The notes beneath the pieces are model-generated. The model saw only the letters and a program-made list of their open reading frames with translations. It was not told the origin of the DNA and did no database searches. This document shows positions 1-64,000 of a DNA stretch of 64,000 nucleotides, in pieces. How positions within the stretch are numbered: position 1 is the first letter of the stretch; each line of letters begins with the position of its first letter. The DNA is from Parvularcula bermudensis HTCC2503. Lineage in GTDB: Bacteria; Pseudomonadota; Alphaproteobacteria; Caulobacterales; Parvularculaceae. The translations under genes were made by a program, and so were the position numbers. The stretch covers positions 496,001 through 560,000 of the forward strand of contig NC_014414.1 of the NCBI RefSeq assembly GCF_000152825.2, read 5' to 3'.

Positions 1-1
1 T

Positions 2-448
2 GCTTTTCGTGATTGGCTCCATATGATGCACGACCAAGCCTACATAGGGGATATCGGCGAGGGGTATAGCGACTGCGCCCTACGGCACGTCGCGGGATTG
101 TTGACCTATCGCTATCTCAAACTTTTCTCGACAAGGGGGGGCGAAGAGGAGCGGCTGAACGATCTCTCGACAAAGCCGCAGATCGACGAGTGGGATGCTG
201 CGCAAACTTTCGTTGAGGCCTTTATCCGAATGGAGAGCCTTGAGGCGGATATGTTCCGTATACTCGACGATCATGCCTTTGATTTCACAGAAGAGCATCA
301 ATCACGCATCAGATCTCTCCCGAAAACGAACGCCTCGTCTCGACAGCGAAAATTGAGCCATTACTACGATCCGGACACGGTCGCATTGGTCGCTGAAAGA
401 GAGCAGCTGATCATCAATAAATTCAGCTATACTCCCCCGGATCTTTAA
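2..448 (+). CDS. Sulfotransferase family protein, 3' part (5' end outside window)
   Basis: This is the C-terminal part of a gene cut by the window edge. The frame is open from base 2, upstream of the paired ATG codons at 23 and 26, so neither ATG is likely to be the real start. The closing section (LSHYYDPDTVALVAERE followed by a short FSY motif) matches the usual C-terminus of cytosolic or Golgi-type sulfotransferase family proteins, in which PAPS is the sulfuryl donor. The PAPS-binding loop would lie in the missing N-terminus, so the active site cannot be checked. A role in sulfating surface glycans or lipids is plausible but is inference. The next gene starts 198 bp downstream, so it is probably transcribed separately. 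Confidence 0.6.
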   Translation, partial: AFRDWLHMMHDQAYIGDIGEGYSDCALRHVAGLLTYRYLKLFSTRGGEEERLNDLSTKPQIDEWDAAQTFVEAFIRMESLEADMFRILDDHAFDFTEEHQSRIRSLPKTNASSRQRKLSHYYDPDTVALVAEREQLIINKFSYTPPDL

Positions 449-646
449 GGCGATCAAATGAGTCGCGACGCCCGATACAGATGACCTCAAGCCGTGACTA
501 TCAGCAATTGATCATGCGCCAGCCAGACCGCCAAAGCACTTTTTAGGAGAAGCAACCGCTGCTTCGCTTTGCATGCCGTTATGCCTTAGACAAAGGATCT
601 ACCGACCGGCAAAATCCGCGCAAAGCGACCGCAAGAGGAGCAGTCT

Positions 647-2422
647 ATGTATGATCGTCAGGATCTGACCTTTCAATTATTCGACGTTGCGAAACTGGAC
701 CATCTCCTTGCCCATCCGCGCTTTGACGCCCTCGATCGAAGCGCCATTGAAGGGTTTTTGGACGCGGCGGATCATATCGCCGAGACCGCCGAGCCCCTGG
801 CCGCGCGCCTCGACGAAACGCCGCCCACCTATCGCGATGGAAAGGTCGATATGCTGCCGGAGGCGCAATCAGCCTTTGACGCCCTGCGCGAGGCGGGGTT
901 GATCGGCGGTCCCCTTCCCGAAACCTATGGGGGGCTTGGGCTGCCGGAAACCGTGCACCAGGCCCTCGCCTTTGTGCTGTCGGCGGCGAATATCGGGCTG
1001 ACCGCCCATGGGATGCTGACCCTGGGGGCCGCGCGGCTGATCGAGAGCTTCGGCACCACCGCGCAAAAGGAGAAATACCTCCCGCCCCTGGCCGAGGGCC
1101 GCTTTACAGGAACGATGTGCCTGTCCGAGCCCCATGCCGGCTCCTCCCTCGCCGATATTACCACCAAGGCCATTCCGCAGGAGGATGGATCGTACAAGAT
1201 CATTGGGCGGAAGATGTGGATATCCGGCGGCGATCACGAATTATCGGAGAATATCATCCACCTTTTATTGGCGAAAATCCCCGGCGGGCCTGAAGGCATC
1301 AAGGGGATTTCCCTATTCATCGTCCCCAAAAAGCGCGTCGATGACGAGGGGGGTGTCGGTGAGCGAAACGATGTCGCGCTGGCCGGGCTCAATCATAAGA
1401 TGGGCTATAAGGGCATCACCAATTGCGCCCTCAATTTCGGTGAGAACGAGGCGTGTATTGGCGAATTGGTGGGAGAGCCCCATAACGGCCTGCGTTATAT
1501 GTTCCAGATGATGAACGAGGCGCGCGTCGCGGTTGGCCTCGGCGCCGCCGCCTTGGGACAGTCGGGATATCAAGCCTCCCTCGCCTACGCCAAGGAACGG
1601 CCGCAGGGTCGTCATCCCGACGAAAAAACCCCCGGAAGCGGACAGATCCCGATTATTGAGCATGCCGACATTCGCCGCCTTCTCCTTGCGCAAAAGGCGG
1701 CGGTCGAACCGGCGCTTGCCCTTGGCCTGTTCTGCGCGATACTGCTTGACCGGATCGAACTGGGCGAAGAGACGGCGGAAACCGATGCCCTATTGCTCGA
1801 TTTTCTGACCCCCATCGCCAAATCCTGGCCCTCTGAATTTTGTCTTGAGGCGAACAAACATGCCATTCAGGTCCTGGGCGGGGCGGGATACACCAAAGAT
1901 TATCCCGTCGAAAGACTGTACCGCGACAATCGCCTCAACCCTATTCACGAGGGCACGCACGGTATTCAAGGGCAAGACCTTTTAGGGCGTAAGGTGACGA
2001 TAAAGGGCGGCGCTGCGGCCCAGGCCTTTGTAGCGGCCGTTACCGCGGATCTAAAGCGCCCTACGGACGATAAGGATATCGCGGCATTTCAAGAAAGTCT
2101 CAAGCAGGCCCTGGACCGCTTTGGCCAAACCACAATGGCGATCCTCGGAAAGACGCAAGAGGTCGGGGTCCGCCGCATGCTGTCCAATGCCACGCTTTAT
2201 CTCGATTTCACCGGCCATCTCGTCATGGCCTGGATGTGGTTGCGCATCTGTCTGGCAGCCGAAGAGGTGCGCCGGAATGAGGGGGATAGCGATTTTCTGA
2301 AGGGTAAGGTTCAGGCCGCTCGCTATTTCTTCAATCGAGAATTGCCGCGAACAAAGGGGTGGGCCGAAACCCTCTCCAGCCTCGAGGATAGTGCTTTCGC
2401 CATGCAGGCCGACTGGTTCTGA
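647..2422 (+). CDS. Acyl-CoA dehydrogenase, DmdC-type (long form)
   Basis: FAD-dependent oxidation of an acyl-CoA to the trans-2-enoyl-CoA. The 591-residue length, the N-terminal extension before the alpha domain and the C-terminal extra helical domain place it in the long subfamily that includes 3-methylmercaptopropionyl-CoA dehydrogenase (DmdC) and several FadE-like enzymes. The flavin and substrate signature MCLSEPHAGSSLAD is at about residues 164-177. The presumed catalytic base is Glu435 in the motif NPIHEGTHGIQG, the position I recall for the DmdC base. A good ribosome-binding site (AGAGGAG) precedes the ATG. No other dmd gene or beta-oxidation partner is next to it, so the substrate (methylmercaptopropionyl-CoA or a fatty acyl-CoA) cannot be assigned from context. 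Confidence 0.88.
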   Translation: MYDRQDLTFQLFDVAKLDHLLAHPRFDALDRSAIEGFLDAADHIAETAEPLAARLDETPPTYRDGKVDMLPEAQSAFDALREAGLIGGPLPETYGGLGLPETVHQALAFVLSAANIGLTAHGMLTLGAARLIESFGTTAQKEKYLPPLAEGRFTGTMCLSEPHAGSSLADITTKAIPQEDGSYKIIGRKMWISGGDHELSENIIHLLLAKIPGGPEGIKGISLFIVPKKRVDDEGGVGERNDVALAGLNHKMGYKGITNCALNFGENEACIGELVGEPHNGLRYMFQMMNEARVAVGLGAAALGQSGYQASLAYAKERPQGRHPDEKTPGSGQIPIIEHADIRRLLLAQKAAVEPALALGLFCAILLDRIELGEETAETDALLLDFLTPIAKSWPSEFCLEANKHAIQVLGGAGYTKDYPVERLYRDNRLNPIHEGTHGIQGQDLLGRKVTIKGGAAAQAFVAAVTADLKRPTDDKDIAAFQESLKQALDRFGQTTMAILGKTQEVGVRRMLSNATLYLDFTGHLVMAWMWLRICLAAEEVRRNEGDSDFLKGKVQAARYFFNRELPRTKGWAETLSSLEDSAFAMQADWF

Positions 2423-2440
2423 GAGGGAAGACCAAGCTCC

Positions 2441-2543
2441 CTAAAGCCTCTTCAGGCGAAGCAAGACCCGGTTCGCATAAAGACAATACGACAAACAAAG
2501 ACCTGGATACATTTCACGCCTCAAGTTGCCGACACGGCTCTAG
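2441..2543. repeat. Dispersed ~105-bp element, copy A
   Basis: Together with 35390-35492 and 44688-44794 this is one of three diverged copies of the same intergenic element. It reads from CTAAAGC at 2441 to GCTCTAG at 2537-2543, the ends being near-perfect inverted complements. Shared internal blocks include AGGCGAAGC, a CCGGTT(C/T)GC core, ACAAA(A)CAA, GACCT and ACTCAAGTT-like sequence. It fills the space between convergent genes: the acyl-CoA dehydrogenase ends 18 bp before it, and the terminal CTAG contains the stop codon of xseA. I recall similar elements as common in alphaproteobacterial genomes; function is unknown. Confidence 0.75.
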
Positions 2544-4192
2544 GTCTCATCGCCGAACAGGCTGGCTTGCGGCGGCAATGATCCGCCGTCAGAGGAGGAA
2601 GGCTCGCCCCTTTGCGAGCCGTCGGATTTGCGGGATGTCTTGGCCTGGGGCGTCTTTCTCGCAGCTGACGACGCTGCCGCAGGTCCCTTCGTCTCCCCTT
2701 CGATCAGATGACGGACAGGCACCTCTCCCTCCGCAAATCGCAGATGGTATGTTTCCCCGGCCCTCATCTGGCGAGGCGACCGGATCACCCCTTGGCTCTC
2801 ATCGAGGACGAGGGCAAAGCCCCGCGCCAGGACCCCCTGATAGGATAGCGAGTGCAAAAGTCGCGCTTGATCGTCGAGGCGCGCTGATTTGCGATCAACA
2901 TTTTCGCGGGTCAGGCGCCCTAAGCGGCCGCCGATTTTTTTGACCTCCTCCCCCCCTCTGTCGAGGGAGCGCCGCACCAGGTGAGGCGAGAGGCGTGCAC
3001 TGATCACCTTCGACCGTGCCTGCTCCCAGCGTCTTGGCGGCGCTGTTATCAGACGTTGGCTCATTCCCTTCAGGGTCTCTGCCTTCATCGCCACCGCCGC
3101 CGTCACCAGGGCCGCGCTGAGCCCCCCCGCCGCACGTTCCATCCGTTGGGTTGCCCTCTCTACCCGTACCTTCAGCGACTGGGTAAGGTGCGAGACCGCC
3201 CTATCGAAGCGCTGTTCGGCCGGCTCGATCAGGCTTTCCTTACGGCCAAGCCCCCGCGCCGCGGACTGCAGGGCAAGAGATTGGGCCTCGAGATGATGGC
3301 CAATCCGTTGGGTGAGCCGCACATTCAATGCATCGAGGCGACCGCTCAAGTCCATTCGTACAGGAACGGCCATCTCGGCCGCCGCGGTGGGCGTCGGCGC
3401 ACGACGATCGGCCACATAATCGATAAGGGTGACGTCCGTCTCATGCCCGATCGCGGAGATGACCGGAATTGACGACGCCGCGACCGCTCGCGCCACGGCT
3501 TCGTCATTGAACCCCCACAAATCCTCGAGGGACCCTCCCCCCCGTGCGACGATCAGGACATCCGGCCGCGGAACGGGGCCGTCAGTGGGGAGAGCATTAA
3601 ACCCCTCTACGCCTGCGACGACGGATTTCGGACATTGCTCCCCCTGCACGACAGCTGGCCAGACAAGGACATGTACGGGAAACCGGTCCCTCAACCGGTG
3701 CAGGATATCGCGGATGACGGCCCCGGTCGGCGAGGTCACGACTCCGATCACTTGGGGCATGGGCGGCAGGGGCCGTTTGCGCTCCGCAGCGAACAATCCC
3801 TCCGCCTCCAGCGCTTTCTTGCGGGCCTCGAACAGCGCCATGAGGGCACCCGCTCCAGCGGGCTCCAAGGTATCGATGACAAGCTGATAGCGACTTTGCC
3901 CGGCAAAGGTCGTCATGCGGCCGGTGGCGATGACCTCCATCCCCTGCTCTGGCTTGACCTTGAGCCGCGACCAGCCCCCCTTCCAGATCACGGACGACAG
4001 AACGGCCCGCTCATCCTTGAGGTCGAGATAGCAATGACCATTACCCGATCGAGAGACCCGACCCAATTCTCCCCGTACCCGGACATAGCCGAAGCCGTCC
4101 TCGATCGTTCGTTTAACGGCGCCGGAGAGTTCGCTGACGCTGTATTCTTTCAGATTGCCCGATCCGCCGTCGGCTGGTTCCGCGGTCGCCAT
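2540..4192 (-). CDS. xseA: Exodeoxyribonuclease VII large subunit
   Basis: XseA degrades single-stranded DNA together with the small subunit XseB, giving short oligonucleotides in mismatch repair and recombination. The N-terminal OB-fold (YSVSELSGAVKRTIEDGFGYVRVRGEL, here shown only in part: positions about 18-44) and the following nuclease region with QVIGVVTSPTGAVIRDI and ARGGGSLEDLWGFNDE are characteristic, as is SAIGHETDVTLIDYVADRR. The C-terminal half is the long helical domain. At 550 residues it is somewhat longer than the roughly 450-530 typical, because of a Ser/Lys-rich tail of about 40 residues. The start is supported by GGGAGGG just upstream. It follows glnD by 20 bp. The stop codon lies inside the terminal CTAG of repeat copy A. 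XseB is not in the window. Confidence 0.95.
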   Translation of the reverse strand: MATAEPADGGSGNLKEYSVSELSGAVKRTIEDGFGYVRVRGELGRVSRSGNGHCYLDLKDERAVLSSVIWKGGWSRLKVKPEQGMEVIATGRMTTFAGQSRYQLVIDTLEPAGAGALMALFEARKKALEAEGLFAAERKRPLPPMPQVIGVVTSPTGAVIRDILHRLRDRFPVHVLVWPAVVQGEQCPKSVVAGVEGFNALPTDGPVPRPDVLIVARGGGSLEDLWGFNDEAVARAVAASSIPVISAIGHETDVTLIDYVADRRAPTPTAAAEMAVPVRMDLSGRLDALNVRLTQRIGHHLEAQSLALQSAARGLGRKESLIEPAEQRFDRAVSHLTQSLKVRVERATQRMERAAGGLSAALVTAAVAMKAETLKGMSQRLITAPPRRWEQARSKVISARLSPHLVRRSLDRGGEEVKKIGGRLGRLTRENVDRKSARLDDQARLLHSLSYQGVLARGFALVLDESQGVIRSPRQMRAGETYHLRFAEGEVPVRHLIEGETKGPAAASSAARKTPQAKTSRKSDGSQRGEPSSSDGGSLPPQASLFGDET

Positions 4193-4212
4193 GGATCCCT
4201 CCCACTCCGTCG

Positions 4213-6837
4213 CTAATCGTCAAGGGCGCGAAGCAATCCGCGCTTGATCGCCTCGATGCGCCGGGGGTCCTCGATTTTGTAGCCCGGGGCGTCCTGGAGG
4301 TAAAAGGTGTCGACCGCACGGTGGCCATAGGTCGCCACCAACGCAAATTCGATGTCGACACCGATCTCGGCGAGGCTTACCGCCAGAAGATGCAGCAAAC
4401 CGGGGCGGTCTCGGGTCTCCACCTCGACCACCAACGCCTTGCTGGAGGCGGTGTCATCGATACGGACCTGCGTTTCCACGTCGAAGACATGACGACGATC
4501 ATCGATAGACGGCGAGGGCAAGGCGATGTCGGGGCAGCGATCTTCGGCAATAGCGGAGAACAATTCCTCGATCCTTGCCTTTTCCTCTGGCCCCGGCACA
4601 AATTCCAGGGAAAGATTCCCTACCCGTTGAAGCTGAAGAAGAATGACGGCCACGCGTCGCCCTGCAAGGTCGACCGAGAACCCGCATGCCGAAAAGACAG
4701 ATCCACCGATCACAGACGCGGCCCCCGTGCACTCGGCAAAGAGAGTGGGTCGGTCGGTAGAGACGACCACAATATCGAGCAGCCCCTCCGTCCCCGGATC
4801 GATGTGAAGCCCCACATGCTCTTTTCCTGAAATGATCCCTGCAAAAAGAGTTGCAAGGTCGGCAATCGCCGGCACATCGGCATAGACCCAGAGGCTAGCC
4901 CCCACAGCCTCAATGAGGTGATCGAGCGCGGCGGCACCATCCGCATCGATCAATCGCTGCACTCGACCTCTTAGCTTTTCCGAGTAGCGATTGAGATAGC
5001 GCTCAACCTCTCCCTCTCCCCCTTCGATCTGAAGTCGGACAAGGTCGATGAGGACACCGATGTCTCGACGCGCAAAATCCTCCCACGACCCCAACCCGAC
5101 CACACGTTGCCGACAAAACGTCACTAGACTGAGGATCATCAGGCGCTGTAGAGTACCGACCTGGTGAGAGAGGCGTTCGATCACCTCGATATCCATGATA
5201 TTCCGGCGGCGCGCAGATCGGATCAGCATCATCCGATTGACGACGCAAAAGGCAACATCCTCGCCGGTTTGCGAATCGTGGGTAAAGAGCCCAACACGGC
5301 GGGTAAGACGTTGACGCAACGCCTCGACCCCCAGGCCCGGCATCGCCGCCTCTGCCTCTTGAAGCAAGAGCGCCATACATATCTCAACCCGAAGTTCACG
5401 GGCTTTGTCCGCAAACGGCATGGTTTCGACGCCCTTCAGGGTCCCCTCGATCAATTCGTCCAGGGCATAAATCGATCGAAGCACGTGGTCGTCGAGCGTA
5501 AAACGGCGATAAAGGCCGTACTCGACCTTACCGATCACACCCCCGAACCCCGGCATCATCAACCCCAACAGACCGCACTCCGCCATTTGGGACAATAGAG
5601 GACCGAGGCGCTTTGCCGATCTGATAATGGCCACGAAACGGTCCGCGAGGGTTTCCTCCACGGTTTCTGCGAAAGTAATCGATCTGACCGTTCGGGAAAG
5701 GAGTTGGAGCGCCCGCGGATGGATCGTGCAGCCGGTTTCGGCCGCCAGTGCAAACAGCAACAGGCCGTCCGCAACACTCGGCACGGTTCCCTCCGCGAAG
5801 TCGAGCCGCTTATGGCTCCAGACGATCGGCTCTGGAACGGTCCGTCTTGGTCTGATCGGCCGGCGACGGCGGTCCACGGTTTCTGCCAGACGGTCAATCG
5901 CATAGCCCGTCAATGAGGCCACCGCCCGCGTCGCCAAAAAATAGCTCCGCATAAAGCGTTCTGTCGCCAGCAACTCGGTACGTGCCGTAAATCCCAATCG
6001 GTCGGCGATGAGGGGTTGATGGGAAAAAGTCAGCCGATCATCCGCTCGCCGACAGATTTGATGAAGGTGAACCCGCACGGACCACAAAAAGCGATCAGCC
6101 CGATCGAGCCGTGCTTGTTCCTTATCATCGAATAGCTCCGCCAAACATGCTTCCCGATCCAGCGCCTTGCAGAACCATCGCAGGGTATCGAGGTCGCGCA
6201 ACCCGCCTCTCCCCTGCTTGATATCCGGCTCGACAGTATAAAGAGAGCTGTTATTAGCTGCATACCGCTCATCTCGTTCCTGCATCTTCGCCGCGATCAA
6301 GGCGCGGCTACGACGGCGGGTTTGGGCCTTGAGTTTGTCCAGAAACTGCGCAGCCAGCTTATTCGCCGGGCTAAGGGGCCGGGCATCGAGGAGCGCTGTG
6401 TGAAAGACGGGGTCCTCTTTCAGGCTCTCGATAGCACTCCTCACCGTGTGGACACTTTGAGAAATCGTCAGTCCACTGTCCCAAAGGGGATAGAGAAGCT
6501 GGGAAATGGAGACGTCGTCAGACCCGGTGATGATCAACAGATCAATATCCGAATGGGGCGCCAGCCGACCTCGGCCATATCCCCCGACGGCGAAGACGGC
6601 ACAATCGGTCACGGCCGCGGCCTCGATCATCGCCTGAAGAATCCAGTCCGTACCTGCACTGATCGAACGGGCGATATCGACCCCATCGCCGCCCCCGGCG
6701 AAAGCCGTGTCCACGATCCGTCGACGCTCATTCGCCAGATAGCGGCCAAGCTCGGAGGAGGAGGCGCCGTCGGCGATGGTCCGCCGCAATTCGTCCGCAA
6801 GACGAAGTTGGATATCGGCGCCGTCCATCATCCCCAT
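4213..6837 (-). CDS. glnD: Bifunctional uridylyltransferase GlnD with a degenerate HD domain
   Basis: GlnD normally uridylylates PII under nitrogen limitation and removes UMP, through its HD domain, when glutamine is high. The nucleotidyltransferase domain looks intact: [18 protein letters not shown] with Asp97 and Asp99, and [14 protein letters not shown] near 208-221. Two ACT domains are present near 705-755 and 800-870; the second contains the motif [10 protein letters not shown]. The HD domain is abnormal. His451 (DDHVLRSIY) survives, but the usual LLLHD...DHS motif reads [14 protein letters not shown] at 490-503, the usual HHLLM reads VNRMMLI at 533-539, and the later L(T)VADIRA motif reads LSLVTFCRQ. 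Uridylyl-removing activity is therefore probably lost. The gene overlaps the end of mutS by 10 bp and has GAAGGAG before its ATG; mutS-glnD adjacency is common in alphaproteobacteria. PII itself is not in the window. Confidence 0.93.
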
Positions 6838-9518
6838 CGCTCCTTCAACTCATAGAGCCGCTCCAAGGCCTGTTTTGGCGTTAAACTATCGGGATCGAGC
6901 TGTGAAAGCGTATCTTGGAACTCGGCTATCTCAGACCCCTCCCTTTCATTGGTGTCCGATTGCGCAAAGAGCGGCAGATCCTCGATCGTGGGGATCGGCC
7001 CCCGGCCCTCTTCAAGCTGAGCGAGGAGGCTTTCGGCCCGCCGCACCACCCGCCGCGGCAGGCCGGCCAATTTTGCCACCGCCAAGCCGTAGGATCGATC
7101 GGCCGCGCCCTCTCGCACCTCGTGCAAGAACACAACTTCCCCCTTCCACTCTTTGACCGCCATCGACAAGTTGCGCATTCGGCCGAGCTTGTCAGAAAGC
7201 GCCGTCAATTCGTGATAATGGGTCGCGAACAGCGCTCGGCACCCGATCCCGTCATGCAGTTCTTCGAGGGTGGCCCACGCAATCGCCATACCGTCATAGG
7301 TGGCGGTCCCCCGCCCCACTTCATCGAGAATCACCAGACTGCGGACCGTGGCTTGGTTCAGGATGGCGGCCGTTTCCAACATTTCCACCATGAACGTCGA
7401 CCGCCCCTGAGCCAGATTGTCAGAGGCGCCGACCCTGGAGAACAACCGGTCCACGATCCCTATTTTCACCCGCGCGGCGGGCACAAAGGAGCCGCATTGG
7501 GCAAGGATGGCGATCAGGGCGTTCTGGCGCAAAAAGGTCGATTTCCCCGCCATATTGGGGCCTGTCACAACGGCCAATGACGGCGCCTCCCCCTCGGACA
7601 AAAGACAAGGATTGGGCACGAAACCGCTGGCCCCGGCCGGCAGCGCGGCCTCGACCACTGGATGTCGGCCCGCCTCGACCTGAAAGCCCAAGCCGTCATC
7701 GATCTGGGGACGGACATATCGGCGATCATCGGCCAGGTCGGCGAGGGCCGTGAAGACGTCAATTTCCGCAAGTGCGGACGCCGTCGACTGGATGGCACCA
7801 TGGGCCGCGAGGATCTCGGCCCGCCTCTCTTCGAATAGCGCCGTCTCTCGCATCAGCGTCGTTTCACCGGCCGCGGCGATCTGCCCATCGAGGTGATCGA
7901 GGGTCTCGGTGGAAAACCGGACCGCATTCGCCAAGGTTTGACGGTGCCGAAAGGGATCATCGACCTCCAACGATCGCAAATGATCGGCATTGGCTGCCGT
8001 CACTTCGATAAAATAGCCCAGAATCCGCGAATGCTTGATCTTGAGGGAGCGCACCCCGGTCACCTCTCGATACCGCCCCTCCCACTCGGCAATGACTTGA
8101 CGACTGTCTTTGGTCAGTCGCCGTGCCGCATCCAGCTCGGCATCGATACCGTCGACGAAGATGCCGCCATCCCGCACCAGGTGCGGTGGGTCCTCAACGA
8201 GCGCCGCCGCCAAAGGCTCAGCCAGCGGCGCCCAAACCGCCGCGCGCTCCTTAAGGGTCGACAGGAGATCGCGCAGCAATGGGGGCAGCGCAAAGCGCGA
8301 CGGGGCGTCCTCCATCACCGCCATGATGGCGCGCGCGGAGATGAGCCCCGTGGCGATGGCTTTAAGATCCCGTGGGCCGCCGCGCCCCACCCCCAACCGC
8401 GTCAGGGCCCGTGACAGGTCGGGGACGCCCTTGAGAAGATCGCGCATTCCCTCCCGCCTCTGACGATCGTCGACGAACGCCGCCACCGCATCGAGGCGAT
8501 CGCCAATCGCCCGAGGGTCGGTGAGGGGGGCTGTCAAAAGCGCTTCGAGCCGCCGGGCGCCCGGCCCTGTGAGGGTCCGGTCAATTGTCGCAAGCAGCGA
8601 TCCTTCCCGCTGCCCATCGGCGGTGCGCGTTACTTCGAGGCTCCGCCGAGTGGCGGCATCGATGGACAGATACGCCGAAGAAATCGCGCGTTTAGGGGGG
8701 GATAGCGGCGGCAAGTGCCCTTTCTGGGTAAGGTCGAGATAGGCGAGAAGCGCCCCGAGGGCCCCCGCTTCAAGCTCAGTCAACTCCCCAAAGGCATCGA
8801 GGGACTGCACCCCAAAGATCGTCTGTGCCCATTCCCGACCGACCACTGAGCGGAAATCTCGGGCGGGATGACGCGTCGGCGCCGGGAGATCAACGGGCAG
8901 TGGCGGCAATGCCTGGCGGTCAGAGAGCAGCCATTCGGCCGGCGACAGGGCGCTCAGCCGATCGCCCAAGCTCTCCCCCTTCCCCGCCTCAAGACCGATT
9001 TCCCCGGTCGAAAGATCCACGGTCGCCAGTCCAAATTCTGTGTCATCCAGCGCCACGGCCACCAACCGATTGGCCGCGCGCGGCGACAGCAAAGCCTCCT
9101 CGGTCAAAGTCCCAGGCGTGACGATGCGGACGATTTCCCGGGCAACGACGGCTTTGCTGCCGCGTTTCTTGGCCTCTTTGGGGTCCTCGGTCTGCTCGCA
9201 TATGGCGACGCGGAAGCCCTTTCGGATCAGCCGGGCCAGATAGGTTTCGGCAGCGTGGACCGGCACACCGCACATCGGTATCGCCTCGCCCTCCTGCTTT
9301 CCCCGGTGCGTGAGCGTGATATCGAGGGCCGCCGAGGCCTTGATGGCATCGTCGAAGAACAATTCGTAGAAGTCGCCCATGCGATAGAAGAGAAGAGCCT
9401 CACCTGCGTCTTCCCGAATCGCGTGATATTGCGCCATCATGGGCGTCATGACGTGACCTGCGTTGTCAATTGAAGGGATGGTCCCACGGGACCTATCCAG
9501 AAGCCCTTGAGTTGCCAC
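6828..9518 (-). CDS. mutS: DNA mismatch repair protein MutS
   Basis: MutS recognises mismatches and small loops and recruits MutL. Visible are the mismatch-contacting Phe-x-Glu motif (GDFYEL, Phe50-Glu52), the connector and lever domains, and the ABC-type ATPase with Walker A GPNMAGKS near residue 652, the signature segment near [16 protein letters not shown], Walker [12 protein letters not shown] and the HYHEL switch. Length 896 matches the family. The annotated start is a GTG with little ribosome-binding signal; an in-frame ATG at residue 24 ([10 protein letters not shown]) is an alternative that still keeps the whole N-terminal domain. It is divergent from the YgjP-like gene across about 100 bp and overlaps glnD downstream. 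Confidence 0.97.
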
Positions 9519-9618
9519 ACATATTTCACGCGAAGTGGAGACAGGATCATGTCCATTGTGGTACCATCATGACTCATATCAACAGGAGTGGTCATCTGCG
9601 GATTGAGCGACAATAAGC

Positions 9619-10380
9619 ATGGCCAGGGTCTTCGACATCTCGCCCTTGAAAATCAACGGCCAGACCGTGCCTATGGCGGTCCGCGTCGACGCGCGGGCAA
9701 AACGCCTGATCTTGCGGATGGACAATCACGGCAAGTTGACCGTCACCTGTCCCGGTGATCGCTATGTCGATGCGGCGATCCAAATGGCCCGGTCCCGGAC
9801 TGGGTGGATCGCCGACCGCTTAGCCGAATTGCCTGAGCCCGCCCATCTTCGCCCCGGCGTTGCGGTGCCCGTTCTTGGCAAAGAGCGGATGATCACCTTT
9901 AGCCCCTCTATTCAGACAGGTGTCGTGACACCCGATTCCGTGTCCGTCCCGGCCGCCGTCGACAATGTCGGCGATGTTGTGGTCAGCACCCTGGCCAAGG
10001 AACTGAAGAGATATTGCCGCAATTGCGCCGATCATTGGCAGGACAGCCTCGGGGTTCAATATTCCCGGGTCAGAGTGCGAGATATGAAGACGCGCTGGGG
10101 GTCCTGCACGGCCAGGGGCGACCTCACCTTTAATACGCGCCTCGTCTTCGCGCCGCCGCAAGTGCTTGATTACGTGATCTTGCACGAAATGTGTCACTTG
10201 CGATTTCTCGACCATTCGCCCGAGTTCTGGTCACTGGTAGAAAATCATTGCCAAGATTATCTAGTTCAAGAGGCATGGCTGAAGTCAGAGGGCCGGTCTC
10301 TCTTTCGTTATGGCGCCGTTGGAGACGTTTCCTTGCCGCCCAAAAGAACCTCCGTTACCGAGCTTCCTCCGCCCGGTTAA
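9619..10380 (+). CDS. YgjP-like (DUF45/WLM-type) zinc metallopeptidase domain protein
   Basis: A 253-residue cytosolic protein with the YgjP-like metallopeptidase fold. The catalytic signature is ILHEMCHLRFLDHSPEFW near residues 189-206, giving a zinc-binding HExxH plus a downstream His. The conserved RVRDMKTRWGSCTARG block, typical of this family and of SprT relatives, sits about 30 residues earlier. No signal peptide or membrane segment is seen. Physiological substrates of this family are largely unknown; some members act on DNA-protein complexes or as nucleic-acid-linked proteases, which is not shown here. Its 3' end overlaps the end of the convergent penicillin-binding protein gene by 26 bp. 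Confidence 0.87.
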   Translation: MARVFDISPLKINGQTVPMAVRVDARAKRLILRMDNHGKLTVTCPGDRYVDAAIQMARSRTGWIADRLAELPEPAHLRPGVAVPVLGKERMITFSPSIQTGVVTPDSVSVPAAVDNVGDVVVSTLAKELKRYCRNCADHWQDSLGVQYSRVRVRDMKTRWGSCTARGDLTFNTRLVFAPPQVLDYVILHEMCHLRFLDHSPEFWSLVENHCQDYLVQEAWLKSEGRSLFRYGAVGDVSLPPKRTSVTELPPPG

Positions 10381-12487
10381 TCAGTGCACTGATGCCATCC
10401 CGTCGGCGGGGCAGATCCTCCTCCCGACCGGCAAGAATCCGTGTCAGATGATCAAAAAGCCGCATGCCATCGGTTTCCGGGACCCATGGTGTCGGCTGAC
10501 GCGGGGGCACCCCCCGAAGGGCGGCGGTCATCATTTCCCCCCATAGCTTAGCCGGCGGCCCCCCGCCGGTCAGCGCCCGCCCTCCGCCCCGAACGGGGCG
10601 GTCATCGTCTCGCCCGATCCAGACCACCCCGACCCGGCCACTGGCATAGCCGGCAAACCACCCATCGCGATTGTCTTGGCTGGTCCCCGTCTTCCCCGCC
10701 GCATAATGACCTGGAACAGCCGCCGCGCGTCCGGTCCCCCGCTCGACAACCGCTCGCATCATATGGTCGAAGGCGACGAGATCATCCTTATCGACCACCG
10801 CCGCCATGGGGCGCGGCGGACGACGGCGATAGATGAGCTGATCCTCCGCCCCCGTTGCTTTCGTCACCATGAAGGGGACCGCCCGCTGCCCTCCCGCCGA
10901 AAGGGGGAGATAGGCCGAGGCAATATCGAGCGGGGCCGCCTGAAGGGTGCCAAGGGCCAGTGAGGGGCCGACATCCCGGGCGGGAAGGCCGAGCCGCTGG
11001 GCAGTCTCGACAACCCTTTCGCGGCCGATCTGCTCCTGCAACCGGACCGTTGCCACATTGAGAGAGCGACGCATCGCCTCTTCAATCGTGACGATCCCGG
11101 AATAGCGCCGGGAATAGTTCGTCGGCGCATATCCGTCGACGGTGAACGGCGTATCGGCGATCTTGTCGTCCGGTCGCCAACCCTGTTCGAGCGCCGTAAG
11201 ATAAACGACCGGCTTGAAAACCGACCCTGGCTGTCGATTGGCACGGGTGGCCCTGTTATAGGCCGAAGACCGATAGCTCCGCCCCCCGATCATCACGCGA
11301 ATGGCGCCGTTCTCGTCGAGGATGAGCGCCGCCAGTTCCACATCATCGGTCAACAGCGAATCCGTCGCCCAGAGCCGCTCCTGCGCAGCGGCAGTACGGC
11401 GGGAAAGCTCACTGTCGATCGTAGTGTGGATCGTCAGGTCCCGTCCTTTTGCCTCGTCGACCAGACCGTATAGCTCGGCAATGGCGGCATCGGCGGCCCA
11501 TGCCGTGGGTGAGTCGGCTTGCTCGATCGACGCGACCCCCTCGAACGAGTAGGTCGCGGCGTCGTCGGAATCGATCGCGCCGGTCTCCACCATGGCATTG
11601 ATGACGACCTTGGCCCGCTGGATTGCGCGATCCTTGTCTGCGGTCGGTGCGTAGCGCGAAGGCGCCTTGAGAAGTCCCGCCAGCAGCGCCGCCTCCGGCA
11701 CGCTCAACGATGCGGGGGCCTTTTGGAAATAGCGCCGCGCGGCGGCTTCGATACCGTAGGCGCCATTCCCGAAATAAACCGCATTGAGATAAAATGAGAG
11801 GATCTCGTCCTTGGTGTAGGCAGCCTCAATACGCAGGGCCAGGATCATCTCCTGGACCTTTCGTTTCATACTGCGCTCTGGGGTCAGCAACAGGTTCTTG
11901 ACCAATTGCTGGGTGATGGTCGACCCCCCCTGCTGCACCGTCCCAGCGCGCATATTGACAACAATGGCGCGCGTGATCGCCACCGGGTTAATGCCAATAT
12001 GGTGGTAGAAATTACGGTCCTCGGTGGCCAAAAAGGCTGCCTTTACATGATCGGGCAGCGTCGCGGCATCAATTGGTTCACCACGATCCTGCCCCCTGAT
12101 CCCGATGACGTCCCCCCGACGATCGAGCACCACGATCCGCGGCTGCTTTCGCGCAGTTTCGAGGCCATCGATGGGCGGCAACTCTCCCAAGAAGATGACG
12201 CTCGCCCCTAATAGGACCGCGATGAGCGGGAGCAGAAGACTCGACGCCCGGAGGGCCATTCGCCTGAAGGGTCGGCTTGAGGGCGAGGACCGTTTGCCCC
12301 TGCGGCGCGGTGTGCGCGCCGCGGATTTCGGACTGCGTCGACCTGACGTCCCCGCAGCGGTTTTTTTTGTCGCCGGTTTCTTCGGGGAGGAGATCACGCG
12401 CTTTGAGGCAGCCCTTCGGGTTGAGCCGCTCCGCCCCTTTTTACGCCGCGCTGAGGATGGCGATGATCCGCCTTTGGCCGATGCCAT
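10355..12487 (-). CDS. Penicillin-binding protein 1A family (class A, bifunctional)
   Basis: Polymerises and cross-links peptidoglycan at the outer face of the inner membrane. Residues 1-80 form a cytoplasmic tail in which 27 residues are Lys or Arg, followed by one membrane anchor (about 81-101). The glycosyltransferase (GT51) domain shows ATEDRNFYHHIGINP, QQGGSTITQQLVKNLLL and RKVQEMILALRIE. The transpeptidase has its nucleophile Ser in GSVFKPV, the SLN motif in RRSLNVAT and the KTGT motif in AGKTGTSQDNRDGWFAG. At 710 residues it is at the compact end of the PBP1A family. The long basic tail is unusual in length. An LpoA-like putative activator lies at 24556-25935. Confidence 0.93.
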   Translation of the reverse strand: MASAKGGSSPSSARRKKGRSGSTRRAASKRVISSPKKPATKKTAAGTSGRRSPKSAARTPRRRGKRSSPSSRPFRRMALRASSLLLPLIAVLLGASVIFLGELPPIDGLETARKQPRIVVLDRRGDVIGIRGQDRGEPIDAATLPDHVKAAFLATEDRNFYHHIGINPVAITRAIVVNMRAGTVQQGGSTITQQLVKNLLLTPERSMKRKVQEMILALRIEAAYTKDEILSFYLNAVYFGNGAYGIEAAARRYFQKAPASLSVPEAALLAGLLKAPSRYAPTADKDRAIQRAKVVINAMVETGAIDSDDAATYSFEGVASIEQADSPTAWAADAAIAELYGLVDEAKGRDLTIHTTIDSELSRRTAAAQERLWATDSLLTDDVELAALILDENGAIRVMIGGRSYRSSAYNRATRANRQPGSVFKPVVYLTALEQGWRPDDKIADTPFTVDGYAPTNYSRRYSGIVTIEEAMRRSLNVATVRLQEQIGRERVVETAQRLGLPARDVGPSLALGTLQAAPLDIASAYLPLSAGGQRAVPFMVTKATGAEDQLIYRRRPPRPMAAVVDKDDLVAFDHMMRAVVERGTGRAAAVPGHYAAGKTGTSQDNRDGWFAGYASGRVGVVWIGRDDDRPVRGGGRALTGGGPPAKLWGEMMTAALRGVPPRQPTPWVPETDGMRLFDHLTRILAGREEDLPRRRDGISALINRAEEAR

Positions 12488-12706
12488 GCTATCGTCCGTG
12501 CCCGGTTAAGGGTGAAGGGCCCGTTAATATCGAGGGGCAGAGGAAGTGGAAAGTTCGCTTCGCAAGCGTCACGGAGAATTTAGAATAGACGAAGAGGGAG
12601 GGCCGGAAAACGCCAATACGCACCCGCCTTGCGGCATCCCCCCTCAAGCACAATGAGAGGTGGAGCGAGCAGAGCGCGGCGATCGCCGTCACCGCGCCGC
12701 GAGCAC

Positions 12707-12739
12707 AAAAAAACGGGCGCCCGAGGGACGCCCGTTTTC
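12707..12739 (-). terminator. Rho-independent terminator of the OmpA-family gene
   Basis: A perfect 10-bp stem (12710-12719 with 12729-12738) encloses a 9-nt loop. On the minus strand it is followed by a run of seven T (the A run at 12707-12713). It lies 20 bp downstream of the OmpA-family stop codon at 12759. The plus-strand side also ends in four T, so weak bidirectional activity is possible. Confidence 0.88.
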
Positions 12740-12758
12740 TCATTTCGTTGAGCTCAGC

Positions 12759-13952
12759 TTAGAAGCCGAAGGTCACTTCGGTCCGACGGTTCAGCGGCTC
12801 ACGCACGCCGTCGCCGGTCGGTTTCGCTGGGTTCGATTCGCCGAGAGCCTCGACGGTGATCGCACTTTGGTCGACCCCATTGGCCACGAGCGCATCGCTG
12901 ACCACTTTCGCACGACGGGCCGACAGAGCTTGGTTGTAGGACGCCGAACCGGCGGTGTCCGTGTTCCCTTGCACCGTCACGCTGGCAACATCGGCGTCGA
13001 TCGCTTCTTCGGCCCGCGCCGCGATGAGGGTGTTCGCCGCATCGGTCAGGTTGGACTTGTCGTAGTCGAAGTAGACGACCAGCGGCTCAAGCTCGGTCAC
13101 TTCCGGTGCGGTGTCAACCGGACGCGGCGGGCAGGTCTGCGTCACCGGAATACGGCTGCCGTCAAAGCAGGTTTTATACTGGACCGGAGCCGGAGCAGCC
13201 GGCGCCGCCGCGACGGGCGCAAAGTCCCAACGCAGACCAGCGGTGATTTCGTGCGCGTCGTATTCGTAAGCGAGGGCGGCACCGCCATCGTTCACAAAGC
13301 CGTCGAATTCCCCTTCACTCAACCACAGATAGCGGTAGCGAAGGTCGACATTGAGCTGCTCGGTAAAGGCCAGGGTCAGACCGGCGAGACCTTGCACTGC
13401 GGGGACATAATCTTCGTCATCCACGGAAACGCTGTTCGGCTCGGACGGCACGGCCGGCAGGGAACCGATTGTGTTCTCGATGTTGGCTTCCACATAGGCA
13501 GCACCGACACCGACACCGACGAACGGACGAAGGCGACCCGCGGCATCAATCGGGAAATCCTTGTACAGGTTCGCCATCAGCGTGGTCACGGTGATGTCGC
13601 CGAGATCGTCGCCCGAATTCGGGAAGCCCGCAAAGACACCCGCTTGGCCGGGGACCAGAGCAACATCCTGGGTGCGGGTCGAGAGCTCGAGCTCACCACG
13701 GAAGGCATAGGGGAAGTATTTGCCGATCGCGCCGTAAATATTCACGGCATCTTCGATCTCAGCATCCGTTTCGAATTCGAACGGGGTCAAACCAGCGCGG
13801 ACGGCGCCATCGGTGGAGACCGTTGTCTCTTCGTTTTCGAACGTATAACCAGCGCCGAGAGCCCCGTAATAACCGGTCTCTTCTTGCGCGAAAGCCGCGA
13901 TGTTGAGCGCCGCTGCGCCCGTGGCGGCCAACATAGCCAATTTGAGTTTCAT
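12759..13952 (-). CDS. OmpA-family outer membrane protein
   Basis: An outer-membrane beta-barrel tethered to peptidoglycan. A signal peptide (MKLKLAMLAATGAAALNIAAFA) of about 22 residues precedes an 8-strand-type barrel region up to about residue 255 (YGALGAGYTF ... HEITAGLRWDFAPV). A Pro/Ala-rich hinge with a CFDGSRIPVTQTCPPRP segment follows, holding a likely disulfide pair. The C-terminal OmpA domain has VYFDYDKSNLTDAA and the peptidoglycan-binding NxxLSxxRA-type motif (YNQALSARRAKVV), ending in NRRTEVTFGF. The ATG at 13952 is preceded at close range by AGGAGGGG; a TTG one codon upstream is less likely. It has its own terminator and a roughly 300-bp upstream region, so it is probably monocistronic and highly expressed. 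Confidence 0.93.
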   Translation of the reverse strand: MKLKLAMLAATGAAALNIAAFAQEETGYYGALGAGYTFENEETTVSTDGAVRAGLTPFEFETDAEIEDAVNIYGAIGKYFPYAFRGELELSTRTQDVALVPGQAGVFAGFPNSGDDLGDITVTTLMANLYKDFPIDAAGRLRPFVGVGVGAAYVEANIENTIGSLPAVPSEPNSVSVDDEDYVPAVQGLAGLTLAFTEQLNVDLRYRYLWLSEGEFDGFVNDGGAALAYEYDAHEITAGLRWDFAPVAAAPAAPAPVQYKTCFDGSRIPVTQTCPPRPVDTAPEVTELEPLVVYFDYDKSNLTDAANTLIAARAEEAIDADVASVTVQGNTDTAGSASYNQALSARRAKVVSDALVANGVDQSAITVEALGESNPAKPTGDGVREPLNRRTEVTFGF

Positions 13953-14253
13953 CAACCCCTCCTAAAGGTACGAATTCGATACCAGCGAGGAGACGTTCCC
14001 CGCCAGCATAACACCCCTGCAGGCCTCATAGCGTCCAGCAAGAAGCTTGGAAACAGCTACTTAAGCGATTTTTCACGTTAATACTGAGTTTCACAAAAAT
14101 CACACACGACCAACAGGCTTTGTTCACTTATCTGGTTGAGCAAATTTAGGTCCAGATTGCGGCAAAGTTAGTATTGAAACGCCGTAATTCGAAAAATGTG
14201 CCTATCTTTGGCGAAAAGATCGGCGAACGTTACCAAAAGGCAACACACACCCA
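13953..14253. other. Intergenic region between OmpA gene start and rpoH end
   Basis: About 300 bp separate these two minus-strand genes. It is AT-richer than its surroundings and must hold the promoter and 5' leader of the OmpA-family gene. I see the strong ribosome-binding site next to 13952, and a short inverted pair ATCTGG/CCAGAT near 14130-14157, but no convincing -35/-10 pair and no U-tract terminator for rpoH. Confidence 0.5.
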
Positions 14254-15105
14254 TCAAATTGCTTCTTCCGACGCTTCAGCGGCCAGGCACGCTTTCAGCT
14301 TGCCCATAGCCTGCTTCTCGATTTGACGGACCCGTTCCTTGGAGAGACTGAGATCGTCGCCGAGGCGGGACAAGGTCATTTTCTCCTCGGTGAAAAAACG
14401 GTGTTCGATGATCATGCGCTCGCGATTGGACAAGGTCTTGAGCGCCTTGCCGATCCAGCTCTTGCGGCGGGCCTGGTCCAATGTTCCTTCGGCCAATGAG
14501 TCCGGCCCCTCCCGCTCATCGGGGATCAGGTCTTGGCGCTCGATGTCGCCATCGTCGGTCAGCATCGCATTGAGTGACTGATCCCGGCGCCCCAGGCGAG
14601 AGGTCATAAATTCAATGTCGGATTCCGACACATTGAAGCGCTCGGCCGCTTTGATCCGGGCGGTCCGTGGGGCCGTGTCGGCGTCCTCGATCATCGATCT
14701 AATTCGCGAGAGGTTGAAGAAGATCGTCTTATGGGCACTTTTCGACCCCACTCGAACAATCGACCAGTTCCGCAGGATATAATCTTGCATCGACGCGCGG
14801 ATCCACCAGCCGGCATAGGTGCAGAACCGCACCTCGCGATCCGGGTCAAAGCGCTTGGCCGCCTCGAGGAGACCGATCGCGCCTTCTTGGATGAGATCCG
14901 CGAGCGGCAGGCCATAGCCGCGGAATTTGATGGCCGTCGACACCGCCATCCGCATATGCGCGCGAGTCAGCTTTCCGAGGGCGCGTTCGTCTTGATCATC
15001 GACCCAACGCCGCATCAAGGAACGCTCTTCCTCGATGGACAGGAGCGGGGCAGACATGGCTTGGCGGATCGTCGCTTTGAGATACTCGTCGTTATCAATG
15101 ACCAT
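14254..15105 (-). CDS. rpoH: RNA polymerase sigma-32 (heat-shock) factor
   Basis: Directs RNA polymerase to heat-shock promoters. Region 1.2/2.1 (LSIEEERSLMRRW), region 2.2-2.4 (LPLADLIQEGAIGLLEAAKRFDP, shown in part, then RFCTYAGWWIRASMQDYILRNW) and region 4.2 helix-turn-helix (LGDDLSLSKERVRQIEKQAMGKL, about 245-268) are clear. The RpoH box is recognisable as HKTIFFNLSRIR, which separates RpoH from housekeeping and stationary-phase factors. Length 283 is normal. Alphaproteobacteria often carry two RpoH paralogues; which one this is cannot be told here. GAGGAAA lies 8 bases before the ATG. The upstream 217 bp are shared divergently with an unknown membrane protein. Confidence 0.93.
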   Translation of the reverse strand: MVIDNDEYLKATIRQAMSAPLLSIEEERSLMRRWVDDQDERALGKLTRAHMRMAVSTAIKFRGYGLPLADLIQEGAIGLLEAAKRFDPDREVRFCTYAGWWIRASMQDYILRNWSIVRVGSKSAHKTIFFNLSRIRSMIEDADTAPRTARIKAAERFNVSESDIEFMTSRLGRRDQSLNAMLTDDGDIERQDLIPDEREGPDSLAEGTLDQARRKSWIGKALKTLSNRERMIIEHRFFTEEKMTLSRLGDDLSLSKERVRQIEKQAMGKLKACLAAEASEEAI

Positions 15106-15322
15106 TTCGGATTTCCTCGAGGCTCATGCGAGCGCCCCAGATCGGGCCACCCACTCACTCGCCACAACAGGGTAATGGTCAGTTAAGTTCCCTTAAGAGA
15201 CGCCATTCCTCATGTACAAAATGTCGCAGGGGGAGGATCCGAAGGCGATGATGGGCGTTGATCCGCGCGTCCCTAGCCCCCATTTTCATCGATATACCTT
15301 CGTTACAATAAAGGTGGGCGCG

Positions 15323-15943
15323 ATGACAGGGCGGACAAAGAAACTCTTCGGCGGTGCAGGCATCAGCCTTGTGGCGTTGACGGCCGCCATGGCCTTGTCC
15401 GATCGATCAGACGCGACGATGACCACGGCCCCCACCCTGGACCGTGGGGAAGTGATTGTGGTGGATCCGCAAGCCACCGCGTCGGTCATGACCCCCGCTG
15501 CCATCGATGAGCTGAGCGCCCCCGCCCTTACCGACCGCCCCGCCCTTCTTCCCTCTGACCGCCATATGAGGTGGGCACTGGGCGCCGCCTTCGGCGCCCT
15601 TCTCGGCACCGCTTTCGCCGCCTTTGGCGCCCACCGTTTATTGCGGTGGATAACAGAAGGTCGCCAGACGGTTGGACAGCTGACCCAAACCGCCGCCCGG
15701 CACTCTCGGGCCATTGCGAAATCAGCGTCTCAAACCCTCGGCCGCAGCCTCAAAACCCCGGCCCGTCGGCTCGCCAAAGGGTCAGGGTATCTCACCCTTG
15801 CCGCGGTCACCCTGCTATTGCTCGACCTATCGTGGAAGGCGAGCCTTACCGTGGGGATCGGCACCCTCGGCGTCGCGGCGATCGACCGGTGGTCACTGCA
15901 ACATCGAAAGCGCGTTCATGGAAAAGAAACTGGAGCGACCTAA
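15323..15943 (+). CDS. Hypothetical membrane protein
   Basis: Not recognised. The ATG at 15323 is preferred over an upstream in-frame ATG at 15212 because AAGGTGG sits 6 bases before it and the protein then begins MTGRTKKLFGG with a hydrophobic stretch typical of a signal or anchor. The 206 residues contain a first hydrophobic segment (about 9-24), a second (about 77-96), then a polar, Arg/Lys-rich loop (about 105-150) and a final pair of hydrophobic stretches (about 153-190). The basic loop is probably cytoplasmic. It is divergent from rpoH and its reading frame shows normal local codon use, so it is likely a real gene. No function can be proposed. Confidence 0.65.
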   Translation: MTGRTKKLFGGAGISLVALTAAMALSDRSDATMTTAPTLDRGEVIVVDPQATASVMTPAAIDELSAPALTDRPALLPSDRHMRWALGAAFGALLGTAFAAFGAHRLLRWITEGRQTVGQLTQTAARHSRAIAKSASQTLGRSLKTPARRLAKGSGYLTLAAVTLLLLDLSWKASLTVGIGTLGVAAIDRWSLQHRKRVHGKETGAT

Positions 15944-16063
15944 ACCTTAAAGAGAAGGTTCATCATCTCCAGAAAATCAGTGCTATTTGTTTAACTGTGT
16001 TTCAGAAAAATTGATGAAAATACGGCACTTGCCACATTTCCGTCTATTTCTGTATTTATTGAG

Positions 16064-16110
16064 CTCTCAAGTGAGAGGAAAACACCTTTCGCGAACCTCG
16101 CCTGTATAAT
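16064..16110 (+). promoter_or_regulatory. Candidate rpe promoter with upstream dyad
   Basis: A perfect TATAAT hexamer lies at 16105-16110. The -35 region around 16082-16087 is weak against TTGACA. Immediately upstream is a 14-bp dyad, CTCTCA (16064-16069) and TGAGAG (16072-16077) with a 2-bp centre, too tight for an RNA hairpin but suited to a dimeric regulator. The whole region 15944-16110 is AT-rich. No regulator is assigned. Confidence 0.45.
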
Positions 16111-16122
16111 TGCACTCTGACA

Positions 16123-16219
16123 CTTGCCCCCTTCGCCGCCCTCGCGGAGGGGGCAAGGTCATTCTGGGCGCCACCCAGCGGTCGCAAGAACTGTGGCCGC
16201 AAAAGGGGCAGCGCCCCTT
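16123..16219 (+). promoter_or_regulatory. Two hairpins in the rpe leader
   Basis: Hairpin 1 pairs 16123-16132 with 16148-16157 (10 perfect base pairs, CTTGCCCCCT/AGGGGGCAAG, 15-nt loop). Hairpin 2 pairs 16203-16209 with 16213-16219 (AAGGGGC/GCCCCTT, 3-nt loop). Neither is followed by a T-run. If transcription starts from the TATAAT at 16105, hairpin 1 would form almost at the transcript 5' end. With the AT-rich promoter zone these account for the 331 bp between 15944 and the rpe start. Confidence 0.5.
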
Positions 16220-16274
16220 GAGGGGGAAAGGGGAAGAAGAGGGCGTTGTTCTTCGTCGCTCGGCGCCCTATTCG

Positions 16275-16955
16275 ATGGACATGCCTACGCCACTCATCTC
16301 CCCCTCGATCCTGTCCGCCGATTTCGCGCAGCTCGGTCAAGAGGTCCGCGCCATCACCGAAGCGGGGGCCGATATGATCCACGTCGATGTGATGGACGGT
16401 CACTTTGTGCCGAATATCACCATCGGGCCTAGCGTCGTCAAAGCCTTGCGGCCGCATTCATCCCTGCCCTTTGACGTGCATCTGATGATTGCGCCGGTCG
16501 ACCCGTATCTTGAAGCCTTCGCCAAAGCGGGCGCATCGATATTATCGATCCACCCTGAAGCGGGACCGCATCTTCACAGGAGTCTGCAAACCATTCGGCA
16601 GCTCGGCGTTAAACCAGGGCTCGCCCTCAACCCCGCCACCCCTCTCGAAACGGTGACCCCGGTCCTCGACGAGATCGACTTGATCTTGGTGATGAGCGTC
16701 AATCCAGGCTTTGGCGGCCAGAAATTCATCGACGGTCAACTGGCCCGGATTGAACGGCTGCGCCGGATGGTGGACGCGACCGGGCGGGATATCACGATCG
16801 AGGTCGATGGCGGCATCACGCCGGAAACCGCCCGCCGCGTCCTGGATGCAGGGGCGACGGCGCTGGTTGCGGGGACCGCTGTCTTCAAAGATGGGCCGGA
16901 CAGCTATCGCGCGAACATCGCCGCCCTGAAAGCGGCAGGGGACGTCCTTGCCTAA
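16275..16955 (+). CDS. rpe: Ribulose-phosphate 3-epimerase
   Basis: Interconverts ribulose 5-phosphate and xylulose 5-phosphate in the pentose phosphate and Calvin pathways. A TIM barrel with the family signatures [16 protein letters not shown] near the N-terminus, [17 protein letters not shown] (metal-binding His and catalytic Asp), [25 protein letters not shown] and [14 protein letters not shown] (second catalytic Asp). Starting at 16275 gives 226 residues, the usual size; the open frame extends 55 codons further upstream but that part is low-complexity and overlaps the leader hairpins. The stop overlaps the start of the next gene by 8 bp, so rpe and the heparinase-like gene are co-transcribed and probably with purH. 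Confidence 0.95.
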
Positions 16956-18423
16956 CCTTCCCCCACAGCCAAAGCGCAGTGGACGAGCCCGCTTCTACCA
17001 CGAAGTTCAACTAAGAGGCCCTGTCCCGCAATCCCTTCTGTTCTCCCCATCGGCCCACACCGGCCCCTATCCCGCCCTGGCCGGTGAAGCGGCGAAATGG
17101 GCGGCGTCCGGCAGTGCAATCCCCCCCGCCGAGGATTCAGTCACGCTGCTGCACGGGTTTGACTGGCTTGGGCCGTTGGTCACGGCGGCCAAGGCGGGGG
17201 AAGATCACCTGGCGGCGACGGTGGGACAATGGTTTCATTATTACGGCACCTATGAGCAGACCGCCTGGCACCCCTATCTGGTGGCGCGACGGTCTATCGC
17301 CCTGTTGCGCCATATAGAGGATCTGTTCGTCCGCATGGACAATCCGGGCCGTGCAGCGGTGCTCGATCATCTGGCGCGGTCGGCGCGCCACCTCGCCAGA
17401 CGCACAGGCTATGCGCGCGGCCGACGGCGCAATGTCACGATTGCCTCTGCCCGGACACTGCTCAGCCTCTGCCTTCCCCCCGAGCGGCTAATCGGCCAGC
17501 CCGGAGAGACCGGTTTGGCCGAAGCCCTCAAGCCCCTCACTGAGGGAACGCTGCCCTTTGGCTGGCGGTCCCATACGTCCCTGCTCGACACCGGCTACAC
17601 ATTGCTGACGGTAAAGGAGAGCTTCAGAGGTCGACGACTAAGCCCTCCCGGCGCCCTCGACGATAGCCTCAAAACCATTCGATTGCTCGCCGGGGCCCTC
17701 CTCGAAACCACAGGAGGCCTGCGACTTCCGGGGCAAAGCGCCCCCTCTCCCTCGCTGCTCTCCGCCCTGTCTCCCTCCGATCACAGCGCGGCGGACCGAC
17801 TCCTGACGGATCTGGGCATGGGGCGGGTGACGGCGGGAACGGTGAAAGTCCTGCTCGACGGCGGCAACCACGAGGATGAGGAAACGGCGATTCCCGGCGC
17901 CTTATCGATCAGCGCCGACGGCCAACCGCTGATTGTCAATTGCGGCGCGCCGAGCCCCATTGCGGCCGCCTTTGCCCGGCGCCTGCGCCCTTGGCGGGAG
18001 GCGCTTCTCGCCCAGGCCGCGGGCTCGACCCTGTCGGACCTGCCGATCGAGGGCACCCCCAGCCTGATCCGTCCAGACCCCCTGACCCTGCTCTTCGACC
18101 ATAAGGGGCGGACGGCTCGCCACGCCCGACGGATCGTTCTGTCCCCAGACGGCCATGACATTTCAGGGGATGACGCCATCGAAGCCCCCGCCTCCGGGAC
18201 CTTGCGCTTTCACCTTGCCCCCGAAGCGCGGGTCGACCGCGAAGAAGACAGCCTCCTCATTCGGATCGGCCGCGAACGATGGCGCTTTTCGGGACCGTCA
18301 ACGATCGAAATCGAGGAGAGCGTTTCTGCCTGGATCGATGGGACCATCGTCGACAGCAAGCAAATCGTGGTGCCCCTGTTTCCCGGCCATCCCGTGCAAT
18401 GGACGCTGGGCAGGGATCGGTAG
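16948..18423 (+). CDS. Heparinase II/III family protein
   Basis: A 491-residue protein of the bacterial heparinase II/III-like family, encoded between rpe and purH as in many alphaproteobacteria. The N-terminal half is an alpha/alpha-toroid-type helical region (for example [21 protein letters not shown] and the [11 protein letters not shown] segment); the C-terminal half is beta-rich, with [18 protein letters not shown] and [15 protein letters not shown]-type strands. Classical members cleave uronic-acid-containing polysaccharides by beta-elimination, but the substrate of this chromosomal, housekeeping-linked subgroup is unknown. No signal peptide is seen. The start is a TTG inside the end of rpe; no better in-frame start lies near it. 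Confidence 0.8.
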
Positions 18424-18462
18424 GCGGGATCGAGAACTGGCGCGCGTCGAGGCTTGCACTCC

Positions 18463-20109
18463 ATGACCGCCCGCCCGATACACGCGTTCCTTTTGCCGGA
18501 GATTGCCCCCGTGACTGCCCCCCATGATCGTCGTCCCTTTACCCGGGCCCTGATCTCAGTATCCGATAAAACCGGGCTGGTGCCCATCGCCGAAAAACTC
18601 GTGGCCGCCGGGATCGCCCTCCTCTCCACTGGCGGGACCGCCCGTGCCCTGCGCGAGGCAGGCCTTGACGTCACCGATGTGGCGGAGGTCACCGGTTTCC
18701 CGGAGATTATGGGGGGCCGGGTCAAAACCCTCCATCCGCGTATTCACGGGGGGTTGCTCGGTGACCGCGCGATCCCCTCCCACCGTGAGGCGATGGACGC
18801 CCACGGCATAGCGGATATCGACCTGCTGATCGTCAATCTCTACCCCTTCGAAGCGGCCCTTGAGGCCGGCAAGGAGCCGGATGCCCTTGTCGAAGAGATC
18901 GATATTGGCGGCCCCGCGATGATTCGCGCCGCCTCGAAGAACCATGCCCATCTGACGGTCATTACCGACACGGAGGATTATGTCCTCCTTGAGAAAGCCC
19001 TCACGGCTGGCGGCACAACGCTTGCGGAGCGTCGATCCCTCGCCGCCACGGCCTTTGCCCGGACCGCCGCCTATGACGCGGCGATTGCCGGCTGGCTTGA
19101 GGGGGAGGCCCATCCCGCCGACGCGGCGCCCCTGCCGCGCCGTGTCTCCGTCGCGGGGACCCAGATCCTGCCCCTCAGATATGGGGAGAACCCCCACCAA
19201 CGCGCCGCCCTCTATCGCACCGCCCCGCCCCATAGGCCGGGGATCGTCACGGCCCGGCAGCATCAGGGCAAAGCCCTCAGTTACAATAATATCAATGACG
19301 GCGATGCGGCGATCGAACTCGTCGCCGAATTCGAGGAACCGGCGGTCGCGATCATCAAACACGCCAATCCCTGCGGCGTGGCCACGGGACCCAGTGTGAC
19401 CGCGGCCTATGAGCGCGCGCTCGCCTGTGATCCGGTTTCTGCCTTTGGCGGGATCGTTGCGCTCAACCGCCCACTGGATCGCCCAACGGCGGAACGGATC
19501 ACGGAGATCTTCACCGAGATCGTCATCGCCCCCGGTCTTGAGGAGGGGGTGGAAGCCGTCTTTGCCAAAAAGAAGAACCTTCGGCTTCTAACCCTCGATG
19601 CCATGCCCGACCCTACCGCGCCGCGCTTCCTCATGAAGCCTGTGGCCGGCGGCTTTCTCTTCGGTGATGCCGATCTTCGCCGTGAAGATCCCGCGCTAAT
19701 CAGGACGGTTACGGAGAAATCCCCTAGCCCCCAGGAGATGCGGGACCTGCTCTTTGCCTTCACCGTTGCCAAGCATGTGAAATCGAACGCGATTGTCTAT
19801 GCCAAAGGGGGGGCGAGCGTCGCTATCGGCGCAGGCCAGATGAGCCGGCTGGATTCGACCCGAATCGCGGTGCGAAAATCTCAGGACGCCGCCGAAGCCA
19901 TGGGCGCCAGCACCCCACTGGTCGAGGGCAGCGTGGTTGCCTCCGATGCTTTCTTCCCCTTTGCCGACGGACTGATCGCCGCCGCCGAAGCGGGGGCGAC
20001 GGCTGTCATTCAGCCCGGGGGCTCAATCAGAGATGAAGAGGTCATCGCGGCCGCCAATGCGCGGGGGCTCGCAATGGTTTTCACAGGACAACGGCATTTC
20101 CGTCACTGA
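18463..20109 (+). CDS. purH: Bifunctional AICAR transformylase / IMP cyclohydrolase
   Basis: Catalyses the last two steps of IMP synthesis. The N-terminal cyclohydrolase (MGS-like) domain shows [36 protein letters not shown] and [19 protein letters not shown]. The C-terminal transformylase has [37 protein letters not shown] and [14 protein letters not shown]. The length is about 548 residues. The ATG at 18463 is used here; a GTG at 18511 preceded by CCGGAG begins much closer to the conserved sequence and is a serious alternative. It is the third gene of the rpe group, 39 bp after the heparinase-like gene. Confidence 0.95.
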
Positions 20110-20241
20110 TCGAAGATCTTGCCCCTCTCTCAGGACCGCAGAGCCCGCCGTCTCGGGAATTAACCAAATCTGTCACCTTCGCCGGTAGATCCACATCGTC
20201 GCCAAGACTAATCGACCGATAACAAAGCGGAGGACAGCGCG

Positions 20242-21663
20242 ATGACCGAAGAAATGACCCGTGAACTGACCTTCCGACAGAACGTCAACATGATGTTCGA
20301 TCGAGCCACCACCTATCTCGATATAGACGAGGGGCTCAAACACAAGATCAAGATCTGTAATTCGGTCTATACGGTGCGATTCGGCGTCAAACTCCGCGGC
20401 TCGATCCACACCTTCACAGGCTATCGCGCCGTCCATTCCGAACACATGGAACCGGTGAAGGGGGGCATCCGCTACGCCCTCAGCGTCAATCAGGACGAAG
20501 TCGAAGCCCTGGCCGCCCTGATGACCTATAAATGCGCCCTCGTGCGCGTCCCCTTTGGGGGCTCGAAGGGGGGGCTATGCATCGATCCCACCCAGTGGGA
20601 TGCGGACGAGTTAGAGCGGATCACCCGTCGCTTCACCTATGAACTTGCAAAGCGCGACCTCATTCATCCCTCCCAAAACGTTCCCGCGCCTGACATGGGG
20701 ACCGGCGAGCGCGAAATGGCGTGGATGGCGGATGCCTATAAACGCATGCACCCCACCGACATCGATGCCATGGCCTGCGTGACGGGCAAGCCGCCCCATG
20801 CGGGCGGGATCCGCGGGCGGGTCGAAGCGACCGGACGGGGCTGTCAGTATGCCCTGCAATCCTTTTTCTCCTTTCCCGAGGACGTGGCGGCCTGTGGTCT
20901 GGACGGCGGCATTGAGGGCAAGCGGGTCATCGTCCAAGGCCTCGGCAATGTCGGCTATCATGCGGCGAAATTCCTCTCCGAAGAGGATGGGGCAAAGATC
21001 GTCGGGGTCATCGAACGCGACGGCGCCATACTGCATGATGACGGCATCGATATTGAGGAGATCAAGCATTTCCTGACCCGAAACGGCGGGATCAAAGGCT
21101 ATCCCCATGGCAAATATATCGAGGATGGGCTCTCGGCCCTGACGGCCGACTGCGACATTCTGGTTCCGGCGGCCATTGAAGGGGTCATCAACGGCGCCAA
21201 TGCGGCGGATATCAAAGCACGGATCATCCTCGAGGCGGCAAATGGTCCCGTTACGGCGAATGCCGACACCATCTTGCGGGAAAAACGGGTGGAGGTGATC
21301 CCCGACCTTTATACCAATGCCGGCGGGGTGACCGTGTCCTATTTCGAATGGGTCAAGAACCTATCCCATATGCGGTTCGGCCGGATGCAACGCCGGGCCG
21401 AGGAAAAGCGGGCCATGGCGCTTATCACCGAGCTGGAGCGGGCGACAGGTCAGCCCTTGAATGATCAGTTCAAAGCGCGGTTCGCCCAAGGGGATCAAGA
21501 GATCGATCTCGTCAGGTCCGGGCTCGACGATACGATGCGTACGGCCTATGCCCGGATGCGCCAAACCCGGGTCACCACCAAGGGCATCGAAGATATGCGG
21601 ACCGCGGCCTATGCGACAGCCCTGACCGATATCGCCAAGAGTTATGAGAGCCTCGGCCTCTAG
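20242..21663 (+). CDS. Glutamate dehydrogenase (Glu/Leu/Phe/Val dehydrogenase family)
   Basis: Reversible oxidative deamination of glutamate to 2-oxoglutarate and ammonium. The N-terminal dimerisation/substrate domain carries PVKGGIRYALSVNQDEVEAL and the catalytic-lysine region VRVPFGGSKGGLCIDP; PAPDMGTGEREMAWM contributes the catalytic Asp. The Rossmann domain begins with VIVQGLGNVGYHAAKFL; an acidic residue follows the second strand (GVIERDG), which favours NAD over NADP but is not proof. Size (473) fits the hexameric or mammalian-like small GDH class. GGAGGA precedes the ATG. A hairpin 18 bp after the stop may end the transcript. Confidence 0.92.
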   Translation: MTEEMTRELTFRQNVNMMFDRATTYLDIDEGLKHKIKICNSVYTVRFGVKLRGSIHTFTGYRAVHSEHMEPVKGGIRYALSVNQDEVEALAALMTYKCALVRVPFGGSKGGLCIDPTQWDADELERITRRFTYELAKRDLIHPSQNVPAPDMGTGEREMAWMADAYKRMHPTDIDAMACVTGKPPHAGGIRGRVEATGRGCQYALQSFFSFPEDVAACGLDGGIEGKRVIVQGLGNVGYHAAKFLSEEDGAKIVGVIERDGAILHDDGIDIEEIKHFLTRNGGIKGYPHGKYIEDGLSALTADCDILVPAAIEGVINGANAADIKARIILEAANGPVTANADTILREKRVEVIPDLYTNAGGVTVSYFEWVKNLSHMRFGRMQRRAEEKRAMALITELERATGQPLNDQFKARFAQGDQEIDLVRSGLDDTMRTAYARMRQTRVTTKGIEDMRTAAYATALTDIAKSYESLGL

Positions 21664-21680
21664 GCCATTTCAGGTCAATC

Positions 21681-21699
21681 GGAGACGTAAGCCGTCTCC
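21681..21699 (+). terminator. Possible terminator hairpin after glutamate dehydrogenase
   Basis: Perfect 7-bp stem GGAGACG (21681-21687) with CGTCTCC (21693-21699) and a 5-nt loop, 17 bp after the dehydrogenase stop. Only a weak T-rich tract follows (TCATTGTTTC), so this is a moderate call. Confidence 0.5.
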
Positions 21700-21714
21700 G
21701 GGTCATTGTTTCAT

Positions 21715-21758
21715 GGCATTTCTTCACGCGGCCCCGTTTCCCTTCGCGTGGAAATGCC
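21715..21758. promoter_or_regulatory. Long bulged hairpin upstream of the L,D-transpeptidase gene
   Basis: Two arms pair as GGCATTTC (21715-21722) with GAAATGCC (21751-21758) and CACGCG (21725-21730) with CGCGTG (21745-21750); the only defect is a 2-nt bulge (21723-21724). The loop is 14 nt. It is followed by a C-rich tract, not a T-run, so it is not a typical terminator. It could be a second stop signal for the upstream gene, a leader structure or a binding site. Confidence 0.5.
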
Positions 21759-21918
21759 CTTGTCCTCTCGCCCCTTATGCGCCGGGCGCCCCGCGATACG
21801 ATCTTTCGCAAGGGGCGTCAGCGCCATGGTGGCTGAAGGCAATTTGTTCCCAAGCTTTTGCGCGGAACGGGTAAGGAGGCGTGACGTTATCACTGGCAGA
21901 CAACGAAAAGAATTTGCC

Positions 21919-23637
21919 GTGATTACTCGCTATCTCCTTTCTGCTGCCCTTTTGTGCTACCCCGCCGCGCAGGCGGAGGAAGCCATCCAACGCTCTTCGA
22001 CAGGCGTCGTCTTGCCCGCGGCTGTTTCAGCACAAGCCACGCTTGCGACGGAAAACGCGCTGGCCGGCGCCATTGAGACCATCGTTACCGATGACACATT
22101 TCGCCAGGCCCTTGACGATGCGTGGGAAGCCGGGGCGGGAGAAGCCGTGGGGCTTGCCTATGCGGAACAACTCTATCGTCCCATCTGGACCCCCTCAGGC
22201 GCCCGCCAATTCGAAGCGATGTTCGACGACATGGCGAGCCACGGCATCGCCGCCCGCGCCAGCGATCGCCGCGATCTCCAACAATTGGTTGAACAGCGGT
22301 TTTCCGGTACCAGCCCGAAAAGGCAGGCAATTGCGGATGTCGATCTGACCATCGCCTGGGTCGATTTGTTAAGCCATGTCAGTGCGGGCTTGGGAGATGA
22401 GGGGCAAATGGCCTCCTCGGCAACCGATCGCCCTGTCCATTCGCAATTAGTGAAATCCGTCCGTGACGCGGGACAAGGCAAAATCGAGCGGAGCATTTCT
22501 CCCTTTATTCCGTCTAACCCGCAATATGAGCGCCTTCAAGAGACGCTGAAGACCTATCGCCAGATCGAAGAAGACGGCGGCTGGGAAGCCCTCGATGTCG
22601 GCCCCATCGTCAAGCCGGGAGATCGCCATGCCGTCATTTCCCCCTTGCGGACGAGACTTGCAAAAGAGGGGTTTCTCGATCGTCAGCATGACAATGGATC
22701 GCCGCTCCTCGACAGGCCGTTACGGTCGGCCTTGATCGCCGCCCAGGCACAGCATGGCATCGATGAAGACGGTGTCTTCGGTCCTGAGACGGCACGCGCC
22801 CTGAATGAGCCTGTCGAAAGCAAGATCGCGCGCCTTGCCGACAGCCTTTATCGCTGGCGTGAACTGGGGGATTTGGGCGACAAATATGTATGGGCGAACA
22901 TCCCGTCTTTCCGCGCCGAGGGATGGAAGAACAGACGAAAAGAAATCAGCATGAGGGCGATAATGGGTCAGCCCGATCGTCCGACCCCGACTTTTAGCGA
23001 CAAAGTCGATTACATTGTGGCCAATCCAAAATGGTATGTGCCCAGTAGTATCATGCAGCGTGACAAGTTGCCGAAATTGCAACGCGACCCAGGCTATGCC
23101 GCCCGCGGTGAATACACTGTTATCGACAAAACGACTGGCGAAGCGGTATCTCCTTACGAGGTCGATTGGTTCGCCGATGATGTCACGGCGCGTTATCGAC
23201 TGGTTCAGGGGGCCGGTAAGGGGAATGCTCTTGGGCGCATCAAGATCATCTTTCCCAATCAATATTCCGTCTATCTACACGACACCCCCACCAAGAGCTT
23301 GTTCGATCACGCGACGCGCGCCTTCAGTTCAGGGTGCGTCCGTCTCGAACACCCCCAGGAGATGGCGGAGTGGATCGCGAGAACCAATGGCCAGGAAAAG
23401 GTCGACCAGATCGAAATGGCCTTGCGCGACAAAGAGACTGAGCGCGTTGAGTTGAGCGCCGAATTGCCTGTCCATATCACCTATATGACCGTCACCGTTG
23501 ACGAGGCGGGGACGCCCACCTTCTGGCGTGATATTTATAATAAAGGCCAGGACGAACAACTTGTCGCCATGGAGGCACCGTTTTTTGAGCTTTCCACAGG
23601 AAAGGTGGCAAAAATCTCGACACAGAAAAAGGGGTGA
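21919..23637 (+). CDS. L,D-transpeptidase (YcbB/LdtD-like, YkuD domain)
   Basis: A periplasmic enzyme that forms 3-3 peptidoglycan cross-links or attaches proteins to the wall. The GTG at 21919 opens directly into a signal peptide (ITRYLLSAALLCYPAAQAEE). The open frame extends upstream, with an ATG at 21826, but that would put about 30 polar residues before the signal; an AAGGAGG at 21873 is out of range of either. A peptidoglycan-binding-like helical region (LIAAQAQHGIDEDGVFGPETA) precedes the YkuD domain, which ends in HATRAFSSGCVRLEHP with the catalytic Cys at residue 473. The lid-type insertion and overall length (572) resemble LdtD/YcbB. It is followed 16 bp later by an M15-like peptidase gene. 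Confidence 0.88.
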   Translation: MITRYLLSAALLCYPAAQAEEAIQRSSTGVVLPAAVSAQATLATENALAGAIETIVTDDTFRQALDDAWEAGAGEAVGLAYAEQLYRPIWTPSGARQFEAMFDDMASHGIAARASDRRDLQQLVEQRFSGTSPKRQAIADVDLTIAWVDLLSHVSAGLGDEGQMASSATDRPVHSQLVKSVRDAGQGKIERSISPFIPSNPQYERLQETLKTYRQIEEDGGWEALDVGPIVKPGDRHAVISPLRTRLAKEGFLDRQHDNGSPLLDRPLRSALIAAQAQHGIDEDGVFGPETARALNEPVESKIARLADSLYRWRELGDLGDKYVWANIPSFRAEGWKNRRKEISMRAIMGQPDRPTPTFSDKVDYIVANPKWYVPSSIMQRDKLPKLQRDPGYAARGEYTVIDKTTGEAVSPYEVDWFADDVTARYRLVQGAGKGNALGRIKIIFPNQYSVYLHDTPTKSLFDHATRAFSSGCVRLEHPQEMAEWIARTNGQEKVDQIEMALRDKETERVELSAELPVHITYMTVTVDEAGTPTFWRDIYNKGQDEQLVAMEAPFFELSTGKVAKISTQKKG

Positions 23638-23653
23638 GGGATACACGATCGAT

Positions 23654-24526
23654 ATGCTCAGTATGGTTTTGCCCTCACTATTGATTCTCATTGGAGCCAC
23701 CGGGAGAACCGATATGACCACCGTTGGCCCTTTGACCATTGACGGTGATGTCATCCCCTATGAAACTTGGCACCATACGGCCATGCCCGGCGAACGGGTT
23801 GCCATCGGCGGTACACATACGGTAATCAATATGGACGGAGAACGCGTTGCCTCCTCCTTTGACGCGCCGACCACGCCGGGACATTATGCCGTCACGATTT
23901 CGCGCGCCGACGCCCCCCCTGTCGACCTCTCCTTGTTCGTCCTTCAGCCCACCGACAATATGGATTCGCGGCAATTCCTCAATGGGTATCGCATCGGCAC
24001 CTATCCCCAGACCCCACCCGAAGGCTTTATTGAGGTGTCTGCTGAGGATTACGACATCGCCGTGTCCCCGCGATTCAAGTTGGGTCAGTTTCTATGCAAA
24101 CAGCAGCCGGAGCATTTTCCGAAATATGTTCTGCTCAGTCAGCCAAACCTCGTTCGGCTAGAAACGTTGCTGACCGCATTGCAAGAAGATGGTCTGACCG
24201 ACACCGAGAGCTTTGTGGTCATGAGTGGGTTCCGTACGCCGTTTTACAACACCGCCATCGGATCGGCGCGGCTCAGCCGCCATATGTATGGTGATGCGAG
24301 TGACATCTATATCGATGTGGCGCCGGCCGATGGGGTGATGGATGACCTCAATCGCGACGGCCAATTGACAAAGGCCGATGCGAATTTCCTCTATGATTAT
24401 GCGGCCGATCTATTCGCGAACAGCAACGTCGATGCCGGAGGGATTGGCGCCTATGGCACGAACGCGGTGCACGGCCCTTTCGTCCATATTGACGGTCGTG
24501 GCCGCCCCGCCCGCTGGGGCAGATAA
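23654..24526 (+). CDS. DUF882/peptidase M15-like murein peptidase
   Basis: Probably a zinc DD- or LD-type peptidase of the Hedgehog/DD-peptidase fold, related to YcbK/MepK. The zinc motif is seen as SRHMYGDASDIYID (His and Asp ligands) and the third ligand in HGPFVHIDGRG close to the C-terminus. The middle shows VVMSGFRTPFYN, typical of M15A proteins. Start at 23654 gives a hydrophobic N-terminus (MLSMVLPSLLILIGATG) that looks like a signal sequence; an ATG at 23714 has a better ribosome-binding site (GGGAG) but loses it. The N-terminal ~130 residues form a beta-rich domain of unknown role. It is co-transcribed with the L,D-transpeptidase, as in E. coli ycbB-ycbK, so both likely remodel the wall together. 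Confidence 0.82.
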   Translation: MLSMVLPSLLILIGATGRTDMTTVGPLTIDGDVIPYETWHHTAMPGERVAIGGTHTVINMDGERVASSFDAPTTPGHYAVTISRADAPPVDLSLFVLQPTDNMDSRQFLNGYRIGTYPQTPPEGFIEVSAEDYDIAVSPRFKLGQFLCKQQPEHFPKYVLLSQPNLVRLETLLTALQEDGLTDTESFVVMSGFRTPFYNTAIGSARLSRHMYGDASDIYIDVAPADGVMDDLNRDGQLTKADANFLYDYAADLFANSNVDAGGIGAYGTNAVHGPFVHIDGRGRPARWGR

Positions 24527-24555
24527 ATCACCCCCTGGCGGAATATGCCCCCCGA

Positions 24556-25935
24556 TCAGTAGCCGACAGGCGAGGTCATCACAAAGCTTTGCGGCGCATC
24601 GTCGATGACGATAATGCCGGAGGGGCGAATTTCCAGCACGGCAAGACCGCGCTCGACCATTCCATCGGGACGTAAGCGGAACAATCCGTCTGCCCCCAGA
24701 TATCCATTGGGATTAGCGATCGTCTCCACCGTAAACCGCTCCTCCACCGGCAAAACCGACAAGCGGGACGTCAGAAGCGCGGCATCATAGGCAAGCGAGG
24801 CAAGCCGCGGCGGTTGTTCGCCATAGGCTCGCTCATAACGGCGCTTGAACCCCTCGGCGAGCGCCGGATCGGGCGCGGCGAACCAGCCGCCATTTAAGGC
24901 CGGCTCCCGCGTCAGGAGGGGGTTGTTCCACCCGCTGACGCCCAGCAGCTTCACCTCACGGATGTTCACATTGTAATAGGGAAAGAGCGGCGCCAGCGCG
25001 CGCAGCAATCGTCCCTGCTCCGGCAGGAGGACCGCCTGGTACTGCCCCCCACTGCCCCCAGAAACGATCGGCGCCATCCCGGTGCTGGGCTCATTGAGCT
25101 GACCCCGCATCATCGATTCGGCACCGGAGACGAAACGCGCTTGCCCCGTCACTGCCCGCGGTTCGGGATAGCTGGGGACGAAATTCTTTGCGGCATATTG
25201 CGCCATGCGCTTCGCTGGCGCGATCATCGCATCGGCGGACCGCTCATAGCGCTCCGTATGCACAATATCTCCGCCAAGCGCATAGACATCTGCGGAGAAG
25301 GCCTTTGCGACCCGATCACCGAATTCTGAATAGGGGGCCATCAAGCCAAAGCGCGCATAGCCCTTGGACATGGCATAACTGGCAACACGGTCAATCTCCG
25401 CTTCGGGCGGGAAGCTCAGTAAGTATACCCCCTGCCCGGCAACCTCACTGTCGGAGGAAAAGGCAATGACCGGCACGCCCGCCGGGCGCGCAATGTCGGC
25501 GGTGGCCGCAACGCTCTCGGAGAAAAGCGGCCCAAGGATGATATCCGCCCCGGCAGCGATCGCCTCTTCGGTCATTTCCGCCGCGCCCGCAGCGGTGCCG
25601 CGGGTATCCTTTGGGATCAGGACATAGCGATCATCGTCACTCTCAAAGGCCACCATCTGAGCGGCCTTCAGCATCGCAGCCGCGATCGTCTCGATATTTT
25701 GAGACTCATTCGAAAAGGGCAGAAGCACGGCCACGCGCACCAAATCGTCCTGGGGCGCCTCGGGCAGGCTGATCTCCGCCTCGGGCTCGGGAACAGGCTG
25801 CGGCATCGGTGGCGGCGTCCGGTCAGGAGACGGCCTCGGCATTGTCGGCGGCGGCGTTTCGCATCCGGTCACCAGCAGTCCCGCGACAGCCCATAATAAG
25901 ACCTGCCTACGGAAAATTGAGAACAACGAAGGCAT
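24556..25935 (-). CDS. Penicillin-binding protein activator, LpoA-like lipoprotein
   Basis: An outer-membrane lipoprotein with a periplasmic-binding-protein-like (Peripla_BP_6) fold, like the C-terminal domain of E. coli LpoA, which activates PBP1A. The signal ends in a lipobox LLVTGC with Cys25. A Pro-rich linker (about 28-52) leads to the domain: VRVAVLLPFSNES, GADIILGPLFSESVAATAD, GVPVIAFSSDSEVAGQGVY and GWFAAPDPALAEGFKRRYE. It lacks the N-terminal TPR domain of gammaproteobacterial LpoA. It is divergent from rsmI with yraN and a BON lipoprotein beyond, the same neighbourhood as E. coli rsmI-lpoA-yraN-dolP, which supports the assignment. The partner is probably the class A enzyme at 10355-12487, by inference. 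Confidence 0.82.
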   Translation of the reverse strand: MPSLFSIFRRQVLLWAVAGLLVTGCETPPPTMPRPSPDRTPPPMPQPVPEPEAEISLPEAPQDDLVRVAVLLPFSNESQNIETIAAAMLKAAQMVAFESDDDRYVLIPKDTRGTAAGAAEMTEEAIAAGADIILGPLFSESVAATADIARPAGVPVIAFSSDSEVAGQGVYLLSFPPEAEIDRVASYAMSKGYARFGLMAPYSEFGDRVAKAFSADVYALGGDIVHTERYERSADAMIAPAKRMAQYAAKNFVPSYPEPRAVTGQARFVSGAESMMRGQLNEPSTGMAPIVSGGSGGQYQAVLLPEQGRLLRALAPLFPYYNVNIREVKLLGVSGWNNPLLTREPALNGGWFAAPDPALAEGFKRRYERAYGEQPPRLASLAYDAALLTSRLSVLPVEERFTVETIANPNGYLGADGLFRLRPDGMVERGLAVLEIRPSGIIVIDDAPQSFVMTSPVGY

Positions 25936-26130
25936 GGCCGTCCCTCCACCGTGATATTGGGCTCGTTCAACTCCCCCCTCTAAGGGAGGCCGGGGGCGGC
26001 CACAATGACGAGTTTGCGGCAGTTGTGTGACGCGAAGCCTTGCCGCTAATGATCAGCGGTCGCTCATCGGCGCGGGATGATCGCCGCCCCCGGTGCCGGA
26101 ATGGACGCAAGTGGAAAGGTCCTGTCGCGA

Positions 26131-27009
26131 ATGGCTTCCTCCCCCCCGGATCGACCGCCCCCCCGCGCCGCGACCGCGCGCCTCCTCGCCCCGGGCCTTT
26201 ATGTTGCCGCCACCCCTATCGGTCATTTAGGCGATATTTCCCAGCGCCTGCGCGAGACCCTGGCGTCGGCGGATCTCATCTTGTGCGAGGACACACGGGT
26301 CGCCGGCCGCCTGCTCCAGGCCATGGCGATCGATGGCGTCCCCTTGCGGCGATACGATGATCACACCGGCGAGCAGGTCCGGCCCCTCGTGCTGTCCCGG
26401 TTGGCGGCGGGGGAAGCCTTGGTATTGATCAGTGATGCGGGCACGCCCTTAATTTCCGATCCAGGCTACAAATTGGTCCGCGCGGCCCGCGACGCGGGGG
26501 CGGCGGTGATGACCGTGCCCGGGCCCTGTGCCGCCATCGCCGCCCTGTCGATTGCCGGTGTGCCGACGGATAGTTTCACCTTTCGCGGCTTCCCGCCGGC
26601 CAAGGCAGGTGCGCGCCAGCGCTTGATCGACCGGCTGGCTGCGACGGAGGAAACCCAAATCTTCTATGAGACGGGGCCGAGACTGGCTGGATTTCTCACA
26701 GAAATCGCCGCGCGGCTTGGGGATGATTGCCCGGTGGTCATCGCCCGCGAACTGACCAAACGCTACGAAGAGGTCGTCGACGGGGCCGCCGCCGCCCTTG
26801 CCAAACGCTATGCCGACGCGCCCCCCAAGGGCGAAATCGTCGTTATCCTTCCGCCGCAGCCCCCGATCGAGATCACGGAGGAAGAGGTCGAGGCGCGAAT
26901 GGCGAAGGCCCTCCAATCCCTTTCCCTTAAGGATGCCGCCGCAGAAGTCGCCGCCGCCACCGGGCGCAAACGCCGTGACCTTTACCAGGCGTGGCGGGAT
27001 CGGACGTGA
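26131..27009 (+). CDS. rsmI: 16S rRNA (cytidine(1402)-2'-O)-methyltransferase
   Basis: Methylates the 2'-OH of C1402 in 16S rRNA with SAM, fine-tuning the decoding centre. Tetrapyrrole-methylase fold: LYVAATPIGHLGDISQRL, LILCEDTRVAGRLL, ALVLISDAGTPLISDPGYKLV, TVPGPCAAIAALSIAGVPT and FRGFPPAKAGARQRL. The usual ATPIGNLGD has His for Asn here. The C-terminus (KDAAAEVAAATGRKRRDLY) is the RsmI helical domain. Three in-frame starts exist (26077, 26101, 26131); 26131 has GGAAAGG upstream and gives 292 residues, close to family length. The stop overlaps the GTG of yraN by four bases. Confidence 0.94.
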   Translation: MASSPPDRPPPRAATARLLAPGLYVAATPIGHLGDISQRLRETLASADLILCEDTRVAGRLLQAMAIDGVPLRRYDDHTGEQVRPLVLSRLAAGEALVLISDAGTPLISDPGYKLVRAARDAGAAVMTVPGPCAAIAALSIAGVPTDSFTFRGFPPAKAGARQRLIDRLAATEETQIFYETGPRLAGFLTEIAARLGDDCPVVIARELTKRYEEVVDGAAAALAKRYADAPPKGEIVVILPPQPPIEITEEEVEARMAKALQSLSLKDAAAEVAAATGRKRRDLYQAWRDRT

Positions 27010-27431
27010 GCGCCCGCCAATCAGCCAAGCGCCAATCAGCCGAGTACCTGGCAGCCGAGCGCCTGGGACGGCGGGCCGAACGCAGGGCCGCCCTCTTTCT
27101 CCAGCTCAAAGGCTATGCGATCCGTGACCGGCGCGTCCGCACCCCCCGCGGCGAAATCGATCTGATCGTCACAAAAGGGTCGACCCTCGCCTTTATCGAG
27201 GTCAAGGCACGAACTAGCGCCGATGCCCTTCAGGACCCGGCGACCCTCGTCCCGCCACAGAATTGGGCGCGCATCGCGGCGGCATCGGCGATCTGGCGCG
27301 CGCGGGCATCGCTCATGCCGAAAATCGTCCGGTTCGACCTCATCCTGGTTCGCCGCGGCATTCCTTGTCATGTGAAGGACGCCTATCGGCCCGACGCGCC
27401 GACCGGTCGCGATGGCGCCGGCCTTTTCTGA
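27006..27431 (+). CDS. yraN: YraN family (UPF0102) nuclease-like protein
   Basis: A small predicted endonuclease-fold protein. The PD-(D/E)xK-like core is visible: RVRTPRGEIDLIVTKGSTLAFIEVK contains the Asp of GEIDLI and the E-x-K of FIEVKAR. The fold resembles Holliday-junction resolvases, but the cellular role is not settled. The GTG at 27006 overlaps the rsmI stop (GTGA), indicating translational coupling; a second GTG at 26991 is also in frame. 141 residues is slightly longer than the ~120 typical because of the N-terminus. Confidence 0.88.
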   Translation: MSARQSAKRQSAEYLAAERLGRRAERRAALFLQLKGYAIRDRRVRTPRGEIDLIVTKGSTLAFIEVKARTSADALQDPATLVPPQNWARIAAASAIWRARASLMPKIVRFDLILVRRGIPCHVKDAYRPDAPTGRDGAGLF

Positions 27432-27523
27432 CAACTGCCGCGCTTTCCTATTCCGTCTGCCGGCGACCCAGTCTATCCCATCCTCGGACTTCCCGCCCTG
27501 ACTGTTCGAAGGAGACCGTCCCG

Positions 27524-28075
27524 ATGCCGACCCGCTTGTTGATCCTTGTCGCCCTCCTCTCGGCCCTCGTCGCCGGCTGTGAAACGAACCGGACCCTGGG
27601 GACCAGCATCGACGACACCGGTATCGATCTCCAGCTGAAGCGCGCCCTTCTTGCGGACCGCACCTATGACACCTCGGATATCGACATCTCCGTGTTTGAG
27701 GGGCGGGTCATGCTGACCGGGACCGTCAGAACCGCTGAGGCGCGGCGGGAATTGGGGCTCAAGACGCGCTCCCTGCCCGGCGTGATCGAAGTCCTGAACG
27801 AGGTTCGGGTCGGCGCCCCGACCACGGCGGGCCAAGGGCTAAGAGATGCAGTGATGGACGAAAAACTCGGGGCCGCCATGCGGGCCGATAACGCGATTTA
27901 CCGCACAAATTATCAAATCGCCGTCAGTCAGGGCACGATCTATCTTCTCGGTGTTGCCCAGGGGCCGGTGGAACTCGAACGGGTGACGGGCCACGCCCAA
28001 ACGATCGACGGCGCCAATGAGATTATCAGCCATGTGATCTTTGTGGGGGATCCGAGACGGCCCGGTGTTCGCTAA
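27524..28075 (+). CDS. BON-domain lipoprotein (DolP/YraP-like)
   Basis: An envelope lipoprotein with two BON domains. The signal peptide ends with a lipobox LVAGC, Cys19. BON 1 spans about residues 35-105 (LQLKRALLADRTYDTSDIDI, EGRVMLTGTVRTAEARRE) and BON 2 about 115-175 (NYQIAVSQGTIYLLGVAQ). E. coli DolP supports outer-membrane integrity and binds anionic lipids; the shared neighbourhood with rsmI, yraN and the LpoA-like gene supports the same class here. AAGGAG lies 8 bases before the ATG; an open frame upstream to 27263 overlaps yraN and is not used. It is 92 bp after yraN. Confidence 0.88.
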   Translation: MPTRLLILVALLSALVAGCETNRTLGTSIDDTGIDLQLKRALLADRTYDTSDIDISVFEGRVMLTGTVRTAEARRELGLKTRSLPGVIEVLNEVRVGAPTTAGQGLRDAVMDEKLGAAMRADNAIYRTNYQIAVSQGTIYLLGVAQGPVELERVTGHAQTIDGANEIISHVIFVGDPRRPGVR

Positions 28076-28130
28076 GGCGGCCTGGCGTGTGCCTGCTTTT
28101 TGTTCTTGAATTGTTCTGATTGTCGGCGCA

Positions 28131-28154
28131 CTCTCTCCCTGAACGGGGAGAGAG
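28131..28154 (+). promoter_or_regulatory. Hairpin covering the comM ribosome-binding site
   Basis: Nine perfect base pairs, CTCTCTCCC (28131-28139) with GGGAGAGAG (28146-28154), and a 6-nt loop. The right arm contains the only purine-rich Shine-Dalgarno candidate for the ATG at 28159, so the folded RNA would hide it. No T-run follows, which argues against a terminator. Confidence 0.6.
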
Positions 28155-28158
28155 CGAT

Positions 28159-29718
28159 ATGGTCACGGAAGTCACAAGCTTTGCCTTTGACGGCATCGAG
28201 GCGCGCCCAGTCACCGTGCAGGCCCAGATCACCGGCGGCAATCCAAAATTCTTCATCGTCGGCATGGCCGAAAAATCCGTGTCCGAGGCGCGGGAACGCA
28301 TTTGGGCCGCTTTTTCCGCTATTGGCCTTGGGGTGCCGCCCAAACGGATCACGATCAATCTGGCGCCGGCCGATCTCCGCAAGGAGGGCAGCCATTTCGA
28401 CCTGCCGATCGCCCTCGCCCTCATGGCGGAGATGGGGGCCATTGCCCGGGACGCGCTGGTCGGCTGGGCGGTGACGGGGGAGTTAGGGCTCGATGGCAGC
28501 CTTGCGCCGATAACCGGGGCCCTTCCCGCCGCCATGGCCGCCAATGCGCGTGAGTTGGGGTTGATCTGCCCGGCCGCCTCCGGTGCCGAAGCGGCCTGGG
28601 CCGGCGAAGAAACGGGGATCCTCGCGCCCGCGACCCTGTTGGAGCTCGCCAATCACTTCAAAGGGACAGCTGTCCTTGATCGGCCGCGCCCCGGCGCCTT
28701 GCGGGAGCCTGAGGACGCGCCGGACCTTAAGGACGTGAAAGGGCAGGAAACGGGCAAGCGCGCCCTCGAAATCGCCGCGGCGGGGGGACATAATCTCTTG
28801 ATGGTGGGCCCACCGGGTTCGGGAAAATCGATGCTGGCCGCCCGCCTCCCAGGCATCTTACCGCCCCTGTCGGCACGAGAGATGCTGGATATTTCCATGA
28901 TCCACTCGGTCGCGGGCATGATCGAGAACGGGACCTTAACGCGGGAACGGCCCTTCAGGGCGCCTCATCATTCCGCCTCGATGGCGGCCATGGTGGGGGG
29001 CGGGACCCGGGCCAAACCGGGGGAGGCGTCCCTCGCCCATCACGGGGTTCTGTTTCTCGACGAACTGCCCGAATTTTCAGCCCCTGTCCTCGATAGCCTT
29101 CGCCAGCCCCTCGAAACCGGCGATGTGCGGATTGCCAGGGCAAATGCCCATGTTCGCTATCCCGCCGCATTCCAGCTGGTGGCCGCGATGAACCCCTGTC
29201 GATGCGGTTATGGTCGGGCGAGCGGCCGGGCCTGTGGCCGCGGGCCCCATTGCGAAACGACCTATCAGGCCCGCATTTCCGGCCCTTTTCTCGATCGGAT
29301 GGATTTGACGATCGAAACCCAGCCGGTATCGGCCCTTGATCTGACCCGTCCTGGGGATGGCGACCCGAGTGCCGTTGTCGCGCAGCGGGTGGCGGCGGCT
29401 CGCGCCGCTCAGGCGGCGCGTCAGCCGGAGGGCCCCTTCCTCCTCAATGCCCGGTTGTCGCCAGCGGCGCTCGACCGTGTCGCCACCCCAGATGCGGCAG
29501 GTCAGGCCCTTTTGACCCGCGCCTGTGAAAGCCTTGGATTATCGGCGCGGGCCTATGGCCGTTTGTTACGGGTCGCCCGCACGCTGGCCGACCTTGACGG
29601 CAAGGAGGCGGTGAGCCGGCCTCATATCGCCGAGGCGTTAAGCCTGCGAGGCCGCCAGGCCATGCAGGCCATGGGACCGCCCCCCCTGCGAGAGGCTGTG
29701 TCCCACCAGGAATCGTGA
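28159..29718 (+). CDS. comM: YifB/ComM family Mg-chelatase-like AAA+ ATPase
   Basis: ComM is a hexameric helicase that promotes branch migration during natural transformation. The N-terminal Lon-like (ChlI) domain shows FFIVGMAEKSVSEARERI and ITINLAPADLRKEG; the AAA+ domain has Walker A GPPGSGKSMLAARLPGI, Walker B GVLFLDELPEF and sensor ALMNPC-type sequence read as VAAMNPCRCGYG, followed by further Cys residues (CGRGPHC) of the usual four-Cys zinc-like motif. The C-terminal Mg_chelatase_C domain contains LGLSARAYGRLLRVARTLADL. The ATG at 28159 matches the conserved start. The ribosome-binding site lies in a 9-bp hairpin. Whether this bacterium is competent cannot be told from the window. Confidence 0.93.
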   Translation: MVTEVTSFAFDGIEARPVTVQAQITGGNPKFFIVGMAEKSVSEARERIWAAFSAIGLGVPPKRITINLAPADLRKEGSHFDLPIALALMAEMGAIARDALVGWAVTGELGLDGSLAPITGALPAAMAANARELGLICPAASGAEAAWAGEETGILAPATLLELANHFKGTAVLDRPRPGALREPEDAPDLKDVKGQETGKRALEIAAAGGHNLLMVGPPGSGKSMLAARLPGILPPLSAREMLDISMIHSVAGMIENGTLTRERPFRAPHHSASMAAMVGGGTRAKPGEASLAHHGVLFLDELPEFSAPVLDSLRQPLETGDVRIARANAHVRYPAAFQLVAAMNPCRCGYGRASGRACGRGPHCETTYQARISGPFLDRMDLTIETQPVSALDLTRPGDGDPSAVVAQRVAAARAAQAARQPEGPFLLNARLSPAALDRVATPDAAGQALLTRACESLGLSARAYGRLLRVARTLADLDGKEAVSRPHIAEALSLRGRQAMQAMGPPPLREAVSHQES

Positions 29719-29814
29719 GAGAGGAGGTCGGGAGAAAGGTTTCATCCACCATTTCTTCAGCGTTTCGCTGGAAACAGCGAGGAGGCTGTCACAGTTGTCC
29801 GGAGCGTCGCTTTC

Positions 29815-31770
29815 ATGCGGTCTGCCTTAGCCGTCCTCGATCGGATCACGCTCTTTGCGGTCCTCACCGACCGGAACGGCGTTATTCGTTTTCGCAACAA
29901 GGTCAGCGCCGGGATCGGGGGCTTACGCACCGGACAAATCTTCACCGAAGAGCAATTGCCCCCCACCATCAGATGCATTCGAACGACCGATCAGGACCGG
30001 TTCACCACATCCGTCATCGTCAATAACGATAACCGGCTGATTGAGTGGAACCCCTCACGCTTCACCGATGGCGAGACCCTCTATCTGGGCACCGATGTCA
30101 CGCGCGACCGGAAGAATTATGCCGTGATGAGAGAGCTCGCCCGGACCGCGCGGGCCGTCAGCGAAGAAAAAATGCGCTATCTGGCGACCATGAGCCACGA
30201 AATGCGGACCCCCTTGAACGGGATACTCGGCATGAACGGCTTGCTGCTGGACAGTCCCCTCGACGTCAATCAACGCGCCTATGCCGAAGCGGTGCAGCAG
30301 GCTGGAACCGCGCTCCTCACGCTTATCAACGATGTCCTCGATTATTCGAAGATCCAGGCCGGCCATCTCGACCTTGAGGAAAAGCCGTTCTCCCCCGGCG
30401 CCCTCCTCAAGGAGGTCGCTGAGATCCTGGCCATCCGCGCCGATGAGAAGGGGATCGACATCGCCCTCCTTCTCCACCCCGACATTCCCGAGGAATTGGT
30501 GGGTGATCCCGCAAGGCTGCGCCAGGTGCTGGTGAATTTGGCCACCAATGGCGTGAAATTCACGACCGAGGGCGGGGTCAGCCTCGAAATCCTGCCCGGT
30601 ACGGGATCCACCGATGATGACCTCATCGACCACCGCCGTTATTCCTTCCGCGTACGCGACACCGGCAAAGGCATCGCAGCGGACAATCTCGACCGTCTAT
30701 TCGAAGAGTTCGATCAGGGCTCAGATCCATCCGCCGAAGAAGGGACGGGCCTTGGACTGACAATTGCGCGCCAATTGGTGAACGCCATGGGGGGCAATAT
30801 CGATGTCACGAGCGCCCTTGGAAAAGGGTCCACCTTCGAATTCGATATCGCGCTCAAAGGTCAGGCACCAACAGCCGTCCAGATTGTCGAGAACCCTGCA
30901 AGAACCGTCGTCGTGGCCAGCCCTTCCGCTTTCCTCCGTGCCGCCCTGACAACGACCCTTCAATATTTGGGGATCAACCGCCTCCACACCGCCCAGGACG
31001 AGCGGGAGGCGATTTCTCTTCTGTCCGATCACCCCGATGCGATCCTGCTCTGTGACCTGCCCCTGGCGGAAAGCTCAGGATCGATCCTGACCAAAGGCAC
31101 CCAGCACGCCATCGTCCTGCTGTCACAGAGGACTCGCGGACGGTTCGATAGCTTCGCGAAAAACGGGTTTGCGGATTTTCTCGTCAAGCCCGTATTCCCC
31201 GCCCAGCTCCGTCGGCGTCTTGAGACCATAGGCCGGCCGGCGATATCGGCGGCGGAGGAGCCCGTGGCCTCGGCATCGGCATCTGGGGAAGGGGTCAATG
31301 GGGACGACCAGCCCCCCAGCGAGGCCGCTCCCTCTTCTGCGCCGGCGAGCTCTGCCTCCCAAAAGCCTCTCAATATTCTGCTGGCGGAGGATAATTCCAT
31401 CAATGCCGTTCTGGCCGAAACGATCCTCCGCCGCGATGGACATCAGGTGGATCTTGTCCGTAACGGGAAAGAGGCGGTCGAGGCAGTTGACTTGTCCGTC
31501 TACGATTTGATTTTGATGGACATGCGTATGCCGGTGATGGACGGAATCGAAGCAACGGTTCGCATTCGTCAAATGCCGACCGGCGAAGTCTTGCCGATCA
31601 TCGCCCTTACGGCGAATGCGACCACCGCGGACCGCCAGGCCTGCCTTGAGGCAGGCATGAACGATTTTCTCTCAAAGCCTTTTGAGCCCAAAAGCCTGAG
31701 CGATATTGTTAATCGCTGGCGGTCGCCACCGCCCTCCCCTTCAAAGACCGCGACGGCGGGCCGGTCATAA
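29815..31770 (+). CDS. Hybrid sensor histidine kinase/response regulator with PAS and two receiver domains
   Basis: A soluble hybrid kinase, with no membrane segment visible. An N-terminal PAS-like domain (about 1-105) precedes the HisKA domain with phosphoacceptor His128 in MSHEMRTPLNGILGMN. The ATPase domain has the N box RLRQVLVNLATNGVKFT and the G boxes RDTGKGIA and GTGLGLTIARQLV. A first receiver-like domain (about 362-475) lacks the acidic pair (VVVASPS) and looks inactive. After a Ser/Ala/Pro-rich linker (about 476-515), a second receiver (LLAEDNSINAVL) has phosphoacceptor Asp569 in LILMDMRMPVMDG and Lys in FLSKPF. No output regulator is adjacent, so phosphotransfer to a separate HPt or regulator is expected. 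The 3' end overlaps hemW by 6 bp, convergently. Confidence 0.92.
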   Translation: MRSALAVLDRITLFAVLTDRNGVIRFRNKVSAGIGGLRTGQIFTEEQLPPTIRCIRTTDQDRFTTSVIVNNDNRLIEWNPSRFTDGETLYLGTDVTRDRKNYAVMRELARTARAVSEEKMRYLATMSHEMRTPLNGILGMNGLLLDSPLDVNQRAYAEAVQQAGTALLTLINDVLDYSKIQAGHLDLEEKPFSPGALLKEVAEILAIRADEKGIDIALLLHPDIPEELVGDPARLRQVLVNLATNGVKFTTEGGVSLEILPGTGSTDDDLIDHRRYSFRVRDTGKGIAADNLDRLFEEFDQGSDPSAEEGTGLGLTIARQLVNAMGGNIDVTSALGKGSTFEFDIALKGQAPTAVQIVENPARTVVVASPSAFLRAALTTTLQYLGINRLHTAQDEREAISLLSDHPDAILLCDLPLAESSGSILTKGTQHAIVLLSQRTRGRFDSFAKNGFADFLVKPVFPAQLRRRLETIGRPAISAAEEPVASASASGEGVNGDDQPPSEAAPSSAPASSASQKPLNILLAEDNSINAVLAETILRRDGHQVDLVRNGKEAVEAVDLSVYDLILMDMRMPVMDGIEATVRIRQMPTGEVLPIIALTANATTADRQACLEAGMNDFLSKPFEPKSLSDIVNRWRSPPPSPSKTATAGRS

Positions 31771-32895
31771 ATCCTCCATCGCGTCGCATAGCCGCGCGAT
31801 GAGACCATCGGCGAGGATCCAATGAGTCCGGGGAATGGTCATGCGATCTGCCCTGGGGATCAGCCATCCCTCCCGCAGGAAGTCCTCAAGCCGTTCGGGC
31901 GGAAGGAAAGAAAGGTCGGATGTCGCCACCCCGTCAAGGGTCCTGAGGCCGCCGGCGAGCCGTTCAACACGCATTTCCGACGGCGTCAGGGGGGCCCGTT
32001 CGACCCTGTCGGCGGGGGGGGTCGAGCAATAAGCACGAATAGGGACCCTTGGGGCGGTGGCGATCCGTTGTCCTTGATGGGTTATCCGACCATGCGCGCC
32101 AGGCCCGATCCCAATCCAGTCCCCCTCCATCCAGTAAAGGCGATTGTGCACGGCCTCATGGCCGGGTCTGGCATGGCTCGAAATCTCGTAAGCGGGCATC
32201 CCGGCCGCCATGGTTTCCTCCAGGGTCGCCTGATAAAGATCCGCCGCCATGGCGTCGGAGGCCGGGGTCCACCGCCCTTTATCGACCTGGAGCCCAAAGG
32301 CCGTCCCCTGCTCAATCGTCAATTGATACAGCGACAGATGCGAGACCGGCAAAGACAGGATCGCCCTAAGGCGGCGCGTCCAGTCCTCAATTGTTTCTCC
32401 GGGCAAGGCATAGATGAAATCCGCCGTCACCCGATCGAACAGCGCGGCGGCCTGGTCGATCACCCCGCGGGCCGTCCCCCCATCGTGATTACGCCCAAGG
32501 AACCGAAGATGTTCATCGTCGAAACTCTGTACACCAATCGACACACGATTGATACCAAGCGCGCGATAGGCCCGCAGACGTTGCGCCTCAAGGGCGGTCG
32601 GATTGACCTCGATCGTGACTTCCGCGCTGGAAGCTAAATCGTACCGGTCGGCAATCCCCCCAAGCAACCGGTTGAGGCCATGCGGCGACAAGAGCGAAGG
32701 GGTCCCGCCGCCGAAATAGACGCTCACGATCTGACGGCGTCCCCATCGGGCGGCGCTGTCGTCAAGATCTGCGAGAAAGGCCGAGATCCAGGCCTTTTCA
32801 TCGACATCCCGTCCTCGGGCGACCACGAAATCACAATACGGACAAATTCGATCGCAAAAGGGCCAGTGAAGATATAGGCCGGTCGGTGGGGTCAC
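31765..32895 (-). CDS. hemW: Radical SAM heme chaperone HemW
   Basis: HemW binds heme and a [4Fe-4S] cluster and delivers heme to respiratory enzymes; it is often misnamed oxygen-independent coproporphyrinogen oxidase. The radical SAM motif CxxxCxxC is Cys14, Cys18, Cys21 in HWPFCDRICPYC. The YFGGGTPSLLSPHGL glycine-rich segment, VTIEVNPTALEAQR and GVQSFDDEHLRFLGRNHDG are family signatures. At 376 residues it lacks the N-terminal extension with the extra Cys of true HemN. The start is a GTG overlapping the rdgB stop by four bases, and rdgB-hemW order is common, so the two are translationally coupled. Confidence 0.92.
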   Translation of the reverse strand: MTPPTGLYLHWPFCDRICPYCDFVVARGRDVDEKAWISAFLADLDDSAARWGRRQIVSVYFGGGTPSLLSPHGLNRLLGGIADRYDLASSAEVTIEVNPTALEAQRLRAYRALGINRVSIGVQSFDDEHLRFLGRNHDGGTARGVIDQAAALFDRVTADFIYALPGETIEDWTRRLRAILSLPVSHLSLYQLTIEQGTAFGLQVDKGRWTPASDAMAADLYQATLEETMAAGMPAYEISSHARPGHEAVHNRLYWMEGDWIGIGPGAHGRITHQGQRIATAPRVPIRAYCSTPPADRVERAPLTPSEMRVERLAGGLRTLDGVATSDLSFLPPERLEDFLREGWLIPRADRMTIPRTHWILADGLIARLCDAMEDL

Positions 32896-33512
32896 GGCGC
32901 CGGCACATTGATCACCTGCGCAAGGTTCGTCATGGCGCGGGCCCTATGGGAGAACTGCGCTTTCTCCGCCATCGTCATTTCAGCAAAAGTCCGCGCCTCC
33001 CCCTCCGGCCTGAAGATGGGGTCATAGCCAAATCCCGCCGCCCCTCTGGGCGACGCCGTCAGGGTGCCCTCGACCTGACCTTCGGCGACCAGGGGCGTGT
33101 CCCCCGGTAAGGTCAAAACCAGGACGCAGACAAAGGCCGCCGCGGCGCCCTCCATCGCTTGGGCACCGCCCAATTCGGCGGCGATCCGGTCAAAGGCCCG
33201 CTGATAATCGCGGTCCGGCCCCGCCCATCGAGCGGAATAGAGCCCGGGCGCGCCGCCAAGGGCCGCGACGGCGAGCCCTGAATCGTCGGCGAGGGCAGGC
33301 AGCCCCGTCGCCGCCATGGCCGCTTCGGCTTTGAGAGTCGCATTGCCGAGAAAATCGGTTGCTGTCTCCTCAGGTTCTGGAAGGTCGTGGTCGGCGGCCG
33401 ATGATATCGAAATGGCATAGGGGGCCAGCCAAGCCGAAAACTCGCGCACCTTTCCTTGATTATGGGTCGCAAGGAGGAGGCCGCGCGCGCGGAGGACATT
33501 AATAACCGTCAT
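32892..33512 (-). CDS. rdgB: XTP/dITP diphosphatase (RdgB/HAM1)
   Basis: Hydrolyses non-canonical purine nucleoside triphosphates (ITP, dITP, XTP) to monophosphates, keeping deaminated bases out of nucleic acids. The N-terminal substrate loop [18 protein letters not shown], the metal/catalytic segment [20 protein letters not shown] with SARWAG, and [18 protein letters not shown] are clear. 206 residues is typical. The ATG at 33512 is one codon after an in-frame GTG (33515). It is divergent from rlmN, with about 150 bp between start codons, and coupled to hemW. Confidence 0.95.
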
Positions 33513-33662
33513 CACAGCGCTCTACCACGGTCTCGCAATGGTGAGGAGGGAGGCGCGCCCGCCACCCATTCTGAGGAGAGAGCCCTTAAGATTGAGCGGC
33601 CCCCGACTTTCGCTTGTCACCCCTTTTCTGTAGGGGCAGCGATCGCGATAATTGATGTTAAC

Positions 33663-34811
33663 ATGACAACCCTGATTTCCACTCTTCCCGAGGCGGCCGC
33701 CCCTCAACGGCGTCGCTTGTTCGGCCTTTCCCGCGCGGCGCTGCAATCGCTGTTTGCGGCCGACCTCGGCCTTGCGCCGAAGGCGGCCAAGATGCGGGCG
33801 AGCCAGGTTTGGCAATGGATCTATTCCCACGGCGTCCGAGAGTTCGATCAGATGACGAATATCGGGAAGGCGCTAAGGGCGCAGATGGACGCGCTTTACG
33901 ACCTCTCCCGCCCAGAAGTCGCCGAACGCCAGGTCTCCCAAGACGGGACCCGTAAATATCTCATCCGGTTTGCCCCGGGCATTGAGGCCGAAGCGGTATT
34001 CATTCCCGGTGTGGGGCGGGCCGGAGCCCTTTGTGTTTCAAGCCAGGTGGGGTGCACGCTGAATTGTACCTTTTGCCATACCGGCACCCAGGCCCTTGTC
34101 CGCAATCTGACAGCCGAAGAGATCATCGCCCAAATCATTGTCTGCAAGGACGATCTCGGGGAATGGCCGAGCAGCCGCGATGACCGCCAGCTCTCCAACA
34201 TCGTGTTTATGGGCATGGGGGAGCCGTTATATAATCTCGATGCGGTGGCCCAGGCGATCGATATTATTGCCGATGGCGAAGGGATCTCCATTTCCCGTCG
34301 GCGGATCACCGTCTCGACATCGGGGGTGGTCAGCCAGATGCGCGCCCTTGGTGAGCGCACAGAGGCGATGCTGGCCATTTCCCTCCACGCGACCCATGAC
34401 GCCTTGCGCAACGAATTGGTGCCGATCAACAAGAAATGGCCCCTCGATGCGCTTTTAGCGGCGTGTCGAGACTATCCAGGGACCTCGAACGCCAAGCGGA
34501 TCACCTTTGAATATGTCATGCTCAAGGGGATCAATGACAGCGATGCCGAAGCGCGGGAATTGGTGCGTCTCCTCCGCGGTATCCCGGCAAAGATCAATCT
34601 GATCCCTTTCAATCCCTGGCCAGACAGCCCCTATGAATGCTCATCCTGGGATCGCATTGAACGCTTTGCCGATATTGTGAACCAGGCAGGCTATGCCTCA
34701 CCGATCCGCACGCCTCGGGGTCGGGATATCTCGGCGGCGTGCGGCCAGTTAAAATCCGAAAGCGTGAAAGAAAGGGCCAGCGCCCGGCGGCGGACCGAAA
34801 CGGTGTCCTAA
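33663..34811 (+). CDS. rlmN: 23S rRNA (adenine(2503)-C2) / tRNA (adenine(37)-C2) methyltransferase
   Basis: A radical SAM enzyme that methylates C2 of A2503 in 23S rRNA and A37 of some tRNAs, affecting fidelity and antibiotic interaction at the peptidyl-transferase centre. The cluster motif is Cys131, Cys135, Cys138 in [31 protein letters not shown] and [15 protein letters not shown] are present, along with [17 protein letters not shown] and the C-terminal methyl-carrying Cys in ISAACGQL. The start at 33663 gives 382 residues; the open frame runs 69 codons further upstream over rdgB, which is not credible. The 5' spacing has only a weak ribosome-binding site. Confidence 0.95.
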
Positions 34812-34922
34812 GCCGCCTGACGACAGCGGACGACTGCCCCCATAGGGGCGAGAGTTCCCTGCTTACCACGTGGACATTCGGCGCCGTTGCGATAAGGTAA
34901 AGGGGCAAAAGGGGTGGCGGCT

Positions 34923-35309
34923 ATGATGGGTCGGACGGAAAGCGTTTTCGCCGTTTTCTTTATTTTGGTTGTGGGCGCCCTCGTCGCCGTCGCCTTGGTT
35001 CGAAACGGCGATGCGCGGGAGATGGCCAGCTACCGCCCGCTGGGGGCGGACACAGCCACGACGACTTTCGGCACGGGGGGGATCCAATTCTCCGGCAATG
35101 TCGAGCGGGATTTGTGCACCTGTTACCGCCAAGCCTACGCCTATGGGTCGGCCTATCAAGGCAGCAAGGGGCTCGAACGGATCGAATATCAGGGGGGCTT
35201 CCGCTATTGCAGCACCGAACTCGGGGCTGAGGGCGGTGAGTTTTGGAGCCAGGGCTGGTTCAAAGGTGTCAGCGGCGAACGTCCAGACCGTAGCTGCCGC
35301 TCCCTGTAG
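34923..35309 (+). CDS. Hypothetical membrane-anchored protein
   Basis: Not recognised. About 128 residues: one N-terminal membrane segment (VFAVFFILVVGALVAVALV, about 8-26) then a domain of about 100 residues expected to face the periplasm. It has four Cys residues (two in DLCTCYR, one in FRYCST and one in DRSCRSL near the end), which could form disulfides. Aromatic residues are frequent (AYAYGSAYQ, GEFWSQGWF). AAAAGGGG lies about 9 bases before the ATG at 34923; adjacent GTG (34914) and ATG (34926) codons are also in frame. It follows rlmN by about 110 bp on the same strand. No function is proposed. Confidence 0.6.
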   Translation: MMGRTESVFAVFFILVVGALVAVALVRNGDAREMASYRPLGADTATTTFGTGGIQFSGNVERDLCTCYRQAYAYGSAYQGSKGLERIEYQGGFRYCSTELGAEGGEFWSQGWFKGVSGERPDRSCRSL

Positions 35310-35389
35310 ATCCGCGGCCCACAGGCGCGGCCCACATGGGCGGCCCAAAGGATCGACTTGTCCCGCTCCCTCTCATGTAGCACTCGACC

Positions 35390-35492
35390 CTAGAGCCCTA
35401 TGATCAACCGGATTTGCGGTAAGTCTCTAAGTCTTTGTTTTATATCACTATTTCACGCGAGCCGGGGTCCACTTCGGTTGAAAATGCTCTAG
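35390..35492. repeat. Dispersed ~105-bp element, copy C
   Basis: Runs from CTAGAGC (35390-35396) to GCTCTAG (35486-35492), a perfect 7-bp inverted pair. It is in the opposite orientation to copies A and B as read here. Shared blocks with the reverse complements of the other copies include GTCTTTGTTTT, CGCGAGCCGG and CACTTCG. It lies at the left edge of the accessory island; between 35310 and 35614 I see nothing else except AT-rich sequence. Confidence 0.75.
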
Positions 35493-35614
35493 GTTGGACA
35501 TTATCCCCTTAAAACATGTATCGCGATTGGCGCAGCCCTTTTCAATGATTGCTAAAGCCGCGACGTGAATCAGTGGCTATATGGCGGGATGTCAAAGTGC
35601 CGCGCGACTATCCT

Positions 35615-36313
35615 ATGAAGTTCTCTCCGCTAAGGATCGGGATAGCTATATTTGGTGCGGTAGCTTTTTTCGCGATGGAAAATGATCCGCAAGAGGTGAG
35701 TTCCAACCTCTGTAAATGGACCATAGAGCTTGCAGCTGTGGAGCAATGCCCTGCGTGGATGAACAACCCGGACTGGTTGCTCCTATTCAGGTGTGCGTTG
35801 GGCATCGTCGGACTGTGCCTGATCTGGCCACTGATACCTCGTGGGCTTGCGCAACTATACGATGCGTGGCTTTTTCTTACGAGGGGACTTTTCGCCATTC
35901 GAAAGGGAGCACGACGAGTGGTCGTGGCTACTATGGAGAAGATTAAAGATGAGCCCGTCTTGGTAGATGAAAATCGAGCGGTGAAAATAATAGAGAGAAG
36001 TCAATGGGCTCGCTACAGAAATGACATGGGTAAGAAGCCAAAGTCAGTTGCAGATTTCTTTGCAGATGAGTACGCGTTCAGCCGCGTAGACAACCCGAGG
36101 TCGAATGCTGAGCACAGTATATTTTGGAGTTGGTGCGAGAGGGTGCTCAAAGAGAGCTTCACCCGTGCCGCCACTGACGAACATGATGATAATTACCGCG
36201 GTGGGATGGTAACAACTGATGAAGGCGAAAAGCTGTTTTCCGAGCGCATATTATTAAAGTGGCTGGACGACAAATGGACGGCAGAGATGCTTGACAGATT
36301 CGGAAAGATATGA
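35615..36313 (+). CDS. Hypothetical membrane protein, orphan, AT-richer
   Basis: Not recognised. The frame is open from 35549 (TTG); GTG 35573 and ATG 35615 are alternatives, none with a good ribosome-binding site. From 35615 there are 232 residues: a first hydrophobic segment (LRIGIAIFGAVAFFAM, about 5-20), a short loop with two Cys, and a long hydrophobic region (WLLLFRCALGIVGLCLIWPL, about 53-72) with more aromatic residues after it. The remaining ~130 residues are charged and soluble-looking (VADFFADEYAFSRVD, WLDDKWTAEMLDRF). Base composition is visibly more AT-rich than the flanking genes. With a repeat to its left and a decayed transposase to its right, it is probably acquired DNA. Expression and function are unknown. 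Confidence 0.5.
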   Translation: MKFSPLRIGIAIFGAVAFFAMENDPQEVSSNLCKWTIELAAVEQCPAWMNNPDWLLLFRCALGIVGLCLIWPLIPRGLAQLYDAWLFLTRGLFAIRKGARRVVVATMEKIKDEPVLVDENRAVKIIERSQWARYRNDMGKKPKSVADFFADEYAFSRVDNPRSNAEHSIFWSWCERVLKESFTRAATDEHDDNYRGGMVTTDEGEKLFSERILLKWLDDKWTAEMLDRFGKI

Positions 36314-36321
36314 AAATGGTT

Positions 36322-37295
36322 CTAAATTCGACCGCTTACTGAAGGTTAGGCTGTCCGGCAAACCGGCGCAGCAAGCCCTTGCACCAGGCTCTCGAAAAGA
36401 GATGCGGGCCGTTTCCGCAGGTTCCAACTATACTCAAACTTGCCAAAGTATAGGGGAAGACACTTCCTCGACACATGGACATACATACGTACCCCGGTAA
36501 GCGGCCTTGAACAGGTTCCAGAACCCTTCAAGCTCGTTCGTAGTCGCGCCACACTTGGCGACATATTCGCCGCCAGAATGGTTCACTGACTTGTGGATGT
36601 AGTTGGGATTGTCGCGGAGCGCGATATAAGCGCGAAGCTCGTCCGTATGGATCGTAGAGCCGGTTTTGATTTTGTCTTCGATGGCATCAAAGAGCTTGTC
36701 CTGTTTGCGATCTTCCAAGACGCGAGTGACCACGTTGCCGCCTTTTTCTGCCATGACCATGACAACTGTTTTGCATTTACCGCCGGGCGCGCTGCGCTTT
36801 TAGCCGCCCACGAAGGTTTCATCGACCTGCACAGACTTCCCGTCACCACCGATTGAATCGTCACCGTCCACTGCGGTCATATAGGCAAGAATGAGCTTAC
36901 ACATGCACCATGCTGTCTTGTAGGTCACGCCAATCTGCCTCTCGACTTCCTTGGCGCTCACGCCGTTCCGTGAAGCGGAGAACAGGTGCATAACAAAAAA
37001 AACTAGTCTTGAAGGTTGGTCCGGGTGTTTTCGAATGGTATTCCGGCCATTGGATAGACCTGAAAGCCGCAATGCTCACACTCGTATGAGCGGCGCTTCT
37101 TGATCCGGTAATAGCGCGCATATTTTCCGCACAACTGGAACTCGTGGCGGTCGCCATATCGTGTGCGAATCAGGTGTTCGAGACACGCCGCGTCATCGGG
37201 AAAGCGTCGGTAGAACTGACAGACTGTCTGTTGTTTTGCCATAAACAGAACATAGCAAATCAATCTACATGCTTCAGGGGGATAATGTCGTCTAG
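36322..37295 (-). mobile_element. Decayed IS1595-type insertion sequence (ISXO2-like transposase)
   Basis: The outer limits are set by a weak imperfect inverted pair, 36322-36344 (starting CTAAATTCGAC, ending CTGAAG) and 37272-37295 (starting CTTCAGG, ending GTCTAG). The clearest shared part is CTGAAG/CTTCAG with CTA(A/G)A at the tip. No target duplication was found. The right end contains the TAG stop of gpsA. The transposase inside is a pseudogene. Confidence 0.6.
36346..37242 (-). pseudogene. IS1595-family transposase, disrupted
   Basis: Read on the minus strand, the protein can be pieced together from three segments. 37242-37003 encodes a zinc-ribbon N-terminus (FQLCGKYARYY, YECEHCGFQVYPMAG), 37002-36480 encodes the start and middle of the ISXO2-like DDE domain (LFSASRNGVSAKEVERQIGV, VDETFVGG, IHTDELRAY, GATTNELEGFWNLFK), and 36490-36346 encodes the C-terminus in the first frame again. 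Lesions: a TAG at 37003-37005 followed by an 8-base homopolymer with a frame change, a TAA right after VDETFVGG at 36800-36802, and a frame change near 36480-36490. The first metal Asp and later Asp/Glu positions are still readable. It is inactive. Confidence 0.88.
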
Positions 37296-38326
37296 GTTTT
37301 GTCGCGCAGAAGGGGCGATTCAGGTCGCAACGGCCGACTGAGCAGGGAATCCACGACATCATCAACCTCAATGTCGCCGGCAACCAAGGCCGCTACGGCC
37401 TCGGCGACGGGCATCTCGACTCCATGCTCCCTGGCCAGGGCGGTCAGGACCGGCGCGGTCTTGGCCCCCTCCGCCACGGTATGTCGCTTGCTGAGGATGT
37501 CGGCCGCCGTCTCCCCCTGACCGAGGGCGACGCCTAGGCTGTAATTACGGGATTGGGGCGACACACAGGTCAGGATCATATCGCCGAGCCCCGACAGCCC
37601 CCTCAGGGTCTCGACCTTCGCGCCCAGCGCCACCGCAAAGCGTGCCGCTTCGGCAAAGCCGCGGGCCATCAGGGCGGCGCGGGCGCTCTCCCCCAATCCT
37701 TGCCCCTCGACGACTCCGCAGGCCACGGCCAGGACGTTTTTGACGGCCCCGCCAATGGCGACACCGGTCAAATCCGCCGACCAATAGGGCCGGAAGGTCA
37801 GCGTCCCGAGGGTGGCCAGCCAGCGCTCCCCCCGGTCTCTGTCCGCATCGGCGAGGGTGACCGCCGTCGGCAACCCCTTGGCGACATCGGCGGCAAAGCT
37901 GGGGCCAGATAACATGGCCGGCGCCGCCTCGGGCCAAGCCGCCTTCAGAACCTCTGGCATCAGGCGTCGGGTCTCCGCCTCAATCCCCTTCGAGCACAGC
38001 GCCACCGGCAGCGCCGCCGCGCCGCTCGCTTCACGCAGGGCCGCGAGTTCGCCGCCCGCGAATTGAGCGGGCACGACGGACAGGACGGCATCACACCCCG
38101 CGATGGCGCCGCGATCGGCGGTGATCGTCAGGGCGGGCGGCAGGGAAACGCCGGGCAGATAGCGCTGATTTTCCCGATCGCCGCGCATCGCCGCCGCATG
38201 GTCTTCTCGCCGCGTCCAAAGAACGACCTCAGCGCCGGTCTGAAGCCCGAGCAGGGCAAGGGCCGTCCCCCAAGAGCCCGCCCCTTGCACGAAAAGGCGG
38301 CGAAACGGATCTGCGTTGGTCATCAT
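37292..38326 (-). CDS. gpsA: NAD(P)-dependent glycerol-3-phosphate dehydrogenase
   Basis: Reduces dihydroxyacetone phosphate to sn-glycerol 3-phosphate for phospholipid synthesis. Nucleotide-binding loop VQGAGSWGTALALLG at the N-terminus, GPSFAADVAKGLPTAVTLA, the catalytic-Lys region VAIGGAVKNVLAVACGVVEG and GLSGLGDMILTCVSPQSRN are clear. Homologues usually end near a LLSRPLRPE-type motif; here about 9 further residues (SPLLRDKT) lead to a TAG that lies in the end of the IS remnant, so the original C-terminus may have been altered. The ATG overlaps the tsaD stop by four bases, indicating coupling. Confidence 0.94.
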   Translation of the reverse strand: MMTNADPFRRLFVQGAGSWGTALALLGLQTGAEVVLWTRREDHAAAMRGDRENQRYLPGVSLPPALTITADRGAIAGCDAVLSVVPAQFAGGELAALREASGAAALPVALCSKGIEAETRRLMPEVLKAAWPEAAPAMLSGPSFAADVAKGLPTAVTLADADRDRGERWLATLGTLTFRPYWSADLTGVAIGGAVKNVLAVACGVVEGQGLGESARAALMARGFAEAARFAVALGAKVETLRGLSGLGDMILTCVSPQSRNYSLGVALGQGETAADILSKRHTVAEGAKTAPVLTALAREHGVEMPVAEAVAALVAGDIEVDDVVDSLLSRPLRPESPLLRDKT

Positions 38327-39435
38327 ACTTTCCGTCCTCGTTTGCCCGTTCCCACCACAGGCCCGGTGGCGGCCATATCGAGGGGCCAGCGGGATCGGGG
38401 CACGCTGGTCAGCGTGTCGTCGATCATCCCCGCGCCGACCGCCTCCAGCTGATACGCCCCGGCAAGGGCGATCATCGCAGCATTGTCAGTGCAATAGCGT
38501 AGACTGGGCACGACGAGCGTCCAGCCCTCTTGCTCAGCCACCCCCTCCAAGGCGCGGCGCAGCGCTTGGTTTGCCGCGACCCCGCCCGCCGCCACGAGAT
38601 GGGTGACCTCAGGCGCGAGCGCCCGCGCCGCCAGGAGCCCCCGGTGGGTCCGCTTGGTCAAGTGGCCGACCGCCGCCGCCTGGAACGCCGCGGCAAGGTC
38701 CGCCCGCTGGGTCTCCGTCAACTCTCCGGCCGCCACCACGCATTGGCGAATGGCCGTCTTCAGACCCGAAAACGAAAAATCGCAGCCCGGTCGCCCGGCG
38801 AGGGGCTGGGGCAGCGCATAGGCCCCAGGATCGCCGCCCCGCGCCGCCGCCTCGACGGCGGGCCCGCCCATCCCCGGCAGGCCGAGCAATTTGGCGGTTT
38901 TGTCAAAGGCTTCTCCGGCGGCGTCGTCGATCGTGGTCCCAAGGCGCAGAAAATCCGCCGCCCCCCGCACCAGCAGGATTTGGCTGTGCCCCCCCGACAC
39001 AAGCAGCAGCAAATAAGGGAACGCGATGGGGTGTTCGAGGGCGACCGAGACCGCATGGCCCGCCAGATGATTGACCGGGACCAGCGGAACCCCAGTGGCC
39101 AGCGCCAGCCCCTTGGCAAAGGTCAGGCCGGAGACCACCCCGCCGATCAATCCCGGCCCGGCGGTCGCCGCGATGAGGTCGAGCTCGCCCAGCTCCACCC
39201 GCGCCTCCCGAAGGGCGGTCGCCACCACTGAGGGCAGCTTGGCGGCATGGGCTCGGGCGGCGATTTCCGGCACCACACCGCCATAGGGGGCATGAGCCTT
39301 TTCCTGGCCGACGACGATCGAAGAGAGGATCTCGACCTGCCCCGGCGGACCCGCCCGCACCACCGCAGCGGCCGTGTCGTCGCAACTGCTTTCGATTCCG
39401 AGGACGAGCGGCCCCGATGCCGCTTGCATGGTCAT
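38323..39435 (-). CDS. tsaD: tRNA N6-threonylcarbamoyladenosine synthase subunit TsaD
   Basis: Transfers the threonylcarbamoyl group to A37 of ANN-decoding tRNAs, working with TsaB and TsaE (tsaE is at 53658-54125). ASKHA fold with the N-terminal VLGIESSCDDTAAAVV, the metal-binding HxxxH in VNHLAGHAVSV, LLLLVSGGHSQILLV, GEAFDKTAKLLGLPGMGGP and VAAGGVAANQALRRAL. The open frame continues upstream to 39666 into the divergent hemC; start at 39435 (or ATG 39429) gives 370 residues, the family length. Only 25 bp separate this start from that of hemC, so the promoters must overlap coding sequence. Confidence 0.95.
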   Translation of the reverse strand: MTMQAASGPLVLGIESSCDDTAAAVVRAGPPGQVEILSSIVVGQEKAHAPYGGVVPEIAARAHAAKLPSVVATALREARVELGELDLIAATAGPGLIGGVVSGLTFAKGLALATGVPLVPVNHLAGHAVSVALEHPIAFPYLLLLVSGGHSQILLVRGAADFLRLGTTIDDAAGEAFDKTAKLLGLPGMGGPAVEAAARGGDPGAYALPQPLAGRPGCDFSFSGLKTAIRQCVVAAGELTETQRADLAAAFQAAAVGHLTKRTHRGLLAARALAPEVTHLVAAGGVAANQALRRALEGVAEQEGWTLVVPSLRYCTDNAAMIALAGAYQLEAVGAGMIDDTLTSVPRSRWPLDMAATGPVVGTGKRGRKV

Positions 39436-39460
39436 ATTAGGGGCATTAGGGCCGCATCCC

Positions 39461-40435
39461 ATGTCCTTCAAGCCATTGCGGATCGCCTCCCGACGCTCCC
39501 CCCTTGCGGTGGCCCAGGCGCTGTGGGTGCGGGATCGCCTAGCCGAGGCGCTCGGCATTGACGAGGTCGACCGCGACGCGGCCTTTCCCCACGAGACCTT
39601 TGTGACCACGGGCGACAGAATGCTCAATCCGACCCTGGCCGATATCGGCGGCAAGGGCCTCTTCACGAAGGAAATCGAGATCGCGCTCCTCGACGGGCAA
39701 GCGGATATCGCGGTTCATTCGATGAAGGACATGCCCGCGCAGATGCCGCCGGGCCTGGTCTTGGCGGCGGTGCCGGTGCGGGAGGATCCGCGCGACGCCT
39801 TTGTGACCCTCGATGGGCGCCCCCTCGACCAGATGCCGGCCGGGGCCCGGATTGGGACCAGTTCGACCCGGCGCCGCGCGCAATTGGCCCGATTGCGGCC
39901 AGACCTCGCGCTGGTCCCCATGCGCGGCAATGTCGGCACCCGACTGCAAAAGCTCGCAGCCGGCGAAGCCGAAGGGACCTTTCTCGCCGAAGCGGGGCTC
40001 CGACGCCTCGGCATGACCGATGTCAAGCGCGAAGCCCTCTCCCCCGCCCGCATGTTGCCCGCCCTCGGCCAGGGTGCCTTGTGCGTTCAGGCCCGATCGG
40101 GGGACCACGAGACGCTGTCGGCCTGTGCCCACATCAATAACCGCCCCACCGCCCTGGCGGCCGCGGCGGAACGGGCGCTGATCTCGGGGCTCGACGGATC
40201 GTGCAAGACCCCGATCGGCGGTCTCGCCCGGCAAACCGGCGACAGTCTGATCCTTGAGGGTCAGATCCTCACCCCCGATGGGCGGCGCGTGCTGCGCGGT
40301 GAGCGGACCGTCGCCATTGGCGGGATGACATGGGAAGCGGTGCTCGACAGCGCCCGGGCGGCGGGGGCGGATCTTGCCGCTTATATGCGGGCCGAAGCGG
40401 GGGCGGATTTGGCGGCTATGCTCGGCGACCAATGA
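39461..40435 (+). CDS. hemC: Porphobilinogen deaminase (hydroxymethylbilane synthase)
   Basis: Polymerises four porphobilinogens to hydroxymethylbilane in tetrapyrrole synthesis. The start MSFKPLRIASRRSPLAVAQA is the usual one; upstream codons back to 39374 overlap tsaD. Signatures: GGKGLFTKEIEIALLDG, DIAVHSMKDMPAQMPPGL with the catalytic Asp region, GTSSTRRRAQLARLRPD, MRGNVGTRLQKL, and the dipyrromethane-cofactor Cys in LDGSCKTPIGG. 324 residues. It is coupled to hemD by an ATGA overlap and heads the hemC-hemD-mic60-hemY group typical of alphaproteobacteria. Confidence 0.96.
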   Translation: MSFKPLRIASRRSPLAVAQALWVRDRLAEALGIDEVDRDAAFPHETFVTTGDRMLNPTLADIGGKGLFTKEIEIALLDGQADIAVHSMKDMPAQMPPGLVLAAVPVREDPRDAFVTLDGRPLDQMPAGARIGTSSTRRRAQLARLRPDLALVPMRGNVGTRLQKLAAGEAEGTFLAEAGLRRLGMTDVKREALSPARMLPALGQGALCVQARSGDHETLSACAHINNRPTALAAAAERALISGLDGSCKTPIGGLARQTGDSLILEGQILTPDGRRVLRGERTVAIGGMTWEAVLDSARAAGADLAAYMRAEAGADLAAMLGDQ

Positions 40436-41145
40436 CTGTCTTCGTCACTCGACCCGAGCCCGATGCCACACGAACCGTTGCGGCCCTCGCGTCGGCGGAG
40501 CTCAAGGCGATCCCCACCCCCCTTCTCGATATCGTCATCGCGGATGCCGCCGCCCCGCCGCTCGCCAAGGGCGAAGCCCTGGTCTTCACGTCGCGCAATG
40601 GGGTCCGCGCCTGGTCGGCTACCGGCGGCGCTCTGACAGCGCCGGCCTACGCCGTGGGGACCGCAACCGCTGAGGCCGCTTCTGAGATCGGTCTGACGGT
40701 GGCCGATATCGGCGGCGGCGATGTCGACACCCTTCTCCCCGTCCTTATGGCGGCGCCCGCCACAGGATTTTTGCACATTCGCGGCCGTCACAGCCGGGGA
40801 CAGCTTGTCGAGCGATTAGCGGCCACCGGCCGCCCGGCGCGCGGCATCCCCCTCTACGAGGCGAAGGCCGCAACGGTCCTCCCCGCCCCGCTTCTCGACG
40901 CCTTGCGCGCCGGTGAGACGCCCCACGGCCCTTGCCGCATCGCGCTTTTCTCCCCCCGAACGGCGACCATTCTTCTCCGCCTTCTCGACGACTGCCTTGG
41001 ACGGATTTCGGTGCCCGCCCAAATCTTTTGCCTCAGTCCAGCTGTCGCCGCCGCATTGGATAAGGATCGTTTCGCCCAAGTCGTCATCGCGTCTGAACCA
41101 ACGCTACCTGCTTTCATTGACAGCCTTCGCAGCGGGAGCACATAG
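40432..41145 (+). CDS. hemD: Uroporphyrinogen-III synthase
   Basis: Closes and inverts ring D of hydroxymethylbilane to give uroporphyrinogen III. The sequence is weakly conserved, as is normal for the family, but VFVTRPEPDATRTVAAL, LVFTSRNGVRAWSA, YAVGTATAEAASEIGL and GFLHIRGRHSRGQLVERL fit HemD in the right order; the C-terminal part has ALFSPRTATILLRLL and CLSPAVAAAL. 237 residues. Position immediately after hemC with a four-base ATGA overlap supports the call. Confidence 0.9.
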   Translation: MTVFVTRPEPDATRTVAALASAELKAIPTPLLDIVIADAAAPPLAKGEALVFTSRNGVRAWSATGGALTAPAYAVGTATAEAASEIGLTVADIGGGDVDTLLPVLMAAPATGFLHIRGRHSRGQLVERLAATGRPARGIPLYEAKAATVLPAPLLDALRAGETPHGPCRIALFSPRTATILLRLLDDCLGRISVPAQIFCLSPAVAAALDKDRFAQVVIASEPTLPAFIDSLRSGST

Positions 41146-41217
41146 GGAGGCAAGTGTGCTTAACCCGCTCGCTGGCTCCCGCGAGCCGTCCATGCCGTCG
41201 CATCTGTGAGAAAGTAA

Positions 41218-43086
41218 ATGTCCTCGACCAATCCGCCTTCTGACAATAACGATCCCAATAAGCCGGAAGAGCCTAAGAAACCGGAAGAGAGTGTCGACGC
41301 ATCGTCCGCCGAGACCCCGAAGACCGACGAGGCGATTGATGCGGAAATCGTCGACGAAACTGCACGAGTAGAAGAGCGCGCATCGGGCGAGGCAACGACT
41401 GAAGAAGCAGAAGTTCTCGACGATGGAGAAGCCGCAGGCGAGACGAGTGCCGAGGCGCCGGTCGAGGACGGCACGAGCCGCGCGGGCACCTTTGGCATCC
41501 TTGTCGGGGCCATCGTCGTGGTGGCGGGCCTTGTCTATTTCTTGAACCGCGATGGCGGCGGCACACCGACCCAAGCTGAGGGGGAGCAGACCCTGTTCGC
41601 CGAAGGCGCGGGCGAGATCGCCAGCCCCATTGTCCGTGACCCTGTGGGCCGCGACAATGTCGGCGACGAGAACGATGCCGAATCCGCCGCCCCTGAAACG
41701 GCGATGACCGAGGCGGAAAACACCGCTGACACCGCGCCCGCCCCAGAGCAAGACGCGGCCGAAGAAACGGCGAGCGCGGCTGAGGAAGCGCCGTCCGAGG
41801 ACCCAGCGGCCGCTTCGGCGACGGAATCTGAGGCAACCACCGAGGACGAAGGGGCGGAAGCGGTTACGGCTGAGGCCGATAGCGGCGCTGACGAGACCCC
41901 CACCGAGACGGACGCGGTGGCGGACGACCAGGACATGGCACAACAGACGCCCGCGGAGGAAGAAAGCCCCGCCGCCGCCGCCCCCGAGGGTGACGATGCG
42001 CGTCAGAGCAGCCTTGTCGCCTTGGCGGCGGAGCGCAATCGCGCCCGCCGGGAGGCCATGGAAGAGGAGGCTGGCGCCGAGGATGAGGCCCCTGCCACCG
42101 AAATGGCGGCGGCTGAAGACGAAGCCGCCGAAATGGCGGCGACCGAGGACGCAGCAACCGACGCGGCGGCTGAGGCCGCAGCCGAAGCTGACGCTGACGC
42201 TGACCAGGCCGAGCCGTCAGCCGAGACAGAAGCGCAATCCGTTCAGGCGCCCGCAACCGAGGCACCGAGCGCCGAGAATACGGCACAGGAGACGACCCAG
42301 GAGATGGCGGCTGAGGATCAGTCGACCAATCAGCCGCAATCCGCGGCGCCGACTGAGGCTCCTGCCCAACCGCAACTCGCCGAACGGGCCCCCGGCGGCC
42401 CCAATCTCGAAGACATCAAATCCGATGTTCTGGCCCAAACCGAACAGGTCATCGATCGCAAACTGGCGCGGACCGAGCAGGAAGTCCGTCAGCTTCGGGA
42501 AGAGCAACAGCAGTCGAACGAACGGCTCGCGGAGCTGAACGACCGGATCGAGACGATCACCTCCACCGATCTCACCGCCGCGCGTCAAAGCACGCTCCTG
42601 CTCGCGCTGTCGGACCTCGATGACGGGATCAATAGCGGCGAGACCTTTGTCCGCCAGTTAGAGACGATCAACCAGATCGCGCCGGACATGAATTTCCCGC
42701 GTGAACTGTCGGATTTCGCCGCCACCGGTCTGCCGACACAAGCCGAGCTGATGGCCAGCTATCAGTTGGCCGCTCGTCAGGCCCTGTCCGGCGTCAAGCG
42801 AGAAGAAGCCGACGGGCCCATCGCCCGGTTCAGCGCGAACCTGTCGAGCCTGTTCACGGTGCGTAAGGTCGGCGATATCCCCGGCGACACGCCCTCAGCG
42901 ATCATCGCCCGCGCCGAATCCCGCCTTGAGGCCAATGATCTGGACGCCGCGATCGATGAACTGGACGCCCTTGAGGGCGAAGCCGCTGAGGCATTCGACT
43001 CATGGATCGACGCCGCTGAGGCGAAGGCCGCCGCCCGTCAGGAAATCCGCGCTATGCAGCAACGAATCGCGTCGCAGGCCGGCTGA
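41218..43086 (+). CDS. Alphaproteobacterial Mic60 (mitofilin) homologue
   Basis: A membrane-shaping protein related to mitochondrial Mic60, known from alphaproteobacteria where it is encoded beside heme genes. Residues 1-90 are acidic and cytoplasmic; one membrane segment follows (FGILVGAIVVVAGLVYFL, about 92-109). Residues about 111-393 are an extremely Ala/Glu/Asp/Thr-rich, low-complexity stretch. A coiled coil covers about 395-455 (VIDRKLARTEQEVRQLREEQ), and the C-terminal mitofilin-type domain follows (LLLALSDLDDGINSG, ELMASYQLAARQALSG, and a Leu/Ala/Asp-rich end). The gene order hemD-mic60-hemY matches the described arrangement and is the main support together with domain order. The acidic linker is unusually long. 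Confidence 0.87.
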   Translation: MSSTNPPSDNNDPNKPEEPKKPEESVDASSAETPKTDEAIDAEIVDETARVEERASGEATTEEAEVLDDGEAAGETSAEAPVEDGTSRAGTFGILVGAIVVVAGLVYFLNRDGGGTPTQAEGEQTLFAEGAGEIASPIVRDPVGRDNVGDENDAESAAPETAMTEAENTADTAPAPEQDAAEETASAAEEAPSEDPAAASATESEATTEDEGAEAVTAEADSGADETPTETDAVADDQDMAQQTPAEEESPAAAAPEGDDARQSSLVALAAERNRARREAMEEEAGAEDEAPATEMAAAEDEAAEMAATEDAATDAAAEAAAEADADADQAEPSAETEAQSVQAPATEAPSAENTAQETTQEMAAEDQSTNQPQSAAPTEAPAQPQLAERAPGGPNLEDIKSDVLAQTEQVIDRKLARTEQEVRQLREEQQQSNERLAELNDRIETITSTDLTAARQSTLLLALSDLDDGINSGETFVRQLETINQIAPDMNFPRELSDFAATGLPTQAELMASYQLAARQALSGVKREEADGPIARFSANLSSLFTVRKVGDIPGDTPSAIIARAESRLEANDLDAAIDELDALEGEAAEAFDSWIDAAEAKAAARQEIRAMQQRIASQAG

Positions 43087-43134
43087 GGAAACGGTGCTGT
43101 TGCACCCTTTCCCCAGTCGGGGCAGTGATCACCT

Positions 43135-44673
43135 ATGATCAGAATCCTCGTCTTCCTCACCATTATCGCCGTGCTGGCTGCGGCGATCACCGGCCTTGCC
43201 TCCGTCGAGGGGTTCGCCGTCATCCGTTTCGGCGATACCAATATCACCGCCCGCTCTTCGGTGCTGTTCGGCGCGGCGTTGATCGGCGCCGTTCTGCTGA
43301 TCTGCGCGACCCTCATCCTGTCAGGGATCGTCAGGCTTCCCAGTTCGATCCGCCGACAACGGGCCGAGCGGCGGCGGGAGCGGGGGCTGATTGCCCTCAC
43401 CCGCGGTCTGGAAGCTGTGGCGGCAGGGGACGCCAGCGATGCCCAACGGCTCGCGCGGACGGCGCAGAAACAATTGGGCCAGCAAGGCAACGAAGCTGGC
43501 CTGAGCCGTCTGCTGACGGCCCAGGCGGCCCAATTGGCCGGGGACGAAGAGACGGCGCAGCAAAGTTTTGCCGCCATGCTGCAAGCGCCGGAAACGGAAT
43601 TTCTCGGCCTACGCGGCCTCTACCTTCAGGCCATGGCCTCCGGCGACCGGAAAGAAGCCCGGCAATATGCCGAGCGCGCATTCAAATTGCGGCCAGGCGC
43701 CAGTTGGGCTTTTCAGTCCGTCTATGCCCTGCAATTGGAGCGAGGCGCCTGGGGCGAGGCCCGCGATGCCCTGCTCAAGGCACAACAGCACGGGCTTGAA
43801 AAAGGAGAGCCGTCCCGTCGTCGCGAGGCCGCTCTCCTTACAGCGATGGCCTATGGTGCCGAAGCGGCGGAGGATACGGATACCGCGATCAAAGAGGCCG
43901 AAGAAGCGCTTCGCAAGGCGCCGGGCTTTGCCCCCGCCGCCGTGCTCGCCGCCGAGCTGGAAACCAAAGCCGGTCGCCGCTCCCGCGCCGGGAAACTGCT
44001 CGACGAGGCCTGGGCCATCAGCCCCCATCCGGCCCTCGCCAAGACCATGGACGAGATCTATGCCAAGGAGAAACTCGAGCGCCGCACCGATCGCTTGATC
44101 GCCCTCGCCAATAAGCGGCCGGAAGCAGACGAAAGCCAATTGCTGATCGCTGAACAGGAAAACCGGCTGGGTAAGTTTACTGAGGCAAAGGCCCGCCTCG
44201 AACCCCTCCTGACCCGAAATCCGCGCGCCCGCACGTTTTCTGCCATGGCGGCAGCGGTTCGAGGGCTCTACGGGTCCGAGGCCGCACAGATATGGCTCGA
44301 TCGCGCGGCCAATGCCCCCCTCGATCCTGTCCCCGGCGCAGATGGCAGCTTCGTCTTCACCACCGATGGCTGGCAGCGGCTGATCCGGGAATTCGGCGAC
44401 CATGGGCGTCTCGCGCCGCCGCCCCTGGATGTCATCCGCACGAGCCTGACCCTCGAAGAGGTCAAGCTCCTTTCCGCCCCGGCCTCGCTCGATACCGTGC
44501 AAGAGGTCGCGGCCGACGAGACGGCGACCTCGGCCCCCAGCACGCCCGCGACGGGTGAAGGCCTGATGGACCAATTGTCGAAGGATAAAGGCCTGGCGCC
44601 GGAGGGACAGCCCGAAGAGCCGAGCAATGACAAGCCGGGTCAGCGCAAGACAGACGATCCGGCCAAGGCTTGA
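43135..44673 (+). CDS. hemY: HemY-like TPR protein of heme biosynthesis group
   Basis: The HemY_N family protein found after hemD/mic60 in proteobacteria. Two N-terminal membrane segments (about 4-21 and 41-62) enclose a short periplasmic loop, followed by a basic segment (RRQRAERRRERG) and TPR-like helical repeats (about 85-400) with low-conserved Ala/Leu/Glu-rich helices such as ALRKAPGFAPAAVLAAELE. The C-terminal ~80 residues are polar and probably disordered. It is not protoporphyrinogen oxidase despite the shared name in Gram-positive bacteria; its exact task in heme synthesis is unclear. It starts 48 bp after mic60. Confidence 0.88.
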   Translation: MIRILVFLTIIAVLAAAITGLASVEGFAVIRFGDTNITARSSVLFGAALIGAVLLICATLILSGIVRLPSSIRRQRAERRRERGLIALTRGLEAVAAGDASDAQRLARTAQKQLGQQGNEAGLSRLLTAQAAQLAGDEETAQQSFAAMLQAPETEFLGLRGLYLQAMASGDRKEARQYAERAFKLRPGASWAFQSVYALQLERGAWGEARDALLKAQQHGLEKGEPSRRREAALLTAMAYGAEAAEDTDTAIKEAEEALRKAPGFAPAAVLAAELETKAGRRSRAGKLLDEAWAISPHPALAKTMDEIYAKEKLERRTDRLIALANKRPEADESQLLIAEQENRLGKFTEAKARLEPLLTRNPRARTFSAMAAAVRGLYGSEAAQIWLDRAANAPLDPVPGADGSFVFTTDGWQRLIREFGDHGRLAPPPLDVIRTSLTLEEVKLLSAPASLDTVQEVAADETATSAPSTPATGEGLMDQLSKDKGLAPEGQPEEPSNDKPGQRKTDDPAKA

Positions 44674-44687
44674 GCGATCGGTGCATG

Positions 44688-44794
44688 CTAGGGCCTTTTA
44701 AAGGCGAAGCGGGCGCCGGTTTGCGTCAAGAGAACACGGCAAAACAACGACCTAGAGACGTTCTACCACTCAAGTTTACTTAAGACGGCTCTAG
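44688..44794. repeat. Dispersed ~105-bp element, copy B
   Basis: Runs from CTAGGGC (44688) to GCTCTAG (44788-44794). It aligns along its length with copy A: AGGCGAAGC, CCGGTTTGCG, ACAAAACAACGACCT, CACTCAAGTT and ACGGCTCTAG. It lies between the convergent genes hemY and trxA, starting 14 bp after the hemY stop. The rest of the gap up to 44960 is G/C-rich and contains no gene that I can support. Confidence 0.78.
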
Positions 44795-44960
44795 CGCGCC
44801 TTGCGCTGTCGGCCATGCCGCCCGTCCCCCCATCCGGCAAGGCACAATATAATAGGGGGCGCGCCCCCCTGGCCGCGCCCCCTTCATTAAGGTTTGTGGG
44901 GGGCGCGGCCTCGGCCCTGCCCCCTGCATAGAGAGCCCCCTCATGATCGGGGGCGCAAGA

Positions 44961-45290
44961 TTAGGCCGCGCTCGCGGTTTCCTTGACCCAAGCCAGAATG
45001 GCCCCCTTCGCATCGGCCCCCACTTTGGTGGAGACGAGCTGGCCTTCCTTGAACAACATCAATGTCGGCACCCCCCGAACGCCATATTGCATCATGGTCG
45101 TCGGGTTTTCATCGATATCGAGCTTAGCGACGGTGAGGTCATCCCCCATCTCATCGGCAATTTCTTCGAGGGCCGGGGCAATTTGCCGGCAGGGGCCACA
45201 CCAGGTCGCCCAGAAATCGACCAGCACAAGGCCGGTGCCTTTCAGGACATCCTGCTCGAAGCTGGCATCGGTGACGGTTTTCGTCGCCAT
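44961..45290 (-). CDS. trxA: Thioredoxin
   Basis: General cytosolic disulfide reductant. The active site WCGPC has Cys31 and Cys34 in [20 protein letters not shown]; the cis-Pro loop [13 protein letters not shown] and the conserved DIDENP segment are present. 109 residues, as expected for the alphaproteobacterial TrxA. The start at 45290 ([11 protein letters not shown]) is preferred over an upstream in-frame codon at 45329. It lies 89 bp after addA on the same strand, an order often found in this class. Confidence 0.96.
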
Positions 45291-45379
45291 GGCATTCTTC
45301 CTTACATTGTAACGGCCCCAAGGAGCCATTCTCTAACTCGACCCCATCTAAGGGTTCGCCGACGCATCGCAAGCGGACC

Positions 45380-48300
45380 TTAGAGCGCCTTTTCTAATGC
45401 CGACAAGAGAACCGCTTCGGGCAACGGCATCAGCTGCGCGGTGTAAGTCCAGAGGAGGGCCCCAGTGACGCGGCGACCTGGAAAGCGTTGCCGCAAGAGC
45501 ATGTGGTAAAGCGCCATCTGACTGAGGGTCGCGGACTCAACATCCTCCACCCGGCGAGGGGGGGGACGATGGGTTTTGAAGTCAACGAAAACGACCTCCT
45601 CCTCGCGAAGAACGAGACGATCAATCTGCCCACTGATGCGCCTATTTCCGAGGCGCCCGGCGATCGCCATTTCTGTTTTCGCCGCCGGCGAAAAGACCTC
45701 GGCGAAGGCCTCATTCTCCAAGATCCCCAGGACCTCCTCCAGCCAGCGCGCCCTTTCCTCCGCGGGGATATCGCCGCCATGGCAGGCCAGATAGCGGGCG
45801 CCGAGGGGGCGGCGCTGGGCCGGCGCGAGGGGGGGCAGACGTTCGAATAGTCCGTGTAGCAAGATGCCGCGCCGCCGCGCCCCCTGCCCCTCCACCATCG
45901 CCAAGGGACCGATTGTGGAGATCGATCGCCCCTGGTCCTGGTCCACCGCATGGGAGGGGGCGAGCGTTCGCTCCTCCACCTCTCGATCGGCGGCGCGGAA
46001 GAGCCAGTTAGGTATTGCCGACGCTGCCGATTGGCGGGCCTTGTCCGGCTGAACGCGCCGGTCCCGCGATGAAGCCACCGACAAGACGCGCAAGGGGGCC
46101 TCCCCCGGGGACGATTGTCTCTCAACCCGCTCACCAAGCCGCGTCATGGCCTGGGCCACAAGACCGTACCAACTCGCCTCTGCGGGGGGCTTTGCCTCCG
46201 CCACGGCTTCAGGGTCGTCCTTGCTCGTTCCAGCCGTCCCTGTAATGACCAATCGCTGTTCGGCACGGGTCATACCGACATAGAGGCGCCGCCGATATTC
46301 TTCCCGCTCCCGCGCTTTTGCCTTTTCCTTGGCCAGATCAAGCAAGGGATGGCTGACGCCGCTCGGCGGACAGATCAATTTTCCGCCGTCCCCTTTGATA
46401 AAGTCCGCCTTGAGCTCGGAGGGTTTATTCGCATCGATCAAATAGACCGTATGGGCCTCCCGCCCCTTCGCCCCGTGGACCGTCATGACCCGCACGACAT
46501 CCTCGGTGTCTTCTGAATCTCGTTTGATGATCCGCCCATCTGAGAGACTGCGTTCGAGATAGTGCACAAAGCCGACCAGGGATCGGGGCTCGGCTTGTTC
46601 AAAGGCAATGGCGTCGGTCAATAATTCCTCAAGCGCCAGATCCACGCCGAGCCCTAAGCGTCGGTGGAATCTCAGCCACCCCGAGGGCTGTCCCCCATCG
46701 AGATAGGACGACAACAGAGCGAATGGGCCCGATGCGTGACCTGTGCCCTCAGCCTCCTCAATCATCGCGACCGCCGCCGCCAGGCGATCATCCGATCCGG
46801 CCGCCTCCCGAACCCGGGACCAGAGTGTCACGCCTTGATCCCGACCATGGGCCAAAGCGAATAGAAGGTCGTCGTCGATCCCGACCAACGGTGATTTCAG
46901 CAGTTCCGCGAGACTGAGATCATCCTCATGATTGACGGCAAATCGTAAGGCCGACAATAGATCGCGTACGGCAATATCTTCCATCAAAGGCAAGCGATCC
47001 GCCCCAGCGGTGGGGATCGCCGCCTCGCTGAGAGCGCGCAAGACCTCGTGGAATATCGGCCCCCTTGTCTGACAGAGAAGCAAAATATCGCGATAGGCGA
47101 GCGGACGCTTGTCGCCGTTTTTGAGGATACAATCATCACGCCCCACGCGCTTTTTGATATCGGCGGCAAGGCGTTTGGCCAGTTTCCGTGTCGGATGCTC
47201 AGGCCGCACCGCATCCACCGGTGCGCTCCACGGATCCTCCGTCAGCGTTTCATCGCGTCGCTCAAGGGGCCATAACTCGACCTTTCCCGGCAAATCGGGC
47301 TTGGCGGCAACATGGCGAATGGGCGCGTCGTCCGATAGCCCGCGCCGGGCCTCCTCAGGGGTGAAGCTCTCATCGACGACATCGAGTATTGCCTGCGACG
47401 ATCGGAAGGAGAGAAATAATTGCCGACTGACGAAGTGATCGCGCGACGCGAGTGTCTCCGTCTCCGCCCGCTCCCTCTCGAACAAATCAGCATCCGCCCC
47501 TTGGAAGGCGTATATCGATTGCTTCCGGTCCCCAACGAAGAAGACCGTTTTCGGCACCTCCCCATTATGCGCCAACAGCGCCTGGCGAAGGGGGTTGAGA
47601 ACGGACCATTGAGATGGCCCCGTATCCTGGGTTTCGTCGACCAACAGATGATGCAGACCATGGGAGAGCTTGAACTGAAGCCATGCATGATCGGTCCGGG
47701 TCAGGAGCGATGCCGCCGAAGCGACCAAATCGTCGTAATCGAGCAGACCGCGCCGGGCTTTCTCCGCTCGACAAAAATCGGTCGTACGGCGAAGCAGGCG
47801 CTCGGTCGCCGCGTGGGTTCTGATGATCGCGCATGCCGTGATCCGGTGACGCGCCGCCTCCAAAGCCGTGGCGAGTTCGGCCCACTCTGCCGCGACGGAA
47901 GGAAGGATGCCGCGGATATCCTTATTCCCTGCCATCGTCTTGTCAGCGGGTCGCTGGCCGTCGGCTTTTAAAAAAGCGCTACAAAGATGGTCGAAAGCCG
48001 ACGGGTCATCCGCCTCCCACGCGGACAAGGCTTCACGGGCACGGAATGTTCTTTCCTTTGCCCCCTTTGCGATATCTGGAGCGATACGGGAAAATTGCCT
48101 GACAAACTCACGATCGAGGGTCTGAAGGCAATGCCGTTTGATGTCATCGACATCGCTGTCGCCCCCTTCGCCCAGCTGTTCAATCAGGTCCTCCGTGGGC
48201 ATAAGATCCGAGGCCTCAATGCCGGCAAGAGCCTTCATGACAGCCGATTCCTGGCTAAATTTTTCCTGGACCGTCAAATGATCACCGGCAAACCCCTCCG

Positions 48301-48838
48301 CCTGGAGAGCGCGCAGCGCCTGCCATCGGCAGCGATGGATAAGCGCGGCATATTCGGCGTCATCAAGGACGGAAAAACCGGGCATCACCCCCGCTTCAAG
48401 CGGGAATTGCCGCAGCAAGGACTCACAAAAGGCGTGGATCGTCTGGACACGAAGCCCCCCGGGGGTATCAAGCGCCCGCGCGAACAAACGCCGGGTTCGC
48501 ATCAATGACGGGGCGGCGGGGGATCGACCGAAACGCGTCGTGAGAGCGTCGGATAGGGCTTCGTCCGAGAGCAATGACCATTCGCCGAGAATGTCGAACA
48601 AACGGTTCTTCATCTCCGCCGCCGCCGCATTCGTGAAGGTGAGGCAGAGGATCGAAGAGGGATCAATCTCCCGCCCCCCATCGGCCAAATCCGTCAATAG
48701 GCGGATGACCCGACCGATCAATACATGGGTTTTACCGGATCCCGCATTCGCCGACAACCAAGCCGATCGCCGCGGATCGGAGACGGTCTGTTGGATGGCG
48801 GTGGTTTCGGCGAGGGGGTCGAGGGCGCTGTTTGTCAT
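45380..48838 (-). CDS. addA: Double-strand break repair helicase AddA
   Basis: The motor-nuclease subunit of AddAB, which processes double-strand ends for RecA. UvrD-like motifs: Walker A SANAGSGKTHVLIGRV near residue 32, LCLTFTNAAAAEMKNRL (Ia), LLVDETQDTGPSQW (II), VFFVGDRKQSIYAFQGAD (III), VVRVMTVHGAKGREAHTVYL (V) and YVGMTRAEQRLVITGTAG (VI). The C-terminal PD-(D/E)xK nuclease shows GQIDRLVLREEEVVFVDFK with the IDR/VDFKTH core. 1,152 residues from the ATG at 48838, which overlaps the addB stop (ATGA); the longer frame from 48880 is a read-back into addB. Confidence 0.95.
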   Translation of the reverse strand: MTNSALDPLAETTAIQQTVSDPRRSAWLSANAGSGKTHVLIGRVIRLLTDLADGGREIDPSSILCLTFTNAAAAEMKNRLFDILGEWSLLSDEALSDALTTRFGRSPAAPSLMRTRRLFARALDTPGGLRVQTIHAFCESLLRQFPLEAGVMPGFSVLDDAEYAALIHRCRWQALRALQAEGFAGDHLTVQEKFSQESAVMKALAGIEASDLMPTEDLIEQLGEGGDSDVDDIKRHCLQTLDREFVRQFSRIAPDIAKGAKERTFRAREALSAWEADDPSAFDHLCSAFLKADGQRPADKTMAGNKDIRGILPSVAAEWAELATALEAARHRITACAIIRTHAATERLLRRTTDFCRAEKARRGLLDYDDLVASAASLLTRTDHAWLQFKLSHGLHHLLVDETQDTGPSQWSVLNPLRQALLAHNGEVPKTVFFVGDRKQSIYAFQGADADLFERERAETETLASRDHFVSRQLFLSFRSSQAILDVVDESFTPEEARRGLSDDAPIRHVAAKPDLPGKVELWPLERRDETLTEDPWSAPVDAVRPEHPTRKLAKRLAADIKKRVGRDDCILKNGDKRPLAYRDILLLCQTRGPIFHEVLRALSEAAIPTAGADRLPLMEDIAVRDLLSALRFAVNHEDDLSLAELLKSPLVGIDDDLLFALAHGRDQGVTLWSRVREAAGSDDRLAAAVAMIEEAEGTGHASGPFALLSSYLDGGQPSGWLRFHRRLGLGVDLALEELLTDAIAFEQAEPRSLVGFVHYLERSLSDGRIIKRDSEDTEDVVRVMTVHGAKGREAHTVYLIDANKPSELKADFIKGDGGKLICPPSGVSHPLLDLAKEKAKAREREEYRRRLYVGMTRAEQRLVITGTAGTSKDDPEAVAEAKPPAEASWYGLVAQAMTRLGERVERQSSPGEAPLRVLSVASSRDRRVQPDKARQSAASAIPNWLFRAADREVEERTLAPSHAVDQDQGRSISTIGPLAMVEGQGARRRGILLHGLFERLPPLAPAQRRPLGARYLACHGGDIPAEERARWLEEVLGILENEAFAEVFSPAAKTEMAIAGRLGNRRISGQIDRLVLREEEVVFVDFKTHRPPPRRVEDVESATLSQMALYHMLLRQRFPGRRVTGALLWTYTAQLMPLPEAVLLSALEKAL

Positions 48839-51800
48839 GCCTCCCCCCCGCCATCCGCCGACCCATCCATCCCGGCCCATTCGCGTCGGCGGGCGAGGTG
48901 ATCGTAATCACCTTCGCTATTGGACTTGAAAGGACGTAATTGAGAATGAAAGACGAACTGTCCCGAAACAAACTCTGTCATCATCCTATTCAAATTTTGC
49001 GCTGTCTCGAGAAGGTGTGCCTTGAGGTCTTCTCCCGCCACCATCCACGGCACCTTTTCTTCGGTAAACGGAACAGACCATGCCTCCTTTCGGAGCATGG
49101 GCGTATAGGCAAGGCGCCGAACCTGTCCACGCCGCAGATCCTTAAATCCGCCAGCCGCCGCCATCATCGCCAGAACCGATAATTGAGGTTCAAAAGACGC
49201 ATCCTGTTTGAAGGTCGGCGCGCTGCCCCCCTTATAATCAATAATCGTGTAGGTCCCATCCGGATAAAGATCGATACGGTCGGCACGTCCGTAGAGATCG
49301 ATAGACCGCCCCCCCGCCATCACGGTCAATTCCCCTTCTATTTCCGCGAAGGTCGCCGTGGCCCCGTCACGGCGCTGGGTTTGACTGATCACCGAAAAGG
49401 CCTTCCCCGCCCGTTGCCCCATCATCGCGTAAAGGTCGTGGCATTCAGACGGATAAAGACAGTCGTCGATTGTCTCAGCGAGGGCGTGGGCGAACACCTC
49501 CTGCGTGACCCGATCGGGGGCGACCTTTGCCAGCCGCTCATAAACCGCATGAAAAAGCGTTCCGCGCTCCCGCTCCGCCGGCTCTTGGGCCAGCGGATCA
49601 AGGGGGAAGAGCCGGAGAAGGCGCCGGGCATAAACGCTGTAGGGGTCGCGAATGAGCTGGCCGATATCCGAAACGGACAGACGCGCGGGCAGAAGCGCCG
49701 CTGCGGGTCTTGGCATTGGGGGCAAGGCCGGATCAACGCTGGCCGGATGGCGCAGCGCCCCTACCCACCCTCTAAGGCGCCCGGTGATGTCCGTCGCTTC
49801 AGTCTGCTTCGCCGCCTCGATCAGGTTATAAAGCCGGGTCAGCCACCGTGAAGGAAGGGCGGGTCCGCGGTCGGATTTTTCCGACCGTATAAGGATGACC
49901 TCCTCCCCCAACGCATGGTCGACAAAGTCGAGGGCCGACCGACCGACTTCGGCATCATGGGTCGGCAGACCGAGGGCAAGACGAACATTATGGGGAAGAA
50001 AGGGATCGGCTGTCGTCAATTTCGGCCAGGTCCCTTCCGTCAACCCTGCGAGGATGACCCGGTCGGCGGATTGCAGGCGGGCCTCGACCAGTCCCAGAAC
50101 GGTCAGACGGGGATGGGTGCCATAGGTACGAATGACAGCGCTCCCCAATAGGGCCTCAAACAGGGAGGCAAAGGCCGCCGGGGGACAGTCGGGGAGGAAG
50201 GCCGTCTGCATCATCGCCGATAGCTGCGCGGCAAGGGCTTCGCCGTCTTGATCCTGCCACAGCAATTGATCGCCGTCGGCGGAGCGAGCGAACCGGTCAG
50301 CGATCTCGATAAGGGCTCTCAATCGCTCATGCTGGGTTGTCGCCGCCTGAAATGCCCGCAGCGCCGCGTCTAGGTCCTGCAACAATTCCGTCTCAAGAGG
50401 AGACGGCCCCTCCCCCGCCAGGCGCCGTTGGGTGTCTTGCCAGTCCCGCGGCCGCATGCCGCGCAATCGGCGATCCACCCGCCGGGCCAGTCGCTCTTTG
50501 TCACTGCGGGTGAGCCCCCTTAGAAAAAGGCCGTGGGCGACCAATGCCGCCAGGGCAACAGGATCATCCGGGGCACCAAGCCAATGCGCCCACTGACGAA
50601 TATAGGTCCCTCGATAAGCCCCATAGAGCGGCGTCCCCCCCGAATCGTCGAGGCGAATATCCCATTGACGCAATTTCGCACATACCCGGCGCGCCAAATC
50701 GCGGTCCGGCGTGACGAGCAACGCGGTTTTGCCCTCTGTCTCCAGAACTTCACGGAGGAGGAGGGCGACGAAATCCGCCTCCTCATTCGGCGTCCCGGCC
50801 GTGGCGAAGGAAAGGGGCGCCAACGCCTCATCGAGGGAATAGGCGTCACGAAAGTCGGCAAATCGCCGGTGCCAGTCACCGGTTTCTTCGGCCGGCGTCA
50901 GCGCCAGGGATAAGAAGGCCCGGGTCGCCTGTTTCCGGTCCGTCATCCGCTCGTCCCATGGGGAAAGGTCAACGCTCGCCCCTCCTCCAACCCGCCGAAG
51001 CCAGCGTTGAAAGGCCGCCTGCGGATGAGAAGGCGGCAGCAGGGTCGATTGATCCGCCGCCATCGGCATCGCCCCGGGGAGGATGACGGCGCCGCGCGGA
51101 CTTTTGGCCACACTCTCCATCAGATGGGCGGTCGCTTCAGTCGCGCCGAGAGCCCCGGCGATGAGGATCGGCGGCCCGTCCGGCGTGGCCGATAGGTGGT
51201 CGGCAAGCGCCGTCATCAGTCGTGTTTGGCGATCCGATAGCTCTATACATCCTTGCTTAGACAAAATCGCCGGCCAGGCTTCCGCCAAGATGGAAAGAAA
51301 GCGCAGATGCTCGTGCCAATGATCCGCCGCACGTCCGGCCAGGTCTTCGGGCGTCATCGACAAGAGTGCCGAGAGGGGCAGCGCTTCGCGATGAAAGCTA
51401 TCGAGCACCGAGGCCAACGCATCGGCCCCGGCAAGGAGACTTGGCCAATCCGGCGATGCCGCCGCCGACATCCGTGCCGGGGCCGCAGTATCGCCTTCCG
51501 CAGCTTTACGCTGGGCTAGCAGGTGAGCGAGGATCAGACGACGATCCATGGGATCGACAGCAAGCGGGACCTCCTCATCCGCAACCATATCGGGCGCGGA
51601 GAACATCAAATCATCCTCGGTGATATCACCGAGGACCCGCAATTGGGGCAAAATGACCGTCCCCGTTGGCGCCGAGGCGGCAAGGTGATCGATCAACCGC
51701 CGAGCCGCCCGCCGGTTCGGCAGATATATCGTAAGATCCGCTAAGCCAGCAGGATCGCCTTCGAATGCCCGCATTAATGGCGCGACGAGCGCTTCGAGGA

Positions 51801-51882
51801 AAGGCACCCCTTGGGGAATTGTGAAGATTGCCGGATCGGCACGCAGCCTGTGGGTGAGCCAAGTGTCCGACTTGGCGGTCAC
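48835..51882 (-). CDS. addB: Double-strand break repair protein AddB
   Basis: Partner of AddA with an inactivated helicase fold and a second nuclease domain. The N-terminal part has IYLPNRRAARRLIDHL in the place of the motor P-loop. PLEALVAPLMRAF, VILAGLTEGTWPKLTTADPFLP and PVEF-like middle elements are typical. The C-terminal nuclease is visible as GRADRIDLYPDGTYTIIDYK followed by GG. 1,015 residues is normal for the alphaproteobacterial type. It begins with GTG overlapping the murU stop and ends overlapping addA, so it is translated as part of a coupled run. Confidence 0.93.
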   Translation of the reverse strand: MTAKSDTWLTHRLRADPAIFTIPQGVPFLEALVAPLMRAFEGDPAGLADLTIYLPNRRAARRLIDHLAASAPTGTVILPQLRVLGDITEDDLMFSAPDMVADEEVPLAVDPMDRRLILAHLLAQRKAAEGDTAAPARMSAAASPDWPSLLAGADALASVLDSFHREALPLSALLSMTPEDLAGRAADHWHEHLRFLSILAEAWPAILSKQGCIELSDRQTRLMTALADHLSATPDGPPILIAGALGATEATAHLMESVAKSPRGAVILPGAMPMAADQSTLLPPSHPQAAFQRWLRRVGGGASVDLSPWDERMTDRKQATRAFLSLALTPAEETGDWHRRFADFRDAYSLDEALAPLSFATAGTPNEEADFVALLLREVLETEGKTALLVTPDRDLARRVCAKLRQWDIRLDDSGGTPLYGAYRGTYIRQWAHWLGAPDDPVALAALVAHGLFLRGLTRSDKERLARRVDRRLRGMRPRDWQDTQRRLAGEGPSPLETELLQDLDAALRAFQAATTQHERLRALIEIADRFARSADGDQLLWQDQDGEALAAQLSAMMQTAFLPDCPPAAFASLFEALLGSAVIRTYGTHPRLTVLGLVEARLQSADRVILAGLTEGTWPKLTTADPFLPHNVRLALGLPTHDAEVGRSALDFVDHALGEEVILIRSEKSDRGPALPSRWLTRLYNLIEAAKQTEATDITGRLRGWVGALRHPASVDPALPPMPRPAAALLPARLSVSDIGQLIRDPYSVYARRLLRLFPLDPLAQEPAERERGTLFHAVYERLAKVAPDRVTQEVFAHALAETIDDCLYPSECHDLYAMMGQRAGKAFSVISQTQRRDGATATFAEIEGELTVMAGGRSIDLYGRADRIDLYPDGTYTIIDYKGGSAPTFKQDASFEPQLSVLAMMAAAGGFKDLRRGQVRRLAYTPMLRKEAWSVPFTEEKVPWMVAGEDLKAHLLETAQNLNRMMTEFVSGQFVFHSQLRPFKSNSEGDYDHLARRREWAGMDGSADGGGEA

Positions 51883-52586
51883 GCGGCGTGTCCCTCTAAT
51901 TCCTCCACCGCCCTATCGAAGCCGGGGCGGTCGCCGATATGCATCCAGCGGCCGTCATAGACGAGACCACAAAGGCGGCCGGCCGCCATCGCCTGGTTCC
52001 AGAAGACGGTCGTCGACTGCGCCTCGGGCCGCAGGCCGGACCAAAGACGCGGATGAATGATCTGGAGCCCCGAATAGACAAACCGCTCTCCCGGCCCTGA
52101 CCAGGAAAGCCGTCCATCAGTATCCAGCGTAAAATCGCCAGATCCCTTATAGCCGGAGGTTTGCCCAAGGGGGATCAATAATAAGAGCGCATCCATGCGC
52201 TCGTCATGCCAGGCGGATCGCAGAGCCTCGACCGGCCTCCCCCCCTCGAAGGGCATGATGGCATCCGTATTCGTACAAAAGACCGGCCCCTCGCCCAACA
52301 GGGGGGTCGCCTTCATCAATCCCCCGCCCGTCTCCATCAAGGCGGTCGTCTCGTCGGAGATGTCCACCTTCGGAACCTCAATGCCCTGCAAATGGGCGCG
52401 CATCATCTCCGGTTGATAATGGATATTCACCACCGCCCGTTTGACCCCGCCATCGTCGAGCATTGCCAAGACCCAATCGAGCAATGGCCGTCCCGCCACC
52501 GGCACCAGCGGTTTGGGCCGGTCCCCCGCCACTTCGCGGAAACGAGTCCCAAGGCCGGCGGCAAGAACCATGGCGGTATCGATCAT
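51879..52586 (-). CDS. murU: N-acetylmuramate alpha-1-phosphate uridylyltransferase (MurU-like)
   Basis: Converts MurNAc-alpha-1-phosphate and UTP to UDP-MurNAc in peptidoglycan recycling. NTP-transferase fold with AMVLAAGLGTRFREVAGDRPKP (signature loop G-x-G-T-R and Lys), VNIHYQPEMMRAHL, and FCTNTDAIMPFEGG in the metal-binding position, where related sugar nucleotidyltransferases have an NxD motif. 235 residues is slightly larger than Pseudomonas MurU (about 224). The assignment over a mannose-1-phosphate guanylyltransferase rests on the adjacent amgK, overlapping by four bases, as in the known AmgK-MurU pathway. Confidence 0.85.
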   Translation of the reverse strand: MIDTAMVLAAGLGTRFREVAGDRPKPLVPVAGRPLLDWVLAMLDDGGVKRAVVNIHYQPEMMRAHLQGIEVPKVDISDETTALMETGGGLMKATPLLGEGPVFCTNTDAIMPFEGGRPVEALRSAWHDERMDALLLLIPLGQTSGYKGSGDFTLDTDGRLSWSGPGERFVYSGLQIIHPRLWSGLRPEAQSTTVFWNQAMAAGRLCGLVYDGRWMHIGDRPGFDRAVEELEGHAA

Positions 52587-53674
52587 GTCTCTGCTCCCGA
52601 AGGCGTCAACAGGGCGGGCATATAGATTTCAGCCCAACGCCGTAAGGGGGCGACGGCATCCCGCCTCAGATCTTTGGCAAAGTGCGCCTCGACCCGCGGG
52701 AAAAATTGACGATACTGAGCCTTTCCATCACGGCGGATGAGCCGTGCGAAAATGCCCAAGATCTTTGCATTCCGTTGAGTGGTCAAAATAGCGTAGTCGG
52801 ACAAAAAGACGTCCGGCGTCTCGATATGTCGCGCCTCTTCGGCGAGGAGTTCTGCCCCAAGACCTGGGTCAAGGTCGCGCCGGGCGTCTTCGATTAAGGA
52901 GGCCACATCGTAGGCCGCGTGACCGATCAAGGCATCCTGGAAATCGATCACCGCCAGGCGACCATCCTCAGGCACCAAGACATTCTCTGCATGAAAATCT
53001 CGCAGCACCAATTTCTTCGGAGGGCTGAGCCCCGCGAGAAGATCCGCAATCGCCTCATCCCATGCGGCGAGCGCGTCACGGGAGAGTTCCACCCCACGAT
53101 AGTCTGCATACCACTCAGGAAGCAACCGCGCTTCGGTCGCCATCGCCAAGGCGTCATAGGTCTGAAGCGGCCAAGTCCCGACCTGACAGGGGGCAAGGTC
53201 GACCTGCCGCAGGGGCCGCAGCGTCGATAAGGCCGCCCGATAGAGGCGCGCCTCGGCAACCGAATCGGTGGCGGCATGAACAAGCAGCGTATCGCCGAAA
53301 TCTTCGACGATGGCCGCGCCCAGATCGGGGTCGGCGGCAAACACTTGCGGCGCCCGAACCCCGTGAGCGTTGAGATAGGCCGCAATTGATGTGAAGGCCT
53401 CAAGTCGGGGTCCAGCGAGCCGTGCAAGGGCATTATACCCAAGGGCCCGTCGGTCCGCCTCACTCGCTGAGGGGGGGCAAGCGGGCGCCTCCGCCCTTGG
53501 CGGCGCATCCATCAACAAGGCCGGCGCGGCCCCGCCGGTCAGGCGAATGTACCGACGGGTCGACGCATCGGCCCTGAGGGGAGCGGTGACATCTCCCTGC
53601 CAGCCGGCGCCTTCGACAAAGGCCGCCAATTGGGCGGACCGATCAATGCCGGTCTCTTTACGAACAAGGCTCAT
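52583..53674 (-). CDS. amgK: Anomeric MurNAc/GlcNAc kinase (AmgK-like)
   Basis: Phosphorylates MurNAc (and GlcNAc) at C1 using ATP, feeding MurU so that wall fragments bypass the early MurA step; this pathway is known to give intrinsic tolerance to fosfomycin in bacteria that have it. The aminoglycoside-phosphotransferase-type kinase fold shows the catalytic Asp226 in LRDFHAENVLVP with Asn231 and the metal-binding Asp244 in VIDFQDALIG. N-terminal ADASTRRYIRLTGG corresponds to the glycine-rich region. 363 residues. It overlaps murU by four bases and tsaE by 17 bases. Confidence 0.87.
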   Translation of the reverse strand: MSLVRKETGIDRSAQLAAFVEGAGWQGDVTAPLRADASTRRYIRLTGGAAPALLMDAPPRAEAPACPPSASEADRRALGYNALARLAGPRLEAFTSIAAYLNAHGVRAPQVFAADPDLGAAIVEDFGDTLLVHAATDSVAEARLYRAALSTLRPLRQVDLAPCQVGTWPLQTYDALAMATEARLLPEWYADYRGVELSRDALAAWDEAIADLLAGLSPPKKLVLRDFHAENVLVPEDGRLAVIDFQDALIGHAAYDVASLIEDARRDLDPGLGAELLAEEARHIETPDVFLSDYAILTTQRNAKILGIFARLIRRDGKAQYRQFFPRVEAHFAKDLRRDAVAPLRRWAEIYMPALLTPSGAET

Positions 53675-54125
53675 CGATACCTCTTCCGGTCAAACGTTCT
53701 TGCCACTCTCTGTCCCCTGACAGAGCGATCATCCGCCCCTCCGGCACGAGGTGAATGCCGACCTCGAGATATCCCGGCGGCAGAAATGCAGCCCCCTTCT
53801 CCGCCCATTCGACGAGCACGATTGCCGCGTCGTCGTCGAACAAGCCCAATTCCAATATCTCGTCAGGTTCGGCCAGACGGTAAAGGTCGGCGTGCTTGAC
53901 GGGGGGGGAGCCGGGATAGTCATGAATGATGGTGAAAGTAGGGCTTGAGACGTCAATATCCTCTCCCATCAGGGAGCGGACGACCCCCGCGGCCAGAACC
54001 GTTTTGCCCGCCCCCATCTCTGCGGCCAGCGACACCACATCGCCCGGTCTCAGCACCTGGCCCAATCTGCGTCCAAAAGTCTCCGTCGCTTTGGGGCAGG
54101 AAGACAGGAAGGAAAGAAACGCCAT
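53658..54125 (-). CDS. tsaE: tRNA threonylcarbamoyladenosine biosynthesis ATPase TsaE
   Basis: ATPase that activates the TsaBD complex for t6A formation. Walker A is [18 protein letters not shown], with Glu-Met in place of the commonly seen Asp-Leu before [18 protein letters not shown] and [18 protein letters not shown] are conserved, and VLVEWAEKG is the usual motif. Start at 54125 (MAFLSFL) gives 155 residues; a codon nine residues upstream is possible. The overlap with amgK is 17 bp. It is encoded divergently from the ferredoxin gene, about 95 bp between start codons. Confidence 0.92.
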
Positions 54126-54220
54126 ATGCTTGTCTAGCGAGAAGTAGACCAAACGGGGAGTCGCTGCGGTCTTGTCTTTTTCCCAGAGACACGCTTAGGC
54201 GACACTCTTTCGAAAGAGCG

Positions 54221-54553
54221 ATGGCGAAGCACATGGTCAAAGTCACCTATATTGAACACGACGGTAAAGAACACGAAATCGACGGAGATGATGGGCTCAC
54301 CGTGATGGAGGTCGCCGTGAAGAACTCCGTTCCGGGCATCGATGCCGATTGTGGCGGCGCCTGCGCCTGCGCCACCTGTCATGTTTATGTGGACCCGTCC
54401 TTCAGTGAAAAAGTTGGCGCCCCCAATGACATGGAAGATTCGATGCTGGATTTTGCGTCGGACCGTCGCGAAAATTCCCGTCTAAGTTGTCAAATCAAGC
54501 TCGACGCCGAGCTCGAAGGCCTCGTCGTTCGCCTGCCGAAGTTTCAAGGCTAA
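54221..54553 (+). CDS. 2Fe-2S ferredoxin (adrenodoxin type)
   Basis: Electron carrier of the adrenodoxin/putidaredoxin family, probably serving iron-sulfur cluster assembly or a monooxygenase. The cluster ligands are Cys44, Cys50 and Cys53 in [17 protein letters not shown] and Cys90 in SRLSCQI, giving the C-x5-C-x2-C...C pattern; an extra Cys48 lies inside the loop. The acidic loop ([20 protein letters not shown]) usual for partner docking is present. 110 residues. The ATG is preceded by GAAAGAG. No P450 or reductase gene is nearby, so the partner is unknown. Confidence 0.93.
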
Positions 54554-54639
54554 AGGGTCTCGACAGCGGCGCCTCTATTGAGGGGTGAACGCCAGGGCAC
54601 GACTTGACAGCGCCGAGATGTTTCGGTTTTGTTCTCGTC

Positions 54640-55134
54640 ATGGTTGCCGCCCCTTCTCCTACCGCGCCGTCCTGCCCCGAAGACGAGGGGGGCTCTCCGC
54701 TGGCCGCTTTACGGCCACAGGTGACCGAAGATGTCACCCGCGGGGCCGCCCGGGTGATGATGGAGGGCGGGTACGCCATTCTGACCGAGATGCGCCTGCC
54801 CAATGGCTTACGTGCGGACCTGATGGCGATCGGGCCACGGGGAGAGATCGCGATCATTGAGGTCAAATCCTGCCAAGCCGATTTCGATGCCGACAGTAAA
54901 TGGCAGGGATATCGGGACTATGCCGACCTGTTCTATTTCGCTGTGCCTGAAGACTTCCCGCAAGACCTCCTCTTGCCGTCGGCGGAAGGGCTTATCGTGG
55001 CGGACCGGTTTGGCGGGGCGATTCTGCGCCCGCCGATCAAGCGAAAGCTTGCCGCCGCCCGACGCAAGGCGTTGACCCTTTCCTTTGCGCGGCGCGCCGC
55101 CCTTCGCCAATGGCCGGATGTCCCGTCCCCTTGA
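54640..55134 (+). CDS. mmcB: MmcB family DNA repair protein
   Basis: MmcB is an alphaproteobacterial protein linked to mutagenesis and repair; the fold is a PD-(D/E)xK nuclease relative. The core is seen as LRADLMAIGPRGEIAIIEVK with ADLM, EIAIIEVK, then DFDADSKWQGYRDYADLFYF. The N-terminal ~35 residues are Pro/Ser-rich and not conserved. The start is uncertain: ATG 54640 is used, TTG 54604 is possible. I looked for a GTTC-N7-GTTC SOS box upstream and did not find one, although mmcB is damage-induced in Caulobacter. It ends just before the hairpin element at 55138. Confidence 0.85.
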   Translation: MVAAPSPTAPSCPEDEGGSPLAALRPQVTEDVTRGAARVMMEGGYAILTEMRLPNGLRADLMAIGPRGEIAIIEVKSCQADFDADSKWQGYRDYADLFYFAVPEDFPQDLLLPSAEGLIVADRFGGAILRPPIKRKLAAARRKALTLSFARRAALRQWPDVPSP

Positions 55135-55137
55135 GGG

Positions 55138-55305
55138 CAGTGGTGTTCAGATCCATTTTGAGACGCGAGGGGGAGTTTTGGACCATGAAGGTCGGAAAGC
55201 ACGTCACACTCTGGATACTGAACACCACTGAGCCGAACCTGGAGGTCGGCCGGTAGAAAGGCTGGGCAAATTCTTTCTACCTCCGGGGATGATGGGCATC
55301 TCCCC
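55138..55305. ncRNA. Structured intergenic element, possible small RNA or miniature repeat
   Basis: Between the convergent genes mmcB and the HAD phosphatase. Part 1: 55138-55155 pairs with 55212-55230 (13 bp CAGTGGTGTTCAG/CTGAACACCACTG, one bulged A at 55217, then ATCCA/TGGAT), closing a 93-nt unit with a small inner GACC/GGTC hairpin. Part 2: GGTAGAAAG (55252-55260) with CTTTCTACC (55273-55281). Part 3: GGGGA (55285-55289) with TCCCC (55301-55305), extended by GAT/ATC (55291-55293 with 55298-55300). CCTGGAGGT (55238-55246) could instead pair with ACCTCCGGG (55279-55287), giving an alternative fold. No U-tract or promoter is obvious, and it does not match RNA families I can recall. Confidence 0.4.
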
Positions 55306-55374
55306 TTAAGGTTGCAGTACCCAATTCGCTTACACGTCGTAAGAACTAGTTTTCCACAAAAACGATTAGTCGGC

Positions 55375-56070
55375 TCAGGAAAGCTCTCTTAGTTGCGTCG
55401 CCAGATCATCGTGGTCGGCGACAATCCGGCTGGCGCCGCTTTCGGTGAGCTGTTGTGCATGGTCCGCCGCGCAATGCCCGCCGCCGACAAAGCCCCAGAC
55501 CTCAGCGCCTGCGCGCCGTGCTGCCAGCACACCGTTCACACTGTCCTCGATAATCAGCGTCGTCGCGGGGGCTACACCCAGCGCCGCTGCGGCATGCAGG
55601 AAAATATCGGGATAGGGCTTCCCCCTTTCGACATCGTCGGCCGAATAAATATGGGGCCCGAAATGACCGGCCAGACCAAAACGGGACATTTTATCCGCAA
55701 GCTGTGCTTTGCCCGAGGATGAGGCCACGGCGATGCGACCGGCAAAGACCTCTCCTGCGGTCCTCACGGCCATCGTCGCCCCCGCGACCAGCGTCATGGT
55801 GTGGAGCTGCGCCCGCCGGGTTTCCAGCAATCCTGAGACCAGATCGGCCAGTTCGGCCTCATCCGGCGATCGGCCGAGAATAGCGGCATAGCTCTCCCGC
55901 AGATTGGCGACGAACAGATCCGACCGCATGCCGGTGAAGCGGGTGATCACCTCTTGGGCGCTCCAGGAGAAGCCGCGGGACTGCAAGAACATTGCCGCGT
56001 CGGCGAGACCAACGATTTCGGAATCGACGAGAACGCCATCGCAGTCGAATAAAAGGGCCGATAACGGCAT
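55375..56070 (-). CDS. HAD-superfamily hydrolase (beta-phosphoglucomutase-like phosphatase)
   Basis: A phosphatase or phosphomutase of HAD subfamily IA. Motif I is LLFDCDGVLVDSE (nucleophile Asp and general acid Asp), a four-helix cap follows (about 15-80), motif II is the Ser in VASSSGKAQL, and motif III/IV are KPYPDIFLHAAAALGV and LIIEDSVNGVLAARRAG. 231 residues from the ATG at 56070; a start at 56103 is possible. The closest named relatives include 6-phosphogluconate phosphatase and beta-PGM; the substrate cannot be fixed from sequence. It stands alone between the hairpin element and the receptor-gene terminator. Confidence 0.86.
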   Translation of the reverse strand: MPLSALLFDCDGVLVDSEIVGLADAAMFLQSRGFSWSAQEVITRFTGMRSDLFVANLRESYAAILGRSPDEAELADLVSGLLETRRAQLHTMTLVAGATMAVRTAGEVFAGRIAVASSSGKAQLADKMSRFGLAGHFGPHIYSADDVERGKPYPDIFLHAAAALGVAPATTLIIEDSVNGVLAARRAGAEVWGFVGGGHCAADHAQQLTESGASRIVADHDDLATQLRELS

Positions 56071-56147
56071 TGGCGATACGGCGTCCTTGGCGCCATTGCC
56101 CAAAGACCCTACGCCCCCGCTGGGAAGAAGTCGCCCTCTTGCCCAAG

Positions 56148-56173
56148 AAAAAGGCGGCCCCGATGGCCCGCCT
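56148..56173 (-). terminator. Terminator after the TonB-dependent receptor gene
   Basis: On the minus strand, AGGCGG (56168-56173 complement) and CCGCCT (56152-56157 complement) pair, extended by two GC pairs with one bulged base, and are followed by five T (A run 56148-56152). It lies 27 bp after the receptor stop at 56200. Confidence 0.7.
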
Positions 56174-56199
56174 AACCCCTCTATCCTAACCTTTGAGGA

Positions 56200-58917
56200 T
56201 TAGAATTCATGGTCGACGGCGAGATACAGCATCCGCCCCCGTGGATCATGCACCTTGCTGTCATACCCGCCATTGGTGAACACTTGAGGCGGCTCCTCGT
56301 CCAACAGGTTGCGCACACCAGCGGTAAAGCGGGTCATCTTCGCGCGCTCCATCAGCTCACCGAGTTGCAGGCTGTACTGAATATCGACCCGCGTCTGGGA
56401 GTCGATATCGCGCAAGACCGGCGTATCGGCGAATTCATCTTCGTCATCGACATACTCATCGATATACCGCGCAAAGACATTCGCCGCATGGGGACCGCTT
56501 TCCCACAATAATCCGGCATTGAACCGAATCTCCGGCGCCGAAGTGCCGAAATTGTTGAAATTGCGGCGACCGGCACCGTCAATAGTGCCGCTTCCCCCCG
56601 GCAATGTCGGATCTTCAAGCTCATATTCGAGAAGATAGGTCCCGGTAAAAGTGGGGGTCAGCGTGCCCTCGCGGATATCGATCGGATAACTCGCCGATAC
56701 ATCGACGCCCGATGTCTTGAGCGAGGAGGCATTCACAAAATCCGTGAAGATCTGCTGCACATTCCCGCCGGGTCCGCGAATGATCGCTGGATCCAATGGG
56801 TCGTTCAGCAGTAGAGATTGCGGATTTTCCTGCACGATGACGTCAGTAAAGTCGAAATTGAAATAGTCGACATCGAGCTCGAGCCCCGAAGCTGGCCTGA
56901 GCGAGAAGCCGATATTGAACGCATCGGACTCCTCGGGCTTGAGGTCTTCATTGCCGAGGGTGCGGACTGCGGCAAAGGCCGTCGCGCCCCCATTGGCGGG
57001 ATCGCTGACCTGCTCAAGACTGGTGGACTGACCTTGCAACTGGAACGTCGACGGTGCCCGGAACGAGGTCGAGTAGGACGCCCTTAAGGACAGCCAATCA
57101 TTGGGCCGGAACAGCGCCGCCACCTTGGGGTCCGTCGTCGATCCGATATCCTCATAATCCTCGAACCGCAGCGCGAATTGCAGGTCCAGCATATCGGTTA
57201 CGGGGACGGACAATTCCCCAAAAACGGCGAGGATGTTCTGCGTGCCGCTATAAGGTTGCTCCCCGATCAAGAAGCCGAACCCGTCATTCAGGCTGATCTC
57301 GTCGAAATTGCCTTCCAACTCCTCTTTCCGATACTGGGTGCCGATGGCGATCGAGACTGGCCCCGCCGCCAATTCCGCCAGATCAGTCGACACCAGCGCA
57401 TTGATGACGTTCAGCTCCGACTTGGTTTCGCGCACCTGAGTGCCGATCAGGAAATCGACCAACTCGTCGCTATTGGGCGCGACGGTAAAGCTTGTGGCGA
57501 AGGGGTTGAAGGTCTCCCCCGCCACCCCGGCCGCCGCCGCATCCGTCGCCACGGCCCCACAGGAAGTGATGCCGTAAAGCGCAGCTGTCGTCGCATCAAA
57601 TCCGAACAAAGAACACTGGAACCGGTCGGCAATGACATCGGGGGTCATCAGGACATGTTCGTTCTGCCCATAGACATAGGACATCTCCCAATAGCCGTTG
57701 CGGAAAGCATCACCGGTCAAGGTCAGTGAGGTCCTGAAGGTTTCGCTATCGAACCCATTCGTCGCCGCCTCGCCGCCATTACCGAGGACCCGACCAATGA
57801 AAACCGCGTCTTGCGCGAAGACATTGAACGGATTGGAAGCCGGCACGATCGGCGTCAACAGATAGGGGAAGGTCGGCGAATTATTCCGTGTCGCTTCATT
57901 GTCGGCATAGCCGACTTCTGCCTGGAAATGGATGGTGTCGGTAACGTCGAATTCCGCCTTGCCGAAGAAGAGCAGCTTTTCTTCCTCAGGGACGAGAGAA
58001 TAATAATCACCGAAGTCGAAACCGCAAAAGCCGATCCCGGAAGACGGCGGCGGCGCTGTCGGGCTCGCCGGGAGCGGCACGCCGCCAACTTCCGCACAGC
58101 CCGTCGGATCGATCACGGGCGCCCCCGCCGGCGCAGCCCCCAGAGGATCGGTGGGGGGCGCGGCCAGGAACGCACCGGGATTACCGATGACGGACACATC
58201 GTCCATGCCCACGCGGCTCAACCGCCGCTCTTCGGTCGTCAACGCGTTGCGACGCGTATAGCTCACCGCGCCCAGCACAGAGGCGGTGTCGAAGGTCTTG
58301 CCGAAGAGCCCCTGCACCAGGGTTTCGTCGTAGCTGCCGCCTTGCGGATGGGCGAGATAGTTCACCGACCCGAGGACGCCGTCATAGTTTTCGCGCGTGA
58401 TGAAATTGACCACGCCGGCCACAGCGTCCGAGCCGTAAAGGGCAGAAGCACCATCCTTGAGGATCTCAATGCGCTCAATTGCAATGAGCGGCACCAGGGA
58501 AGCGGTGTCGACAAAGCTCACCCCATCATTGCTTTGGGCGGCGGTCGTGACCTGGCGATGACCGTCGAGCAGAACGAGGGTCGAGGCGAGTCCGAGCCCG
58601 CGCAAATTGATGCTCGACGTGCCGGTGGTCTGGTTCTGGGTAAAGGCGTCCGGATTATTTTCGGCGCCGGTATTGATCGTCAGGGTTTCGGTGATGTCCG
58701 AAACATTGACGGCGCCGACATCTTCGATATCGCCGGCGCCCACGCTCTCCAACGGGGAGGGAAGGTTTGATTGGTCCTGGCGGCGAATGAAGGTCCCGGT
58801 GACCACGACCACGTCATCGGCCTGTTGGGCGACCGCAATCGCATTCGGCGACGCGCCCAAACCGGAAGCGAGGCAAGCCGTCAATACTGTCGAGGCTCTC
58901 CGTTTACTGAAAATCAT
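56200..58917 (-). CDS. TonB-dependent receptor
   Basis: A 22-stranded outer-membrane transporter energised by TonB-ExbBD. The ATG at 58917 has AGGAGGAATA directly before it and starts a signal peptide (MIFSKRRASTVLTACLASGL, cleaved near residue 31-34). A TonB-box-like VVVVTGTFI and a plug domain follow (SINLRGLGLASTLVLLDGHR, IERIEILKDGASALYGSDAV). The barrel ends in YLAVDHEF with the C-terminal Phe needed for assembly. 905 residues. There are Cys pairs in extracellular-type loops (CAEVGG ... FCGFD; CSLFG ... SCGAV). The substrate is unknown; no transport partner lies next to it. An AT-rich upstream region suggests regulated expression. Confidence 0.93.
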   Translation of the reverse strand: MIFSKRRASTVLTACLASGLGASPNAIAVAQQADDVVVVTGTFIRRQDQSNLPSPLESVGAGDIEDVGAVNVSDITETLTINTGAENNPDAFTQNQTTGTSSINLRGLGLASTLVLLDGHRQVTTAAQSNDGVSFVDTASLVPLIAIERIEILKDGASALYGSDAVAGVVNFITRENYDGVLGSVNYLAHPQGGSYDETLVQGLFGKTFDTASVLGAVSYTRRNALTTEERRLSRVGMDDVSVIGNPGAFLAAPPTDPLGAAPAGAPVIDPTGCAEVGGVPLPASPTAPPPSSGIGFCGFDFGDYYSLVPEEEKLLFFGKAEFDVTDTIHFQAEVGYADNEATRNNSPTFPYLLTPIVPASNPFNVFAQDAVFIGRVLGNGGEAATNGFDSETFRTSLTLTGDAFRNGYWEMSYVYGQNEHVLMTPDVIADRFQCSLFGFDATTAALYGITSCGAVATDAAAAGVAGETFNPFATSFTVAPNSDELVDFLIGTQVRETKSELNVINALVSTDLAELAAGPVSIAIGTQYRKEELEGNFDEISLNDGFGFLIGEQPYSGTQNILAVFGELSVPVTDMLDLQFALRFEDYEDIGSTTDPKVAALFRPNDWLSLRASYSTSFRAPSTFQLQGQSTSLEQVSDPANGGATAFAAVRTLGNEDLKPEESDAFNIGFSLRPASGLELDVDYFNFDFTDVIVQENPQSLLLNDPLDPAIIRGPGGNVQQIFTDFVNASSLKTSGVDVSASYPIDIREGTLTPTFTGTYLLEYELEDPTLPGGSGTIDGAGRRNFNNFGTSAPEIRFNAGLLWESGPHAANVFARYIDEYVDDEDEFADTPVLRDIDSQTRVDIQYSLQLGELMERAKMTRFTAGVRNLLDEEPPQVFTNGGYDSKVHDPRGRMLYLAVDHEF

Positions 58918-59328
58918 TATTCCTCCTAGCGGCATTCGCGTAATATTATGTTTTGCAAATAATAGAGACTTTCTCACGAAAATAAAATCCAGAACCTCAA
59001 CAGACCCTTAAAAAATAAGGATTATATCGAACGATAGATTGTTTATTTGCACCGCCTAGTGCGGGGAGCTTTTTGCTCCGCTCAATGACGCAACGCACAA
59101 TGACAAAAGCGACGGGGGCGGCAAGTCACTGCTTCTCCGGGCCAATCGGCCAGTGTGCACTGCACGCCAGTCACCGTTTCTGCGCCCCTCAGATGCACAA
59201 AAAAGGTGTTCGGCGCTGACGGCCAGCCCAAAAAGGAGAAACCGGAGAGGCGATTTTGGACTGCGACAAAATGGAACCTTCGCGGCGGAAGGGGGTTATA
59301 GTCTCGTTGTTTTCTAAGGATTTTGGTG
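58918..59328. other. Divergent intergenic region between the TonB receptor and eipA
   Basis: About 410 bp. 58918-59060 is strikingly AT-rich and must carry the receptor promoter and leader. A small hairpin GGAGC/GCTCC (59065-59069 with 59075-59079) with a T5 loop follows, then GC-rich DNA with short inverted repeats (GGCC/GGCC near 59140, GTGCACTGCAC near 59155) up to the eipA start. No gene is supported here; an open frame on the minus strand at 59082-59423 overlaps eipA and is rejected. Confidence 0.45.
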
Positions 59329-59922
59329 ATGCTTCCTCGTCTCCTCCTCGCGGCGGTTGCCCCGCTCGCTCTCGTCGCCTGCCAGACAGCGCCCACCAAT
59401 GATGTTGAGCGCGTCGAAACCAAGCGGGATCTGCAATATCCGACCTATGCGCGCGGGACGGTCGTGTCAGAGGCGGAGAATTTCTTCGGACAAAGCTCTG
59501 CGGAATTGGCCGAACTCCTTGCCGATATTTTCGAAGATGAGGGTCAACCTCAAGCGTATATCGCCGGAGAAGAGATCGGCGGCGCCGTGGGGGTTGGGGT
59601 TACTTATGGCCGGGGTCAACTCTACCGACCGGGCCAGCCGCCCCTCCCCATCTATTGGCGCGGCCCAAGCCTTGGGTTCGATCTGGGGGCTGATGCCTCA
59701 AAAGTATTCACCTTGGTCTATGACCTCGGTCCCACGGCCAATTTGTTCCAGCGGTTTCCCGGCGGTGAGGGCGCAGCCTATTTCATCGGGGGAATCGGGG
59801 CCGAGGCCCTGACCGATGGGACGACCACCATCGTCCCGATCCGTACCGGGATCGGCGCCCGTACCGGCGTCAATATCGGCTATATGCACTTCTCGAACAA
59901 ACGAAGCTGGATCCCGCTCTAA
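59329..59922 (+). CDS. eipA: EipA family (DUF1134) envelope lipoprotein
   Basis: A conserved alphaproteobacterial envelope protein; in Brucella EipA supports cell-envelope integrity and interacts genetically with peptidoglycan and O-antigen functions. The signal peptide ends in LALVAC, so Cys18 would be lipidated. The DUF1134 core is recognisable: GVTYGRGQLYRPGQ, IYWRGPSLGFDLGADASKV, FTLVYDLGPTANLFQRFPG, GAAYFIGGIGAEAL and PIRTGIGARTGVNIGYMHF. 197 residues. The upstream TTG and GTG codons in frame are less likely. A strong terminator follows 12 bp after the stop. Confidence 0.9.
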   Translation: MLPRLLLAAVAPLALVACQTAPTNDVERVETKRDLQYPTYARGTVVSEAENFFGQSSAELAELLADIFEDEGQPQAYIAGEEIGGAVGVGVTYGRGQLYRPGQPPLPIYWRGPSLGFDLGADASKVFTLVYDLGPTANLFQRFPGGEGAAYFIGGIGAEALTDGTTTIVPIRTGIGARTGVNIGYMHFSNKRSWIPL

Positions 59923-59934
59923 GAGCGGCCCTTC

Positions 59935-59963
59935 CCCGTGGCGCGGCGGCGCCACGGGATTTT
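59935..59963 (+). terminator. Rho-independent terminator of eipA
   Basis: Perfect 10-bp GC-rich stem, 59935-59944 with 59949-59958 (CCCGTGGCGC/GCGCCACGGG), GGCG loop, followed by ATTTT. Located between convergent eipA and ppa; the minus-strand side lacks a T-run, so it mainly serves eipA. Confidence 0.78.
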
Positions 59964-59996
59964 CCCGGCCAGAGGGGGGAGGGAGAGCGTCTACGC

Positions 59997-60527
59997 TCAG
60001 CCCTTTTTCGCGTTTTCGAGCCCCTGGGAGATAAGCTGCTCCGCCATCTCCTTGGATTGCCATTCGCGCACTTTCACGAATTTGTTCGGCTCCAAATCTT
60101 TGTAATGCTCGAAGAAGTGCCAGATGCGCTCAAGCAGGATCGGCTGCACATCTTCGTAGGTTTCGATATTGTCGTAAAACCGCGTAAGTTTTTGATGCGG
60201 CGCCGCCAGGATCTTCTCATCGACCCCCGCCTCATCTTCCATCAGGAGCACCCCGATGGGGCGCGCCCGCAGGACAGCACCGGGCACCAGGGGACGCTGG
60301 CCAAGGCACATCACGTCGACGGGATCGCCATCGCCCGACAAAGTGTGCGGCACGAAGCCGTAATTACAAGGGTAACGCATCGAGGTGTAGAGGAAACGGT
60401 CGACCATCATGGCCCCAGAATCCTTGTCGATCTCATATTTGATCGGCTCGCCCCCCAGGGGCACCTCGATAATGACGTTGATATCTTTCGGCACGTCTTT
60501 TCCGGCGGCAATTTTCGTGATGTCCAT
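59997..60527 (-). CDS. ppa: Inorganic pyrophosphatase (family I)
   Basis: Hydrolyses pyrophosphate to drive biosynthetic reactions. The metal-binding signature DGDPVDVM has Asp66, Asp68 and Asp71; INVIIEVPLGGEPIKYEID holds further active-site residues (Glu21, Lys30) and MRYPCNYGFVPHTLSGD the conserved Tyr. 176 residues as in other soluble hexameric family I enzymes. Monocistronic: convergent with eipA and divergent from the alpha-glucosidase gene. Confidence 0.97.
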   Translation of the reverse strand: MDITKIAAGKDVPKDINVIIEVPLGGEPIKYEIDKDSGAMMVDRFLYTSMRYPCNYGFVPHTLSGDGDPVDVMCLGQRPLVPGAVLRARPIGVLLMEDEAGVDEKILAAPHQKLTRFYDNIETYEDVQPILLERIWHFFEHYKDLEPNKFVKVREWQSKEMAEQLISQGLENAKKG

Positions 60528-60606
60528 AACGACCCCATTGCTATGAGAGGCATCTAGCCCTCAACGGCAGTGACCAGCAAGATAGAGGCCGATGGGAGGG
60601 ACGCTT

Positions 60607-62235
60607 ATGGCAGCGGTGGCGGAAAATTGGTGGCGCGGGGGGGTCATCTACCACATCTACCCCCGCAGTTTCCTCGATACGAATGGCGATGGCATCGGCG
60701 ATCTTCCCGGGATCCTCCGCCGTCTCGACTATGTCGCGAGCCTCGGCGTCGATGCCGTCTGGCTATCGCCGTTCTTCACCTCCCCCATGCGTGATTTTGG
60801 CTACGACGTCTCGAACTATCGGGATGTCGACCCAATGTTCGGGACGCTTGAGGATTTCATCGCCCTGCTCGAGGCGGCCCATGAGCGGGACCTCAAAATC
60901 ATCATCGATCAGGTATATTCCCACACCTCGGAAGATCATCCCTGGTTTCGCGAGAGCCGCGTCAATCGCGTCAATCCGAGAGCGGACTGGTATGTGTGGG
61001 CCGATGCCAAGCCCGACGGGACGCCGCCCACCAATTGGCAGTCCGTGTTCGGCGGCCCGTCTTGGCAATGGGAAGGCCGCCGCAAACAATACTACATGCA
61101 CAATTTTCTTTCCTCGCAGCCGGACCTCAATCTGCACAATCCGGAGGTGCAGGATGCCCTGTTGGAGGTCGCACGGTTCTGGCTCGAGCTGGGGGTCGAT
61201 GGCTTTCGCCTCGACGCCATCAATTTCGCGATGCACGACCTGGAGCTGAAGGACAATCCGCCATCGGAATGGCCCCCTGAATGGGTGACTCGCCCTTTTG
61301 ACATGCAGATCCACCGCTATAATCGATCGGATGCGGCCATTCCGCAATTTCTGGAACGGTTGAGATCGGTACTCGACGCGTATGACGCCCGCTTTTCGGT
61401 CGCCGAAGTTTTCGGCCCGACCCCACTCGTCGAGATGCAAACCTTCACGAGCCCGGGCCGAATCCATTCGGCCTATAATTTTGATTTTCTCTATGCGGAA
61501 AAACTGACCGGAGACCATGTTCGGCAGTGCATCGAAGCGTGGGCGGGCGACCAGGTCGAAAGCTGGCCGTCCTGGGCATTTTCCAACCACGACGCCCCAC
61601 GATCCGCCAGCCGATGGGCCCGGAGTGCCGAGCCCGCCGACCTTAAACGTCAAGCAAAGCTCAATCTCCTGCTGCTTTTGGCGTTAAGGGGCAGCCTTTT
61701 TCTCTATCAGGGGGAGGAGCTGGGCCTGCCGCAATCGGATGTTCCCTTCGAGGCGTTGCAAGACCCCGAAGCCATCGCCAATTGGCCCCATACCCTTGGC
61801 CGGGATGGCGCACGAACCCCTTTTCCCTGGACGGAAGATAGAGATGCGGGCTTCTCCACCGTCCCGCCCTGGCTGCCCGTCGATCACCGCCACCCGCAAC
61901 TCTCCGTCACCTCCCAGGAGACCGACCCAAAGAGCGTCCTGAATTTCCTTCGCCGCGCATTGGCCCTAAGGCGCGCCATGCCGGCTCTACAGGATGGGGG
62001 GATGACGTTCATCGAGGGCGCGGCCGATGAAGACCTGCTCGTTTTTCTCCGCGGCACAGCGCCCGATGAAACTCTGTGCACCTATAATTTTGGAGACCAT
62101 GCCATCACGTGGCAGCCTGAGGACCCAGAAGCCTGGGAAATCGTCCTCGCCACGGGAAGCCGAGCCCATGGCCCCCCAGGGTCGACGATCCCTCCACGGA
62201 GTGGCTATTGGGCGGTTCGGCGCCGCTATATTTGA
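60607..62235 (+). CDS. GH13 alpha-glucosidase (alpha-amylase family)
   Basis: Hydrolyses alpha-glucosidic bonds of oligosaccharides. The TIM-barrel motifs are: region I IIIDQVYSHTSEDHPWF, region II GFRLDAINFAMHDL with nucleophile Asp203, region III FSVAEVFGP with acid/base Glu267, and region IV WAFSNHDAPR with Asp329. The YDVSNYRDVDPMFGTLEDF segment is typical of the alpha-glucosidase/oligo-1,6-glucosidase subfamily. The ATG at 60607 has GGGAGGG 8 bases upstream; the earlier ATG 60592 would swallow this site. 542 residues and no signal peptide, so it is probably cytosolic. No sugar transporter or regulator is adjacent. Its 3' end overlaps the patatin gene by 10 bp, convergently. Confidence 0.93.
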   Translation: MAAVAENWWRGGVIYHIYPRSFLDTNGDGIGDLPGILRRLDYVASLGVDAVWLSPFFTSPMRDFGYDVSNYRDVDPMFGTLEDFIALLEAAHERDLKIIIDQVYSHTSEDHPWFRESRVNRVNPRADWYVWADAKPDGTPPTNWQSVFGGPSWQWEGRRKQYYMHNFLSSQPDLNLHNPEVQDALLEVARFWLELGVDGFRLDAINFAMHDLELKDNPPSEWPPEWVTRPFDMQIHRYNRSDAAIPQFLERLRSVLDAYDARFSVAEVFGPTPLVEMQTFTSPGRIHSAYNFDFLYAEKLTGDHVRQCIEAWAGDQVESWPSWAFSNHDAPRSASRWARSAEPADLKRQAKLNLLLLLALRGSLFLYQGEELGLPQSDVPFEALQDPEAIANWPHTLGRDGARTPFPWTEDRDAGFSTVPPWLPVDHRHPQLSVTSQETDPKSVLNFLRRALALRRAMPALQDGGMTFIEGAADEDLLVFLRGTAPDETLCTYNFGDHAITWQPEDPEAWEIVLATGSRAHGPPGSTIPPRSGYWAVRRRYI

Positions 62236-63362
62236 GACGCCGGGCACGCCACCTCTCCAAGAAGAAGCTCCTTATTGAGAGCCCGGTAACCGTCAGCCTC
62301 CCCCAAATCCATCAGGGTTTGGATGTAGCCCGGCTCGAAGAGTAGATAGCTGGGGAGAATATAGGGTGCCTTCAAGCCCCCAATCGTACGCAACATCAGG
62401 CGGGCGGAGCCAGGCATTTCATGGAGAAAGTCCCCCGCGATCGGACGAATATCGATGCTTGGATCGATGGGAAGAATATCGATAGGGCGGATAGAGGATT
62501 GGGCCTTACGATGCGCCGGCAATGACCTGTAAGATCTATTGAAGCGTTCCGCGATTTCGACATCCGCCTCCAGATTATCGTTGAACAGGATGTCGAGCAT
62601 TTGGCCGGCGAGATATCCTACCGAAGGCTCGGTCATCGCCCCTTCCTCGGCGTCGGTCTTTTTGTCTCGGGCGCCGATCACGACCAAGCGATCCGCCCCA
62701 AGACGAATGGCGGGGGAAAGCGGAAAGCTGTTGCGTAAGGCACCGTCACCGAAATACCGCTCCCCCACAGCGACTGAGGGAAAGATCAGCGGCAATGCGG
62801 CAGAGGCCAGGACGTGTTCAGGGCCAAAGCGGGTCCTGACCCCCATGCGACGGGCCCGAGACCAGTCGGCATAGGAAGGGCGGCCGGCGAAAAAGGTCAC
62901 CGCCCGACCCGAACGATAGGAGGACGCCGTGACCGCCAGGGCATCGAGCCCCCCCTCCCCCGCGCCAATCTCGTTGATCGTGTCGAAATCGGCGTGACGC
63001 CGTACCAGATCCCATAATGGCGAGTTATCGAGGAGCGACGCGGGCGCCGTCGCCTTTCCGATACCCGGCAATGCCGCACGCATCCATTCAAAGATGCGTC
63101 CACGAACAAGTGAATTGTCGGTGACGAAGACATCGTCGGAGTGGAGCTGACGCCAAACGCTCTCCAACCGGGCGACGCCCTCACGAAAATCATGGGGGGC
63201 ACTTCCCAACATCACCGCCGCGAGCGCCCCAACCGACACACCGCTGATCACCGAAAAGGGCATCGTCCCCTTCGGCACAGCACTCGCCAACGCCTTGAGG
63301 ACGCCCACCTGATAGGCGCCCCGTGCGCCGCCCCCCGACAGGATCAGCGCGGTTTTGGTCAT
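62226..63362 (-). CDS. Patatin-like phospholipase family protein
   Basis: A predicted acyl hydrolase with a Ser-Asp dyad. The oxyanion loop is LSGGGARGAYQVGVLKAL, the nucleophile Ser43 lies in ISGVSVGALAAV (G-x-S-x-G), and Asp206 is in RYFGDGALRNSFPL (DGA). 378 residues. The C-terminal part (about 290-375) contains DILPIDPSIDIRPIAGDF and lacks membrane segments or a signal peptide, so it is more like the cytosolic RssA-type group than the secreted type. Substrate unknown. It lies between convergent alpha-glucosidase and upstream prpB on the same strand as prpB. Confidence 0.9.
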   Translation of the reverse strand: MTKTALILSGGGARGAYQVGVLKALASAVPKGTMPFSVISGVSVGALAAVMLGSAPHDFREGVARLESVWRQLHSDDVFVTDNSLVRGRIFEWMRAALPGIGKATAPASLLDNSPLWDLVRRHADFDTINEIGAGEGGLDALAVTASSYRSGRAVTFFAGRPSYADWSRARRMGVRTRFGPEHVLASAALPLIFPSVAVGERYFGDGALRNSFPLSPAIRLGADRLVVIGARDKKTDAEEGAMTEPSVGYLAGQMLDILFNDNLEADVEIAERFNRSYRSLPAHRKAQSSIRPIDILPIDPSIDIRPIAGDFLHEMPGSARLMLRTIGGLKAPYILPSYLLFEPGYIQTLMDLGEADGYRALNKELLLGEVACPASQI

Positions 63363-63426
63363 CGCATACCGGCCTTTCTAGAGCCCGCAAAGAACGCGTT
63401 GACCAGGAGGGTGAGGCGTGCCCCGA

Positions 63427-64000
63427 TCATTTGGTGGGCGTGTCACCGACCTCGAAATTGAACAAATCCTGATCAAAACGATTATACTCTTCATACCGAA
63501 GATATTGATACAAAACCTTACGGTGCTGCATCCGATCGAGGATCTCCGATTGATCACCAGCGGCCAAAATATGGTCGAGCCCCCGTTCCACCTCGCCCAT
63601 TGCCAGACGGAATGTCGTGACGGGATAGATGACGATATTGAAGCCGAGATCCTCAAGCTCCTTACGGGTAAGCAACCGTGATTTTCCGAACTCGGTCATA
63701 TTGGCGAGGATCGGCACATCGATTGCCTTGCGTACGGCTTCGAACTCGGCCTCGTCCTTCATCGCCTCGGGAAAGATCATATCCGCCCCGGCATCGACAT
63801 AGGCCTTCATGCGGTCAATCGCCTTATCCAGACCTTCAATAGCACGGGAATCGGACCGCGCGATGACGCAGAAATTGGGATCCCGCTTGGCATCGACCGC
63901 GGCGCGAACCCGCTGGATCATCACCTCCGTATCGACGATCTCTTTGCCGTCCAGATGGCCGCATCTTTTCGGCATGACCTGATCTTCGATATGGCAGCCG
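63427..64000 (-). CDS. prpB: Methylisocitrate lyase (PrpB), 3' part
   Basis: Cleaves 2-methylisocitrate to pyruvate and succinate in the methylcitrate cycle for propionate use. The gene's 5' end lies beyond the right edge: the frame stays open through GCHIEDQV at the boundary. The catalytic KRCGH motif is seen, followed by GKEIVDTEVMIQR, CVIARSDSRAIEGLDKAI, GADMIFPEAMKDEAEF and PILANMTEFGKSRLL, which fit PrpB rather than isocitrate lyase AceA. At least 190 codons are present. Neighbouring prp genes, if any, are outside the window. Confidence 0.9.
   Translation of the reverse strand, partial: GCHIEDQVMPKRCGHLDGKEIVDTEVMIQRVRAAVDAKRDPNFCVIARSDSRAIEGLDKAIDRMKAYVDAGADMIFPEAMKDEAEFEAVRKAIDVPILANMTEFGKSRLLTRKELEDLGFNIVIYPVTTFRLAMGEVERGLDHILAAGDQSEILDRMQHRKVLYQYLRYEEYNRFDQDLFNFEVGDTPTK

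Follow-up and report, generated by a model that had tools for sequence, protein, structure and literature searches.

Our analysis revealed that the GlnD of Parvularcula bermudensis HTCC2503, encoded in the 64 000 nt stretch of DNA studied here (the window), retains its nucleotidyltransferase motif and has lost most of the catalytic residues of its HD domain, and that this loss is family-wide rather than confined to the window. Judged from its sequence, the protein probably uridylylates PII in one direction only, its HD domain having become a structural or regulatory pseudo-domain, and PII would be reset by turnover or another enzyme rather than by GlnD. GlnD is the textbook bifunctional enzyme, and models of nitrogen control assume that PII modification is reversible. 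A lineage in which the writer is kept and the residues of the eraser are lost, and whose relatives drop the target tyrosine or the whole cascade, provides a natural experiment on the purpose of deuridylylation. The outcome would be of use either way, as a pointer to an unknown deuridylylase or as an indication that a slow, one-way mark on PII is sufficient.

The gene occupies positions 4213..6837 of the minus strand as an open frame of 874 aa, in a genome consisting of a single contig of 2 902 643 bases. Its start overlaps by 10 bases the end of a co-directional upstream gene (6828..9518, minus strand), which we take from its sequence to be mutS, and directly downstream lies another co-directional gene (2540..4192, minus strand), which on the same basis is presumably xseA-like. 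The open frame and the retained nucleotidyltransferase motif rule out a pseudogene or frameshift, in agreement with the initial annotation. That annotation had also proposed a search for a second GlnD; the genome contains none, and the remaining PF08335 matches all sit within one 951-aa frame with two GlnE domains. The window GlnD scored below the curated cut-offs of TIGR01693 (458 bits against 519, over a nearly full-length alignment) and PRK05092 (484 bits against 959), and it is approximately 27–45 % identical to its relatives over long matches. No PDB chain matched it at E 1, and a structure prediction for the window protein together with L034 and L035 was of low confidence (mean pLDDT 52, pTM 0.34). 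A glutamate dehydrogenase (PF00208, PF02812), earlier described as close by, is present at 20242-21663; it lies some 13 kb from glnD and shows no sign of a link to it.

The window GlnD is divergent throughout, yet its losses are concentrated in the HD domain. The nucleotidyltransferase core (residues 78–107; 6517..6606, minus strand) matched PF01909 with 22.2 bits and retains Asp97 and Asp99, which align with D105 and D107 of E. coli, and the PF08335 GlnD_UR_UTase domain (residues 181–311; 5905..6297, minus strand) matched with 108.5 bits and carries the GGLRD motif, both scores being over the cut-off. The GG-X-G-R...S-D-X-D motif is likewise present, and all ten of the outgroup-invariant nucleotidyltransferase motif residues tested are retained, which upholds the earlier description of this domain as intact at the level of its motif; 9 of its 32 outgroup-invariant columns are nevertheless lost. 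The E99 position is Arg in the window and is variable in the outgroup as well. The degenerate HD domain (residues ~440–599; 5041..5520, minus strand) was not matched by PF01966, even with the threshold relaxed to E 10. When invariant columns were defined on 10 outgroup GlnDs, a small set (10 rows for residue counts and 9 for the HD profile), the window was found to retain 23/32 in the nucleotidyltransferase domain, 28/31 in PF08335, 5/10 in the linker and 16/45 in the HD domain, followed by 1/3 after the HD domain, 3/6 in the first ACT domain and 10/11 in the second. The second ACT domain (residues ~790–866; 4240..4470, minus strand) is thus the best-kept portion of the C-terminus, although the only ACT match in the window protein was a weak one to an ACR9-like ACT model (E 0.22, below the Pfam cut-off); an ACT match was obtained for 27 of the 30 family GlnDs scanned. 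The flanking domains had been called well conserved. It is true that the loss is centred on the HD domain, but the flanks are uneven and the family-model scores fall below their cut-offs.

We take the HD metal ligands of E. coli GlnD to be H471, H514, D515 and D597. By alignment, His451 (5485..5487, minus strand) corresponds to H471 and is the lone surviving ligand position; Gln493-Glu494 (5356..5361, minus strand) replaces the H514-D515 doublet, and Arg576 (5110..5112, minus strand) replaces the last aspartate, D597. Further substitutions relative to E. coli GlnD (L106) are A497 for K518, A498 for G519 and R535 for H556. The picture of a wrecked HD domain in which only His451 remains is therefore borne out, as are the motif readings LLLQE, VNRMM and LVTFCRQ. 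The DHS motif is absent as reported; its absence is hardly informative, because it is not universal and 8 of the 10 outgroup proteins have Gln in place of the E. coli His. No metal ligands were found elsewhere among the aligned columns of the window HD domain.

An alignment with the GlnDs of relatives, as the initial annotation had recommended, confirmed the ligand loss and showed D515 and D597, together with K518, to be missing in 54/54 family members. GlnD was found in 54 of 62 family genomes, most of which are drafts. One of these, G016 (78 % complete), has two matches, on contigs 163 and 191, the first of which was read; another, G069, was read by its second frame only. In the latter genome (88 % complete) GlnD is split into two frames on contig 194, just before the HD region, which may be an assembly error. 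All 10 outgroup proteins have the four ligands and K518. Within the family, no protein has D at the D515 position (E in 48, Q in 6) or at the D597 position (H in 39, R in 12, Y in 2, N in 1), and none has K at the K518 position (W in 40), while H is present at the H514 position in 38/54 (Q in 13, R in 3) and at the H471 position in 40 of the 53 that were readable. The doublet at 514–515 reads HE, QE, RE or HQ in all 54. On the nucleotidyltransferase side, G93, G94, G96, S104, D105, D107, G224, R227 and D228 are retained in 53/53 readable family GlnDs, and R97 in 52. The Pfam HD model (PF01966) matched none of the 30 family GlnDs scanned at E 0.01, whereas it matched 10/10 of the outgroup.

All 12 family proteins with R597 have Q514, and 12 of the 13 with Q514 have R597, the remaining one having H597. 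This Q514/E515/R597 state, which is that of the window, occurs in three distinct clades, with 6, 3 and 3 rows, of a 50-row GlnD tree that has long branches, the window GlnD being on one of them. In these proteins we infer that internal contacts have replaced the old metal site. The majority of the family carries an H-H-E-H set that might still bind metal. A still-active HD hydrolase using other ligands (H-H-E-H in the majority of relatives, another set in the window's genus) would account for the histidines and glutamates at these positions and for the purifying selection described below. However, the window has Gln and Arg at two ligand positions and Ala in place of the lysine, K518 is lost throughout the family, and the Gln-Glu...Arg state is spread over three clades, so we regard continued hydrolysis by this domain as very unlikely.

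Selection on the HD domain was estimated from nine family pairs, six of which gave HD dN/dS values of 0.03–0.08, the other three being saturated. Nucleotidyltransferase dN/dS was 0.08–0.18 in the five of those six pairs for which it was computable, and an outgroup pair gave 0.00 for HD and 0.02 for the nucleotidyltransferase. Two of the six pairs share a genome, one (G030/G036) carries the residue set of the window, and the window itself is absent from all pairs as its nearest relative is too distant. The low values in the computable pairs indicate that the HD domain is not rotting. Constraint appears looser in the Gln-Glu...Arg genomes G022, G030 and G036, since their HD dN is 2.4–4.6 times their nucleotidyltransferase dN. 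Some relaxation is also suggested by within-family identity, which is lower for HD (37 %, against 63 % in the outgroup) than for the nucleotidyltransferase (47 %, against 66 %). No internal stops were found in the GlnD matches of the 54 family genomes, G069 being split as described.

A canonical HD-region profile, built from 9 outgroup rows, was run on two overlapping samples, one from the class (387 genomes, of which 274 matched) and one from the phylum (396 genomes, of which 375 matched). The window HD was the weakest among the matching genomes in both samples (E 9.3e-19). It was followed by G296 (E 4.6e-22) and then, in the class, by G174 (5.5e-37); in the phylum sample the family member G010 scored 6.1e-39 and all others 3.3e-53 or better. 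When 25 chosen genomes with poor or absent HD scores were searched with full-length GlnD, 20 matched, and 16 of these were read (17 rows). H-D stands at 514–515 in 16/16. At 597, G174 has Asn and G405 is unreadable; the GlnD of G267 is fragmentary and lacks the H471 region. The GlnD of G296 (L205), from another alphaproteobacterial family (f26), has lost the nucleotidyltransferase motif and has an intact HD motif.

The presumed substrate of the transferase is retained along with it. The PII of the window genome reads GAEYVVDF, with Tyr51 present, and Tyr51 was found in every PII copy read in all 50 family genomes in which GlnD is present and PII was read. Residue 51 was read in 29 genomes (46 rows, one locus being listed twice) and in 21 more with further copies, for PII-like matches with E of 1e-14 or below. 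Among the GlnD-bearing genomes, no PII match was obtained in G036, G062 or G070, and only a weak one in G069, these being drafts of 310–410 contigs. PII Tyr51 tracks the presence of GlnD, and where the HD residues alone are gone the PII target is retained. The glnB gene of the window genome (L066, ~C1:2175930) lies between dprA and an NAD(P)H-hydrate repair gene, far from the sole glutamine synthetase match (C1:403695).

GlnD itself has been lost about twice independently, and each loss is coherent, in that either the target site or the whole cascade has gone with it. Three GlnD-less g4 genomes, G012, G020 and G025 (L062, L063, L075; drafts, 89–95 % complete), have Leu at position 51 of PII (3/3). 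GlnE is present in all three, and the glutamine synthetase motif is DLYDLPPEE in the two read. For G020, a glnD hidden in a contig gap was ruled out, as the contig continues past mutS without a GlnD match; for G012 and G025, whose mutS matches end early, the absence of GlnD is that given by the genome search. Within the window's genus, four genomes, G001, G003, G005 and G009 (L167-L170, L175-L177; three 99 % complete and one 89 %), gave no match for GlnD, PII or GlnE. These four are grouped by a 100/100 split in a midpoint-rooted MutS tree, and the three mutS surroundings read (L175-L177) show no glnD or xseA following. Their glutamine synthetase reads DLYAM, whereas genomes read with GlnE have DLYDL, a type of motif that we take to be the site modified by GlnE. 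The motif was read in 15 of 17 glutamine synthetase loci, the two left out being extra copies of G007; the window genome, with its GlnE of two GlnE domains, reads DLYDLSPEE. In one further genome, G075 (84 % complete), PII has Tyr51, and neither GlnD nor mutS was found.

These losses bear on the possibility that GlnD has ceased to act on PII, through decay or moonlighting, with Tyr51 kept for reasons of the T-loop that have nothing to do with uridylylation. The joint disappearance of GlnD, PII and GlnE in a related clade is compatible with such a course, as are the high divergence and long branch of the window GlnD, and a passage in PMC4285133 describes Tyr51 modification as dispensable for GlnK-AmtB control. 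However, the g4 lineage, which has PII without GlnD, does not keep the tyrosine. Within the family the nucleotidyltransferase motif residues are retained, the frames are free of internal stops and dN/dS is low; by contrast, the broken-motif GlnDs outside the family (G296, in the nucleotidyltransferase; G174, with Asn597) occur in genomes where no PII match was found. Decay or moonlighting is hence an improbable explanation in our view.

Passages in PMC4285133 and PMC3480911 assign the uridylyltransferase activity of GlnD to its nucleotidyltransferase domain and the uridylyl-removing activity to its HD domain; from this assignment and the loss of HD residues, the window enzyme would be expected to write the mark and not to erase it, which partly supports the interpretation given in the initial annotation. 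In the one-way reading that we prefer, low glutamine would cause the nucleotidyltransferase domain to place UMP on Tyr51 of PII, as the retained residues and retained substrate suggest. The HD domain, with three of its four presumed ligands and the nearby lysine gone, would be unable to hydrolyse PII-UMP. The Gln-Glu...Arg set would occupy the former metal site, and purifying selection would keep the domain as a structural or regulatory pseudo-hydrolase. Glutamine would be sensed by the ACT domains and turn the transferase off, a control that is plausible because the second ACT domain is the best-kept C-terminal part. The PII pool may then be reset through newly made PII, through dilution or through proteolysis.

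A one-way GlnD could also coexist with a separate, unrecognized enzyme that removes UMP from PII. In its favour, passages in PMC4285133 indicate that the two activities are normally combined in GlnD in all systems with a characterized PII uridylylation. Loss of the eraser must be either tolerated or compensated in this family, because 54 of its 62 genomes keep a GlnD. The surroundings of glnD in six genomes and of glnB in one showed no candidate among the genes that could be named, which were only some of the neighbours (MutS, XseA, MurJ, DprA, Nnr and a Sel1-like gene), and we consider a separate eraser possible but rather doubtful.

Many genomes of g2, g3, g5 and g6 encode an extra, divergent GlnE-like protein of 936–960 aa. 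This protein was considered as an eraser and rejected, as none of the three read (L178:2687-5497, L179:897-3776 and L180:1833-4640) has a nucleotidyltransferase motif and it has no match in the window's genus (g1). Its gene in L178 is adjacent to one for a chloride channel (PF00654). G011 and G019 have no GlnE-like match other than this protein, and their glutamine synthetase reads DLYEL.

For the family as a whole, we lean slightly towards a write-only GlnD, in which the HD domain would have passed through the H-H-E-H set to Gln-Glu...Arg in three clades and become a structural or glutamine-relay pseudo-domain, PII-UMP being erased only through turnover or through a deuridylylase yet to be discovered. 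Among the papers listed from the open-licence PMC literature, none describes by its title or abstract a GlnD without HD residues. Compared with the bifunctional GlnD of E. coli and Rhodospirillum rubrum, the window protein has the same order of nucleotidyltransferase, PF08335, HD-like and putative ACT domains and the same nucleotidyltransferase motif residues, and it is encoded by a single gene in its genome. However, without the HD catalytic residues and with scores below the NCBIfam cut-offs, it cannot be called bifunctional. The GlnD of G296 is alike in that one of its two active sites is gone, yet it is the mirror image, since the nucleotidyltransferase motif is the one missing and the HD motif is kept; its genome gave no PII match. 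The window enzyme may also be likened, from the published description, to actinobacterial GlnD, whose GlnK is reportedly also controlled by proteolysis, going by a title (Strosser 2004). That enzyme is a member of the same family and targets the same residue, Tyr51 of PII, but transfers AMP (as described in part of PMC4285133).
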